Assembly (NCBI RefSeq): GCF_006351005.1
Contig: NZ_VENP01000026.1
Span: 1 to 47,586 of the forward strand
Direction of reading: 5' to 3'
From: Miniimonas arenae
GTDB taxonomy: Bacteria; Actinomycetota; Actinomycetes; Actinomycetales; Beutenbergiaceae
Length of the DNA: 47,586 bases
In this document: in pieces, positions 1 through 47,586 of the stretch
How positions within the stretch are numbered: position 1 is the first letter of the stretch
How the letters are laid out: each line of letters begins with the position of its first letter
Notes under the pieces: generated by a model
The model's input: only the letters and a program-made list of their open reading frames with translations
Told to the model about the DNA's origin: nothing
Databases searched by the model: none
Position numbers and translations under genes: made by a program

Positions 1-186
1 TCGGACGAGGGCGGCGCCCCGAATGCTCCCGCGGCGGCCCTGCGACGCGTGCTCGCGCGCGTCCCGCACCGCGCGCTGAGCGGCGAGACCGCGCAGTCGT
101 TCGCGGGTGCGGTGCTCGCGCTCGTGGCCGAGGGGCCCGCGACGGGTCCAGCGGTGACCTTCCGCGGGGTCCGCTACGAGCGCTGA
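1..186 (+). CDS. C-terminal end of an unidentified protein (partial)
   Basis: The frame is open from base 1 to the TGA at 184-186 and gives 61 residues ending FRGVRYER. The start lies outside the window. Codon third positions are almost all G or C, as in a real gene of this genome. I do not recognise a family from this tail, which is rich in Ala, Arg and Val with no motif. It converges on the xylanase gene, and the two are separated by a perfect palindromic hairpin. Confidence 0.6.
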   Translation, partial: SDEGGAPNAPAAALRRVLARVPHRALSGETAQSFAGAVLALVAEGPATGPAVTFRGVRYER

Positions 187-217
187 GGGCCCGAACGCGG
201 GCGATCGGTCACGGTGA

Positions 218-255
218 ACGGGCGGGGTGGGAGCGCGCGCTCCCACCCCGCCCGT
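218..255. terminator. Bidirectional hairpin terminator between convergent genes
   Basis: This is a perfect 38-nt palindrome with left arm ACGGGCGGGGTGGGAGCGC. It sits between the stop of the partial plus-strand gene (186) and the stop of the minus-strand xylanase (269). There is no T-run, which is common for hairpin terminators in GC-rich actinobacteria. A shared bidirectional terminator is the simplest reading. Confidence 0.75.
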
Positions 256-268
256 CGGCACTGCCTGG

Positions 269-3169
269 CTACCGCAGCGAGACCACGAGCGGCGCCGAGG
301 CGACCTTCGCGCCGTCGACGACGGCGCTGATCTCGTAGGGGCCGAGCAGGAGCAGCGGCAGCCCGCGCACGGTCGTGCTGGCCGTGCCCTCCGCGCCCAC
401 CACGACCGTCGTGCGCGCGGTGACGAGCGTCAGCCACGGCGCCGGCGCCCACGTCGTGCGGACGGTGACGCGCTGACCCGGCGTGAAGTCCGCGAGGTCG
501 ACGCGCACCGAGCCGGCGATCCGCACCCGGTCGGCCGACAGCGTGAGCGACGGGTCCGGGACCACCACCGGCGGGGCCTCGACGAGCTGGCCCACGCCCC
601 ACTGCGACGTGAACTGGTAGCCGAGCCCGGTCGGGTTCGCCCAGTTCCGGATTCCGGTGCGCTCGCCGCCGCTCGCGTCGTTGACCTGGAAGTCCAGGCC
701 GTGGAACGTGCCCGCACCACCCGTGCCCGCGAGCGAGATCGCCGCCTCGACCACGTACCCGGTCCCGGTCGTCGCGACCGCCGAGGTCAGTCGCGCGGCC
801 TGCGCCGCGGCGTCGCCGGTCCCGAACGTGACCGCGCCGTCGGCGCCGATCCGGATCTGGCTGTCGAGGGCGGTGTACGCGCCCGCCTTGGAGTTGCCTG
901 CGTCGACGTAGATCTCCACCGAGTCCCGCGTCCACGGGTTCGAGCCGGTGGAGTCGATCACCGGGTCGGTGACGTCCATGAGCACGTACAGCGTGTCCTC
1001 CCGCCACAGCGTCCGGACCTGCGCACTCGCGCCGCCGGTGCCCTCGATCTGCAGGTCGGTCGGCACCACGTCAGCCTGCGCCCACTGCGGGTCCACGACG
1101 GCGTCGATCACCGGCTCCTGTGCGGTCTCGGCCACCTCGAGGTAGCCGAGCGGGTCCACGAGCGTGAGAGCACCGAGCGTGCCCTCGCGGTTCCACCCGA
1201 CGACGTCGCCGCCATCGGTCACGCGCACGTCGAGGTCGACCACGTCGCCCGCGACCGCGCCCGTGAGCGGCGCCTGGAGCACGACGGTGTACCCGCCGTC
1301 GCGCGGCGTGACCACCGCGGGGACGGACCCGTCGCCGCCGCTGCGCGGCACGACCAGCTCGGCGTCGCCCACCGAGAGGGCGACGGCGTCGCCGGCATCG
1401 ACGCTGGCGTCGTCGACGTCCACGTAGACGGTGAGGTGGTCGGCCGTCCAGCGGGTCTGGAACCGGGCCGTGTCCCCGACCGCGATCGTGGGGAGCTGGC
1501 GCCACGCGAGGTCGCCCGCCACGTCGGCGTCGAGCGCGACGTCGGCCTGGAAGGAGTCGGCGGACTCGGGCGTGGCCGGCAGCTCGCCGTCGGCCGCGCC
1601 CCAGAAGGCGTACTTGGCCTGCAGCGCGTCGTCGAACAGCAGCGGCGCACCGGAGTCGTCGCGCCAGGAGCGCCCGTCCGTGAGCCCCCACACCGTGACC
1701 GAGTACAGGTCGGCGGAGTGCTCGCGGAACACCCGGAAGGCGTCCCGGTAGTAGTAGCCCTGCTCGATGAGACCGGGCTGGGTCACGGGCGTGCCCGTGG
1801 GCACGTCGAGCTCGGTGACGGCCTGGACCACGGGCAGCGCCGCGAACCGGTCCAGCGTGGCGTCGAGCTGGCTGATCGGCACGCCGAGGTTGAGGTGCAT
1901 CTGGTGACCCACGCCGTCGACCGGGATCCCGCGCTCGATGAGCGAGCTCACGAGCGCGAAGTAGCGGTCCTGCTTGCCGCCGCTCTCGGTGTTGTAGTCG
2001 TTGATGAACAGCGACACCGGGCGGTCCGTCGACGGGTCGGCGTACACGTCGTTGAACGCCTCGTCGGCGTAGGTGAAGGCGAGGTCGATGTACTCGGCGC
2101 CGAGCACCTGGTACCACGGGCTGCGGCGCAGCCCGTCGGCCGTGGCGCTGCCGTCGTCGACGACCTCGTTGACCACGTCCCACGCCACGAGCGGGTTGGT
2201 GTCGCTGCCGAACGAGCCCCAGGTGCCCGAGAGGTACTCGGCGATCGAGAAGATGTGGGTGCGCATGCGCTCGCGCAGGATCTCCTTGTCCGCCTCGCTG
2301 GAGGTCAGCGGCGTGCCGTCGTCGCGCTGGAAGAACCAGTCCGGCGTCTGGCTGTGCCAGACGAGCACGTGCCCGTACACGCGCAGGTCGTTCGCGGCCG
2401 CGAAGTTCATCAGCGTCGTCGCCTGGGCGCTCGGGGTGAACGTGTGGTCGGCGGCGTACCAGGCGTCGGGCTTCATGTGGTTCTCGGCCGTGATCTGGTC
2501 GAAGTGGCGTGTGAGCACGTCGGCCGCCGCGCCGACGGTCTCGCGCTGGTCGATCGCGACGCCGAGCGGGAAGTCCACGGTGTCACTCAGCGGGTCCAGG
2601 GTGGAGGCGTTCTCGCCGGGCGTGCCGGAGACCGGGGCGGTCACCGTGAGGTCGTCAACGTAGTACGTGTAGGTCGCGGTCCCGTTGCCGGTGCCGAGGT
2701 AGGCCTGCCGACCGGTCGCGCCGTCCGGCACGGTGTAGGTGCCGGTGACCGTGGTCCACGCGTCGGCGGTGACGGCGGTGTTGCCGATCCACGTGTACTC
2801 GGGCTTCATGACGAAGCGGGCCTGGCTCGCCGGGGTGCCCGGCGCGAGGCGCACCTGCATCGAGAACGTGAGGACGTCGCCGGCCGCGTAGCCGTCGAAG
2901 AGCCCGGCGGGGGACTGGATGCCGACGTAGTCGGCGGAGCGGTCGACGACGGCGAGCGCCAGTCCGCCGTCGTCGTCCGGGACGTAGTCGAAGGACTGGG
3001 TGCCCGAGGGCTGCCACGCTCCGGTCGTCCCGTCGTCGAAGTCGACGGCGCTGATGACCTCGACGTCGTCGGCCATGGCGGCGGGGGCGACCAGGGCGAG
3101 GCTCGCCCCGAGCGCGAGGACCGCTCCGAAACTTTCGACTAGCCTGCGCCGCGTTGCGCTGGGGTGCAC
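269..3169 (-). CDS. Secreted modular GH10 endo-1,4-beta-xylanase (CBM22-like, GH10, two CBM9-like)
   Basis: A 966-residue extracellular xylanase that cuts glucuronoxylan chains. The GTG start at 3169 is preceded by GAGGGAG at good spacing. A Sec signal peptide covers about residues 1-33 (RRR, hydrophobic core, APAAMA). Residues about 37-180 form a beta-sandwich like CBM22/CBM4_9. GH10 covers about 190-525, with acid/base Glu335 in WDVVNEVV and nucleophile Glu453 in VTELDVP; HSQTPDW is also typical. Two CBM9-like modules follow (about 540-685 and 685-860), then an Ig-like C-terminal module without LPXTG or S-layer repeats. The protein is therefore predicted to be released and to hold the substrate at both ends. 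A CGAAAGTTTCG operator copy lies inside signal-peptide codons. Module borders are approximate. Confidence 0.95.
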   Translation of the reverse strand: MHPSATRRRLVESFGAVLALGASLALVAPAAMADDVEVISAVDFDDGTTGAWQPSGTQSFDYVPDDDGGLALAVVDRSADYVGIQSPAGLFDGYAAGDVLTFSMQVRLAPGTPASQARFVMKPEYTWIGNTAVTADAWTTVTGTYTVPDGATGRQAYLGTGNGTATYTYYVDDLTVTAPVSGTPGENASTLDPLSDTVDFPLGVAIDQRETVGAAADVLTRHFDQITAENHMKPDAWYAADHTFTPSAQATTLMNFAAANDLRVYGHVLVWHSQTPDWFFQRDDGTPLTSSEADKEILRERMRTHIFSIAEYLSGTWGSFGSDTNPLVAWDVVNEVVDDGSATADGLRRSPWYQVLGAEYIDLAFTYADEAFNDVYADPSTDRPVSLFINDYNTESGGKQDRYFALVSSLIERGIPVDGVGHQMHLNLGVPISQLDATLDRFAALPVVQAVTELDVPTGTPVTQPGLIEQGYYYRDAFRVFREHSADLYSVTVWGLTDGRSWRDDSGAPLLFDDALQAKYAFWGAADGELPATPESADSFQADVALDADVAGDLAWRQLPTIAVGDTARFQTRWTADHLTVYVDVDDASVDAGDAVALSVGDAELVVPRSGGDGSVPAVVTPRDGGYTVVLQAPLTGAVAGDVVDLDVRVTDGGDVVGWNREGTLGALTLVDPLGYLEVAETAQEPVIDAVVDPQWAQADVVPTDLQIEGTGGASAQVRTLWREDTLYVLMDVTDPVIDSTGSNPWTRDSVEIYVDAGNSKAGAYTALDSQIRIGADGAVTFGTGDAAAQAARLTSAVATTGTGYVVEAAISLAGTGGAGTFHGLDFQVNDASGGERTGIRNWANPTGLGYQFTSQWGVGQLVEAPPVVVPDPSLTLSADRVRIAGSVRVDLADFTPGQRVTVRTTWAPAPWLTLVTARTTVVVGAEGTASTTVRGLPLLLLGPYEISAVVDGAKVASAPLVVSLR
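3127..3137. promoter_or_regulatory. Intragenic copy of the CGAAAGTTTCG operator
   Basis: On the minus strand the 11-mer CGAAAGTTTCG lies in the xylanase signal-peptide codons (ESFG), starting 32 nt downstream of the GTG. It is identical to the site in front of the divergent GH3 gene at 8076-8086. A repressor bound here could act as a roadblock. Binding is inferred only from sequence identity. Confidence 0.5.
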
Positions 3170-3285
3170 GGATGTCTCCCTCTCGTCAGGAGTCCGCGGC
3201 TCGCGCCTGTGCGAGTCCGCGGCCCGCCGTCGTGGGGATGACGGCGGTGAGGCGACCGTACGAGCCCGAGACGCGTCAGGGCAAT

Positions 3286-3321
3286 ACTTTCGGAACTGTT
3301 TCGAGAACAGTGTCCGAAAGT
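3286..3321. promoter_or_regulatory. 36-nt composite dyad between aguA and the xylanase: operator and/or hairpin
   Basis: Outer arms ACTTTCGGA (3286-3294) and TCCGAAAGT (3313-3321) enclose inner arms ACTGTT and AACAGT around TCGAG. The result is a 15-bp dyad with one extra G. TCCGAAAGT recurs exactly in the dyad in front of the LacI gene (7944-7952), which supports an operator. The dyad also lies 15 nt past the aguA stop, so as RNA it could terminate that operon. Both uses are possible. Confidence 0.6.
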
Positions 3322-3336
3322 AGGCCCACGAACGCG

Positions 3337-5433
3337 TCAGTAGATCCGGCGCCCCGTCGCGTCCGGCACGCCGGACTTGCGGAAGAAGTAGCTGCGCACC
3401 TGGTCGCGCCACTCGACGGCGCTGCGTCGCTGCTCGGCCAGGCGCTCGCGGACCCGCGTGTCGAGCGCGGTCGGGATCGCGGTGCCGACGAGGTCGGCGA
3501 GCGACTCCCACTGCGCGTCCACGTCGTCGAGCTCGGCCACCGCGTCGGCGCGCGAGTCGTAGACGTGCTGGATGACCGTCTTGCCCGAGTGCAGCACGTG
3601 GTCGTACGGCACGTGGTGGAAGAACAGCAGCAGCTCGTCGGGGCACGTCCGACGCGACTCGTAGACGTCCCGCCACGGCGCGGGGTACTGGCCGGTGTAG
3701 CCGGTGCCGGTCGCGCGCGTGCGGTCCACGCCCACGCCGTCGCGGTCGGCGAAGTGGTACGTGCCCCACGGGGAGTACTCGTAGCCGTCGACCGAGGGCC
3801 CGTAGTGCGTGCCCGGCGTCACCATGAAGCCGACGCCGAGCGGCGCGGTGTAGCCCTCGTACCGCAGCCACGAGCCGGCCATCACGGCGTGCAGCGCCGC
3901 CCGGATCCGCGGGAGGGCGGCCGGTCCGGCGCCGGCGAACGTGAGCGCGATCCACTCCTCGAGCACGGCGTCCGGCTCGAGGGTCGGGTCCCACGCGAGC
4001 CGGCCGAACGCGTAAAGGTTCGCCTGGGCGAGCGGGTGGCCGGTCCAGAACTCGTCGTCGCCGACGTTCGACACCGCCGCGATCCCGCCGGCCGGGTGGG
4101 ACGGCCGGGCCTGGCCGGCACCCCCGCCGGGCGTTCCGGCGACGATCTCGGCCACCGTGCGCTCGCCGTCGAGCGGGAACGTGAGGTACTCCCGCCAGGC
4201 CGGCGCGAGGTAGCAGACGTGCCGCTGGTGGCCGGTGTACTCCTGGGTGACCTGGAGCTCGAGCGCGACGCGCGTGCGCGGCATCGCGGCGATCACCGGC
4301 GAGAGCGGCTCGCGCACCTGGAAGTCCATCGGGCCGTGCTTGACCTGCACGATCACGTTGTCGGCGAAGGCGCCGTCGAGCGGTGCGAAATGGTCGTACG
4401 CGGCGCGCGCCCGGTCGGTGCTGCGGTCGCGCCAGTCCTGGGTGTGGTTGTAGACGAACGCGCGCCACAGCACGGTCCCGCCGTGCGGCGCGAGCGCGGC
4501 CGCGAGGACGTTGGCGCCGTCGGCGTGGCTGCGCCCGTACGCGAACGGGCCGGGCTGGCCCTCCGAGTCCGCCTTGACGAGGAACCCGCCGAAGTCGGGC
4601 ACGACGTCGTACACCGCGTTCGCCGCCTCGGCCCACCACGCGGCGACGCCCGGGTCGAGCGGGTCGTTCGTGTCGAGGCCGCCGAGCAGCCGCGGCGAGC
4701 CGAACGAGACCGACAGGAACGTGCGGATGCCGTACGCGCGCAGCTGCGCGGCGACGCGGGCGACGTCGGGCAGCCCGTCGGTGAGCAGCCGCGCCTCGCG
4801 CGCGTGCACGTTGACGTTGTTGAGCGCGACGGCGTCGATCCCGGTCGCGGCGAGCAGCCGGGCGTAGGCGCGCACACGCGAGAGGTCGGTGCGGACCTCG
4901 CCGTCGGCGAAGAAGATCGAGCCGCCCGAGTAGCCGCGCTCGACCTGCCCCATCACCGGGTGGACCGTCATGTTGTCCCAGTGGTCGAGCATGCGCAGCG
5001 GCATCGCGGGCGCGGACGTCGTCACGCCGTCGGGGTGCGGCTCGCTGCGCAGCGCGGCGACCGCGTGCTCGCGCGCCAGGGCGTACAGGCCGCGCAGCGC
5101 CGCGGCGTCGTCGGCCCCGAGCACGACGGCGCGTCCCGCCGTGCGGACGATCGCGAACCCGCTCGCCGGGAGGGTCGGCAGCGCGCCGGGATCGAGGCCC
5201 AGGGCCGCCGCGAGGTCCGAGGTGCCCGCGGCGGCGTCCGAGGCGTCGAGACGCGCGACGGCGAGCGTCGCCTCCGCGGGCGCCGCCGGCCGGGCGTCGG
5301 CGAGCTCGGCCCGCACGGTGTCAAGGCACACCCCCTCCCCGAGCACGGCGACGGTGCGCGTGCGCAGGGGGGCGAGCGCCGCGTCGGGCAGCCAGGCGGG
5401 GTGGACAGCGGTGTTCGCGGTGTGGGTGGTCAT
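3337..5433 (-). CDS. aguA: GH67 alpha-glucuronidase
   Basis: A 698-residue cytoplasmic enzyme that removes 4-O-methyl-glucuronic acid from the non-reducing end of aldouronic acids. It has no signal peptide and the usual length for GH67. Catalytic residues are visible: Glu291 in KADSEGQPGP (acid), with Asp370 in GPMDFQVREP and Glu398 in LQVTQEYTG (water-activating pair). All three are offset by six from Geobacillus AguA (E285, D364, E392). The ATG at 5433 is chosen because it begins the recognisable domain region; upstream codons read as low-complexity Arg/Pro/Ser. It is third in a minus-strand operon, 37 nt after the hydrolase gene. It needs the divergently encoded importer to supply substrate. 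Confidence 0.95.
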   Translation of the reverse strand: MTTHTANTAVHPAWLPDAALAPLRTRTVAVLGEGVCLDTVRAELADARPAAPAEATLAVARLDASDAAAGTSDLAAALGLDPGALPTLPASGFAIVRTAGRAVVLGADDAAALRGLYALAREHAVAALRSEPHPDGVTTSAPAMPLRMLDHWDNMTVHPVMGQVERGYSGGSIFFADGEVRTDLSRVRAYARLLAATGIDAVALNNVNVHAREARLLTDGLPDVARVAAQLRAYGIRTFLSVSFGSPRLLGGLDTNDPLDPGVAAWWAEAANAVYDVVPDFGGFLVKADSEGQPGPFAYGRSHADGANVLAAALAPHGGTVLWRAFVYNHTQDWRDRSTDRARAAYDHFAPLDGAFADNVIVQVKHGPMDFQVREPLSPVIAAMPRTRVALELQVTQEYTGHQRHVCYLAPAWREYLTFPLDGERTVAEIVAGTPGGGAGQARPSHPAGGIAAVSNVGDDEFWTGHPLAQANLYAFGRLAWDPTLEPDAVLEEWIALTFAGAGPAALPRIRAALHAVMAGSWLRYEGYTAPLGVGFMVTPGTHYGPSVDGYEYSPWGTYHFADRDGVGVDRTRATGTGYTGQYPAPWRDVYESRRTCPDELLLFFHHVPYDHVLHSGKTVIQHVYDSRADAVAELDDVDAQWESLADLVGTAIPTALDTRVRERLAEQRRSAVEWRDQVRSYFFRKSGVPDATGRRIY

Positions 5434-5470
5434 GGCTCCGGGGGAGTTCGGGTGCTGGCGGGTGGGGTGG

Positions 5471-6907
5471 TCAGGTGAGCGGGCCGGGCACCTCGAGCAT
5501 CGCCAGCTCGGGCCGCCACAGCGGTGGGATGTGCCAGCGCGCGGTGACCGTGCCGTCACTCGCACGCACCACCTCGATCCGGTGCGGGGAGGTGGTGACG
5601 AGGACGTGGGCGCGCACTCCGCCGTCGGACGTCTCCTCGCCGCGGGCCGCGAGCACGAGGTGGCCCGGGCTGGGTGCGGCGTCGTCGGGACGCAGAGTCG
5701 GCGTCGAGCGCGTCAGCACGGTGCGCGCCCAGTGCGAGCGGGACACGCGCACCGCCCCGCCCGGGTGCGCCGCGACCTCCGGGAGGTGCAGGACCCAGCC
5801 GCGCTCGCCGTCGTCCGTCATGCGCCACCCGGTGGTGTCGTGGTCGACGGCGAGCTCCGGACCGAGGCTCGCGCGGGCGTCCCAGACGTCGAGGGCGTCG
5901 ACGCGGCGCGCGAGCTGCGCGTGCGCGTCCTCGACCGCCGTCTCGTCGACGGCGCCCACCTCCTCGTCGGAGAACGCGTCGACCAGGTCCCAGAACGCCT
6001 GCAGGGTGCGGCCGGCGTCGGCCGTGGCGCCCTGGTAGGCGATGACGATGCCGCGCTCGGGCACGACGACGCCGAACTGGCCGAGGGCGCCGTCGAGCCG
6101 GTACCCGCGCCTGCTCCGCCAGACCTGGAAGCCGTAGCCCTGCGCCCAGTCGTGGTCGGGGGTGTCCGGCTCTCCGTTCGCCACCCGGGGGGCGTCGGGG
6201 TCGCGGGTGTCCGACCACGGCCGGGACATGGCCGCCACGTAGTCGGCGGGGATCACCGGGGCGCCGTCGACGACACCGCCGGCCGCGAGGGCGATCGACA
6301 GGCGCGCGATGTCGCGCACCGTGACGTGGAAGCCGGAGAAGCCCTCCTCGAGGCCGCCGAGGTCCTTCCACCAGCGCTCGCCGATTCCCAGGGGATCGAG
6401 CAGGCGCGGGCGCAGGTACTGCGTGAGCGTCTCGCCCGTGATCGCGGTGACGACGGCGGACAGCGCGTACGTGGCGGGGGAGTTGTACGCGAAGTGCGTG
6501 CCGGGCGCGTGCGCGGGCGGCGTGGTCAGCAGGGCCGCGACGTCGAACGGCAGCGCGAGCGTCTGCTCGCGGCTGTGCCCGGTGCTCATCGTGACCAGGT
6601 GCGTGAGCGTGAGGCCGTGGGGGTTGGGCAGGTCGAGGTGGCGGTCGACGCCGTCCTCGAGCGTGAGCCGCCCCTCGTGGGCGAGCAGGCCGATCGCGAT
6701 CGACGTGAACGTCTTCGACACCGAGTAGACGAGCGCCGGGTCGTCGAGGCCGTAGGGGCGCCACGCGGCCTCGAAGAGCACCCGGCCGTGCCGCGCCACG
6801 ACGATCGCGTGCGGGTCGAGGCCCGTCCCGAGCGTGTCGAGCAGGGTGAGCAGCGCCGCGCTCGGCAGTCCGTGGGACTCGGGTGTGGCGGTGGGCAGGT
6901 CTGGCAT
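5471..6907 (-). CDS. Beta-lactamase-fold serine hydrolase (PF00144-type)
   Basis: A 478-residue cytoplasmic protein of the class C beta-lactamase/esterase superfamily. Ser62 and Lys65 form the SxxK motif (SVSK), and Tyr141 in FAYNSPATYALS is the usual second catalytic Tyr. No signal peptide is present, which argues against a periplasmic or secreted beta-lactamase. The ATG has GGAAG upstream and lies 11 nt after the LacI stop, so they form one operon with aguA. By context it may remove acyl groups from imported xylo-oligosaccharides, for example acetyl or feruloyl esters. That is inference; the family also contains peptidases and other esterases. Confidence 0.85.
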   Translation of the reverse strand: MPDLPTATPESHGLPSAALLTLLDTLGTGLDPHAIVVARHGRVLFEAAWRPYGLDDPALVYSVSKTFTSIAIGLLAHEGRLTLEDGVDRHLDLPNPHGLTLTHLVTMSTGHSREQTLALPFDVAALLTTPPAHAPGTHFAYNSPATYALSAVVTAITGETLTQYLRPRLLDPLGIGERWWKDLGGLEEGFSGFHVTVRDIARLSIALAAGGVVDGAPVIPADYVAAMSRPWSDTRDPDAPRVANGEPDTPDHDWAQGYGFQVWRSRRGYRLDGALGQFGVVVPERGIVIAYQGATADAGRTLQAFWDLVDAFSDEEVGAVDETAVEDAHAQLARRVDALDVWDARASLGPELAVDHDTTGWRMTDDGERGWVLHLPEVAAHPGGAVRVSRSHWARTVLTRSTPTLRPDDAAPSPGHLVLAARGEETSDGGVRAHVLVTTSPHRIEVVRASDGTVTARWHIPPLWRPELAMLEVPGPLT

Positions 6908-6918
6908 CGTCGCTTCCT

Positions 6919-7932
6919 TCAGATCGCGGGCGGCGGCGCGGTCGAGGACCGCACGACGAGCTCGGTGAGCAGCTCGACCCGCGGCGAGGGGGGCCGGCGG
7001 CCCTCCGCGAGGGTGAGCACCATCCGGGTGGCGAGCCCCGCCATCTCGCGCAGCGGCTGGTTCACGGTGGTGAGCGCCGGGTTGAGCCACTCGGTCACCG
7101 GCAGGTCGTCGTAGCCCACGATCGAGAGGTCGTCCGGGACGCGCAGGCCGAGCTCGCGCGCGGCGCGCATGACGCCCATGGCCTGGTAGTCCGAGCCCGC
7201 GAAGATCGCGGTGGGCCGGTCGGGGCGGTCCAGGAGGTCGCGGCCGTGCGCGTACCCGCTCTCGGCGATGAACTCGCCCCAGCGCACGAGGCCGGGGTCG
7301 CGCGCGACGCCCATCTCGTCGTGCGCGCTGCGGTAGCCGTCGACGCGGGCGCGGCTGCACAGCACGTCGGCCGGACCGGAGATCACGCCGATCCGACGGT
7401 GCCCGAGCGCGAGGAGGTGCCGCGTCGCGGCGAGGCCGCCGTTCCAGTTGTTCGAGCCCACCGTGGGCACGCCCGCGGGCTGCTCGCCCTCGGTGTCGAC
7501 CACGGCGAAGGGGATCGAGCGCGAGCTCAGCTGGTGCCTCTGCGTCTCGTCGAGCCCGGACAGGACGAGGAGCACGCCGAGCGGTCGGCGCGCCATGACG
7601 TCGTCGATCCACTCCTGCGGCGGGCGGTGCGAGCCGCCGAGCTCGGACAGCACCACGCCGATCCGCGCCGGGCCGCAGACGAGCTCGACACCCTTGACGA
7701 TCTCCTGCGCCCACATGTTGTCGGCCTGGTGGAAGACGAGGTCGAGCAGCCGCGGACCGGCGGGCCGCCCCGACACCGGCTTGCGGTAGGCGTGCCGCGC
7801 GAGCGCCTCCTCGACCTTCGCGCGGGTGGCCTCGGCGACGTCGGTGCGCCCGTTGAGGACCTTGGAGACGGTCGGGACCGAGACCCCGACCTCCTGCGCG
7901 ATCTCCGCGATCGTGGCGCGCCCCTGGGCCAT
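6919..7932 (-). CDS. LacI-family transcriptional regulator of the glucuronoxylan locus
   Basis: A 337-residue repressor-type protein. The N-terminal LacI HTH (about residues 5-50) contains VSVPTVSKVLNGRTDV, followed by a periplasmic-binding-protein-like ligand domain that ends in the usual ELVVRSS. ATG 7932 has AAAGGGGGG in front; a longer open frame to 7968 lacks such a site. It is first in the operon with the hydrolase and aguA, and divergent from the GH3/ABC operon. TTCCGA-N5-TCGGAA lies immediately upstream and CGAAAGTTTCG near the GH3 start, so it probably controls both directions and itself. The effector is likely xylobiose, xylose or an aldouronate (inference). Confidence 0.93.
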   Translation of the reverse strand: MAQGRATIAEIAQEVGVSVPTVSKVLNGRTDVAEATRAKVEEALARHAYRKPVSGRPAGPRLLDLVFHQADNMWAQEIVKGVELVCGPARIGVVLSELGGSHRPPQEWIDDVMARRPLGVLLVLSGLDETQRHQLSSRSIPFAVVDTEGEQPAGVPTVGSNNWNGGLAATRHLLALGHRRIGVISGPADVLCSRARVDGYRSAHDEMGVARDPGLVRWGEFIAESGYAHGRDLLDRPDRPTAIFAGSDYQAMGVMRAARELGLRVPDDLSIVGYDDLPVTEWLNPALTTVNQPLREMAGLATRMVLTLAEGRRPPSPRVELLTELVVRSSTAPPPAI

Positions 7933-7942
7933 GGGCCCCCCT

Positions 7943-7959
7943 TTCCGAAAGTGTCGGAA
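7943..7959. promoter_or_regulatory. Operator-like dyad in front of the LacI gene
   Basis: TTCCGA-AAGTG-TCGGAA forms perfect 6-bp arms 11 bp upstream of the regulator's ATG. It contains the TCCGAAAGT string shared with the xylanase upstream dyad. It is placed for autoregulation of the LacI-hydrolase-aguA operon. Confidence 0.6.
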
Positions 7960-8016
7960 GTCAACCACGTCGAACGGGCCGTCATCAACCCGTTACCGGT
8001 GACCGACGTCACGATG

Positions 8017-8045
8017 TTGACACCGTCGCGCAGCCTGGCTTACGG
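8017..8045 (+). promoter_or_regulatory. Promoter of the GH3/ABC operon
   Basis: TTGACA (8017-8022), 17 nt, then TTACGG (8040-8045) resemble a sigma-70-type promoter in the divergent region 7933-8109. The operator copy at 8076-8086 lies downstream of the predicted start of transcription, where a bound repressor would block elongation. Confidence 0.55.
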
Positions 8046-8075
8046 CTCCCGTCGAAAGCATATCGATGTCGAGTG

Positions 8076-8086
8076 CGAAAGTTTCG
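8076..8086. promoter_or_regulatory. CGAAAGTTTCG operator upstream of the GH3 gene
   Basis: The perfect palindromic core CGAAA-G-TTTCG lies 24 nt before the GH3 ATG. The same 11-mer occurs in the start region of the xylanase gene. It resembles the CGAA-N3-TTCG form that I recall being reported for Streptomyces BxlR; that comparison is from memory. Confidence 0.6.
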
Positions 8087-8109
8087 ACACCACGGTGAAG
8101 TGGAGAGTC

Positions 8110-10458
8110 ATGGTCGAGGGAGCTGGCGAGGTGTGGCGCGACGTGCGCCGCACGCCGCAGGAACGGGCCGACGCGCTCGTCGCTGCGATGACGCTCGAGG
8201 AGAAGACGAGCCAGCTCGTGGGCCTGTGGGTCGGCGCCGACGCCTCCGGCGGCGACGTCGCGCCCTACCAGGGCGACATGACGCAGCACGGCCCGACCTT
8301 CGCCGACGTCATCGTCGACGGCCTCGGGCAGCTCACCCGGCCGTTCGGCACCGCGCCGGTCGACCCCGTGCTCGGGGCTCGCTCGCTCGCCCGCTCCCAG
8401 CGCGCCGTGATGGCGGCCAACCGCTTCGGCATCCCCGCTCAGGTGCACGAGGAGTGCCTCGCGGGCTTCGCCGCCTGGGGCGCGACCGCCTACCCGGTGC
8501 CGCTGTCGTGGGGTGCCACGTTCGACCCGGAGCTCGTCGCCGAGATGTCCGAGCAGATCGGCGTGGCGATGCGCTCCGTCGGCGTGCACCAGGGCCTCGC
8601 GCCGGTGCTCGACGTCGTGCGGGACTACCGGTGGGGCCGCGTCGAGGAGACCATCGGGGAGGACCCCTACCTCATCGGCACGGTCGGTTCGGCGTACGTG
8701 CGCGGCCTGGAGAGCACGGGCCTGGTCGCCACGCTCAAGCACTTCGCCGGCTACTCGGCCTCCCGCGGCGCGCGCAACCACGCGCCGGTCTCCGCGGGAC
8801 CGCGCGAGATGGCCGACGTCTTCTACCCTCCGTTCGAGACGGCGCTGCGCGAGGGCGGCGCGCGCTCGGTGATGAACTCCTACGCCGAGGTCGACGGCGT
8901 GCCCGCAGCCGCGGACCGGCGCCTGTTCACCGAGCTGCTGCGCGAGGAGTGGGGCTTCGAGGGCGTCGTCGTCGCCGACTACTTCGCCATCGCCTTCCTC
9001 AAGACGCTGCAGCGGGTCGCCGCGACCGACGGCGAGGCCGCCGGCAAGGCGCTCTCCGCCGGGATCGACGTCGAGCTCCCGTCCGTCTTCGCCTACGGCG
9101 AGCCGCTCGTCGCGGCCGTCCGGGCCGGGCAGGTGCCGGAGGAGCTCGTGGACCGCGCCCTGCGGCGCGTGCTGATCCAGAAGGCCGAGCTCGGCCTTCT
9201 CGACCCGGACTGGACGCCCGAGGTCGACGCCGAGCCCGACTTCGACACGCCCGCGCACCGCGACGTCGCCCTGCGGATCGCCCGCGAGGCGGTCGTGCTC
9301 CTCGCGAACGAGGGCGGTGTCCTGCCGCTCGCGGACCAGGCGCGGCTCGCCGTCGTCGGCCCGCTCGCGGACGACCCCTACGCGATGCTCGGCTGCTACT
9401 CCTTCCCCGCCCACGTGGGCGTGCACCACCCCGAGGCCGGGATGGGGATCGAGATCCCGACCGTCGTCGAGGCGCTGCGCGCCGCGCACCCCGGCCAGGT
9501 CACGCTCGCGAAGGGCTGCGACGTCAAGGCGCCCGGACGGGACGGCTTCGCCGAGGCCGTCGCCGCGGCCGAGGCGGCCGACGTCGCGCTCGTCGTGGTC
9601 GGCGACCAGGCCGGACTGTTCGGCCGCGGCACGTCGGGGGAGGGCTGCGACGCGCCCGACCTGCGCCTGCCGGGCGAGCAGCACGCGCTCGTGGAGGCGG
9701 TCCTCGCGACCGGGACGCCCGTCGTCGTGCTCGTCCTCTCGGGCCGGCCGTACGCGCTCGGCGCGTTCACGCAGGGTGCTCACCCCGCGGCCGCGCTCGT
9801 GCAGACGTTCTTCCCCGGCCAGCTCGGCGGCCAGGCGATCGCCGAGGTGCTCACCGGCGCGGTCGACCCGTCGGGGCACCTGCCCGTCGGCATCCCGCGC
9901 GACCCGGGCTCGCAGCCCGGCACCTACCTCGCGCCGCCGCTGGGTCGTGCCAACGGGGTGTCGAACATCGACCCCACGCCGCTGTTCCCCTTCGGGCACG
10001 GCCGCTCCTACCACGAGGCCGCGTGGGGCGAGGTCGCCTGCGAGGCCACCGAGTGGGCGGTCGACGGCGAGGTCGAGGTGAGCGTGACGCTCACCAACGA
10101 GACCGACGAGGTCGTACGCGACGTCGTCCAGCTCTACCTGCACGACCCCGTCGCGCAGGTCACCCGGCCCGACTCCCGGCTCGTCGCCTACCGGCGCGTG
10201 GCTGTCGAGCCCGGCACGCGAGCGGTCGTCACGTTCACCGTGCACGCCGACCTCGCATCGTTCCCCGGCGTCGACGGGACCCGGGTGGTCGAACCCGGCG
10301 CCGTCGAGCTGCGCGTGGCGCGCTCCAGCGCCGACGTGCACGCCGTCGTCCCGCTCACGCTCGTGGGCGAGATCCGTCAGCCGGGCGTGGACCGCCGGCT
10401 CGTGACCGCCACGCACCTCGCCGTCGAGGCGCGTGCTGAGGAGGTGAGTGTGGGATGA
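8110..10458 (+). CDS. GH3 glycoside hydrolase, probable beta-xylosidase
   Basis: A 782-residue cytoplasmic GH3 enzyme acting on imported oligosaccharides. The N-terminal TIM-barrel carries KHFAGYSASRGARNHAPVS and nucleophile Asp290 in VVVADYF. The C-terminal alpha/beta domain (about 370-590) and a fibronectin-III-like domain (about 650-760) follow, with no signal peptide. GGAG precedes ATG 8110. Its stop overlaps the first permease start (ATGA), so it is translationally coupled to the importer. It is a close paralogue of the GH3 at 18,591-20,897. Beta-xylosidase fits the neighbours, though GH3 also includes beta-glucosidases and arabinofuranosidases. Confidence 0.92.
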   Translation: MVEGAGEVWRDVRRTPQERADALVAAMTLEEKTSQLVGLWVGADASGGDVAPYQGDMTQHGPTFADVIVDGLGQLTRPFGTAPVDPVLGARSLARSQRAVMAANRFGIPAQVHEECLAGFAAWGATAYPVPLSWGATFDPELVAEMSEQIGVAMRSVGVHQGLAPVLDVVRDYRWGRVEETIGEDPYLIGTVGSAYVRGLESTGLVATLKHFAGYSASRGARNHAPVSAGPREMADVFYPPFETALREGGARSVMNSYAEVDGVPAAADRRLFTELLREEWGFEGVVVADYFAIAFLKTLQRVAATDGEAAGKALSAGIDVELPSVFAYGEPLVAAVRAGQVPEELVDRALRRVLIQKAELGLLDPDWTPEVDAEPDFDTPAHRDVALRIAREAVVLLANEGGVLPLADQARLAVVGPLADDPYAMLGCYSFPAHVGVHHPEAGMGIEIPTVVEALRAAHPGQVTLAKGCDVKAPGRDGFAEAVAAAEAADVALVVVGDQAGLFGRGTSGEGCDAPDLRLPGEQHALVEAVLATGTPVVVLVLSGRPYALGAFTQGAHPAAALVQTFFPGQLGGQAIAEVLTGAVDPSGHLPVGIPRDPGSQPGTYLAPPLGRANGVSNIDPTPLFPFGHGRSYHEAAWGEVACEATEWAVDGEVEVSVTLTNETDEVVRDVVQLYLHDPVAQVTRPDSRLVAYRRVAVEPGTRAVVTFTVHADLASFPGVDGTRVVEPGAVELRVARSSADVHAVVPLTLVGEIRQPGVDRRLVTATHLAVEARAEEVSVG

Positions 10459-11435
10459 GCGTGACTCCGACCACCGCGGGTCCGAAGGCCGACGCCGACG
10501 TCGACGCCGAGCGACCCCGGCACATCGAGCGCAAGCACACCTGGGCGCGTGCCCTCAAGCGCGACTGGCGCCTGTACACGTTCCTGATCCTGCCGATCGT
10601 GTTCCTGCTGTTCTTCCGCTACCTGCCGATGGCCGGGAACGTGATCGCGTTCCGCCGGTTCAAGCCGGGCGGTTCGATCTTCGGCGAGGAGTGGGTGGGC
10701 TTCTACTACTTCGAGATGTTCATCCACAACCCGCAGTTCTGGTCGGTGTTCTGGAACACGGTCATCCTCGGGGCGCTGACGCTGGCGATCTGCTTCCCGC
10801 TGCCGATCGTGCTGGCACTGATGCTCAACGAGCTGCGCTCGCGGCGGTTCAAGAAGATCGTGCAGACGATCTCCTACCTGCCGCACTTCATGTCCGTGGT
10901 CATCGTGGTCGGCATCGTGTTCCAGCTGACGGCCGTCAACGGCACGGTGAACCAGGTGATCGGCGCGTTCGGCGTCGACCCCATCCCGTTCATGCAGCTG
11001 CCCGAGTGGTTCCGCACGATCTACGTCTCCTCCGAGGTCTGGCAGACCGTCGGGTGGGGCACGATCCTCTACCTCGCGGCGCTCACCACGATCGACGACC
11101 AGCTCTACGAGGCCGCCCGGATCGACGGCGCGAACCGGTGGAAGCAGACCTGGCACATCACGCTGCCGGGCATCCGCCCGACCATGATGGTGCTCCTCAT
11201 CCTCAACATCGGCTCCTTCATGGCCGTCGGGTTCGAGAAGGTCCTGCTCCTGCAGAACCCGCTCATCTACTCCACGGCGGACGTCATCTCGACCTACCTC
11301 TACCGGGTCGGCATCCAGTCCGCCCAGTTCTCCTACGGGACGGCGATCGGCCTCTTCGAGGCGATCATCGGGCTCGTGCTCGTCCTCTCCGCGAACTTCT
11401 TCTCGCGGCGCGCGGTTGGAGCCTCGCTGTGGTGA
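10455..11435 (+). CDS. CUT1 ABC transporter permease, LplB-type
   Basis: A 326-residue inner-membrane permease with six predicted hydrophobic segments, the first at about residues 42-62 (FLILPIVFLLFF). The EAA loop reads LYEAARIDGANRWKQTWHI. The long N-terminal cytoplasmic tail before the first segment is usual for LplB-like proteins. The start overlaps the GH3 stop by 4 nt and the end overlaps the next permease. Such LplB/YtcP/LplA sets import aldouronates or pectic oligomers in Paenibacillus and Bacillus. No ATPase gene is present; these importers usually share an MsmK-like ATPase encoded elsewhere. Confidence 0.93.
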   Translation: MSVTPTTAGPKADADVDAERPRHIERKHTWARALKRDWRLYTFLILPIVFLLFFRYLPMAGNVIAFRRFKPGGSIFGEEWVGFYYFEMFIHNPQFWSVFWNTVILGALTLAICFPLPIVLALMLNELRSRRFKKIVQTISYLPHFMSVVIVVGIVFQLTAVNGTVNQVIGAFGVDPIPFMQLPEWFRTIYVSSEVWQTVGWGTILYLAALTTIDDQLYEAARIDGANRWKQTWHITLPGIRPTMMVLLILNIGSFMAVGFEKVLLLQNPLIYSTADVISTYLYRVGIQSAQFSYGTAIGLFEAIIGLVLVLSANFFSRRAVGASLW

Positions 11436-12367
11436 CCGATCCCCTGACAGCAACGCCGGACATCGCGGCGGTCCGCACCGAGGGCGGGACGGTCCGCGAT
11501 GGCACGGGCTACCGGATCTTCCGCGTGGTCAACGTGTCGCTGCTCGGCCTGGTCTGCGTGGTGACGCTCTACCCGTTCGTCAACCTCGTCGCGAAGGCGT
11601 TCTCCTCGGAGGGCTACATCGCGGCCGGCCAGGTCAACCTCATCCCGCGCGGGTTCAACACCACGACCTTCACGGCCGTGATGAGCGACCCGATGTTCTG
11701 GACGAACTACAAGAACACCATCATCTACACGGTGCTCGGCACGATCATCGCGATGGTGCTGACGACGACGTACGCGTACGCCCTCAGCCGGCCGCAGCTC
11801 AAGGCCCGCGGGTTCTTCGTCGGGATCGCGGTCTTCACGATGTTCTTCGGCGGCGGCCTCATCCCGAACTACATCCTCGTGGCCTCCTACCTCGGCTGGC
11901 GCAACTCGATCTGGGCGATCGTGATCCCGGGCGCGCTGTCGGTGTTCAACCTGCTCGTCATGAAGTCCTTCTTCGAGAACTTCCCCGTGGAGCTCGAGGA
12001 GGCGGCCTCGATCGACGGGCTGTCCACGTACGGCGTGTTCGGCCGGATCGTGCTGCCGCTGTCGAAGGCCGTCCTCGCGACGATGACGCTCTTCTACGCG
12101 GTGAGCATGTGGAACTCCTGGTTCAGCGCATTCCTCTACCTGGACAAGAAGGAGCTCTTTCCGGTCACGGTCTACCTGCGCAGCCTCATCGCGGCCGCGA
12201 CCGGCTCGCAGGAGGTCACGGGCGGCGCCGGGACGGACGCCGTGCAGATCGGCGCCAACATCCAGTCGGTGACGATGCTGCTCACCGTCCTGCCGATCAT
12301 CTGTTTCTACCCCTTCATCCAGCGGTACTTCGTGTCGGGCGTGATGCTCGGCTCGGTCAAGGGCTGA
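11432..12367 (+). CDS. CUT1 ABC transporter permease, YtcP/LplC-type
   Basis: A 311-residue partner permease. GTG 11432 overlaps the previous stop (GTGA), with GGAG upstream; GTG 11429 is an alternative one codon earlier. Six hydrophobic segments are visible (for example LLGLVCVVTLYPFVNLV). The EAA motif reads LEEAASIDGLSTYGVFGRI, and the protein ends FVSGVMLGSVKG as in YtcP proteins. It forms the heteromeric channel with the preceding permease. Confidence 0.93.
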   Translation: MTDPLTATPDIAAVRTEGGTVRDGTGYRIFRVVNVSLLGLVCVVTLYPFVNLVAKAFSSEGYIAAGQVNLIPRGFNTTTFTAVMSDPMFWTNYKNTIIYTVLGTIIAMVLTTTYAYALSRPQLKARGFFVGIAVFTMFFGGGLIPNYILVASYLGWRNSIWAIVIPGALSVFNLLVMKSFFENFPVELEEAASIDGLSTYGVFGRIVLPLSKAVLATMTLFYAVSMWNSWFSAFLYLDKKELFPVTVYLRSLIAAATGSQEVTGGAGTDAVQIGANIQSVTMLLTVLPIICFYPFIQRYFVSGVMLGSVKG

Positions 12368-12433
12368 CCTGCCCGCACTCGGTATTCCCCACCACCCAGC
12401 GTCGAACGACGACGTTCACAGAAGGAGAGATAC

Positions 12434-14122
12434 ATGGCTCACATTCGCAGGCGGTCGGCCGGCGTGGCGGCGGTCGCCGCACTCGCCGTCGTCCTCACGG
12501 CGTGCTCCGGCGGCGGCGGAGGCGGCAACGACGCCACCGGCGGCGGCGACGGCACCGGCGAGGTCGCCGAGGGCGCCACCATCGACGCCGAGCACTCGGT
12601 CGGCGCGATGGAGGACTTCGAGGCGGGCACGACGTTCAAGGCCACCGAGCCGGTCGACTTCAGCCTCATGTACCGCGACCACCCGAACTACCCCGTCAAG
12701 GACGACTGGCTGATCTTCACCCAGCTCGAGGCGAACCAGAACGTCACGTTCACCCGCACCGACATCCCGCTGGCGGACTGGGACCAGAAGAAGGCCCTGC
12801 TCATCTCCGCGGGCGACTCGCCGGACATCATCTCGGTGACCTACCCGGGTCAGGAGACGCAGTTCGTCTCCGGCGGCGCGCTGCTGCCGATCTCGGACTA
12901 CTTCCAGTACATGCCGAACTTCTCCGAGAAGGTCGCCGACTGGGGCCTGCAGGCCGAGCTCGACACCCACAAGCAGGAGGACGGCAAGATCTACCAGCTG
13001 CCCGGCCTGCGGGAGATCCCGGACGTGCAGTACTCCGTGGTGATCCGTGAGGACATGTGGGAGAAGGCCGGCATCACCGAGGACCCGGCCACGTGGGACG
13101 ACTACCTCGCGGACCTGGAGAAGGTCAAGGCCGCGAACCCCGAGATCACCTACGCGATGTCGGACCGCTGGACCGACACCACGACCCTCGGCGCCTTCCT
13201 CAACGTGGTCGCGCCCAACTTCGGCGCGAGCGCCGGCTGGGGCTACACCAACACGTGGTTCGACCAGGACTCGGGCGAGTTCGTGCTCAACGGCACGTCC
13301 GACGCCTACAAGGAGCTCGTCACCTACGCGGCGAGCCTCGTGTCCGACGGCGTGCTCGACCCCGAGATCACGCAGAGCGACGACCAGGCGATCCAGAAGT
13401 TCATCTCCGGCCAGAGCGCCGCGATCTCCGGCAACACGCAGGAGATCACGTCCTACCGGACGAAGTTCGCCGACGCCGGCCAGGCCGACGTGCCGCTGCG
13501 CCTCATCGTGATCCCGGACGGCCCCGCGGGCAACAACCTCGCCGGCAGCCAGCTCTCCTCCGGCCTCATGCTCTCGAGCTCGGCCGCCGACAGCCCGAAC
13601 TTCAAGGCGATGCTGCAGTTCATCGACTGGCTGTACTACTCCGACGAGGGCATCGAGTTCGCCCAGTGGGGTGTCGACGGTGAGACCTACACCAAGGACG
13701 CCTCGGGCGCTCGCACGCTGAACGCCGACATCGGCTGGAACGCCCTCAACCCGGGCGCGCCGAAGAAGCTCAACGCCGACTACGGCTTCTCCAACGGCGT
13801 GTTCCTCCTCGCCAACGGCTCGTCCAAGGACCTGCTCCAGTCCGTGATGTCGGACGAGATCAAGGAGTGGACGAACAACGTCCTGGACAAGAAGGAGACC
13901 CTCCCGGTGACCCCGGCCGCGGGCCTCAACGAGATGGAGCTCGAGCAGACCTCGCTGCTGGACTCCCAGATCAAGGACGCCGTGCAGGCGGCGACCGCCG
14001 GCTTCATCACCGGCCAGCGCTCGCTGGACGACTGGGACGCCTACGTCAACGAGATCAACGGTCTCGGCGCGCAGACGCTCATCGACACCTACAACACCGC
14101 CTACCAGCGGACGCAGGGCTGA
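12434..14122 (+). CDS. Lipoprotein solute-binding protein of the LplA/YtcQ-type importer
   Basis: A 562-residue surface lipoprotein. The signal peptide ends in a lipobox LTAC with lipidated Cys24, followed by a Gly/Asn linker. The length, well above the usual 420-450 of CUT1 binders, matches the LplA/YtcQ class that binds longer or acidic oligosaccharides. AGAAGGAGAG lies just before the ATG. It follows the two permeases, which is the usual order for this importer class. By context it binds aldouronic acids or xylo-oligosaccharides (inference). Confidence 0.93.
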   Translation: MAHIRRRSAGVAAVAALAVVLTACSGGGGGGNDATGGGDGTGEVAEGATIDAEHSVGAMEDFEAGTTFKATEPVDFSLMYRDHPNYPVKDDWLIFTQLEANQNVTFTRTDIPLADWDQKKALLISAGDSPDIISVTYPGQETQFVSGGALLPISDYFQYMPNFSEKVADWGLQAELDTHKQEDGKIYQLPGLREIPDVQYSVVIREDMWEKAGITEDPATWDDYLADLEKVKAANPEITYAMSDRWTDTTTLGAFLNVVAPNFGASAGWGYTNTWFDQDSGEFVLNGTSDAYKELVTYAASLVSDGVLDPEITQSDDQAIQKFISGQSAAISGNTQEITSYRTKFADAGQADVPLRLIVIPDGPAGNNLAGSQLSSGLMLSSSAADSPNFKAMLQFIDWLYYSDEGIEFAQWGVDGETYTKDASGARTLNADIGWNALNPGAPKKLNADYGFSNGVFLLANGSSKDLLQSVMSDEIKEWTNNVLDKKETLPVTPAAGLNEMELEQTSLLDSQIKDAVQAATAGFITGQRSLDDWDAYVNEINGLGAQTLIDTYNTAYQRTQG

Positions 14123-14128
14123 GCACCT

Positions 14129-14164
14129 CCACCGGCCGGTCGCCCTCGGGCGGCCGGCCGGTGG
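14129..14164 (+). terminator. Hairpin between the binding protein and the GH39 gene
   Basis: CCACCGGCCGG and CCGGCCGGTGG form an 11-bp stem 6 nt after the binding-protein stop. There is no T-run. It may give partial termination or protect the 3' end so that the transporter transcript exceeds that of the downstream enzymes. Confidence 0.5.
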
Positions 14165-14239
14165 CGCGCCCGGCACTCTCAGCACCACCCGCGTGACCCC
14201 GCACCACCCCGCACCATCCGAACCCAGGAGGGCCCACCC

Positions 14240-15775
14240 GTGATCGCCACCGCCCGCGAGACCGACGCCCCGGTGCTCGTCCCCGCCCGGCCGATCGGCA
14301 CGCTGCCCGACGCGTGGCGCGCGTGCGTCGGCACGGGCCGCACCCGCGAGGTGCTGCACGCCGACTACCGCGACTCCCTCGAGGTGGTCCAGGACGAGAT
14401 CGGGTTCGGCGCCACCCGCGCGCACGGGATCCTGCACGACGACATGGGGCTCGTGCAGCCCTACGACGCCGCCGGGTTCGCCGGCGTGCGGTACGGCTTC
14501 GCCTACGTGGACCTCGTGATCGACACGTGGCTCGAGGCCGGCCTCGACCCGTTCCTCGAGCTCGGCTTCATGCCCGCGGCGCTCGCCTCGGGCGACCAGA
14601 CCGTGTTCTGGTGGAAGGGCAACGTCACCCCGCCGCGCGACCACGACGCGTGGGCCGCGCTCGTGCGCGCGCTGCTGCGCCACCTCGTGGACCGCTACGG
14701 CATCGAGCGGGTGCGCACGTGGCCGGTCGAGGTGTGGAACGAGCCCAACCTGGAGACCTTCTGGCAGGGCGCCGACGAGGCCGCCTACCACCGGCTCTAC
14801 GCCGCGACCGCCCGCGCCGTGAAGGACGTCGACGCCGACATCCAGGTCGGCGGGCCCGCGATCTCGCCCGGGTCGGACGACTGGCTGCCGCGGTTCGCCG
14901 ACTTCGTCGCGCGCGACGGCGCGCCCTGCGACTTCGTGAGCAAGCACGCCTACACCACCGGCCCCGCGCAGCACGTCCCGTTCGGCGTGCACCAGACGCT
15001 GCGCCCGCCGCAGCACCTGCTCGAGCAGTTCGCCACGCCGCGCGACCTGCTCGCCGGCACCGCGCTGGCGGACCTGCCCGTGCACATCACGGAGTTCTCC
15101 TCCTCCTACCGGCCGGACAACCCGATCCACGACACCGCCTACCAGGCGGCCTACCTGGCCCCGGTCCTCGCGCGCGGCGGCGAGCACGTCGCCTCGTTCT
15201 CCTACTGGACTTTGTGCGACGTGTTCGAGGAGGTCGGCATCCCGACGGCGCCGCTGCACGGCGGCTTCGGCCTGCTCGGCCACCGCCAGCTGCGCAAGCC
15301 GGCGTTCCACCTCTACTCCTTCATGGCGCGCCTGGGGTCCGACGTCCTCGCCAGCGGCGAGGACCACCTCGTCACCCGGCACGCCGACGGCCGGATCAGC
15401 GCGCTGCTGTGGCAGCCCCTGGACGGGAGCACGACGGCGGAGCGCGGCCACCGCGTGCGGCTCGCTCTCCCGGGCGCCGGCTCGGCGGTCGTCGTCGAGC
15501 GGCACGTCGACGCCGAGCGCGGCAACGTCCGCACGGCCTGGCAGGCCATGGGCAGCCCGCTCGCGCCGGACCACCGCGCCACCGCCGACCTGCACGACGC
15601 CTCGGCGCCGGCCGTCCGGGTGAGCCGCGTGCACGCCGTCGACGGCGTCTGGCACGTCAGCGCCGACCTCGGCCGGCACGGCATCGCACTCGTCGAGGTG
15701 ACGGGCAGCCGGGACGAGAATCCGGCCTGGCTGACCGAGGACCGCCTCCTCGGCCACGCGGACCCGACAGGATGA
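14240..15775 (+). CDS. GH39 glycoside hydrolase, probable beta-xylosidase
   Basis: A 511-residue intracellular GH39 enzyme without signal peptide. The acid/base is Glu168 in EVWNEPNLETFW and the nucleophile Glu285 in VHITEFSSSY, both standard for the family. A C-terminal beta-rich region begins at about residue 370. The GTG start at 14,240 has AGGAGGG upstream. The stop overlaps the DUF624 start (ATGA). In this operon it would release xylose from short xylo-oligomers. The GH3 of the same operon may act on different linkages or chain ends. Confidence 0.92.
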   Translation: MIATARETDAPVLVPARPIGTLPDAWRACVGTGRTREVLHADYRDSLEVVQDEIGFGATRAHGILHDDMGLVQPYDAAGFAGVRYGFAYVDLVIDTWLEAGLDPFLELGFMPAALASGDQTVFWWKGNVTPPRDHDAWAALVRALLRHLVDRYGIERVRTWPVEVWNEPNLETFWQGADEAAYHRLYAATARAVKDVDADIQVGGPAISPGSDDWLPRFADFVARDGAPCDFVSKHAYTTGPAQHVPFGVHQTLRPPQHLLEQFATPRDLLAGTALADLPVHITEFSSSYRPDNPIHDTAYQAAYLAPVLARGGEHVASFSYWTLCDVFEEVGIPTAPLHGGFGLLGHRQLRKPAFHLYSFMARLGSDVLASGEDHLVTRHADGRISALLWQPLDGSTTAERGHRVRLALPGAGSAVVVERHVDAERGNVRTAWQAMGSPLAPDHRATADLHDASAPAVRVSRVHAVDGVWHVSADLGRHGIALVEVTGSRDENPAWLTEDRLLGHADPTG

Positions 15776-16482
15776 CTGTCATGACGCAGCGCGACGGTGC
15801 CGGGCGGAACGACGACGAGGTGGGCCGCGGACCCCTGTCCCGCGGTGCCGCATGGATCTACCGCGTGATCGTGCTCGAGGTGATGCTCGTCGTCGCGCTC
15901 CTGCCGACGATCGCGGCGATCCTGCTCCTGGACCGCGACTCCTCGAACGTGCCGCTGTACGTGCTCGCGCTGCTGCCGGCCGGACCCGCGCTCGTCGCGG
16001 GCCTCGGCGCCGCGCGGGGGTGGGAGGTCGAACCCGATCTCTCCCCGGCCCGGCCGTTCTGGCGCACCTACCGCCGCGAGGCGCTCGGGACGCTGACGTG
16101 GTGGGTGCCGCTGCTGGTCGTCGTCGCGGTGCTCGGCGTGAACCTCGCCCACCTCCAGGAGATCGAGGGCGGTGCGCTGCTCGGGCCGGTGAGCGCGCTC
16201 CTGCTGCTGCTCCTGCCGGTGTGGGCCGCGCACATGGCGGTGCTGCAGGTGCGCTTCTCCTTCCGGCTGCGCGACGCGGCGCGGATCGCGGTGGCCGAGC
16301 TCGTGCCGCAGTGGCGGTTCAGCCTCGGCGCTCTCAGCCTCATCGTGGTGCTGTCCGCGATCACGGTCGTGACCACCGACGTCGTCGCCCTCCTCCTGCT
16401 CTGGACCGTCGTCCTGTTCCTGCACGCCCTGTCCCGGCCGCTCGTCCGGGACGTCACCGAGAGGTTCACCGTCCATGACTGA
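15772..16482 (+). CDS. DUF624 (YesL-like) membrane protein
   Basis: A 236-residue integral membrane protein with about five hydrophobic segments, the first at about residues 28-48 (VIVLEVMLVVALLPTIAAI) and a pair in the last third. YesL/DUF624 proteins recur next to LplB/YtcP importers in oligosaccharide loci, but their function is unknown. It overlaps GH39 by 4 nt and GH42 by 8 nt, so translation of the three is coupled. ATG 15,781 is a possible second start. Confidence 0.85.
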   Translation: MTVMTQRDGAGRNDDEVGRGPLSRGAAWIYRVIVLEVMLVVALLPTIAAILLLDRDSSNVPLYVLALLPAGPALVAGLGAARGWEVEPDLSPARPFWRTYRREALGTLTWWVPLLVVVAVLGVNLAHLQEIEGGALLGPVSALLLLLLPVWAAHMAVLQVRFSFRLRDAARIAVAELVPQWRFSLGALSLIVVLSAITVVTTDVVALLLLWTVVLFLHALSRPLVRDVTERFTVHD

Positions 16483-18604
16483 GGCGCCCTCCGCCGTTTC
16501 CGTGCCCCGCCTGCGCACCCCTGCTCCGGCGCCGACCCCGGCCCGGCTGCCCGAGGTCCCGGGCGTGGCGTTCGGGGGCGACTACAACCCCGAGCAGTGG
16601 GACAAGGCGACCTGGGACGCCGACTACGAGGCGTTCGACGTCGCGCGGATCACCACCGTGACGCTCGGGGTCTTCACGTGGTCGCTCACCCAGCCGGCCG
16701 AGGACACGTTCGACTTCACCGCGCTGGACGAGATGGTCGCGCGCGCCGCGGCCGAGGGCCGTTCCATCTGCCTCGCGACCGGGACCGGCGCGCTGTCGCC
16801 GTGGATCGCGCGGGCCTACCCCGACGTGACCCGGGTCGACTTCGAGGGCCGGCGCCACCGCTACGGCCAGCGGCACAACGCGTGCTGGAGCTCGCCGAAC
16901 TTCCGCCGCCTGTCGGCCTGCATCGCCGGCCGGATCGCCGAGCGCTACGCGAACCACCCCAACGTCGTCGCCTGGCACATCGGCAACGAGTACGGCGGCG
17001 ACGGTGGCGCGTGCTGGTGCGATCTGTGCGCCGCGGAGTTCCGACTCTGGCTGCAGGCACGCTACGGCACGCTCGAGGACCTCAACGAGGCGTGGAACAC
17101 GACGTTCTGGTCCCACCGGTTCACCGACTGGGACGAGATCGTGCCCCCCAGCGCCCTCACGGAGCACTGGCGCGGCCGCGGCTACACCGCCTTCCAGGGC
17201 ATCGCCCTGGACTACTACCGGTTCAGCACGGACAACGCGATCGCCGCGTTCCGCGCCGAGAAGGACGCCATCCGCGCGCACTCCGACCTGCCCGTGACGA
17301 CGAACTTCATGGGCTTCTTCCAGCCGCTGGACTACCACCGCTGGGCGAGCGAGCTGGACTTCGCCTCCTGGGACAACTACCCGCCCCGGGCCGACGAGCC
17401 CTGGCGCACGGCCCTCTCGCACGACCTCATGCGCGGGATCAAGGACGGCGCGCCGTTCTGGCTCATGGAGCAGACCCCGACCGTGACCGCCTCGCGCGAC
17501 GTCAACCCCGTGCGCCGGCCCGGCGTCATGCGGCTGTGGTCGTGGCAGGCCGTGGCGCACGGCTCGGACTCGGTGCTCTTCTTCCAGATGCGCGCCTCGC
17601 GCGGCGCCTGCGAGATGACGCACGGCGCGGTGCTGGACCACTCCGGCCGGCTGGACACGCGCGCGTTCCGCGAGGTCGCCGGCCTCGGCGCCGAGATCGA
17701 GCGGCTCGGCACCACCGTGCTCGGCGCTCGCACGCCCGCCCGCGCGGCCCTGCTCGTGGACTGGGACTCGTGGTGGGCCGTCGAGATGGCCGACGGACCG
17801 AACCGGCTCGTGCGCTACCTGCCTACGGTCCTCGAGTGGGGCCGGGCGTTCTGGGAGGCCGGCGCGCAGGTCGACGTCGTGCCCGTGACGGCCGACCTGA
17901 GCGGGTACGACGTCGTCGCGGCGCCGCTGCTGCACCTGGTCAAGGAGGGCGTCGTCGAGGCGCTCGAGGCCGTCGCCGCGCGCGGCGGGACCGTGCTGAC
18001 CGGCTACCTGTCGGGCCGCGTCGACGAGGACGACCGCCGCTTCCTCGCGGACGTGCCCGGACCGCTGGGCGCGCTCGCCGGGGTGCGGGTCGCGGAGACG
18101 GACGCCGCCGAGCCCGACGTCGTCAACCCGGTGATCTTCGAGGGCACGGCGCCCGACGGCGCGGCTCCCCGCACGGTCGACGCGCGCCTCCTGTTCGAGG
18201 TGCTCGTGCCCGAGGGCGCCGAGGTCGTGGCGCGCTACGGCGCCGACTTCTACGCCGGTGAGCCCGCGGTGACCAGGCGGCGCGTCGACGGTGCCCATGG
18301 ATCGACGGGCGAGGTCTGGTACCTGGGCACGGAGCTCGCGCAGGAGGGCCTCGCGCACGTCGTGCGCACGGCGCTCGCGCGGCACGACCTGCTCGGGCCG
18401 TACGCCGACGTGACGGGACTCGAGCTCGCGACGCGCGTGGCGCCGTCGGGCACGGTGGTCGACTTCCTGCTGCACCACGGGGGCGCGCCCGTCACGGTCG
18501 CGCTGCACGCGGGCGGGGAGGACCTCCTCACCGGCCGGACGTACGCCGCGGGGGAGCAGGTCACGTTCGCCCCGACCGACGTCGTGGTGCTCAGGCGGGA
18601 CTGA
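16475..18604 (+). CDS. GH42 glycoside hydrolase (beta-galactosidase or arabinopyranosidase)
   Basis: A 709-residue GH42 enzyme. The start YNPEQW motif (residues 37-42), acid/base Glu172 in HIGNEYGG and nucleophile Glu332 in WLMEQTPT are visible. The Cys residues of HNACW and ACWCDLC form the zinc cluster of this family. A glutaminase-like trimerisation domain lies at about 400-620 and a beta domain at the end. There is no signal peptide. It is last in the xylan operon and overlaps the converging GH3 gene by 14 nt at their 3' ends. It would remove beta-galactosyl or alpha-L-arabinopyranosyl decorations from imported oligomers (inference). Confidence 0.93.
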   Translation: MTEAPSAVSVPRLRTPAPAPTPARLPEVPGVAFGGDYNPEQWDKATWDADYEAFDVARITTVTLGVFTWSLTQPAEDTFDFTALDEMVARAAAEGRSICLATGTGALSPWIARAYPDVTRVDFEGRRHRYGQRHNACWSSPNFRRLSACIAGRIAERYANHPNVVAWHIGNEYGGDGGACWCDLCAAEFRLWLQARYGTLEDLNEAWNTTFWSHRFTDWDEIVPPSALTEHWRGRGYTAFQGIALDYYRFSTDNAIAAFRAEKDAIRAHSDLPVTTNFMGFFQPLDYHRWASELDFASWDNYPPRADEPWRTALSHDLMRGIKDGAPFWLMEQTPTVTASRDVNPVRRPGVMRLWSWQAVAHGSDSVLFFQMRASRGACEMTHGAVLDHSGRLDTRAFREVAGLGAEIERLGTTVLGARTPARAALLVDWDSWWAVEMADGPNRLVRYLPTVLEWGRAFWEAGAQVDVVPVTADLSGYDVVAAPLLHLVKEGVVEALEAVAARGGTVLTGYLSGRVDEDDRRFLADVPGPLGALAGVRVAETDAAEPDVVNPVIFEGTAPDGAAPRTVDARLLFEVLVPEGAEVVARYGADFYAGEPAVTRRRVDGAHGSTGEVWYLGTELAQEGLAHVVRTALARHDLLGPYADVTGLELATRVAPSGTVVDFLLHHGGAPVTVALHAGGEDLLTGRTYAAGEQVTFAPTDVVVLRRD

Positions 18605-20897
18605 CCGAGCAGCGCGCGATCCGCCCCGACGCCGGCCCGACCGGCGCGAGCGGGCCGACCAGCTCGACGCGTCCCTCGGCCTCGCGCTCGGCGCACGACC
18701 CGCCGACCCAGACCTCGACCGTGCCCGGCTCGACCGCCCGGCGCCAGGCCGGGTCGGTGAGGGCGAGCCGCGCCGTCGGGACCTCGAACGCGAGCCGGGC
18801 CGACGCGCCGGGCGCGAGCGTCACGCGCTGGTAGGCGAGCAGCTGTGCGACCGGCCGCACCACGCTGGCGGCGACGTCGCGCGCGTACAGCTGCACGACG
18901 TCGGTGCCCTCGCGCGCGCCCGTGTTCGTCACGGTGACCTCGACGGCGATCGTCCCGTCGGTCGGGCACGTCGGGGGCGTGGTCAGGTCGGTCCGGGCGA
19001 AGGTCGTGTAGGTGAGCCCGAAGCCGAACGGGCGCACCGGCGTCGGGTCGACGCTCGTCACCTCGCTCGGGCCGCCGAGCACGGGGTGCAGGTAGCCGTA
19101 GGGCTGCGCGCCCGCCGCGCGGGGCAGGCTCACCGGCAGGCGCCCGGACGGTGAGGCCGCGCCGGTCAGGAGCCGCGCGATCGCCGCGCCGCCCTCCTCG
19201 CCCGGGAAGAAGGACTGCAGCACGGCGTTCGGCCGGTCCTCGCCGTCGAGCGCCCACGCGAGCGCGTACGGCCGGCCGGTGAGCAGCACGACGACGAGCG
19301 GTGTGCCGGTGTGCCGCAGCTCCGCCACGAGGGCGCGCTGCTGGCCGGGCAGCTCGAGGGACTCCACATCGTTGCCCTCGCCGACCGTGCCGCGCCCGAA
19401 CAGCCCGGCCTGGTCGCCGAGCACGACGACGGCGACGTCGGCGCTCGCGACGACCTCGGCGGCCTCGGCGAAGCCCGAGCGGTCCTCACCCTCGACCTCG
19501 CAGCCGAGCGCCGTGACCACCTCGCTGTCGGGCAGCTGGGCGCGCAGCGCCTCAGCGAGCGTCGGCAGCGCGAGGCCGAGCTCGACGTCGGGGTGGTGGG
19601 CGAGCACGTGGTTGACGAAGGAGTAGCAGCCCATGAGCGCAGCCGCGCGGTCGGCGTTCGGGCCGACCACGGCGACGCGCGCCGGTGCGCGCTCGGCGCT
19701 GCCCAGCGGCAGCACGCCGTCGTTCGCCAGCAGGACGACCGACTCCTCGGCGAGCGTGCGCGCGAGGGCGCGGTGGCCGGGCGGGTCGAGGTCGACGACG
19801 TCGGGCCCGTGGCCCTCGAACGTCTCGGTCAACAGGCCGAGCTCCGCCTTCTGGGTGAGCACGCGCAGCACCGCGCGGTCCACCACGGCCTCCTCAAGGC
19901 TGCCCTCGCGCACCGCGTCGACGAGGGCGAGGTAGGCGTCGCCGGTGGGGAGCTCGACGTCGATCCCGGCCGTGAGCGCGAGGGCGGCGGCCTCGGCGGG
20001 CGAGGTCGCCACGCCGTGCATGAGCTGCAGGAAGGCGACGGCGAAGTAGTCGGACACGACCACGCCGTCGAACCCCCACTGCTCGCGCAGGAGGTCGGTG
20101 AACAGCGCGCGCGACGCGGCCGCGGGCACGCCGTCGAGGTCGCTGTAGGAGTTCATCACCGAGTGCGCGCCGCCGTCGCGCACGGCCATCTCGAACGGCG
20201 GGAGGAAGACGTCGGCGAGCTCGCGCGGACCGATCGAGACGGGCGCGTGGTTGCGCCCGGCGCGCGAGGCGGAGTAGCCGACGAAGTGCTTGAGGGTCGC
20301 GTGCACGCCCGCGGACTGCAGGCCGCGCACGTAGGCGGTGCCGACCGTGCCGACGAGGTAGGGGTCCTCGCCGATGCACTCGTCGACGCGGCCCCAGCGC
20401 GGGTCGCGGATCACGTCGAGCACGGGCGCGAGCCCCTGGTGCACGCCGAGGCTGCGCATGGACTCCCCGATGAGAGCGCCCATCCGCTCGACGATCTCGG
20501 GGTCGAAGCTCGCGCCCCACGCCAGCGGGGTCGGGAAGGTCGCGGCGCGCCAGGCCGCCAGGCCCGTGAGGCACTCCTCGTGCACGAGGGCGGGGATGCC
20601 GTGGCCCGAGCGCTCGCGCAGGCGACGCTGCTCGGCCCACAGCCACCGCGCGCGCTCGACCGGGTCGACCGGACGCGTGCCGTACACCCGTGTGAGGTGC
20701 CCGACGCCGTGCCGGGTGACGTCCTCGTACGCGCTCGACGTGGCCATCTCGCCCGCCATGGGCGCGACGACCTCCTCGCCGCGGTCGATCCAGTAGCCGA
20801 TGAGCTGGGCGACCTTCTGCTCCAGCGTCATCGTGGTGAGCAGGTCGAGCGCGGTGCGCTCGTTCGTCGTCTGCGTGGTGGTCTGCGTGGTGGTCAT
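18591..20897 (-). CDS. GH3 beta-xylosidase, BxlA-like
   Basis: A 768-residue cytoplasmic GH3 enzyme. Nucleophile Asp283 is in VVVSDYF; KHFVGYSASRAGRNHAPVS and a C-terminal fibronectin-III-like domain are present. The N-terminus MTTTQTTTQTT is encoded by a short direct repeat. It lies 10 nt after the second permease, giving the order binding protein, two permeases, GH3, which matches bxlEFGA of Streptomyces thermoviolaceus. It would split imported xylobiose. Strong similarity to the GH3 at 8,110 suggests duplication, or descent from one ancestor before the clusters diverged. Confidence 0.92.
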   Translation of the reverse strand: MTTTQTTTQTTNERTALDLLTTMTLEQKVAQLIGYWIDRGEEVVAPMAGEMATSSAYEDVTRHGVGHLTRVYGTRPVDPVERARWLWAEQRRLRERSGHGIPALVHEECLTGLAAWRAATFPTPLAWGASFDPEIVERMGALIGESMRSLGVHQGLAPVLDVIRDPRWGRVDECIGEDPYLVGTVGTAYVRGLQSAGVHATLKHFVGYSASRAGRNHAPVSIGPRELADVFLPPFEMAVRDGGAHSVMNSYSDLDGVPAAASRALFTDLLREQWGFDGVVVSDYFAVAFLQLMHGVATSPAEAAALALTAGIDVELPTGDAYLALVDAVREGSLEEAVVDRAVLRVLTQKAELGLLTETFEGHGPDVVDLDPPGHRALARTLAEESVVLLANDGVLPLGSAERAPARVAVVGPNADRAAALMGCYSFVNHVLAHHPDVELGLALPTLAEALRAQLPDSEVVTALGCEVEGEDRSGFAEAAEVVASADVAVVVLGDQAGLFGRGTVGEGNDVESLELPGQQRALVAELRHTGTPLVVVLLTGRPYALAWALDGEDRPNAVLQSFFPGEEGGAAIARLLTGAASPSGRLPVSLPRAAGAQPYGYLHPVLGGPSEVTSVDPTPVRPFGFGLTYTTFARTDLTTPPTCPTDGTIAVEVTVTNTGAREGTDVVQLYARDVAASVVRPVAQLLAYQRVTLAPGASARLAFEVPTARLALTDPAWRRAVEPGTVEVWVGGSCAEREAEGRVELVGPLAPVGPASGRIARCSVSPA

Positions 20898-20906
20898 CGT
20901 GTCCCC

Positions 20907-21806
20907 TCAGCCCTTGACCGCGCCCTGCAGCCCGCCGACGATCTGCTTCTGCGCGGTGAGGAAGAAGATCAGCGCGGGGATCATCGACAGCGTCGTGAAC
21001 GCGAACACCCCGGCCGTGTCCGAGGCGTGCTCGGAGGAGAAGTCGGCGACGCCGAGCGGCAGGGTGCGCATGTCGCCCTGCAGCAGGAGCAGCGGCAGCA
21101 GGTAGGCGTTCCACGAGCCGACGAACGCGAGCACGCCGACGGTGACCATGCCGGGCCGCGAGAGCGGCAGCAGGATCCGCCAGAAGAAGCCGATCCGCCC
21201 GGTCCCGTCGAGCATCGCCGCCTCCTCGAGCTCCTTCGGGATCGCCTGCAGGAACGGGCGCAGGATCACCACGGTCAGCGGCAGCGCGAACGCGGCCTGG
21301 GGCAGGGCGATGCCGGCCCACGTGTTGCCGAGGTGCAGCTCGCGCGTGGTGATGATGAAGAGCGGGATGACCGCGACGGTCGCGGGGAACAGCAGCCCCA
21401 TGACGAAGATCGTGAACAGGCCCTCGCGGCCGCGGAACTGGTAGCGCGCCAGCGGGTAGGCCGCCATGATCCCGCACACCACCACGAGCACCGTGGACAT
21501 CGTCGCGATCGCGACCGAGTTGAGCGTGTAGCGCCAGAACTGGCTGCCCTGCAGCACGTTGAGGTAGTTGTCGAAGACCCACGGGTCGGGCCAGCCGGCC
21601 GGGTTCTCCGCGAGCTGGGCGTTGGTACGGAATCCGCCGATGACGCCGACGAGCACCGGCAGCAGCGTGAAGAACACGACGATCGCGGCCAGGACGTAGA
21701 CCCACGGGCTCGGCCGCCCGATCGCCCGACGGCGAGGGGTCGCCTCGGCCGCGTCGGGCGCCGGCCGGCGCGGGGTGAGGTCGCGGGTGGGGGCTGCGGC
21801 GCTCAT
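20907..21806 (-). CDS. CUT1 ABC transporter permease (BxlG/MalG-type)
   Basis: A 299-residue permease with six hydrophobic segments. The EAA loop reads LEEAAMLDGTGRIGFFWRI and the end is GGLQGAVKG, typical of the MalG-like partner. ATG 21,806 overlaps the preceding stop by 4 nt. The next gene is the GH3, so import and hydrolysis are co-transcribed. The ATPase is again absent. Confidence 0.93.
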   Translation of the reverse strand: MSAAAPTRDLTPRRPAPDAAEATPRRRAIGRPSPWVYVLAAIVVFFTLLPVLVGVIGGFRTNAQLAENPAGWPDPWVFDNYLNVLQGSQFWRYTLNSVAIATMSTVLVVVCGIMAAYPLARYQFRGREGLFTIFVMGLLFPATVAVIPLFIITTRELHLGNTWAGIALPQAAFALPLTVVILRPFLQAIPKELEEAAMLDGTGRIGFFWRILLPLSRPGMVTVGVLAFVGSWNAYLLPLLLLQGDMRTLPLGVADFSSEHASDTAGVFAFTTLSMIPALIFFLTAQKQIVGGLQGAVKG

Positions 21807-22846
21807 GCCGTGACCGCCTTCGGGGTGCTGCGTCGGGGGCGAGGGGTCTTCGCCGGCCGGTCGACCGTGTTGTCCCGGCTGAGGATGAACCGCTGGTAGA
21901 GGAGGGCGAGCACGAGCGCGACGACGAACAGCACGACCGACGCGGCGGACGCGATGCCGTAGTTGGAGCGCCGCTGGCCCTCGGTGAGCAGGAACGTCGC
22001 CATGGTGGTCGTCGCGTTCGCGGGGCCGCCCTTGGTGAGGATCCAGACCATGTCGAAGAGCTGCAGCGAGCCGATCATCGAGAGGAACGCCCAGGTCCGC
22101 ATGGTCGGCCCGAGCAGCGGGAACGTGATGTGCCACTGCGTGCGCCAGTAGGAGGCGCCGTCGATCTGGGCGGCCTCGCTCAGCTCGTCCGGCACGCCCT
22201 GCATGCCCGCGAGCAGCAGGATCACGGCCATCCCGAGGTACTTCCAGGACAGCACCACGATGACGGTGCTCAGGGCGAGGTCGGGCGTGCCGAGCCAGCC
22301 CTGCTCGGGGCTGGGCAGGCCGAGCGCGCCGAGCCACTGGTCGATGATCCCGTACTGGGGCTGGAGCAGCTGCACCCAGACGACGCCGGCGATGACCTCG
22401 GCGAGCACGTACGGCACGAAGATGATCGTGCGCAGCGCCGCGCGGCCACGGATCCGGCGGTTGAGCAGCAGCGCGATGAGCAGGCCGAGCGGCAGCTGGA
22501 TCGCGATCGAGGCCACCACGATGATGAGGTTGTGGAGCACCGCTCCCTGGAACACCTCGCTCGTGAGCACCGAGACGTAGTTGCGCAGCCCGACGAAGTC
22601 CTCCAGCGGCCCGTAGCCCTTCCACCGGAAGAACGACCACTGCACCGCGCGCAGCACGGGCCACACGATGAACACGGCCATGAGCACGAGCGCCGGTGCC
22701 ACGAAGAGCGTGACCTCCAGGGCCGTGCGGACGTCCACGCCGCCGCGCCGACGGCCCCGGCGGGAGGCCGCCCTCGCGTTGAGGGCGGCCTCCAGCGGTG
22801 GGACCTGAGCGGACGGCGCACCCGGTGCGCTGTCCGCCGTCGTCAC
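21803..22846 (-). CDS. CUT1 ABC transporter permease (BxlF/MalF-type)
   Basis: A 347-residue MalF-like permease with a basic N-terminal tail (RRGRRRGG), hydrophobic segments from about residue 45 and the EAA loop LSEAAQIDGASYWRTQWHI. The GTG start overlaps the binding-protein stop (GTGA), so the three transport genes are coupled. It pairs with the permease at 20,907-21,806. Confidence 0.93.
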   Translation of the reverse strand: MTTADSAPGAPSAQVPPLEAALNARAASRRGRRRGGVDVRTALEVTLFVAPALVLMAVFIVWPVLRAVQWSFFRWKGYGPLEDFVGLRNYVSVLTSEVFQGAVLHNLIIVVASIAIQLPLGLLIALLLNRRIRGRAALRTIIFVPYVLAEVIAGVVWVQLLQPQYGIIDQWLGALGLPSPEQGWLGTPDLALSTVIVVLSWKYLGMAVILLLAGMQGVPDELSEAAQIDGASYWRTQWHITFPLLGPTMRTWAFLSMIGSLQLFDMVWILTKGGPANATTTMATFLLTEGQRRSNYGIASAASVVLFVVALVLALLYQRFILSRDNTVDRPAKTPRPRRSTPKAVTA

Positions 22847-24165
22847 TTCTCGGCGTCCGCGGCGGCCTGCGTCTGGTCGACGATGTCCTGCGGGGTCGCC
22901 TGACCGGCGAACAGGAGCGCGATCGCGTCGTTCATCGCACCGCCGATGGACTGGCCGAACTCCGTGTCGAAGTACAGCTGGACGAACGGCGCGGAGTCGC
23001 GCACCTCGAGCAGCTGTGCGAGCGCGGGGTCGCTGACCGAGTCACGCGCGGCCGGGTTGGTCGGCAGGCCCATGTCGAGCTCGGCGAAGCCCTGCTGCAC
23101 CTCGTCCGACAGCAGGTACTTGATGAACTCGACCGCCTCGTCGGGCGCGTCGGCCGAGGCGGCCCACGCGTCGCCACCGCCGAGAGCGGCGCCCTCGGCC
23201 CCGTCCCCGCCGTCGACCTCGGGGAACGCGAACCAGCCGGTCGCCTCGCCCAGGCCCTGACCGTCCTCGGTGAGGCCCTGCATCACGCCGGGCTCCCAGT
23301 GACCCGCGAGCTCCATCGCGACCTTGCCCGTCGCGAGCAGGCCGGACGCGCTCGTCGCACCGCTCTGCGCCGCCGTGGTGAGGAAGCCGGGGTTGAACGG
23401 CTCCGCCGCGACCAGCTGCTCGAGGTCCTCGCCGGCCCGGACCCAGCACTCGTCCGTGAACTCGAGCGAGGCGACGGTGTCCTTGATCGTGTCCTCGGAG
23501 CACTGCCGCAGCGCGAAGTAGTACCAGTAGTGCGCGGCGGGCCACTTGTCGCCGGCACCGACCGAGATGGGCGTGATGCCCGCGGCCTCGAGCTTGTCCA
23601 GCACGTCGTAGAACTCGTCCCAGGTGGTCGGCGTGTCCGTGATGCCGGCCTGCTCGAAGAGGTCCTTGTTGTACCAGAAGCCCACGACGCCGAGGGAGAA
23701 CGGCAGCGCGTACGTCTGGCCGTCGACCTGCCAGCCGGCCGCCTGGCCGCCGATCACGTCGAGCTGGTCGCCCACCTGGTCGGTGATGTCCTTGACGAGG
23801 CCGGCGTCGACCTTGTCGCGCAGCTCGCCGCCGCCGCGCTCCATGAAGATGTCGGGCATGTCGCCGCTCTGCATCGCGGCGTCGAGCTTGGTGCCCATGT
23901 CCTCGTGCTGCATGGCGGAGACCTCGATGGTCACGCCGGGGTTGGCGTCCTCGAAGTCCTTGGCGACCTGGTCGTAGTAGTCCTTGCCCTCGCCGGTGTT
24001 GGAGTTGTGCCACCACGTGATGGTGACCGCGTCCCCGCCCGAGCCGCCGTCGCCCGTGGCGTCCCCCGATCCGCCGTCGCCCGAGTCGCCCGAGCCGCAT
24101 GCGGCGAGCGACAGCACGGCGAGGGTCGCCAGCGCAGCGGTCGTCCCGCGAAGTGATGTGCGCAT
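22843..24165 (-). CDS. Lipoprotein sugar-binding protein (BxlE-like)
   Basis: A 440-residue CUT1 binding lipoprotein with lipobox LAAC (Cys23) and a Gly/Asp/Ser-rich linker. ITWWHNSNTGEG opens the mature fold, as in family-1 sugar binders. The length is normal for the family, unlike the 562-residue binder at 12,434. AAAGGAC lies before the ATG. It is first in the minus-strand operon and divergent from a LacI gene, with a palindrome between them. Xylobiose or a similar short oligomer is the likely ligand by analogy with BxlE. Confidence 0.93.
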   Translation of the reverse strand: MRTSLRGTTAALATLAVLSLAACGSGDSGDGGSGDATGDGGSGGDAVTITWWHNSNTGEGKDYYDQVAKDFEDANPGVTIEVSAMQHEDMGTKLDAAMQSGDMPDIFMERGGGELRDKVDAGLVKDITDQVGDQLDVIGGQAAGWQVDGQTYALPFSLGVVGFWYNKDLFEQAGITDTPTTWDEFYDVLDKLEAAGITPISVGAGDKWPAAHYWYYFALRQCSEDTIKDTVASLEFTDECWVRAGEDLEQLVAAEPFNPGFLTTAAQSGATSASGLLATGKVAMELAGHWEPGVMQGLTEDGQGLGEATGWFAFPEVDGGDGAEGAALGGGDAWAASADAPDEAVEFIKYLLSDEVQQGFAELDMGLPTNPAARDSVSDPALAQLLEVRDSAPFVQLYFDTEFGQSIGGAMNDAIALLFAGQATPQDIVDQTQAAADAEK

Positions 24166-24246
24166 CCCACGTCCTTTCGTCCTCGTTGACCGGGCCGGGA
24201 AGCCCGTTGGGGGCGACCCTCGCACTGCGACCCAGGGCGTGTCAAT

Positions 24247-24260
24247 CGTTATCGATAACG
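24247..24260. promoter_or_regulatory. Palindromic LacI-type operator between the BxlE-like gene and its regulator
   Basis: The perfect 14-nt palindrome CGTTATCGATAACG lies in the 129-bp divergent region. It is AT-rich in a very GC-rich setting and typical in form for LacI-family operators. It differs from the CGAAAGTTTCG sites of the neighbouring cluster, so the two importers are probably controlled separately. Confidence 0.75.
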
Positions 24261-24294
24261 TTTTAGTTGCGACGCACGTGGCTATGCTCGGCTC

Positions 24295-25296
24295 GTGCAG
24301 TCGCGGGTGACCATCGTCGACGTGGCGCGCGAGGCCGGCGTCTCGGTCGCGACCGTCTCCAAGGTGCTGAACGGCAAGGACGGCGTGGCGGGTGCGACCG
24401 CCGTGCGCGTCCAGGGCGTCATCGAGACGCTCGGGTACGAGTCGAGCATCGTCGCGCGCAGCCTGCGCTCCAGCCGCACCAACGTGGTGGGCATCCTCGT
24501 GCCCGAGTTCGAGCCGTTCTCCGCCGAGGTGCTCAAGGGCGTCGCGCGCGGGATCGGGGAGACCCAGTACGAGCTGCTCGCGTACGCCGGGGCCGGCGCA
24601 CGGCTGCACGAGGGCTGGGAGCGGCGCTCGCTGTCCCGCCTCAGCGGCACGCTCATCGACGGCGCGGTCCTCGTCACCCCCACGGTCACGGAGGTCGCCA
24701 CGACGATCCCGGTGGTGGCGATCGACCCGCACACCGGCACGTCGCGCCTGCCGTCGGTCGTCTCGGACAACGACGACGGCGGCTACCAGGCCGCCCGGCA
24801 CCTGCTCGACCTCGGCCACACCCGCATCGCCTTCATCTCGGGCCGGCCGGACCTGGAGTCCTCGCGCGGGCGCGAGGCGGGCTACCGCCGCGCGATGACC
24901 GAGGCGGGGCTCGCCGTCGACCCCGCGCTCGTCGTCGCGGGCGACTACCAGCGCGAGGGCGCGCGCCGCGCCACCGCGGCCCTGCTCGACCTCGCCGAGC
25001 CGCCGACCGCCGTGTTCGCCGCGAACGACCTGTCGGCGCTGGCCACGATCGAGGAGGCGACCCAGCGCGGCGTCGACGTGCCGGGTGGGCTCTCGGTGGT
25101 CGGCTTCGACGACGTGCCCGAGGCCGCGCGAAGCGTGCCGGGCCTGACCACGGTGCGCCAGCAGATGAGCGAGATGGGCGCCGTGGCCGCCGCGATGCTG
25201 CTCGACCTGCTGCGCCGCAGCGAGCCGGTGAACCCCCACGTGCGGCTGGGGACGGAGCTCGTGGTGCGCGCGAGCACCGCCGTGCCACGGCGGTGA
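24295..25296 (+). CDS. LacI-family regulator (BxlR-like)
   Basis: A 333-residue regulator with HTH VSVATVSKVLNGKDGVAG near the N-terminus and a sugar-binding domain ending LVVRASTAVPRR. The GTG at 24,295 has no Shine-Dalgarno sequence but a TATGCT -10-like box ends 6 nt upstream, so the mRNA may be leaderless. It is divergent from the binding-protein operon with the palindrome between, and overlaps the decayed S66 gene by 4 nt. It probably represses the importer and itself. Confidence 0.93.
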   Translation: MQSRVTIVDVAREAGVSVATVSKVLNGKDGVAGATAVRVQGVIETLGYESSIVARSLRSSRTNVVGILVPEFEPFSAEVLKGVARGIGETQYELLAYAGAGARLHEGWERRSLSRLSGTLIDGAVLVTPTVTEVATTIPVVAIDPHTGTSRLPSVVSDNDDGGYQAARHLLDLGHTRIAFISGRPDLESSRGREAGYRRAMTEAGLAVDPALVVAGDYQREGARRATAALLDLAEPPTAVFAANDLSALATIEEATQRGVDVPGGLSVVGFDDVPEAARSVPGLTTVRQQMSEMGAVAAAMLLDLLRRSEPVNPHVRLGTELVVRASTAVPRR

Positions 25297-26048
25297 GTGC
25301 CACGGCGCCCGAGCTTCTGCGTCCGCGCGCGCTGCGGCGCGGGGATCTCGTGGTGATCGCGTCGCTCTCCGGCCCGCTCCCGGCGATGTACGAGCCGAAC
25401 GTCACGCGGACCGAGCGCGTCCTGGAGGGCATGGGCTTCCGCGTCCGGCGCGCACCCCTGCTCGAGGTGGGCCGACAGCGGTGGTGGAGCTCGGCGTCGC
25501 CCGCGCAGATCGCCGCCGAGCTCAACGGGCTGCTGCGCGACCCCGAGGTGCGGGCGATCGTCGCGAGCGACGGCGGGCAGACCGTCTTCGGCTAGTTCGA
25601 CCTCGTCGACCTCGACGCGATCCGGGCCGATCCCAAGCCCGTCCTCGGGTACAGCGACCTCTCGCTGCTGCACCTCGCGCTCGTGCAGGCGACCCGGTTC
25701 GCCGTGCCGCCGGAGTGGTTCGACGGCGCGGTGCTGTTCTGGGAGGAGATCGGCGGGATCGCCGCGCACGTGTGGAGCTATCTGCAGGTGATGCGGCACG
25801 CCGGCATCCTTGACCGGATCTCGGGGATGGTCGTGGGCGTGCCGCGGGACATCGCCGGGCTCGACGGGCCGGGCGAGCCGTCGCTGCGCGAGATCGTCGA
25901 CGACGTCCTCGGGGACCGCGACATCCCGGTGCTGGCCGGGGTGGACGTCGGTCACGCCGGGGCGAACCTGCCGATGCCGGTGGGGATCCGGGTGGGCCTG
26001 GACGCGGGCGAGCGCACGCTCGCGCTGCTCGAGCCGGCGGTGCGGTAG
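25293..26048 (+). pseudogene. Broken LD-carboxypeptidase/MccF-like S66 peptidase
   Basis: GTG 25,293 overlaps the LacI stop. The frame reads like an S66 peptidase up to SDGGQTVFG, then meets TAG at 25,593-25,595. The same frame continues with FDLVDLDAIRADPKPVLGYS, including the nucleophile Ser in GYSD. It then goes straight to FDGAVLFWEE (catalytic Glu) and VDVGHAGANLPMPVG (catalytic His). Only about 30 residues separate Ser and Glu, where the family has about 100, so an in-frame internal deletion is likely besides the nonsense codon. Both changes suggest a dead gene. The final TAG lies in the 14-bp repeat array. Confidence 0.85.
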
Positions 26049-26114
26049 GGCGTCGCGGTAGGGCGTCGCGTCTAGGGCGTCGCGTCTAGGGCGTCGCGTC
26101 TAGGGCGTCGCGTC
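26046..26114. repeat. 14-bp tandem repeat, five units
   Basis: Units TAGGGCGTCGCGTC begin at 26,059, 26,073, 26,087 and 26,101, preceded by a 13-bp variant at 26,046. The array supplies the stop codon of the S66 pseudogene on the plus strand and the stop of the LacI gene on the minus strand (CTA at 26,100-26,102). It looks like slippage expansion of one gene's 3' end. Confidence 0.9.
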
Positions 26115-27125
26115 CGGGTCGGAGGACATCCGCACCACGAGCTCGGGGGTGAACTGGACGTGCTCGGGGCCGCTCGCGCGGTCGTCCTGGCGCAGCAGCA
26201 GGTCCGCGGCGGCCCAGCCGATCTCGTGGATGGGCTGACGGATCGTGGTGAGCGGCACCATGAGCATCCCGGCGAAGGAGATGTCGTCGTAGCCGACCAC
26301 CGCGATGTCCTGCGGCACGCGCACGCCCCGGCGCAGCAGGGTGCGCAGCACCCCGAGCGCCACGAGGTCGTTGACGCAGAAGATGCCGGTGGGCCGCTCG
26401 TCCTCGGGCATCGCGAGGATGCGCAGGGCGGCGTCGTCGCCCGACTCGACGTTGAGCGACGTGATCGGGACCTCGAGGAGGTCCTTCGGGGACCGGCCCG
26501 CGTCGGCCAGGGCGGCGCGGGCGCCGAGGAGGCGGTCCACGCACTGACGGATCGACGCCGGGCCGTTCACGAACGCGATCCGCTCGTGGCCGCGCGCCAC
26601 GAGGTGCCCGACGGCGAGCGACCCGCCGTGCACGTCGTCCACCGACACCGAGGGGAAGGAGGAGTCCGCGTCGGCGTCCATGAGGACGACGTGCGTGCCG
26701 CGCTCGCGCAGCGCCTCGAAGTCGGACAGGTCGGGCCCGCACGGGGTGACGAGCACGCCGCGCACGCCGTGCTGCTCGTAGAGGTTGAGGAACCGGGTCT
26801 CGCGCGCGGGGTCGTCGTCGGAGGACGAGACCAGCAGGGCCAGGCCGTCCGCCTCGAGCCGGTCCTCGATGCCGCGCGCGATGAGCGTGAAGAAGGGGTT
26901 CCCGACGTCGAGCACGATCGCTCCGACCGTCTGCGCGACACCGGCGCGCAGCTGCCGCGCGGAGGCGCTGGGCACGAAGTCCAGCTCCTCGATCGCGGCC
27001 AGGACGCGCTCCCGGGTCCCCTCCGACACGCGCTCGGGCCGGTTGAGGACGTTGCTCACGGTACCGACGGACACGCGTGCGATGCGGGCGACGTCGGCGA
27101 CGGAGGGGCGGGGTCTCACAGGCAC
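26100..27125 (-). CDS. LacI-family regulator, paralogue 1 of the rhamnose locus
   Basis: A 341-residue LacI protein with HTH RVSVGTVSNVLNRPERVSEG and a C-terminal sugar-binding domain. The start is uncertain: GTG 27,125 or GTG 27,119. A CACAAT box 6 nt before the latter would fit a leaderless mRNA. It is a close paralogue of the next LacI gene with almost the same recognition helix, so both should see the same DNA. The ligand pockets differ more. It probably controls the TGAA-N4-TTCA sites of the rhamnose and rhamnogalacturonan genes. The stop lies in a 14-bp repeat. Confidence 0.92.
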   Translation of the reverse strand: MPVRPRPSVADVARIARVSVGTVSNVLNRPERVSEGTRERVLAAIEELDFVPSASARQLRAGVAQTVGAIVLDVGNPFFTLIARGIEDRLEADGLALLVSSSDDDPARETRFLNLYEQHGVRGVLVTPCGPDLSDFEALRERGTHVVLMDADADSSFPSVSVDDVHGGSLAVGHLVARGHERIAFVNGPASIRQCVDRLLGARAALADAGRSPKDLLEVPITSLNVESGDDAALRILAMPEDERPTGIFCVNDLVALGVLRTLLRRGVRVPQDIAVVGYDDISFAGMLMVPLTTIRQPIHEIGWAAADLLLRQDDRASGPEHVQFTPELVVRMSSDPDATP

Positions 27126-27193
27126 ATTGTGACGGTTCAGAGCGGGTGCTCGGCGCAGCGGCGCTCCGGGCGTACCGGAGCGGCGGGTCGTCG

Positions 27194-27345
27194 GTGGACG
27201 TGGTCGCGGCCGCGTCCGCGTCAGACGCGGCACGGGCTTGTTGGGCGCGTGCTTCGTGGACACCGCGGCCGCCGCGTCCACGTGAGTCGCGGCACGGGGC
27301 CGTCCGGCGCGTCCCCGGTGGACACCGTCACCGCGGCGTCCACGC
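27194..27345. repeat. 62-bp tandem repeat, about 2.5 units, between the two LacI genes
   Basis: GTGGAC recurs at 27,194, 27,256 and 27,318, an exact 62-bp period. Within a unit, GTGGAC-N14-GTCCAC forms a stem, followed by a conserved CGCGGCA block. The units are diverged copies of the reverse complement of the array at 47,354-47,586. The 229-bp gap contains little else. Confidence 0.85.
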
Positions 27346-27354
27346 TGCGCGCCC

Positions 27355-28413
27355 TCACGCCCCCGGGTCGGACGAACGTCGCACCACGAGCTCCGGCGCG
27401 AACCGCACGCGGGTCGGCCCGACCGCGTCCTCGCCGTCGAGCCGCAGCAGCAGGTCGGCCGCTGTCCAGCCGATCTCGTGCGTCGGCTGGCGCACCGTGG
27501 TGAGCGGGACGACGAGCATCGCGGCCCACGGCACGTCGTCGTACCCGACCACCGCGACGCCGTCGGGCACCGGGACTCCCGCCCGCACGAGCGTGCTGAG
27601 CGCCCCGAGCGCCACGAGGTCGTTCACGCAGAAGATCGCGGTGGGTCGGGTCGACTCCGGCAACGCCAGCAGGCGCTCGGCGGCGAGCGTCCCGTGCTCG
27701 GCGTTGAGCGACGGCAGCGGCATCTCGACGAGCACCTCGTCCGGGTCGAGACCCGCGTTCACGACGGCGAGCCGCGCCCCAGCGAGACGGTCTGCGCACT
27801 GGTGGATCGTGAGCGGTCCGTTGAAGAGCGCGATCCGCCGGTGCCCGAGCTCGAGCAGGTGTGCGACGGGCAGGCTGGCCCCGAGCACGTCGTCGACGGA
27901 GACGCTCGGGAGCTCGTCCTCGCCGTCGACGTCCATGAGCACCACCGTCGTGCCGCGCGCGCGCAGGGCGTGCAGGTCCGCGCGCTCGGCGCTTGCCGGC
28001 GTGACGAGCACGCCGCGCACGCCGTGCTGCTCGTACAGCTGCAGCGCGCGGTTCTCCCGCTCGGGATCGTCGTCGGAGGACGACACGAGCAGCGCGAGGC
28101 CGTCGGCGCCGATGCGGTCCTCGACGCCGCGGGTGAGCGCCGTGAAGAACGGGTTCCCCACGTCGAGGACGATCGCCCCGACGCTGCGCGCGCGACCGGC
28201 CCGGAGCTGGCGGGCCGACTCGCTCGGCACGAACTCCAGCTCCGCGATCGCGGACTCCACACGGGAGCGGGTCCGGGGGGACACTCGCTCCGGACGATTG
28301 AGCACGTTGGAGACGGTGCCGACCGACACGCGAGCGAGTCGCGCGACGTCCATGACCGAGGGCCGGTGCCGCGCCGGCGTGGGCGCGGCGGTGGTCACGC
28401 TGTCGGCGGTCAT
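27355..28413 (-). CDS. LacI-family regulator, paralogue 2 of the rhamnose locus
   Basis: A 352-residue LacI protein with HTH RVSVGTVSNVLNRPERVSPR, the same core as paralogue 1. GGAGCTG precedes ATG 28,413. It follows the CE12 esterase by 28 nt and shares its promoter, which has a TGATTCGATTCA box in the spacer; this implies autoregulation. It likely senses rhamnose, rhamnulose or a rhamnogalacturonan fragment (inference). Confidence 0.92.
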   Translation of the reverse strand: MTADSVTTAAPTPARHRPSVMDVARLARVSVGTVSNVLNRPERVSPRTRSRVESAIAELEFVPSESARQLRAGRARSVGAIVLDVGNPFFTALTRGVEDRIGADGLALLVSSSDDDPERENRALQLYEQHGVRGVLVTPASAERADLHALRARGTTVVLMDVDGEDELPSVSVDDVLGASLPVAHLLELGHRRIALFNGPLTIHQCADRLAGARLAVVNAGLDPDEVLVEMPLPSLNAEHGTLAAERLLALPESTRPTAIFCVNDLVALGALSTLVRAGVPVPDGVAVVGYDDVPWAAMLVVPLTTVRQPTHEIGWTAADLLLRLDGEDAVGPTRVRFAPELVVRRSSDPGA

Positions 28414-28441
28414 CTGGCAGCTCCGTCAGGTCCTGGCGACC

Positions 28442-29116
28442 TCACGGCACCATGCCCCAGTAGCCGAGCGGCAGGTGGTCGTCGTCGAGCCCGTCGAGGG
28501 CGCGCAGCTGCTGCGCGACGAAGCCGGCGACGGCGCGGGCCCCGGCGAGGCCGAAGTGCGTCGTGTCGGGGTTGCCGTTCTCGGGGTGCGGGTGGGGGAA
28601 GAGCTCGCGGCAGCGCTCGGGCCCGAGCCACGGGTAGAGCCACCGGGTGAACGCCGTGAGGTCGATGACGGGGACGTCGAGCGTCCGGCCGAGGCGACGC
28701 ACCGCGCGAGGGTAGGGGCCGTGCGAGACCCGGAGCTCGCCGTCGTCGGTGAAGAGGCACCGCTCCACGCTGGTGCCCAGGATCGGGCGGCCGCCATGGT
28801 CTCGCACGTCGGTGACGAACCGGGTGAGGTTGTCGATGTAGCCGCCGTCGGCCGCGAGCTCGGGGTCCTTCTGGTCGTTGTGCCCGAACTGGATCACGAC
28901 GTCGTCGCCGGGCCGGATCGCCTCGAGGGTCTCGGCCCAGCGGCCGGTCTCGAGGAACGTCGCGGTGGTCGCGCCGCCGAACGCGCGGTTGGCGACGGGC
29001 CGGGTGACGAACTCGTGCAGGACGCCGCCCCAGCCGATCACGCCGGAGCCGTCGAGGGGGCCGGGTGCGACGGTGGAGTCGCCCGCGAGGTGGATGGTGG
29101 TCGGGTCGGTGGTCAT
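28442..29116 (-). CDS. SGNH hydrolase, CE12 rhamnogalacturonan acetylesterase-like
   Basis: A 224-residue SGNH esterase with GDSTV (nucleophile Ser), block II FGGATTATF, block III FGHNDQK and block V DTTHFGLAGA with the catalytic Asp and His. This block spacing fits the rhamnogalacturonan acetylesterase family CE12. There is no signal peptide, so it would act on imported oligomers in the cytoplasm. GAGGGAG lies before the ATG, which overlaps the stop of a 19-codon upstream ORF. It is divergent from rhaI and heads an operon with a LacI gene. Confidence 0.9.
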   Translation of the reverse strand: MTTDPTTIHLAGDSTVAPGPLDGSGVIGWGGVLHEFVTRPVANRAFGGATTATFLETGRWAETLEAIRPGDDVVIQFGHNDQKDPELAADGGYIDNLTRFVTDVRDHGGRPILGTSVERCLFTDDGELRVSHGPYPRAVRRLGRTLDVPVIDLTAFTRWLYPWLGPERCRELFPHPHPENGNPDTTHFGLAGARAVAGFVAQQLRALDGLDDDHLPLGYWGMVP

Positions 29117-29172
29117 CCGGCCGCTCCCTCGAGGCGCGCTCGAGCGCCGTGCGGACCCGCTGGTCGTGCCAT
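29113..29172 (-). CDS. Possible 19-residue leader peptide upstream of the CE12 gene
   Basis: ATG 29,172 follows GGGAG and encodes 19 residues beginning MARPAGPHG. Its TGA overlaps the CE12 ATG (ATGA), so translation could be coupled. The peptide itself has no recognisable feature. It may be a chance ORF. Confidence 0.3.
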   Translation of the reverse strand: MARPAGPHGARARLEGAAG

Positions 29173-29212
29173 GGTTCTCCCACCTTCGTCGCTGGGTCTG
29201 TTCTGGGCGGCG

Positions 29213-29242
29213 ACGCTACGTGTGAATCGAATCAACTGTCAA
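29213..29242 (-). promoter_or_regulatory. Promoter of the CE12-LacI operon with operator in the spacer
   Basis: Reading leftwards: TTGACA (29,242-29,237), an 18-nt spacer and TAGCGT (29,218-29,213). The spacer contains TGATTCGATTCA (29,234-29,223), a member of the rhamnose box family. A repressor bound there would exclude RNA polymerase. Confidence 0.7.
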
Positions 29243-29270
29243 AGCTGCCCCGTTCGGCCGGCCTTCGTGG

Positions 29271-29315
29271 TTGACGGCATCCCGTCTGCGGCCGTAGGCT
29301 GCGTGAAACGATTCA
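29271..29315 (+). promoter_or_regulatory. Promoter and operator of rhaI-rhaB
   Basis: TTGACG (29,271-29,276), 18 nt, TAGGCT (29,295-29,300), then TGAAACGATTCA at 29,304-29,315 over the predicted transcription start. The same layout is present at 37,974-38,020. A leader of about 200 nt follows before the rhaI start. Confidence 0.75.
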
Positions 29316-29510
29316 TTGAGTGTGGGGCGGTTCACGGAACGGTCACCGGCGAGCGCGAGGCAGCGCTCGGCCGGCCCGTCGAGGAACGAGACCCGCACGA
29401 GCACGAGCGCAGCACCCAGCACAGCACCAGCACCACCGACCGGCACCCGCAGTCACCTGCAGCACCGAGCGCGGCATCCGACGCGCATGAGAAGGATCGA
29501 GGAAGTCATC

Positions 29511-30674
29511 GTGGACATCGCCGCAGCCAAGGCCGTCCTGGCCCAGCAGACCATCGAGGTGCCGTCCTGGGCGTACGGCAACTCCGGGACGCGCTTCAAG
29601 GTGTTCGGCACCCCCGGCACCCCCCGCGACCCGTGGGAGAAGATCGCCGACGCCGCCCAGGTCAACGCCGTCACCGGTGCCGCCCCGCGGGTGTCCCTGC
29701 ACATCCCGTGGGACAAGGTCGAGGACTACGACGCCCTCTCGGCGTACGCCCACGAGCAGGGCATGACGATCGGCGCGATCAACTCCAACGTCTTCCAGGA
29801 CGACGACTACCGACTCGGCAGCCTCGCCAACCCGGACGCCCGGGTGCGCGCCAAGGCCGTCGCCCACCACCTCGACTGCCTCGAGGTGATGCGCGCCGTC
29901 GGCAGCACGGACCTGAAGATCTGGCTCGCCGACGGCACGAACTACGCCGGTCAGGACTCCATCCGCGCGCGGCAGGACCGCGTCGCCGAGGGCCTCGAGC
30001 AGATCTACGCGGGCCTGCAGCCGGGCGAGCGGATCCTGCTCGAGTACAAGTTCTTCGAGCCCTTCTTCTACACGACCGACATCCCCGACTGGGGCACGAG
30101 CCTCGTGCACTGCATGGCCCTCGGCGAGCAGGCCACGGTCGTCCTCGACACCGGCCACCACGCCCCGGGCACGAACATCGAGTTCATCGTCGCGCAGCTG
30201 CTGCGCCTGGGCCGGCTCGGGGCGTTCGACTTCAACTCGCGCTACTACGCCGACGACGACCTCATCGTCGGGTCTGCCGACCCGTTCCAGCTGTTCCGGA
30301 TCATGCACGAGATCGTCCAGGCGGGCGCCCTCGACCCGGCGCTCGGCGTGAACTTCATGCTCGACCAGTGCCACAACATCGAGGCGAAGATCCCGGCCCA
30401 GATCCGGTCCGTGATGAACGTCCAGGAGGCGACGGCGAAGGCCCTGCTCGTGGACGCCGACGCCCTGGGTGCGGCGCAGCAGGCCGGCGACGTCCTCGGC
30501 GCGCACGCCGTGCTCATGGACGCCTTCAACACCGACGTGCGCCCGATCCTCGCCGAGGTGCGCGAGGCCAAGGGCCTCGACGCCGACCCGATCAAGGCGT
30601 TCGCCGCCACCGGCTACGCCGAGAAGGTCGCGGCCGAGCGCGTCGGCGGCACCCAGGCCAGCTGGGGCGCCTGA
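29511..30674 (+). CDS. rhaI: L-rhamnose isomerase
   Basis: A 387-residue cytoplasmic isomerase converting L-rhamnose to L-rhamnulose. Motifs match the Pseudomonas/actinobacterial RhaI type: KIWLADGTNYAGQD, LEYKFFEPFFY, LDTGHHAPGTN and FDFNSRYYADDD carry the metal-binding Glu, Asp and His residues. GTG 29,511 is preferred because GAGGAAG lies 5 nt upstream; an in-frame ATG at 29,487 has no ribosome site. It is followed by rhaB after 5 nt. Repression through the TGAAACGATTCA box is likely. Confidence 0.93.
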   Translation: MDIAAAKAVLAQQTIEVPSWAYGNSGTRFKVFGTPGTPRDPWEKIADAAQVNAVTGAAPRVSLHIPWDKVEDYDALSAYAHEQGMTIGAINSNVFQDDDYRLGSLANPDARVRAKAVAHHLDCLEVMRAVGSTDLKIWLADGTNYAGQDSIRARQDRVAEGLEQIYAGLQPGERILLEYKFFEPFFYTTDIPDWGTSLVHCMALGEQATVVLDTGHHAPGTNIEFIVAQLLRLGRLGAFDFNSRYYADDDLIVGSADPFQLFRIMHEIVQAGALDPALGVNFMLDQCHNIEAKIPAQIRSVMNVQEATAKALLVDADALGAAQQAGDVLGAHAVLMDAFNTDVRPILAEVREAKGLDADPIKAFAATGYAEKVAAERVGGTQASWGA

Positions 30675-30679
30675 CCTCG

Positions 30680-32209
30680 ATGTCCAGCACGTCCAGCGCG
30701 GCACAGGGCCGCTCGTTCGCGGCCGTCGACCTCGGCGCCACCTCCGGGCGCGTCATCGTCGGCACCGTGGTCGGAGAGCCCGGCGCCGAGCGCGTCGAGC
30801 TCACCGAGGTGGGTCGCTTCCCCAACGAGCCCGTGCTCGTCCCCGCCACGCGCGGGGACGAGCGCGCGGTCCTCACCTGGGACGTGCCCGCGCTCTGGCG
30901 CGGGATCCTCGCGGGCCTGCGCGACGCCGTCGCGCGCTTCGGCCCCCTCGCCGGGATCGGGATCGACTCCTGGGCGGTGGACTACGGGATGGTCGACGGC
31001 GAGGGTCGCCTCCTCGGCAACCCCACCTGCTACCGCGACATGCGCACCGATCCCGTCCTCGCGCGAGTCTTCGACCTGGTGAGCGCGGCGGACCAGTACG
31101 CCGTCAACGGGCTCCAGGTGCAGCCGTTCACGACGGCGTTCCAGCTCCTCGCCGAGACCCGGCTCGAGCAGGCCGACCGCGTGCTGCTGCTGCCGGACCT
31201 GCTCGGGGCCTGGCTCACGGGCGTCGAGCGCGCCGAGATCACGAACGCCTCCACCACGGGCCTGCTCGACGCCGCCTACCGAACCTGGTCCACCGACCTC
31301 GCCGAGCGGCTCGGCCTGCCGGCCCGCGTGCTGCCCGAGCTCGTCGCGCCCGGTGAGCTCCTGGGGCACGTCCGGCCCGGCCTCGCGGCCGTGCTCGGGG
31401 TGCCCGACGGCGAGCTCCTGCCGGTCTGGACGGTCGGCTCCCACGACACCGCCTCCGCGGTGGTGGCCGTCCCGATGGACCGATCCGACGCCGCGTACAT
31501 CTCGTGCGGGACGTGGTCGCTGGTCGGGCTCGAGCTCGACGAGCCCGTCCTCACCGAGGCCTCCCGCGCCGCGAACGTCACCAATGAGGCGGGCGTGGAC
31601 GCCACGATCCGCTACCTCAAGAACGTCATGGGCCTGTGGGTGCTCACCGAGACGATGCGGGGCTGGGCGGCCGCGGGCCGCGAGGTCCCGCTCGCCGACG
31701 CGCTCGCGCAGGCCGCCACCGTCGAGCCCCTGCGCACGGTCGTCGACATCGACCACGCGAGCCTCCTGCCGCCTGGCGACATGCCCGCGCGCCTCGCGTC
31801 GCTCGCCCGGGCGACCGGCCAGCCGGTGCCCGAGACCGTCGGCGAGGTGGTGCGGTGCATCCTCGACTCGCTCGCCCTCGCCTACCGGCGTGCCGTGCGC
31901 GAGGTGAGCGCCCTGGCCGACCGCAGCGTCGCCGTCGTGCACGTGGTCGGCGGCGGCGTGCACAACGAGGCCCTCATGCAGCTCGCGGCCGACGCGATCG
32001 GCGTGCCGGTCGTGACCGGCCCGGCCGAGGGCGCCGCGCTCGGCAACGTGCTCGTCCAGGCGCGTGCCGCCGGCGTGCTGCACGGCACGCTCGGCGACCT
32101 GCGGCGCGTCGTGGAGCGGTCCACGCCGCTGCGGCGGTACGAGCCCGGCGCGGGCGACGTCTCGACGCCGGACGCCTGGGACGACGCCGAGCGTCGCGCG
32201 CACCCGTGA
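30680..32209 (+). CDS. rhaB: L-rhamnulokinase
   Basis: A 509-residue FGGY-family kinase that phosphorylates L-rhamnulose. The N-terminus has FAAVDLGATSGRVIVG, then GIDSWAVDYG and, near the C-terminus, HVVGGGVHNEALMQLAADA, as in RhaB. It starts 5 nt after the rhaI stop and is co-transcribed. No obvious ribosome site precedes the ATG, so coupling with rhaI may matter. Confidence 0.93.
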   Translation: MSSTSSAAQGRSFAAVDLGATSGRVIVGTVVGEPGAERVELTEVGRFPNEPVLVPATRGDERAVLTWDVPALWRGILAGLRDAVARFGPLAGIGIDSWAVDYGMVDGEGRLLGNPTCYRDMRTDPVLARVFDLVSAADQYAVNGLQVQPFTTAFQLLAETRLEQADRVLLLPDLLGAWLTGVERAEITNASTTGLLDAAYRTWSTDLAERLGLPARVLPELVAPGELLGHVRPGLAAVLGVPDGELLPVWTVGSHDTASAVVAVPMDRSDAAYISCGTWSLVGLELDEPVLTEASRAANVTNEAGVDATIRYLKNVMGLWVLTETMRGWAAAGREVPLADALAQAATVEPLRTVVDIDHASLLPPGDMPARLASLARATGQPVPETVGEVVRCILDSLALAYRRAVREVSALADRSVAVVHVVGGGVHNEALMQLAADAIGVPVVTGPAEGAALGNVLVQARAAGVLHGTLGDLRRVVERSTPLRRYEPGAGDVSTPDAWDDAERRAHP

Positions 32210-32276
32210 TGGCGGTGCGGGCGGACGATCGCGCGCTGGGGGGACCTAGGGCCTTCCCCAGGACGATGTCTCCCGG

Positions 32277-32295
32277 TACGCTATGAAACGTTTCA
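32277..32295 (+). promoter_or_regulatory. rhaD promoter -10 and perfect TGAAACGTTTCA operator
   Basis: TACGCT at 32,277-32,282 is the same -10 sequence as at the interrupted bifunctional gene. The perfect 12-nt palindrome TGAAACGTTTCA follows at 32,284-32,295. The -35 region is weak (TTCCCC at 32,254). It lets rhaD-rhaM be controlled apart from rhaI-rhaB. Confidence 0.7.
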
Positions 32296-32327
32296 ACCAC
32301 GTCAACGACCGACGGAAGGATCCACCG

Positions 32328-33152
32328 ATGAGCACCACCCCCATTCGCCCCAGTCTTGGGGAGATCCTCGACAGCATGGGCGAGGCAGGCGCTCGCATCT
32401 CCGAGATCGACGCCGCCGAGGCCGGCGCGGGCAACATCTCGGTCTACCTCGGGTGGGACACCGAGGTGCGCCGTCGGTTCCCGCTCCAGGAGGAGATCGA
32501 GCTCCCGCTGCCCGCCCCGCACCTCGTGGGCGGCACGCTGCTCGTGACGGGGTCCGGTCGCCGGCTGCGCCAGATCATCGCCGACCCGGAGTCGTGCGTC
32601 GCGGCCGTGAAGGTGCACGACGGCGGCACGCACGCCACGATGTACACCTCGCCGAAGCGCCTCTTCGAGCGCCTGACCAGTGAGTTCAACTCCCACCTCG
32701 GCGTCCACGAGGACCAGGTCGCGCGCCGCGGGGTGAACTTCCAGGCCGTCGTGCACGCCCAGCCGCCGCACCTGACCTACCTCTCCCACATTCCCGAGTA
32801 CCGCGACGACGAGTCGATGAACCGCCGCATCCTGCGCTGGGAGCCGGAGTCGATCGTGTCCCTGTCCCAGGGCATCAAGGTGCTCCCGTTCTTCATCCCG
32901 GGCTCGGCCGAGATGATGGCCGCGAACGTCGAGGGCCTGCGCGAGTTCGAGATCACCCTGTGGAGCAAGCACGGCGTGATGGCGCGGTCGGACCTGTCGG
33001 TGACCCGCGCCGTCGACCGCATCGAGTACGCCGAGACCGGCGCCAAGTACGAGTACATGGATCTCGCCGCGGGCGGTCGCGCCGAGGGGCTCACGCGCGA
33101 GGAGATCGCCTCGGTCGCGAACGAGTTCAACATCGACTCGCGCTGGGTCTGA
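32328..33152 (+). CDS. rhaD: Rhamnulose-1-phosphate aldolase, class II
   Basis: A 274-residue class II aldolase, the same length as E. coli RhaD, cleaving rhamnulose-1-phosphate to dihydroxyacetone phosphate and L-lactaldehyde. GGAAGGA precedes the ATG. Glu119 in TSEFNSHLG and His215 in WSKHGVMA fit the known catalytic Glu and third metal His. The HxH pair appears here as His143-Ala-Gln145 (VVHAQPPHL), so one zinc ligand may differ or be supplied by His148. A second aldolase domain is encoded at 38,040. The gene is followed by rhaM after 1 nt. Confidence 0.88.
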   Translation: MSTTPIRPSLGEILDSMGEAGARISEIDAAEAGAGNISVYLGWDTEVRRRFPLQEEIELPLPAPHLVGGTLLVTGSGRRLRQIIADPESCVAAVKVHDGGTHATMYTSPKRLFERLTSEFNSHLGVHEDQVARRGVNFQAVVHAQPPHLTYLSHIPEYRDDESMNRRILRWEPESIVSLSQGIKVLPFFIPGSAEMMAANVEGLREFEITLWSKHGVMARSDLSVTRAVDRIEYAETGAKYEYMDLAAGGRAEGLTREEIASVANEFNIDSRWV

Positions 33153-33153
33153 C

Positions 33154-33531
33154 GTGCCCCGCTACTGCTTCACCTCGCAGGTCGACCCGCGCCACCTCGA
33201 CGCCTACAAGGCCGCGCACGCCGCGGTCTGGCCCGAGATGCTGCGGGCCCTGCGGGACGCGGGCTGGCGCAACTACTCGCTCTTCCTCTCCGACACCGGC
33301 CAGCTGATCGGCTTCTTCGAGGCCGATGACGCCGACGCCGCCCAGGCGCGGATGGCCGCCACCGAGGTCAACGGACGGTGGCAGGCCGAGATGGCGCGGC
33401 TGTTCGTGGGGGAGGGGAACCCCGACGAGGGGTTCAGCTACCACCCGGAGATCTTCAACCTCGACGACCAGCTCGCCGCGGCGGAGGAGTCCGGGCTCGG
33501 ACTGCCGGGCGCTGATCGTCCGGAGCGCTGA
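33154..33531 (+). CDS. rhaM: L-rhamnose mutarotase
   Basis: A 125-residue protein of the RhaM/YiiL dimeric ferredoxin-like family, interconverting the anomers of L-rhamnose. Typical motifs are the conserved HAAVWPEML, RNYSLFL and GFFEADD. It starts with GTG one base after the rhaD stop and depends on coupled translation. A strong terminator hairpin follows. Confidence 0.92.
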   Translation: MPRYCFTSQVDPRHLDAYKAAHAAVWPEMLRALRDAGWRNYSLFLSDTGQLIGFFEADDADAAQARMAATEVNGRWQAEMARLFVGEGNPDEGFSYHPEIFNLDDQLAAAEESGLGLPGADRPER

Positions 33532-33552
33532 ACCTCGAGCGCTGAACCCCGA

Positions 33553-33586
33553 GGGCGCCCGTGCCGCGCGAGCGGCGCGGGCGCCC
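33553..33586 (+). terminator. Terminator after rhaM
   Basis: A 15-bp stem with one mismatch, GGGCGCCCG/CGGGCGCCC at its base and loop GCGA, starts 22 nt after the rhaM stop. Confidence 0.75.
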
Positions 33587-33641
33587 TTCGTCGTGCCGGC
33601 CCGGTGTGCAGGACGGGCGTCCGGCGTCGGCCGTCGTGTCG

Positions 33642-33702
33642 CGCGCATCAACGCGGACGATTGCGGAGCCAGGCGCTCCGGAATCGTCCGCGTTGATGCG
33701 CG
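33642..33702. repeat. 61-nt near-perfect inverted repeat
   Basis: Arms CGCGCATCAACGCGGACGATT (33,642-33,662) and its complement (33,682-33,702) are perfect over 21 bp. After one G/G mismatch the stem continues for 6 bp (CGGAGC/GCTCCG) around loop CAGGC. It is much longer than the terminators in this window and lies after one already. It may be a dispersed element or a second terminator. Confidence 0.85.
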
Positions 33703-33786
33703 GACCGGGTCGAGCGGACGCGCGGCTCGCCGCTGGGCGCCGGCCGCAGGGTGTGACGCACGTCGCGCCTACCACCCCGATCGGCC

Positions 33787-33843
33787 TGAATCCATTCAAA
33801 AAGGTCCTTCCGCGGCGGCGCGGGATGTGTTTGAATGGTTTCA
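33787..33843. promoter_or_regulatory. Pair of TGAATSSWTTCA boxes in front of the MFS gene
   Basis: TGAATCCATTCA (33,787-33,798) and TGAATGGTTTCA (33,832-33,843) are 45 bp apart, about four helical turns. They resemble the rhamnose boxes but have CC or GG in place of the central CG. They could bind one of the LacI paralogues, or both sites could be bridged by a tetramer. GGAACGGCCGTTCC follows at 33,852-33,865. Confidence 0.6.
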
Positions 33844-34034
33844 GTCGCAGAGGAACGGCCGTTCCGCTGGACGAAACGGGCCCGTTCGTCAGAACGCGAT
33901 CGGCCGAACGGCAACCGCCGTGACCAGCACGGTGCCACGGGAGTCACCCCGCACGGAGGGAACCCGGTGCATCGACGCACCAAGCCCAGGAGGGGCCCGC
34001 CAGGCTCCTCGTCAGCGATGACGGAAGAAGAACC

Positions 34035-35369
34035 ATGAGCAACACCGACAGTGTGACCACGGCCGAGGTGGCCGCTGGCACGAGGGACCCGAAGCGCGCC
34101 GCGATGAGCGGCTGGATCGGGAGCGCGCTGGAGTACTACGACTTCGCGCTCTACTCGCAGGCAGCAGCGCTGGTCTTCCCGGCGATCTTCTTCCCGAGCG
34201 AGAACAAGACCGTCGGGATCATCGCCTCGCTGGCGACCTACGCCGTCGGGTACGTCGCCCGGCCCGTGGGCGCCGTCGTCCTCGGCGCGTGGGGAGACCG
34301 CAAGGGACGCAAGAACGTCCTCGTGTTCGCGATGCTCCTCATGGGCTTCTCGACCCTCGCCGTCGGCCTCCTGCCGACGTACGCGCAGGTCGGCATGCTC
34401 GCCCCGATCCTGCTGGTGCTGCTGCGCCTGATCCAGGGCTTCGCCGTCGCCGGCGAGCTCGGCGGTGCGAGCGCGATGATCGTGGAGCACTCCCCGGACG
34501 AGCGCCGCGGCTTCTTCGCGAGCTTCAGCCTCCAGGGCACGCAGGTCGGCTCGATCCTCGCCACCGGCGTCATGCTGCCCCTGTCGATCGTGCTGGACGA
34601 CGCGCACTTCGAGTCCTGGGGCTGGCGCGTGCCGTTCCTGCTGAGCGCCGTCGTGATCGTCGCCGGCTACCTCATCCGCCGCCGGGTGCAGGAGCCGCCC
34701 GCGTACCTCGCCCAGGCCGACGCCCCGAAGCGGCGCTTCCCGTTCGTCGAGCTGATGAAGACCCACCCGTGGGCCGTCGTGCGCTGCATCCTCATGACCT
34801 TCACGAACGTCATCGGCATGGCGACCCTGGTGTTCGGCGTCTCCTACGCCACGCAGGACGGGTACGACATCGGCTTCAGCAAGAGCGACCTGCTCTGGGT
34901 CACGCTGGTGGCCAACATCACCGCCGTCGTCACCATCCCGATCTTCGGGGCGCTCTCGGACAAGATCGGCCGCCGCGTCTTCATGCTCGTCGGTGGCATC
35001 GCCGGCGGTGCGCTCGCCGGGGTCTACCTCGCCGCGGTGGACGCGCGGAACCTGTTCCTCGTGTTCGTCATGGTCGTGATCGTCCAGGGCATCTTCTTCC
35101 AGATGTGGAACGCGACGTTCGCGACGTTCTTCCAGGAGCAGTTCCCGATGCGCATCCGCGTCACCGGCTTCGCCGTGTCGCAGAACATCGGCCTCATGCT
35201 CGCCTCGTTCTTCCCGGCGCTCTTCACGGCCATCGCGCCTCCCGGGTCGACCAACGTCCCGCTCACGATCGGCCTGGTCACGTTCGGCATCTGCGTCGTG
35301 GCGGCGGTCGCTACGCTGCTGACGCCGGAGACCAAGGGCAAGTCGCTCGCGGAGCTCGAGACCGCCTGA
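34035..35369 (+). CDS. MFS transporter, metabolite:H+ symporter (MHS/ShiA-like)
   Basis: A 444-residue membrane protein with about 12 hydrophobic segments. The MHS signatures are YYDFALYSQ at the first helix, GDRKGRKNVLVFAML in loop 2-3 and LRLIQGFAVAGELGGASAMIVEH. It lies in the rhamnose/rhamnogalacturonan block in front of GH105, and no ABC importer is present in that block. It may import rhamnose, a uronate or an unsaturated digalacturonate-type product; MHS members mostly carry organic acids, so an acidic sugar is attractive (inference). GGAAGAAG lies before the ATG. Confidence 0.88.
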   Translation: MSNTDSVTTAEVAAGTRDPKRAAMSGWIGSALEYYDFALYSQAAALVFPAIFFPSENKTVGIIASLATYAVGYVARPVGAVVLGAWGDRKGRKNVLVFAMLLMGFSTLAVGLLPTYAQVGMLAPILLVLLRLIQGFAVAGELGGASAMIVEHSPDERRGFFASFSLQGTQVGSILATGVMLPLSIVLDDAHFESWGWRVPFLLSAVVIVAGYLIRRRVQEPPAYLAQADAPKRRFPFVELMKTHPWAVVRCILMTFTNVIGMATLVFGVSYATQDGYDIGFSKSDLLWVTLVANITAVVTIPIFGALSDKIGRRVFMLVGGIAGGALAGVYLAAVDARNLFLVFVMVVIVQGIFFQMWNATFATFFQEQFPMRIRVTGFAVSQNIGLMLASFFPALFTAIAPPGSTNVPLTIGLVTFGICVVAAVATLLTPETKGKSLAELETA

Positions 35370-35372
35370 CAC

Positions 35373-35403
35373 CTGGGGGGCGGCGCCCGACGCCGCCCCC
35401 CAG
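35373..35403 (+). terminator. Terminator after the MFS gene
   Basis: CTGGGGGGCGGCG and CGCCGCCCCCCAG form a 13-bp perfect stem with a short loop, 4 nt after the MFS stop. Read-through into GH105 is possible, because no clear promoter was seen in the remaining 54 bp. Confidence 0.75.
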
Positions 35404-35457
35404 CCACACACGACGCCCCGACGCGGTGGCGCCCGAGGAGAGGACGTAGGACCGGAG

Positions 35458-36618
35458 ATGGAGCAGTGGAACCCGATGGTGCAGAAGGCGTGGCCGGTGA
35501 AGCACAGCGCGCTGCTGCGGGCGCCGGAGCGCGTCGCCACGCGGGACGAGATCGACGACCTCGTCCACCGGCTCACCGACAACCTCGTCCACATCACGGA
35601 CGAGACGGGGCAGTTCCTGCTCCGCCTCGACGACGGCCGCGTCATCGACACCAAGGGCTGGGCCGGGTGGGAGTGGACGCACGGCGTGGGGCTCTACGGC
35701 ATCTGGCAGTACTACGACCAGACGGGCGACGAGGCCACGCGCCAGATCATCGACGACTGGTTCACCGCACGGTTCGCCGAGGGCACCACGAAGAACGTCA
35801 ACACCATGGCGCCCTTCCTCACGCTCGCGTACCGCTACGAGGAGACCCGCGACCGCACGCTCCTGCCCTGGCTGGACGCCTGGGCCGAGTGGGCCATGCG
35901 GGACATGCCGCGCACGCCGCACGGCGGGATGCAGCACCTCACGCTCGCGGAGGAGAACCACCACCAGCTGTGGGACGACACCCTCATGATGACGGTGCTG
36001 CCGCTGACGAAGATCGGCCTGCTGCTGGACCGGCCGGCCTACGTGCAGGAGGCGACGTTCCAGTTCCTCACACACGTCGCCTATCTCATGGACCGCGAGA
36101 CCGGCCTGTGGTTCCACGGCTGGACCTTCGAGGGCAGGCACAACTTCGCCCGCGCGCGGTGGGCCCGGGGCAACTCCTGGCTCACCATGGTGATCCCGGA
36201 CTTCCTCGAGCTGCTCGACCTGCCCGAGGGCGACCCGGTGCGCCGCTTCCTGATCGAGGTGCTCCAGGCCCAGGTCGAAGCCCTCGCGGACCTGCAGGAC
36301 GACTCAGGTCTGTGGCACACGCTGCTGGACGACCCGGACTCCTACCTCGAGGCGTCGGCCACCGCGGGCTTCGCCTACGGGATCCTCAAGGGCGTGCGCA
36401 AGGGGTACCTCGACAAGCGGTTCGCCGCGGTCGGCGAGAAGGCGATCCGCGCGATCATCGCCAACGTGAGCGACGACGGCGAGCTCCAGCAGGTCTCCTT
36501 CGGCACCGGCATGGGGCCCAGCCTGGACTTCTACCACCAGATCCCGCTGACCTCGATGCCGTACGGGCAGGCCATGGCCATCCTGTGCCTCGCGGAGTAC
36601 CGCCGGACCTACTACTGA
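35458..36618 (+). CDS. GH105 unsaturated rhamnogalacturonyl/glucuronyl hydrolase
   Basis: A 386-residue intracellular (alpha/alpha)6-barrel enzyme. It hydrates the unsaturated uronic acid left by polysaccharide lyases and releases 5-keto-4-deoxyuronate. The family motif with catalytic Asp is LWDDTLMM (Asp173/174), and RWARGNSW and HGWTFEGRHNFA are conserved substrate-site segments of YteR-like enzymes. There is no signal peptide. The product is the precursor of the substrate of KduD, encoded next. The lyase that makes its substrate is not in the window. Confidence 0.92.
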   Translation: MEQWNPMVQKAWPVKHSALLRAPERVATRDEIDDLVHRLTDNLVHITDETGQFLLRLDDGRVIDTKGWAGWEWTHGVGLYGIWQYYDQTGDEATRQIIDDWFTARFAEGTTKNVNTMAPFLTLAYRYEETRDRTLLPWLDAWAEWAMRDMPRTPHGGMQHLTLAEENHHQLWDDTLMMTVLPLTKIGLLLDRPAYVQEATFQFLTHVAYLMDRETGLWFHGWTFEGRHNFARARWARGNSWLTMVIPDFLELLDLPEGDPVRRFLIEVLQAQVEALADLQDDSGLWHTLLDDPDSYLEASATAGFAYGILKGVRKGYLDKRFAAVGEKAIRAIIANVSDDGELQQVSFGTGMGPSLDFYHQIPLTSMPYGQAMAILCLAEYRRTYY

Positions 36619-36626
36619 TCGTTCGC

Positions 36627-36728
36627 CGTCGGGCGCCTCTGAGTGCCCGACGTCGACGCGCGCGACGAGACCGTGCGCGATGTGACCGACTGACCACTGA
36701 CCTACCGAAGGCCCGGGCGGCGCCCGGG
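36627..36728 (+). other. Two hairpins between GH105 and kduD
   Basis: CGTCGGGC/GCCCGACG (36,627-36,652) and CCCGGGCGGCGCCCGGG (36,712-36,728) could fold in the 132-bp gap. The first may be a weak terminator and the second lies just before the kduD ribosome site AAAGGA, where it could affect initiation. Confidence 0.4.
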
Positions 36729-36750
36729 TCCCCCTCTCGAAAGGATCCTC

Positions 36751-37515
36751 ATGATTCTCGACTCGTTCCGTCTGGATGGAAAGGTCGCTCTTGTCACGGG
36801 TTCGTCCCGTGGCCTGGGCCAGGGTGCGGCGGTTGCGCTCGCGGAGGCGGGTGCGGATGTCGCGCTGCTGGACCGTGCGCCGGCGACCGAGACCGCGGAG
36901 CAGATCGAGGCGCTCGGGCGTCGGGTGCACCTGATCGAGGCGGACCTGATCAAGGCGACTCCGGAGGAGCTGGACGCGGCGGTGCAGGAGGTCGTGGACT
37001 CTCTGGGGCGTATCGATGTGCTGGTGAACAACGCGGGCATCATCCGTCGGGCGCCGTTGCTGGAGCACCCGGCCTCGGACTGGGACGACGTGCTGGCGAT
37101 CAACCTGGACGCGGTGTTCCACCTGTCGCAGGCGGCGGCGCGGCGGTATGTGGCGCAGGGCGGTGGGAAGATCATCAACATCGCCTCGATGCTGTCGTTC
37201 CAGGGCGGGATCCTGGTGCCGGGGTATGCGGCGAGCAAGCACGCGGTCGCGGGGATCACGAAGTCGTTCGCGAACGAGCTGGCGGCGCACAACGTGAATG
37301 TGAATGCGATCGCGCCGGGGTACATGGCGACGGCGAACACGGCGCCGATCCGGTCGGACGAGGCGCGGGAGAAGTCGATCCTGGACCGTATTCCGGCGGC
37401 GCGGTGGGGGACGCCCGCGGACCTGCAGGGACCGTTCGTGTTCCTGGCCTCGCCCGCGTCGGACTACCTCAACGGTGCGATCATCCCCGTCGACGGCGGG
37501 TGGCTCGTACGCTGA
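36751..37515 (+). CDS. kduD: 2-deoxy-D-gluconate 3-dehydrogenase / DKII reductase
   Basis: A 254-residue classical SDR. The Rossmann motif TGSSRGLGQG is at residues 16-25, NNAG at 93-96, and the catalytic set is Ser146, Tyr159 and Lys163 (YAASK). It matches E. coli KduD closely, including GGKIINIASMLSFQGGI and INVNAIAPGYMAT-like segments. It reduces 3-deoxy-D-glycero-2,5-hexodiulosonate to KDG, the step two reactions after GH105. KduI is not in the window. Codon use differs from the neighbours: many GCG, CTG, CGT and GAT codons instead of GCC, CTC, CGC and GAC. Confidence 0.93.
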   Translation: MILDSFRLDGKVALVTGSSRGLGQGAAVALAEAGADVALLDRAPATETAEQIEALGRRVHLIEADLIKATPEELDAAVQEVVDSLGRIDVLVNNAGIIRRAPLLEHPASDWDDVLAINLDAVFHLSQAAARRYVAQGGGKIINIASMLSFQGGILVPGYAASKHAVAGITKSFANELAAHNVNVNAIAPGYMATANTAPIRSDEAREKSILDRIPAARWGTPADLQGPFVFLASPASDYLNGAIIPVDGGWLVR

Positions 37516-37553
37516 CGCGCGCTCGCGCCGCGCGCTGGTCGCGCGCTCTCGTT

Positions 37554-37585
37554 CCGGCCCCCGGCGCTTCGGCGCCGGGGGCCGG
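37554..37585 (+). terminator. Terminator after kduD
   Basis: A perfect 14-bp stem (CCGGCCCCCGGCGC and its complement) closed by a TTCG tetraloop lies 39 nt after the stop. It is a very stable hairpin. Confidence 0.85.
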
Positions 37586-37973
37586 CGCGCGTCCGCGGGC
37601 GGGGCTCGGCGTCGAGCGCTGGGACCGCCTCGCGCCGGCCTGACAGCGCTGTTACTCGCGCGGCCGCTTCGCGACCCGGGTTCCGCTTGGCGGACCCGCG
37701 CGATCCCGCCATTTCCGGCATGCCGGCTCCCCGGTGAAGCTCGGGCCTCGCTCGAGTGCACAGCCACAGCGCTGTGGCTCTGAACTACCGCGAACGACTC
37801 GTGCCTGCGCTGGTCCACGGCGCGCACGCCGCGCAGCGGTACGGCACATCGCGCCTCGAGACGGGGGATCCGGTCGGCGCGCCGCGGTGCTCGATCCCCG
37901 GTGCTGGAGCAGGGCCGGAACCATGAGAGCCGAGCTGTGGTCACGGACACGCACCCACGGGAGAGCGAACCGG
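37586..37973. other. Gene-free region with palindromes
   Basis: About 390 bp with no credible coding frame. It contains ACAGCGCTGT near 37,642, a GGGTTCCGC/GCGGACCC stem near 37,677-37,698 and the perfect 18-nt palindrome AGCCACAGCGCTGTGGCT (37,762-37,779). Codon-position bias typical of genes here is absent, so it may be decayed sequence. Confidence 0.55.
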
Positions 37974-38020
37974 TTGACCGGGACCAAGGTCCCGGATACG
38001 CTGATCCCTGAAACGATTCA
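37974..38020 (+). promoter_or_regulatory. Promoter and operator of the bifunctional aldolase/dehydrogenase gene
   Basis: TTGACC (37,974-37,979), 17 nt, TACGCT (37,997-38,002), then TGAAACGATTCA at 38,009-38,020 over the predicted start point. The box is identical to that of rhaI, so the genes share a regulator. Confidence 0.8.
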
Positions 38021-38039
38021 GAGACCAGGAGAGACACCG

Positions 38040-40094
38040 ATGTCCCAGTCCCCGGCCGCGGCCCTCGTCGCGCGCTCCAACCGCCTCGGGTCCGACCCCC
38101 GCGTCACCAACTACGCGGGCGGCAACACGTCCGCCAAGGGCTCCGCCACCGACCCCGTCACGGGTGAGGACGTCGAGCTGCTGTGGGTCAAGGGCTCCGG
38201 CGGCGACCTCGGCACGCTGACCGAGAAGAACCTCGCCGTGCTCCGCCTCGACCGACTCCGCGCGCTCCCGAACGTCTACCCGGGCGTGGACCGCGAGGAC
38301 GAGATGGTCGCCGCGTTCGACTACTGCCTGCACGGCAAGGGCGGCGCCGCGCCGTCGATCGACACCGCGATGCACGGCCTCGTCGACGCCGCGCACGTGG
38401 ACCACCTGCACCCCGACGCGGGCATCGCCGTCGCGACGTCCGCCGACGGCGAGCGCCTCACGAGCGAGATCTTCGGCGACCGCGTCGTGTGGGTGCCCTG
38501 GCGCCGCCCCGGCTTCCAGCTCGGCCTCGACATCGCCGCCATCAAGGAGGCCAACCCGCAGGCCATCGGCTGCATCCTCGGTGGCCACGGCATCACCGCC
38601 TGGGCCGAGGACTCGGAGGAGGCCGAGGCGCGCAGCCTCGACATCATCCGCACCGCCGAGGCGTACATCGAGCGCACGACGGCGGAGCTCGCCGCCCGCG
38701 GCGAGCACCCCTTCGGCGCGGTGCGCGCCGGGTTCGAGCCGCTCGAGGCCGCCGCCCGCCGCGAGCGCGCCGCCGCCCTCGCGCCGGTGATCCGCGGCAT
38801 CGCGTCCGCCGACAAGCCGCAGGTCGGCCACTTCACCGACTCCGACGTCGTGCTGGACTTCGTCTCGCGCGAGAAGCTGGCCCCCCTGGCCGAGCTCGGC
38901 ACCTCCTGCCCCGACCACTTCCTGCGCACGAAGGTCAAGCCCCTCGTGCTCGACCTGCCGACCGACGCGCCGCTCGAGGACGCCGTCGCTCGCCTGCACG
39001 AGCTGCACGAGGCCTACCGGGCCGACTACGCCGGCTACTACGAGCGCAACAAGGTCGACGACAGCCCCGCGATGCGCGGTGCCGACCCGGCGATCGTGCT
39101 CGTGCCCGGCGTCGGGATGTTCTCGTTCGGCAAGGACAAGCAGACCGCGCGCGTGGCGGGGGAGTTCTACGTCAACGCGATCAACGTGATGCGCGGTGCC
39201 GAGGCCATCTCGACCTACGCCCCGATCGACGAGAACGAGAAGTTCCGGATCGAGTACTGGGCGCTGGAGGAGGCCAAGCTCCAGCGGATGCCGAAGCCGA
39301 AGGCGCTCGCCACGCGCGTCGCGGTGGTGACGGGTGCGGCGTCGGGCATCGGCAAGGCGATCGCCGAGCGGCTCGCGGCCGACGGCGCCTGCGTCGTCAT
39401 CGCCGACCTCGACGAGGCCAAGGCGCAGGCGGCCGCGGCCGAGATCGGCGGCCCCGACGTCGCTGTCGGCGTCGCGGCGGACGTCACGTCCGAGGAGGCC
39501 GTGGCCGAGCTCGTCAAGGCCACGGTGCTCGCGTTCGGCGGCGTCGACCTCGTCGTGAACAACGCCGGGCTGTCGATCTCCAAGCCGCTCCTGGAGACCA
39601 CGACGAAGGACTGGGACCTCCAGCACGACGTCATGGCCCGCGGCTCTTTCCTCGTGGCCCGCGAGGCGGCGCGCGCGATGATCGCGCAGAACCTCGGCGG
39701 CGACATCGTCTACATCGCCTCGAAGAACTCCCTGTTCGCGGGCCCGAACAACATCGCCTACTCGGCCACGAAGGCCGACCAGGCGCACCAGGTCCGTCTG
39801 CTGGCCGCCGAGCTCGGCGAGCACGGGATCCGCGTCAACGGGATCAACCCCGACGGCGTGGTCCGCGGCTCGGGCATCTTCGCCGGCGGCTGGGGCGCCA
39901 AGCGCGCGGCCGTCTACGGCGTGCCCGAGGAGGAGCTGGGCCAGTACTAAGCGCAGCGCACGCTGCTGAAGAAGGAGGTGCTGCCCGAGCACGTCGCCGC
40001 CGCGGTGGCCGCGCTCACCGGTCCGGACCTCGTCCAGACCACGGGCCTGCACATCCCGGTCGACTCCGGCGTCGCGGCGGCGTTCCTGCGCTGA
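38040..40094 (+). pseudogene. Bifunctional rhamnulose-1-P aldolase/L-lactaldehyde dehydrogenase interrupted by an ochre codon
   Basis: The full frame has 684 codons. Residues 1-about 420 are a RhaE-type class II aldolase domain (VTNYAGGNTSAKG, HVDHLHPDAGIAV). From about 422 an SDR domain has TGAASGIGKA, NNAG and Tyr574/Lys578 (YSATK). Codon 637 is TAA (39,948-39,950) and the frame goes on without a shift as AQRTLLKKEVLPEHVAAAV to the TGA at 40,092, including the expected SDR tail HIPVDSG. Family members have Tyr-Tyr before AQRTLL, so TAC to TAA is likely. The truncated 636-residue product keeps the aldolase domain but loses 48 residues of the dehydrogenase. A ribosome site (CCAGGAGAG) precedes the ATG. 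Confidence 0.88.
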
Positions 40095-40117
40095 CCCGCC
40101 CTGACGCACGCGTCCCC

Positions 40118-40153
40118 GACGGCGAGGCACGGATCGATCCGTGCCTCGCCGTC
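40118..40153. terminator. Perfect 36-nt palindromic terminator
   Basis: GACGGCGAGGCACGGATC and its exact complement form an 18-bp palindrome 24 nt after the end of the aldolase/dehydrogenase frame. It stands between convergent genes and can serve both. Confidence 0.75.
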
Positions 40154-40171
40154 GTGCATCCCGCCAGCCCG

Positions 40172-40281
40172 TTCGCGAGAGGAAGTCGGTCCTTTCGCGA
40201 GAGGATGTCGGTCCTTTCGCGAGAGGATGTCGGTCCTTTCGCGAGAGGAAGTCCGTCCTTTCGCGAGAGGATCTTCGACGC
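40172..40281. repeat. 22-bp tandem repeat, five units
   Basis: Units TTCGCGAGAGGAWGTCSGTC plus CT begin at 40,172, 40,194, 40,216, 40,238 and 40,260; the last is degenerate after GAGAGGAT. Every unit has the palindrome TCGCGA. The array lies in the convergent gap between the aldolase/dehydrogenase gene and the ArsR-like gene, 19 bp past the terminator palindrome. Its spacing (two helical turns) would place bound proteins on one face. Confidence 0.9.
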
Positions 40282-40299
40282 GGCGAGCCGCTCGAGACG

Positions 40300-40875
40300 T
40301 CAGGCGGGCGGGCCGGCCGGGTTGCGGTCCGGGTGCAGCACCGTGACGAGGGACCAGGCGTCGCCGTCGGGGTCCGGGCCGCGCTCCTTGAACTCCTGGA
40401 TCAGTCCGTAGAGGCGCTGGTCCAGCTCCGCCTTGTGCGCGGCGTTGAGCCGCAGTCCCATCCAGGTCGTCGCGACCTCGTCCGGGTCCACGCCCGCCAG
40501 CTGCTGGCGCATCGTCTCGAGCAGCACGATCGACATCCCCGGCACGCGCGAGTGCCACGAGCGACCCGTCGCCTTGTAGGGGATCTCCTTCGCCCCGCGC
40601 CGACCCGTCCGGGGCTCCTGCGGCGCGAGCATGTCGACGTCGACGAGCGTGCGCACGTGGTGCAGCACCGTGCCAGGGTTGAGGTCGAGCAGCTCGGCGA
40701 GTTCCTTGTTCGTGCGCGCGTCGAACGCGCACAGGCGCAGGATCCGCATTCGCAGGGGCGAGCTGAGCGCGCGGGCGACGGCCTCGGCGGCGGGGGCGTC
40801 GTCGTCGGCGGGGTCCGGGCGCTCCCCCCGGTGTCCGGTATCCGGCTGCTCGTCCGTCGCGCGCTCGTCCGCCAT
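40300..40875 (-). CDS. ArsR-like winged-helix transcriptional regulator
   Basis: A 191-residue protein with an acidic N-terminal tail and a winged HTH at about residues 32-90 (ALSSPLRMRILRL, NKELAELLDLNPGTVLHHVRTL), followed by a helical region without metal-site cysteines. This type of HTH_20 regulator commonly represses a neighbouring efflux gene. It is divergent from the MFS gene, and two GATTGA-based dyads lie in the 67-bp gap. The effector is unknown. Confidence 0.88.
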   Translation of the reverse strand: MADERATDEQPDTGHRGERPDPADDDAPAAEAVARALSSPLRMRILRLCAFDARTNKELAELLDLNPGTVLHHVRTLVDVDMLAPQEPRTGRRGAKEIPYKATGRSWHSRVPGMSIVLLETMRQQLAGVDPDEVATTWMGLRLNAAHKAELDQRLYGLIQEFKERGPDPDGDAWSLVTVLHPDRNPAGPPA

Positions 40876-40903
40876 CTCGCGAGCCTACCGACGCACCGGC
40901 AGT

Positions 40904-40954
40904 GATTGACAGAACTCAATCGCCCTCCCGATACTGATTGACATGACCCAATCA
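40904..40954. promoter_or_regulatory. Two operators over the divergent ArsR/MFS promoter
   Basis: GATTGA-CAGAAC-TCAATC (40,904-40,921) and TGATTG-N8-CAATCA (40,935-40,954) are two dyads with shared ATTGA half-sites. For the MFS gene TTGACA (40,906-40,911), 18 nt and GATACT (40,930-40,935) form a promoter whose start point would fall on the ATG at 40,943, so the mRNA is probably leaderless. The second dyad covers the start codon. Confidence 0.7.
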
Positions 40955-42274
40955 CTCGCGGCTGGGGAGCATCGCTCCCTGTGGCGGGACGCCAACTTCC
41001 GTACGTTCTGGGGCGGCCAGGCGCTGAGCCAGCTCGGCGCGGAGGTGACCGGACTCGCGCTGCCGGTGCTCGCCGTCGTGCTCCTGCACGCGAGCGAGCT
41101 CGAGGTGGGGGTCCTCAACGCGGCGTCGGTGGCGGCGTTCCTGGTCGTCGGGCTGCCGGCGGGTGCGTGGATCGACCGGATGCGCAAGCGCCGGGTGATG
41201 ATCGTGGCCGACGCCGTGCGCGCCGTCGTGCTCCTGGCGATCCCCGCGCTGTGGCTGGGCGGGCACCTCACGGTCTGGCACCTCGTCGCAGTCGCGCTGG
41301 TCATCGGCGTGGCGACGGTGTTCTTCGACGTCTCCTACCAGAGCGTGATCCCCGCGCTCGTGGACCGCGACGCGATCCCCGAGGCGAACGGCAAGCTGGA
41401 GTCCACGCAGCAGCTCGCGGCGCTCGCGGGGCCGAGCCTCGGCGGCTGGCTCGTCGGTGCCGTGTCCGCACCGATCGCGGTGCTCACGACGGCGGCCACG
41501 TACGTCGCGTCGTTCGTGGCCCTCCTGCGCACGCGCGACCACGAGGTCGTGCGGCCCGCGCACGAGCGCGAGCCGCTGCGCACCGAGATCGCGGAGGGGC
41601 TGCACTGGGTGCTCGGCCACCCGCTGCTGCGCCGGATCGTCGGCACGACGGCCGTGTCCAACCTCTGCTCGACGATCGTCGTGACGCTCGCGCCGATCCT
41701 CGTGCTGCGCACCCTGGGTCTGTCGCCGGCGACGTGGGGGCTGGTGTTCTCCCTCGGCGGCGTCGGTGGGCTCGCCGGCGCCGCGCTGACGCCCCGGTTC
41801 GTCCGAGCCGTCGGGGAGGGCCGGGCGATCCCGCTCTCGGCGATCGCGTTCAGCGTGGTCGGGCTCGCGTTCCCGCTGGTCACGCTGGTACCGACGGGCT
41901 GGGTGGTGCCCGTGCTCGCGGCGCAGGGGATGCTCGCCAGCGCCGCGATCCTCGTCTACAACGTCACGCAGGTCTCGTTCCGCCAGCGCATCACGCCGGC
42001 CCGGCTGCTCGGCCGGATGAACGCCTCGATCCGGTTCTGCGTGTGGGGCACGATGCCGATCGCCGCGCTGCTCGCGGGCGTGCTGGGGGAGTGGCTCGGG
42101 GTGGTGCCGACGGTGTGGCTCGGCGCGGTCGCGGGCGTGCCGGCCTGCCTGTTCGTGGTGGCGGGGCCGTTCTGGCGGATGCGGGCGCTGCCCGTGGCCG
42201 AGGAGGACGAGTACGCGGTTGAGGACGCCGTGAACGCCGTCGACACCGACCACGTCAGTCGGCCGCAGGCCTGA
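40943..42274 (+). CDS. MFS exporter (MFS_3/EntS-like)
   Basis: A 443-residue protein with about 12 hydrophobic segments. The N-terminus FRTFWGGQALSQLGAEVTG, loop DRMRKRRVMIVADA and the middle repeat PSLGGWLVGAVSAP are typical of the EntS/TetV-like drug or siderophore efflux group. The adjacent repressor suggests export of a toxic compound or secondary metabolite. It does not look linked to the sugar pathways around it. Its end overlaps the small minus-strand ORF at 42,255 by 20 nt. Confidence 0.9.
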   Translation: MTQSLAAGEHRSLWRDANFRTFWGGQALSQLGAEVTGLALPVLAVVLLHASELEVGVLNAASVAAFLVVGLPAGAWIDRMRKRRVMIVADAVRAVVLLAIPALWLGGHLTVWHLVAVALVIGVATVFFDVSYQSVIPALVDRDAIPEANGKLESTQQLAALAGPSLGGWLVGAVSAPIAVLTTAATYVASFVALLRTRDHEVVRPAHEREPLRTEIAEGLHWVLGHPLLRRIVGTTAVSNLCSTIVVTLAPILVLRTLGLSPATWGLVFSLGGVGGLAGAALTPRFVRAVGEGRAIPLSAIAFSVVGLAFPLVTLVPTGWVVPVLAAQGMLASAAILVYNVTQVSFRQRITPARLLGRMNASIRFCVWGTMPIAALLAGVLGEWLGVVPTVWLGAVAGVPACLFVVAGPFWRMRALPVAEEDEYAVEDAVNAVDTDHVSRPQA

Positions 42275-42470
42275 CGCCGCTCTTCGCCGGCGCCGGCACC
42301 ACGCAGATGCCGTTGACGCACAGGCCGTCCCCGTCCCCGTCGGCCGCCGTGGCCGGAGCGGCCGCCACCGGGTGCCCGACCATGACGAAGGGCGAGCGGA
42401 CGGGCGACGGCGTGGGCTCGCCGTCGTGCACCGCCCGGGTGGGCTCGCGCGCGGACGAGGCCGCGCTCAC
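42255..42470 (-). CDS. Possible small protein with a CVNGIC motif, coupled to the DsbA-like gene
   Basis: A 71-residue frame whose GTG start overlaps the stop of the DsbA-like gene (GTGA). The end reads DGDGLCVNGICVVPAPAKSG, a CxxxC pair in an otherwise low-complexity Pro/Ala-rich chain. No family is recognised. Stop-start overlap favours a real gene; the length and composition, and its place in a 192-bp gap, leave doubt. Confidence 0.4.
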   Translation of the reverse strand: MSAASSAREPTRAVHDGEPTPSPVRSPFVMVGHPVAAAPATAADGDGDGLCVNGICVVPAPAKSGVRPAAD

Positions 42471-43159
42471 GAGGCGGTCACCGACGTCGCACCCGCGCGC
42501 GCCGCGCGGGCCTGCCGCAGCGCGGCCGCGAACACGTCCGCGGACTGCGCGCCCGACACCCCGAGCGCACCGTCGACCACGGTGAACGGGACGCCGTTGA
42601 TGCCGTAGGCGCGCGCCTGCGCGACGTCGGCCCGCACCGCGGGCAGGTACCGGTGGTCGGCGAGGGCCGCCCGGGCCTCCGCGGCGTCCAGCCCGCTCTC
42701 GACGGCGAGCGAGACGAGCTCCTCGACGTCGCCGACATGGCGGTTCTCCGTGAAGTAGGCGCCGAACAGCCGCTCCTTGAGGTGCTCCTGGACGCCGCGC
42801 TCGCGCGCGAGGTGGAGCAACTCGTGGGCGAGCACGGTGTTCGTCTGGCGCGCGGTCTCGAGGTGGTACTCGAGGCCGTCGCCCGCGGCGATCTCGGTGA
42901 CGCGGGCCATCATGGCCCGCACCTGGTCACGCGGCATGCCCTTGCGATCGGCGAGGAAGTCGACCGAGGTGCCGTCGTAGTCGACGGGGACGTCGGGGGC
43001 GAGCTCGAACGAGCGGTAGACCAGCTCGATCTCCTCGCCCGTCGCGGCGACCGCCTCCTGCAGCCGACGGCGTCCGATCCAGCACCAGGGGCACTGGACG
43101 TCCGACCAGACCTCGACCTGCAGGGGTTCACCCAGGGGTTGACTCACGGCTTCGCTCAC
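42467..43159 (-). CDS. DsbA-family oxidoreductase, FrnE-like
   Basis: A 230-residue cytoplasmic thioredoxin-fold protein with active site CPWC (Cys23-Cys26) in SDVQCPWCWIG, a helical insertion at about 60-160 and the cis-Pro loop GINGVPFTVV. The length and motifs match the FrnE/2-hydroxychromene-isomerase-like DsbA branch. There is no signal peptide. GTG 43,159 is the first start in frame after the ROK gene. It may share a transcript with the ROK gene 86 bp upstream. Confidence 0.92.
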   Translation of the reverse strand: MSEAVSQPLGEPLQVEVWSDVQCPWCWIGRRRLQEAVAATGEEIELVYRSFELAPDVPVDYDGTSVDFLADRKGMPRDQVRAMMARVTEIAAGDGLEYHLETARQTNTVLAHELLHLARERGVQEHLKERLFGAYFTENRHVGDVEELVSLAVESGLDAAEARAALADHRYLPAVRADVAQARAYGINGVPFTVVDGALGVSGAQSADVFAAALRQARAARAGATSVTAS

Positions 43160-43244
43160 GCAGCGTGCAACCCGTGGCCGGCGCTGCGCATTCCGTCGGG
43201 CGTTCCGTCGGGCGTTTCCGTCACGCCGCCCGCCAGGCCGCTCC

Positions 43245-44468
43245 TCAATCGGTGCCGTGCCCGACGACCACGCGCTCGGGGTCGGCGAGCACCGCGAGCA
43301 CGGGCCCGAGCGCGGCCCCCTGCAGGCTCGGCAGGTCGTGCACGCGCGCGGCGTCGAGCGCCGGCCGGGCCCACGGGTAGGCGAGGACGCGCGTGGCCAG
43401 CTCGGCCTCGAGCGGGGCGCGCAGCTGCGGCAGGAGCGGGGCGAGCGTGCCGCCGAGCACGAGGGTCTCGACGTCGAGCAGGTTCACCGCCGCCGCGAGC
43501 GCGACGCCGAGCGCCCAGCCCGCCTCCGGCAGCGGTGTGCGCGCGAGCGCCTGGGCCCCGACGTACTGCTCGAGGCAGCCCGTCGCGCCGCAGCGGCAGC
43601 GCGGACCGGCGGGGTCGACCGTGAGATGCCCGAGCTCGGTGGCGAAGCCGTGCGCGCCGCCCTGCACGCGGCCGTCGACGACGTGCGCGCCGCCGACGCC
43701 GATCCCGCCGGACAGGTAGAGGAACGAAGCGCCGCCGCGTGCGTGCGCCTCGGCGACCGCGGCGAGCGAGGCCTCGTTGCCCACTGCGACCGGGATCTCG
43801 TCGGACGCGTCGGCGCCCCGGGCGTCGCGCAGCGCCGCGCGGACGATCGCCTCGGCCGGCACGTCGACCCAGGCGAGCCGGGGGGCGTCGAGCACCACGC
43901 CGTCGCGCACGATGCCGGGCACCGCGACCTCGACGCCGAGGAGCGTGAGCCCAGGGTGCTGCGCCGCGGCCTGCTGCCAGGTGAGCGACGCGAGCGTCGC
44001 CAGCCGGGCGAGGGTGTCGGCCGGCGACGGCGCAGCGAAGTCTCCCCGCACCTCGCGCTGGGCGAGGCGTGCGCCGGTGAGGTCGACGACGACGGCGGCG
44101 AGGTGGTTGGCGCCGACCTCGAGCCCGAGGCCGGCAAGCGTCCCCCGGGCCAGACGGACGGGCGCGGCGGGGCGGCCCACCGTGCGCGCCGTCGTCGACG
44201 GCGACCACTCGAGGATGCGCGCGGCCAGGAGGAGCTCGACCAGGCTCGAGACGGTGGCGCGGGTGAGGCCGGCGCGCTCGGCGACCTCGGCGCGCGACAG
44301 CGGCTCGGCTCGCGCGACGTGCTCGAGGACGAGCGCGAGGTTGTGGGTTCGCAGGGCGCCCTGGCGTGCGGCGTCGCGGCGCCCCCGCGGTGAGGCGTCG
44401 CGCGCCGACGCCGACACGCCGCGCGGCTCGCCGAGATCCTCGTCCACGGGGTTGACCGTAGCGCACAT
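43245..44468 (-). CDS. xylR: ROK-family repressor of the xylose genes
   Basis: A 407-residue ROK repressor. A winged HTH lies at about residues 40-95 (PLSRAEVAERAGLTRATVSSLVELL) and a ROK sugar-kinase-like domain follows, with the zinc motif CRCGATGCLEQY. It is divergent from xylA, the usual XylR arrangement in Gram-positive bacteria, with xylose as expected inducer. ATG 44,468 has TTATAG 4 nt upstream and no ribosome site, so it may be leaderless or start at a later GTG. Confidence 0.9.
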   Translation of the reverse strand: MCATVNPVDEDLGEPRGVSASARDASPRGRRDAARQGALRTHNLALVLEHVARAEPLSRAEVAERAGLTRATVSSLVELLLAARILEWSPSTTARTVGRPAAPVRLARGTLAGLGLEVGANHLAAVVVDLTGARLAQREVRGDFAAPSPADTLARLATLASLTWQQAAAQHPGLTLLGVEVAVPGIVRDGVVLDAPRLAWVDVPAEAIVRAALRDARGADASDEIPVAVGNEASLAAVAEAHARGGASFLYLSGGIGVGGAHVVDGRVQGGAHGFATELGHLTVDPAGPRCRCGATGCLEQYVGAQALARTPLPEAGWALGVALAAAVNLLDVETLVLGGTLAPLLPQLRAPLEAELATRVLAYPWARPALDAARVHDLPSLQGAALGPVLAVLADPERVVVGHGTD

Positions 44469-44472
44469 CCGG

Positions 44473-44500
44473 CTATAAGTTCATCCGGTAAATCAAATCG
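44473..44500. promoter_or_regulatory. AT-rich xylR/xylA divergent promoter and operator region
   Basis: CTATAAGTTCATCCGGTAAATC is the most AT-rich stretch here. TAAGTTCATCCGGTAAATCA is an imperfect inverted repeat, a candidate XylR site. TTATAG reads towards xylR. I could not fix the xylA -35 with confidence. Confidence 0.45.
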
Positions 44501-44547
44501 ACGACGATCGACGCCGTCGAGCAAGGATGCCGACGAAAGAGGCAGTG

Positions 44548-45729
44548 ATGGTGCGCGCAGCAACCCCCGAGGACAAGTTCTCGTTCGGTCTGTGGACCGT
44601 GGCATGGGCGGGCAAGGACCAGTTCGGCGACCCGACGCGGGCCGAGCTCGACCCGTGGGCCTACCTCGGCCCGCTCGCCGAGGCCGGCGCGTGGGGCGTG
44701 ACGTTCCACGACGACGACGTCGTGCCGTTCGGCACGAGCGACGCCGAGCGCGAGCGGATCCTCGAGCGCTTCAAGAAGGCGGCCGACGAGGCCGGCCTCG
44801 TCATCGAGATGGTCACGACCAACACGTTCAGCCACCCCGTGTTCAAGGACGGCGGCTTCACGGCCAACGACCGCTCGGTGCGCCGCTTCGGCCTGCGCAA
44901 GGTCATCCGCAACGTCGACCTCGCGGCGTCGCTGGGCGCCTCGACGTTCGTCATGTGGGGCGGGCGAGAGGGCGCCGAGTACGACGGATCCAAGGACGTC
45001 AACGCGTCGCTCGACCGCTACCGCGAGGGCATCGACACCGTCGCCGGCTACATCAAGGAGAAGGGCTACGACCTGCGCATCGCGCTCGAGCCCAAGCCCA
45101 ACGAGCCCCGCGGCGACATCTTCCTGCCGACGGTCGGCCACGCGCTCGGCTTCATCGCCGAGCTCGAGCACGGCGACATCGTGGGCCTCAACCCCGAGAC
45201 CGGCCACGAGCAGATGGCGGGCCTGAACTACACCCACGGCCTGGCCCAGGCGCTGTGGGCGGAGAAGCTCTTCCACATCGACCTCAACGGCCAGCGGTCC
45301 ATCAAGTACGACCAGGACCTCGTGTTCGGCCACGGCGACCTGCTGTCGGCGTTCTTCACCGTCGACCTCGTGGAGAACGGCTTCCCGAACGGCGGCCCGC
45401 GCTACACCGGCCCGCGCCACTTCGACTACAAGCCCTCGCGCACCGAGAACTTCGACGGCGTGTGGGCGTCGGCGAAGGCGAACATCGACACCTACCTGCT
45501 GCTCGCCGAGAAGGCCAAGGCGTACCGCGAGGACCCGCGCACCCAGGCGGCATTCGAGGCGGCCGGCATCTTCGAGGCCGCGAAGCCGACCCTCGCCGAG
45601 GGCGAGACCCTCGCCGACCTGCTCGCCGACCGCAGCGCGTTCGAGGACTTCGACGCCGACGCCGCGGGTGCCCGCGAGACGAACTACGTCGCGCTCAACC
45701 AGCTCGCGCTGGAGCACCTCATCGGCTGA
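44548..45729 (+). CDS. xylA: D-xylose isomerase
   Basis: A 393-residue class I (actinobacterial) xylose isomerase. From ATG 44,548 the first catalytic pair falls at His54 and Asp57 ([12 protein letters not shown]), the standard numbers for this class. [14 protein letters not shown] and [15 protein letters not shown] carry the metal-binding Glu and Asp residues. AAAGAGG lies 7 nt upstream; ATG 44,527 is an alternative that adds 7 residues. It converts the xylose released by the xylosidases of this window to xylulose. Confidence 0.96.
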
Positions 45730-45736
45730 CGACTCC

Positions 45737-45790
45737 GGGGCTCCCGGCGGCGCGGGCGGCGCGTACGCCGCCCGCGCTGCCGGGAGCCCG
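45737..45790 (+). terminator. Long hairpin between xylA and xylB
   Basis: A stem of about 23 bp with one G/T mismatch starts 8 nt after the xylA stop. It may act as partial terminator or 3' stabiliser, keeping xylA transcripts above xylB. Confidence 0.7.
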
Positions 45791-45866
45791 GCCGTCCCTG
45801 CTCGTCCCGCCCGGCCCCCGGGCCGTGCTCCCGCCCGGCCCACCAGCACACCTCGAAGGAACACCC

Positions 45867-47300
45867 ATGTCCGCTCGCCGCCTCGTGGCCGGGATCGACA
45901 GCTCCACCCAGTCCGTCAAGGTCGTCGTCCGCGACGCCGACACGGGCGCGCTCGTGCGCAGCGGCGCCGCGAGCCACCCCCAGACCACCCAGGTCGACCC
46001 GCGCGTGTGGTGGGAGGCCCTCGAGCTCGCCGTCGAGCGCGCGGGCGGGATCGCCGACGTCGTCGCCGTCGCCGTCGGCGGCCAGCAGCACGGCATGGTG
46101 ACGCTCGACGCCGACGGCGAGCCCGTCCGTCCCGCCATGCTCTGGAACGACAACTCCTCCGGCCGCCAGGCAACCGACCTCGTGGCCGAGCTCGGCGCGC
46201 AGCGTTGGGCGGAGGAGACCGGCACGGTGCCGGTGGCCTCGATCACCGCGACGAAGCTGCGCTGGCTCGCCGAGAACGAGCCCGAGAACGCTGCCCGGGT
46301 CGCCGCCGTCTGCCTCCCGCACGACTACCTCACGTGGCGCCTGCGCGGGTCCAGCGACCTGCGCGACCTCACCACCGACGCGTCCGACGCGTCCGGCACC
46401 GGGTACTTCTCCGGTCGGACCGGCGAGTACCGCCTCGACCTGCTCGCGCACGCGTTCGGCCGCGACGACATCGTGCTGCCGCGCGTCGCGGGCTTCCGTG
46501 AGGCGGTCGGCCGCACCACGACGTTCGGCGCCGACGCGCTCGTCGGCCCCGGAACCGGTGACAACGCCGGCGCCGCCCTCGCGCTCGGCCTCGGGCCCGG
46601 CGACGTCCTGCTCTCGGTGGGGACCTCCGGCGTGGTCTCGGCGATCGTGGCCGACCCGCCCGCCGACGCCACCGGCCTGGTCGCCGGGTTCTCCGACGCG
46701 ACCGGCAACTACCTGCCCCTCGTGGCGACCGTGAACTGCGCCCAGGTGCTCGACGCCACGCGCGCGCTGCTCGGCCTCGACCACGACGAGCTCGCGCGCC
46801 TCGCGCTCGCCGCCCCCGCGGGCAGCGAGGGCCTGACGTTCGTGCCGTACCTGAACGGTGAGCGCACCCCGAACCGGCCCGACGCGATGGGTGCGCTCCA
46901 CGGCGTCACGCACGCGAGCTACACGCGGGAGAACCTCGCGCGGGCCTCGTTCGAGGCCATCGTCTGCGGGCTCGGCGTCGGGCTCGACGCCGTGCGCGCG
47001 CTCGGCCTCGAGGTCGCCTCGCTGCGCCTCGTCGGGGGCGCGGCGAAGTCGCCCGCGCTGCGCGAGGTCGCCCCGAGCGTCCTCGGTCAGGACATCCTCC
47101 TGCCCGCGCCGGGGGAGTACGTGGCCGACGGCGCCGCGCGCCAGGCGGCGTGGGTACTCGACGCTCAGGAGGACCCGACGGCGGACCTGCCCGCCTGGAC
47201 CGCGCTCGCGCACACCGCGACCGAGGTCGCGAGCGCGCCGAGCGCGCCCGTGGTGCGCGAGCAGTACGCCCGCGCGCAGGAGCTCTTCCTCTCGCGCTGA
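45867..47300 (+). CDS. xylB: D-xylulokinase
   Basis: A 477-residue FGGY kinase. N-terminal GIDSSTQSVKVVV, GGQQHGM and NDNSSGRQ, the ATP-site segment SVGTSGVVSA and C-terminal RLVGGAAKSPALREV match XylB. GAAGGA precedes the ATG. It phosphorylates xylulose to xylulose-5-phosphate for the pentose phosphate route and completes the xylose pathway after xylA. Confidence 0.95.
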   Translation: MSARRLVAGIDSSTQSVKVVVRDADTGALVRSGAASHPQTTQVDPRVWWEALELAVERAGGIADVVAVAVGGQQHGMVTLDADGEPVRPAMLWNDNSSGRQATDLVAELGAQRWAEETGTVPVASITATKLRWLAENEPENAARVAAVCLPHDYLTWRLRGSSDLRDLTTDASDASGTGYFSGRTGEYRLDLLAHAFGRDDIVLPRVAGFREAVGRTTTFGADALVGPGTGDNAGAALALGLGPGDVLLSVGTSGVVSAIVADPPADATGLVAGFSDATGNYLPLVATVNCAQVLDATRALLGLDHDELARLALAAPAGSEGLTFVPYLNGERTPNRPDAMGALHGVTHASYTRENLARASFEAIVCGLGVGLDAVRALGLEVASLRLVGGAAKSPALREVAPSVLGQDILLPAPGEYVADGAARQAAWVLDAQEDPTADLPAWTALAHTATEVASAPSAPVVREQYARAQELFLSR

Positions 47301-47319
47301 GGCGACCTCCCGCTTCCGC

Positions 47320-47353
47320 GACAGGCCCCCGCCCTCCCCGGCGGGGGCCTGTC
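47320..47353 (+). terminator. Terminator after xylB
   Basis: GACAGGCCCCCGCC and GGCGGGGGCCTGTC form a perfect 14-bp stem with a 6-nt loop, 20 nt after the stop. Confidence 0.85.
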
Positions 47354-47586
47354 GACGTGGGCCCGCGCCGCGGGAGCTGTTGCCGCGTCTGGGGTGGACG
47401 TGGCGGTGGCGGTGTCCACCCCGGCCGCGCCGCGGGAGGTGTTGCCGCGTCTGGGGTGGACGTGGCGGTGGCGGTGTCCACGTGGGCCGCGCCGCGGGAG
47501 GTGTTGCCGCGTCTGGGGTGGACGTGGCGGTGGCGGTGTCCACCGCAGGCGCGCCGCGGGAGCTGTTGCCGCGTCTGGGGTGGACG
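47354..47586. repeat. 62-bp tandem repeat running off the window
   Basis: CTGGGGTGGACG ends at 47,400, 47,462, 47,524 and 47,586, an exact 62-bp period over at least 3.7 units. Each unit has GTGGAC-N14-GTCCAC, able to form a hairpin, and a GCCGCGTCTGGGG block. Units differ mainly after GTCCAC. The period is not a multiple of three, and no frame is stable across units, so it is not coding. Confidence 0.92.

Follow-up and report, generated by a model that had tools for sequence, protein, structure and literature searches.

In the sections of Rodionova et al. 2013 cited here (PMC3870299), RhaEW is described as taking the place of RhaD in Actinomycetales. The known examples of this bifunctional protein (family TIGR02632) include YuxG of B. 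subtilis and Caur_2283 of C. aurantiacus. The locus that we examined lies in the window, i.e. the whole analysed stretch of 47,586 nucleotides of Miniimonas arenae DNA (contig NZ_VENP01000026.1), and it resembles the known systems in that its rhaEW gene encodes the same two domains and has rhaI, a rhaB-like gene and rhaM beside it (Table 1). It carries, however, a stop codon inside the reading frame of rhaEW.

In the frame of the ATG at 38040, the DNA at 39942-39956 reads CAG TAC TAA GCG CAG. The gene continues in one frame as far as the TGA at 40092-40094, with the TAA as its sole interruption, so that the read-through product has 684 residues when the TAA is counted as residue 637, and 47 sense codons separate this TAA from the TGA. 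Domain searches placed the PF00596 aldolase domain at residues 10-209 of the read-through protein and the SDR models at about residues 426-678. NF006188 matched residues 3-684 above its cut-off (profile positions 4-679 of 679), and TIGR02632 matched residues 7-684 (2-676 of 676) with 1046.8 bits against a cut-off of 567.75. The protein ended at residue 636, as the frame is read in translation table 11, still scored 983.3 bits with TIGR02632, with the profile covered to position 628 of 676, but the complete C-terminal SDR domain was absent from it. The structure prediction, which was used only for the order of helices and strands since its confidence was low in the tail (low pLDDT), placed the last helix at residues 649-659 and the last strand at 671-674. 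The earlier note on this DNA had described a TAA in frame with 47 conserved codons after it, and this was confirmed by the DNA, the translation and the end-to-end family matches. Just after the gene, at 40172-40271, there is a tandem array of 4.5 copies of a 22-base unit.

Table 1. Features of the rha cluster in the window (bit scores are given against the family cut-off)
Feature	Coordinates	Strand	Basis and remarks
rhaI, L-rhamnose isomerase	29487..30674	+	TIGR02635, 600.7 bits vs 531.35
rhaB-like rhamnulokinase	30680..32209	+	best match TIGR02627, 391.3 bits, below 527.95
separate class II aldolase, RhaD-like; may back up the aldolase half of RhaEW	32328..33152	+	NF002963 and TIGR02624 below cut-off; 1gt7 1.4e-17
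rhaM, L-rhamnose mutarotase	33154..33531	+	PF05336, 92.7 bits vs 23.4
metabolite/H+ symporter-like	34035-35369	+	profile search; between rhaM and rhaEW, absent there in L040
glycoside hydrolase-like	35458-36618	+	NF051900; between rhaM and rhaEW, absent there in L040
KduD-like SDR	36751-37515	+	profile search; between rhaM and rhaEW, absent there in L040
rhaEW, bifunctional rhamnulose-1-phosphate aldolase / lactaldehyde dehydrogenase	38040..40094	+	read-through product matches NF006188 and TIGR02632 end to end
in-frame TAA, codon 637, Tyr invariant in relatives	39948..39950	+	translation, ortholog comparison
47 conserved codons 3' of the TAA	39951..40091	+	constraint vs orthologues; predicted last SDR helix and strand

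Codon 637 encoded tyrosine in all 109 orthologous loci that were fetched (L010-L118), as TAC in 108 and as TAT in one; 103 of the loci were located by a motif (102 TAC, 1 TAT) and the remaining 6, all TAC, by alignment, and some of the 109 may represent one species drawn from two collections. This invariance supports the proposal, made from the window alone, that a single base change had hit a Tyr codon. Such a hit is ordinary, as 148 single-base changes in rhaEW would create a stop and 32 of them fall in Tyr codons. The stop itself was found only in the genome of the window. This held for the 143 genomes, out of 394 sampled from the class, that matched TIGR02632 at E 1e-200 or better, and likewise for the 30 full-length RhaEW orthologues that a protein search listed in a set of 59 genomes, to which the genome of the window belongs. 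In the latter search, stops within the match were otherwise carried by distant SDR or aldolase paralogues, at most 38% identical, in G015, G027 and G038. No second full-length RhaEW was found in the genome of the window, where the next listed protein match was a 38%-identical SDR on contig C78.

The sequence beyond the stop showed little divergence. Compared with the nearest orthologues, G008 and G009, the tail differed in 2 of 47 residues in each case, with 20 and 14 synonymous codon differences, respectively; in the part before the stop, 74 of 635 and 76 of 633 residues differed, with 129 and 137 synonymous differences. In 11 of 12 orthologue comparisons the tail had diverged less than the remainder of the protein, and in the twelfth, with L025, slightly more (10/47 vs 120/630). 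In an alignment of 22 sequences, the 21 relatives were invariant at 331 of 636 columns before codon 637 and at 25 of 47 after it, and the protein of the window had 4 private residues where all 21 others agreed, compared to 0-7 for the others. Judged from these comparisons, the tail appears to have been fully constrained until very recently, or to be so still. An undecayed tail leaves three possibilities, a very young stop, an error or readthrough, and the earlier note, which had listed recent loss, read-through and sequencing error, thus offered the right set of options. In our opinion, the best explanation, and a fairly probable one, is that rhaEW has very recently acquired a single nonsense mutation in this strain; the undecayed tail would then indicate that the stop is too young for other marks to have accumulated. 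The absence of other decay in the gene, as well as the open frames of rhaI, the rhaB-like gene, the RhaD-like gene and rhaM, speak against a loss.

The undecayed frame and tail, and a rha cluster that is otherwise undecayed too, would also fit a base-call or assembly error with the gene intact in the organism, an explanation that we regard as possible, if somewhat doubtful. In a single assembly, the two cases look alike. The assembly is a draft in 148 contigs, and in a region of contig C67 (L200, G000:C67:43000-46900) two adjacent transporter ATPase genes have one frame switch each, at about C67:45230 and C67:46240, i.e. 1.5 to 2.6 kb from the contig end. Both look like errors in the length of short homopolymer runs, which suggests that the draft is probably not error-free; these are, however, length changes and not substitutions. 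A different kind of irregularity was noticed at G000:C71:35346-36573, where the halves of an MFS gene (profile positions 207-347 and 1-187) are listed separately in long open frames, so that a frame switch or a split is possible.

Interior stops in this genome were sought by coding-potential scans with two filters. With the stricter one there were 5 candidates, of which the first 400 kb contributed 2 and the window the other 3, at 25593, 39948 and 20909; the laxer one gave these three again, together with 17 from an 800 kb sample outside the window, 20 in all. The 17 and the candidate at 20909 were discarded by eye as junctions of neighbouring genes, with the end of one protein followed by a start 1 to 22 codons later; longer translations of 9 of the 17 read as junctions and the other 8 were judged from short context. 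The recall of the stricter filter was 1121 of 1713 interior Tyr positions, and about a third of interior stops could therefore be missed. With gene junctions set aside in this way, no interior TAA or TAG was recognised outside the window in the 800 kb sample, and in whole-genome domain searches the matches to ABC proteins (96), permeases (59), aldehyde dehydrogenases (7) and iron alcohol dehydrogenases (4) were all free of marked stops. Among 37 matches to PF07690, two contained a TGA, of which one overran what reads as the gene's own end and the other was below the cut-off. The lack of such stops in these samples indicates that errors of this kind are rare here, which argues against an error at codon 637.

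The same survey bears on the genetic code. None of the 44 tRNA genes in the genome, all read with ARAGORN, had an anticodon for TAA, TAG or TGA, and the 269 gene-like frames in 400 kb ended in TGA 234 times, in TAG 32 times and in TAA 3 times. Recoding of TAA or TAG was rejected, given that there was no suppressor tRNA, that no interior TAA or TAG was recognised in the 800 kb sample and that TAA is rare as a gene end; from the sequence, a recoded stop seems unlikely.

The second stop in the window, a TAG at 25593-25595, is codon 101 of an S66 peptidase gene (25293-26048), and it had been suggested that it may also replace a Tyr codon. In an alignment with 11 relatives, inspected by eye, the column of the TAG was Leu in 5 and Val in 6 and in none of them Tyr, although at identities of 29-38% the column is somewhat uncertain. 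The gene keeps parts of both S66 domains and, by eye, is without about 60 to 100 residues between them in comparison with relatives; it seems to be a separate case in which decay has gone further. A decoding cause common to the TAA and the TAG was likewise not supported by the tRNAs, the stop filters or the 800 kb scan. No statistical weight was given to the occurrence of both stops in the window, as it was these stops that had drawn attention to it. For annotation, this means that the two stops do not share a history and are no reason to assume an altered genetic code. Just 3' of the S66 gene, at 26046-26114, we found a tandem array of 5 copies of a 14-base unit.

In a third reading, a genuine stop would be partly read through and some full-length RhaEW still made. 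Against this, TAA is generally considered the tightest stop codon. Full constraint on the tail would agree with readthrough, but a stop too young for decay accounts for the constraint equally well; the tRNA set holds no decoder for any stop codon, the stop at codon 637 was present in none of the orthologues compared, and the RNA fold in the 80 bases 3' of the stop was not unusual (z 0.89), for which reason a stimulating fold was rejected. In favour of readthrough, in-frame stops in constrained bacterial genes are reported as widespread in the sections of Belinky et al. 2021 cited here (PMC7918605). Taken together, we consider readthrough very unlikely. Its extended form, in which the cell makes use of the TAA at low frequency to obtain mostly truncated protein and a little full enzyme, while the RhaD-like aldolase carries the flux and lactaldehyde passes to another enzyme, deserves equally little credence.

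If the stop arose by a recent nonsense mutation, as we favour, translation would end after residue 636. Loss of residues 637-684 would take away the final helix and the final strand predicted for the SDR fold, the RhaW dehydrogenase domain would not be expected to form a working enzyme, and the oxidation of L-lactaldehyde by this copy would be lost. We infer such a functional loss, a change in the organism rather than only in the assembly, and the bypass considered below; the stop, the invariant tyrosine, the otherwise intact gene and the second aldolase gene were observed directly. It was proposed in the earlier note that the aldolase domain would simply survive the truncation. This is doubtful, as the published assays, in the sections of PMC3870299 cited here, suggest that the aldolase half may depend on a functional dehydrogenase half for its activity, and a rhaEW knockout of B. 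subtilis is described there as giving no response to rhamnose. The fused aldolase half may thus fail too, and growth on rhamnose, if kept, would use the separate RhaD-like aldolase and another aldehyde or alcohol dehydrogenase for lactaldehyde.

The RhaD-like protein scored below the cut-offs of both relevant families (TIGR02624, 102.1 bits vs 400.95; NF002963, 140.9 vs 170) and is therefore named RhaD-like only. It matched 1gt7_A, a rhamnulose-1-phosphate aldolase (RhaD) of solved structure, at 1.4e-17 over residues 56-269, and the sugar-phosphate aldolase 1pvt_A equally well at 1.2e-17. By sequence, the product of this gene could take over the aldolase reaction, and the genome also encodes other dehydrogenases for aldehydes and alcohols; a second aldolase in the cluster could make the loss of RhaEW tolerable. 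The gene is rare. Of the set of 59 genomes, three had it, namely that of the window (G000), G009 and G035 (E 1e-10), and in the class sample of 394 it was found only in the window's own (E 1e-40). In L040 (Ruaniaceae bacterium KH17) rhaI, rhaB, rhaD, rhaM and an intact rhaEW are consecutive. In G008, rhaI, rhaEW and rhaB are neighbours, and the search of that genome gave no RhaD-like gene. A RhaD-like gene together with RhaEW is thus uncommon, and RhaEW is whole in G009, G035 and L040, the other genomes found to have both, from which it follows that redundancy alone does not predict loss.

The latter observation also weighs against an adaptive truncation, in which, with the RhaD-like aldolase present, loss of the dehydrogenase would divert lactaldehyde to another product. 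The position of the RhaD-like gene after rhaI and the rhaB-like gene, the three genes that part rhaEW from this cluster, unlike in L040, and the other aldehyde and Fe-type alcohol dehydrogenase genes of the genome would suit such a diversion, but the truncation is seen in one genome only and with no sign of selection, and we regard this explanation as extremely unlikely. Beside the rha cluster lie two adjacent genes of LacI-type regulators (26103-27281 and 27358-28413), both of which match one G008 regulator beside rhaI (67% and 65% identity). Two arrays with units of 62 bases lie at 27209-27344 (2.2 copies) and at the right end of the window (47363-47586, 3.6 copies).

Among the matches listed in our literature search on nonsense mutations and pseudogenes of rhamnose genes, none concerned RhaEW by its title or the start of its abstract. 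The closest described cases are the in-frame stops of Belinky et al. (PMC7918605), which, in the sections cited here, resemble ours as a single stop in an otherwise constrained gene; those stops were required in at least 2 genomes in order to reduce sequencing errors, whereas the RhaEW stop was seen in one genome only. With respect to the known RhaEW systems, the locus differs in that the frame would end at residue 636 and that the cluster also holds a stand-alone RhaD-like aldolase. If the favoured nonsense mutation is real, it adds one more recent mutation of this kind in a sugar-degradation gene, here in a cluster with two rhamnulose-1-phosphate aldolases of different type, and it would provide a small natural test of a RhaD-like enzyme replacing RhaEW.
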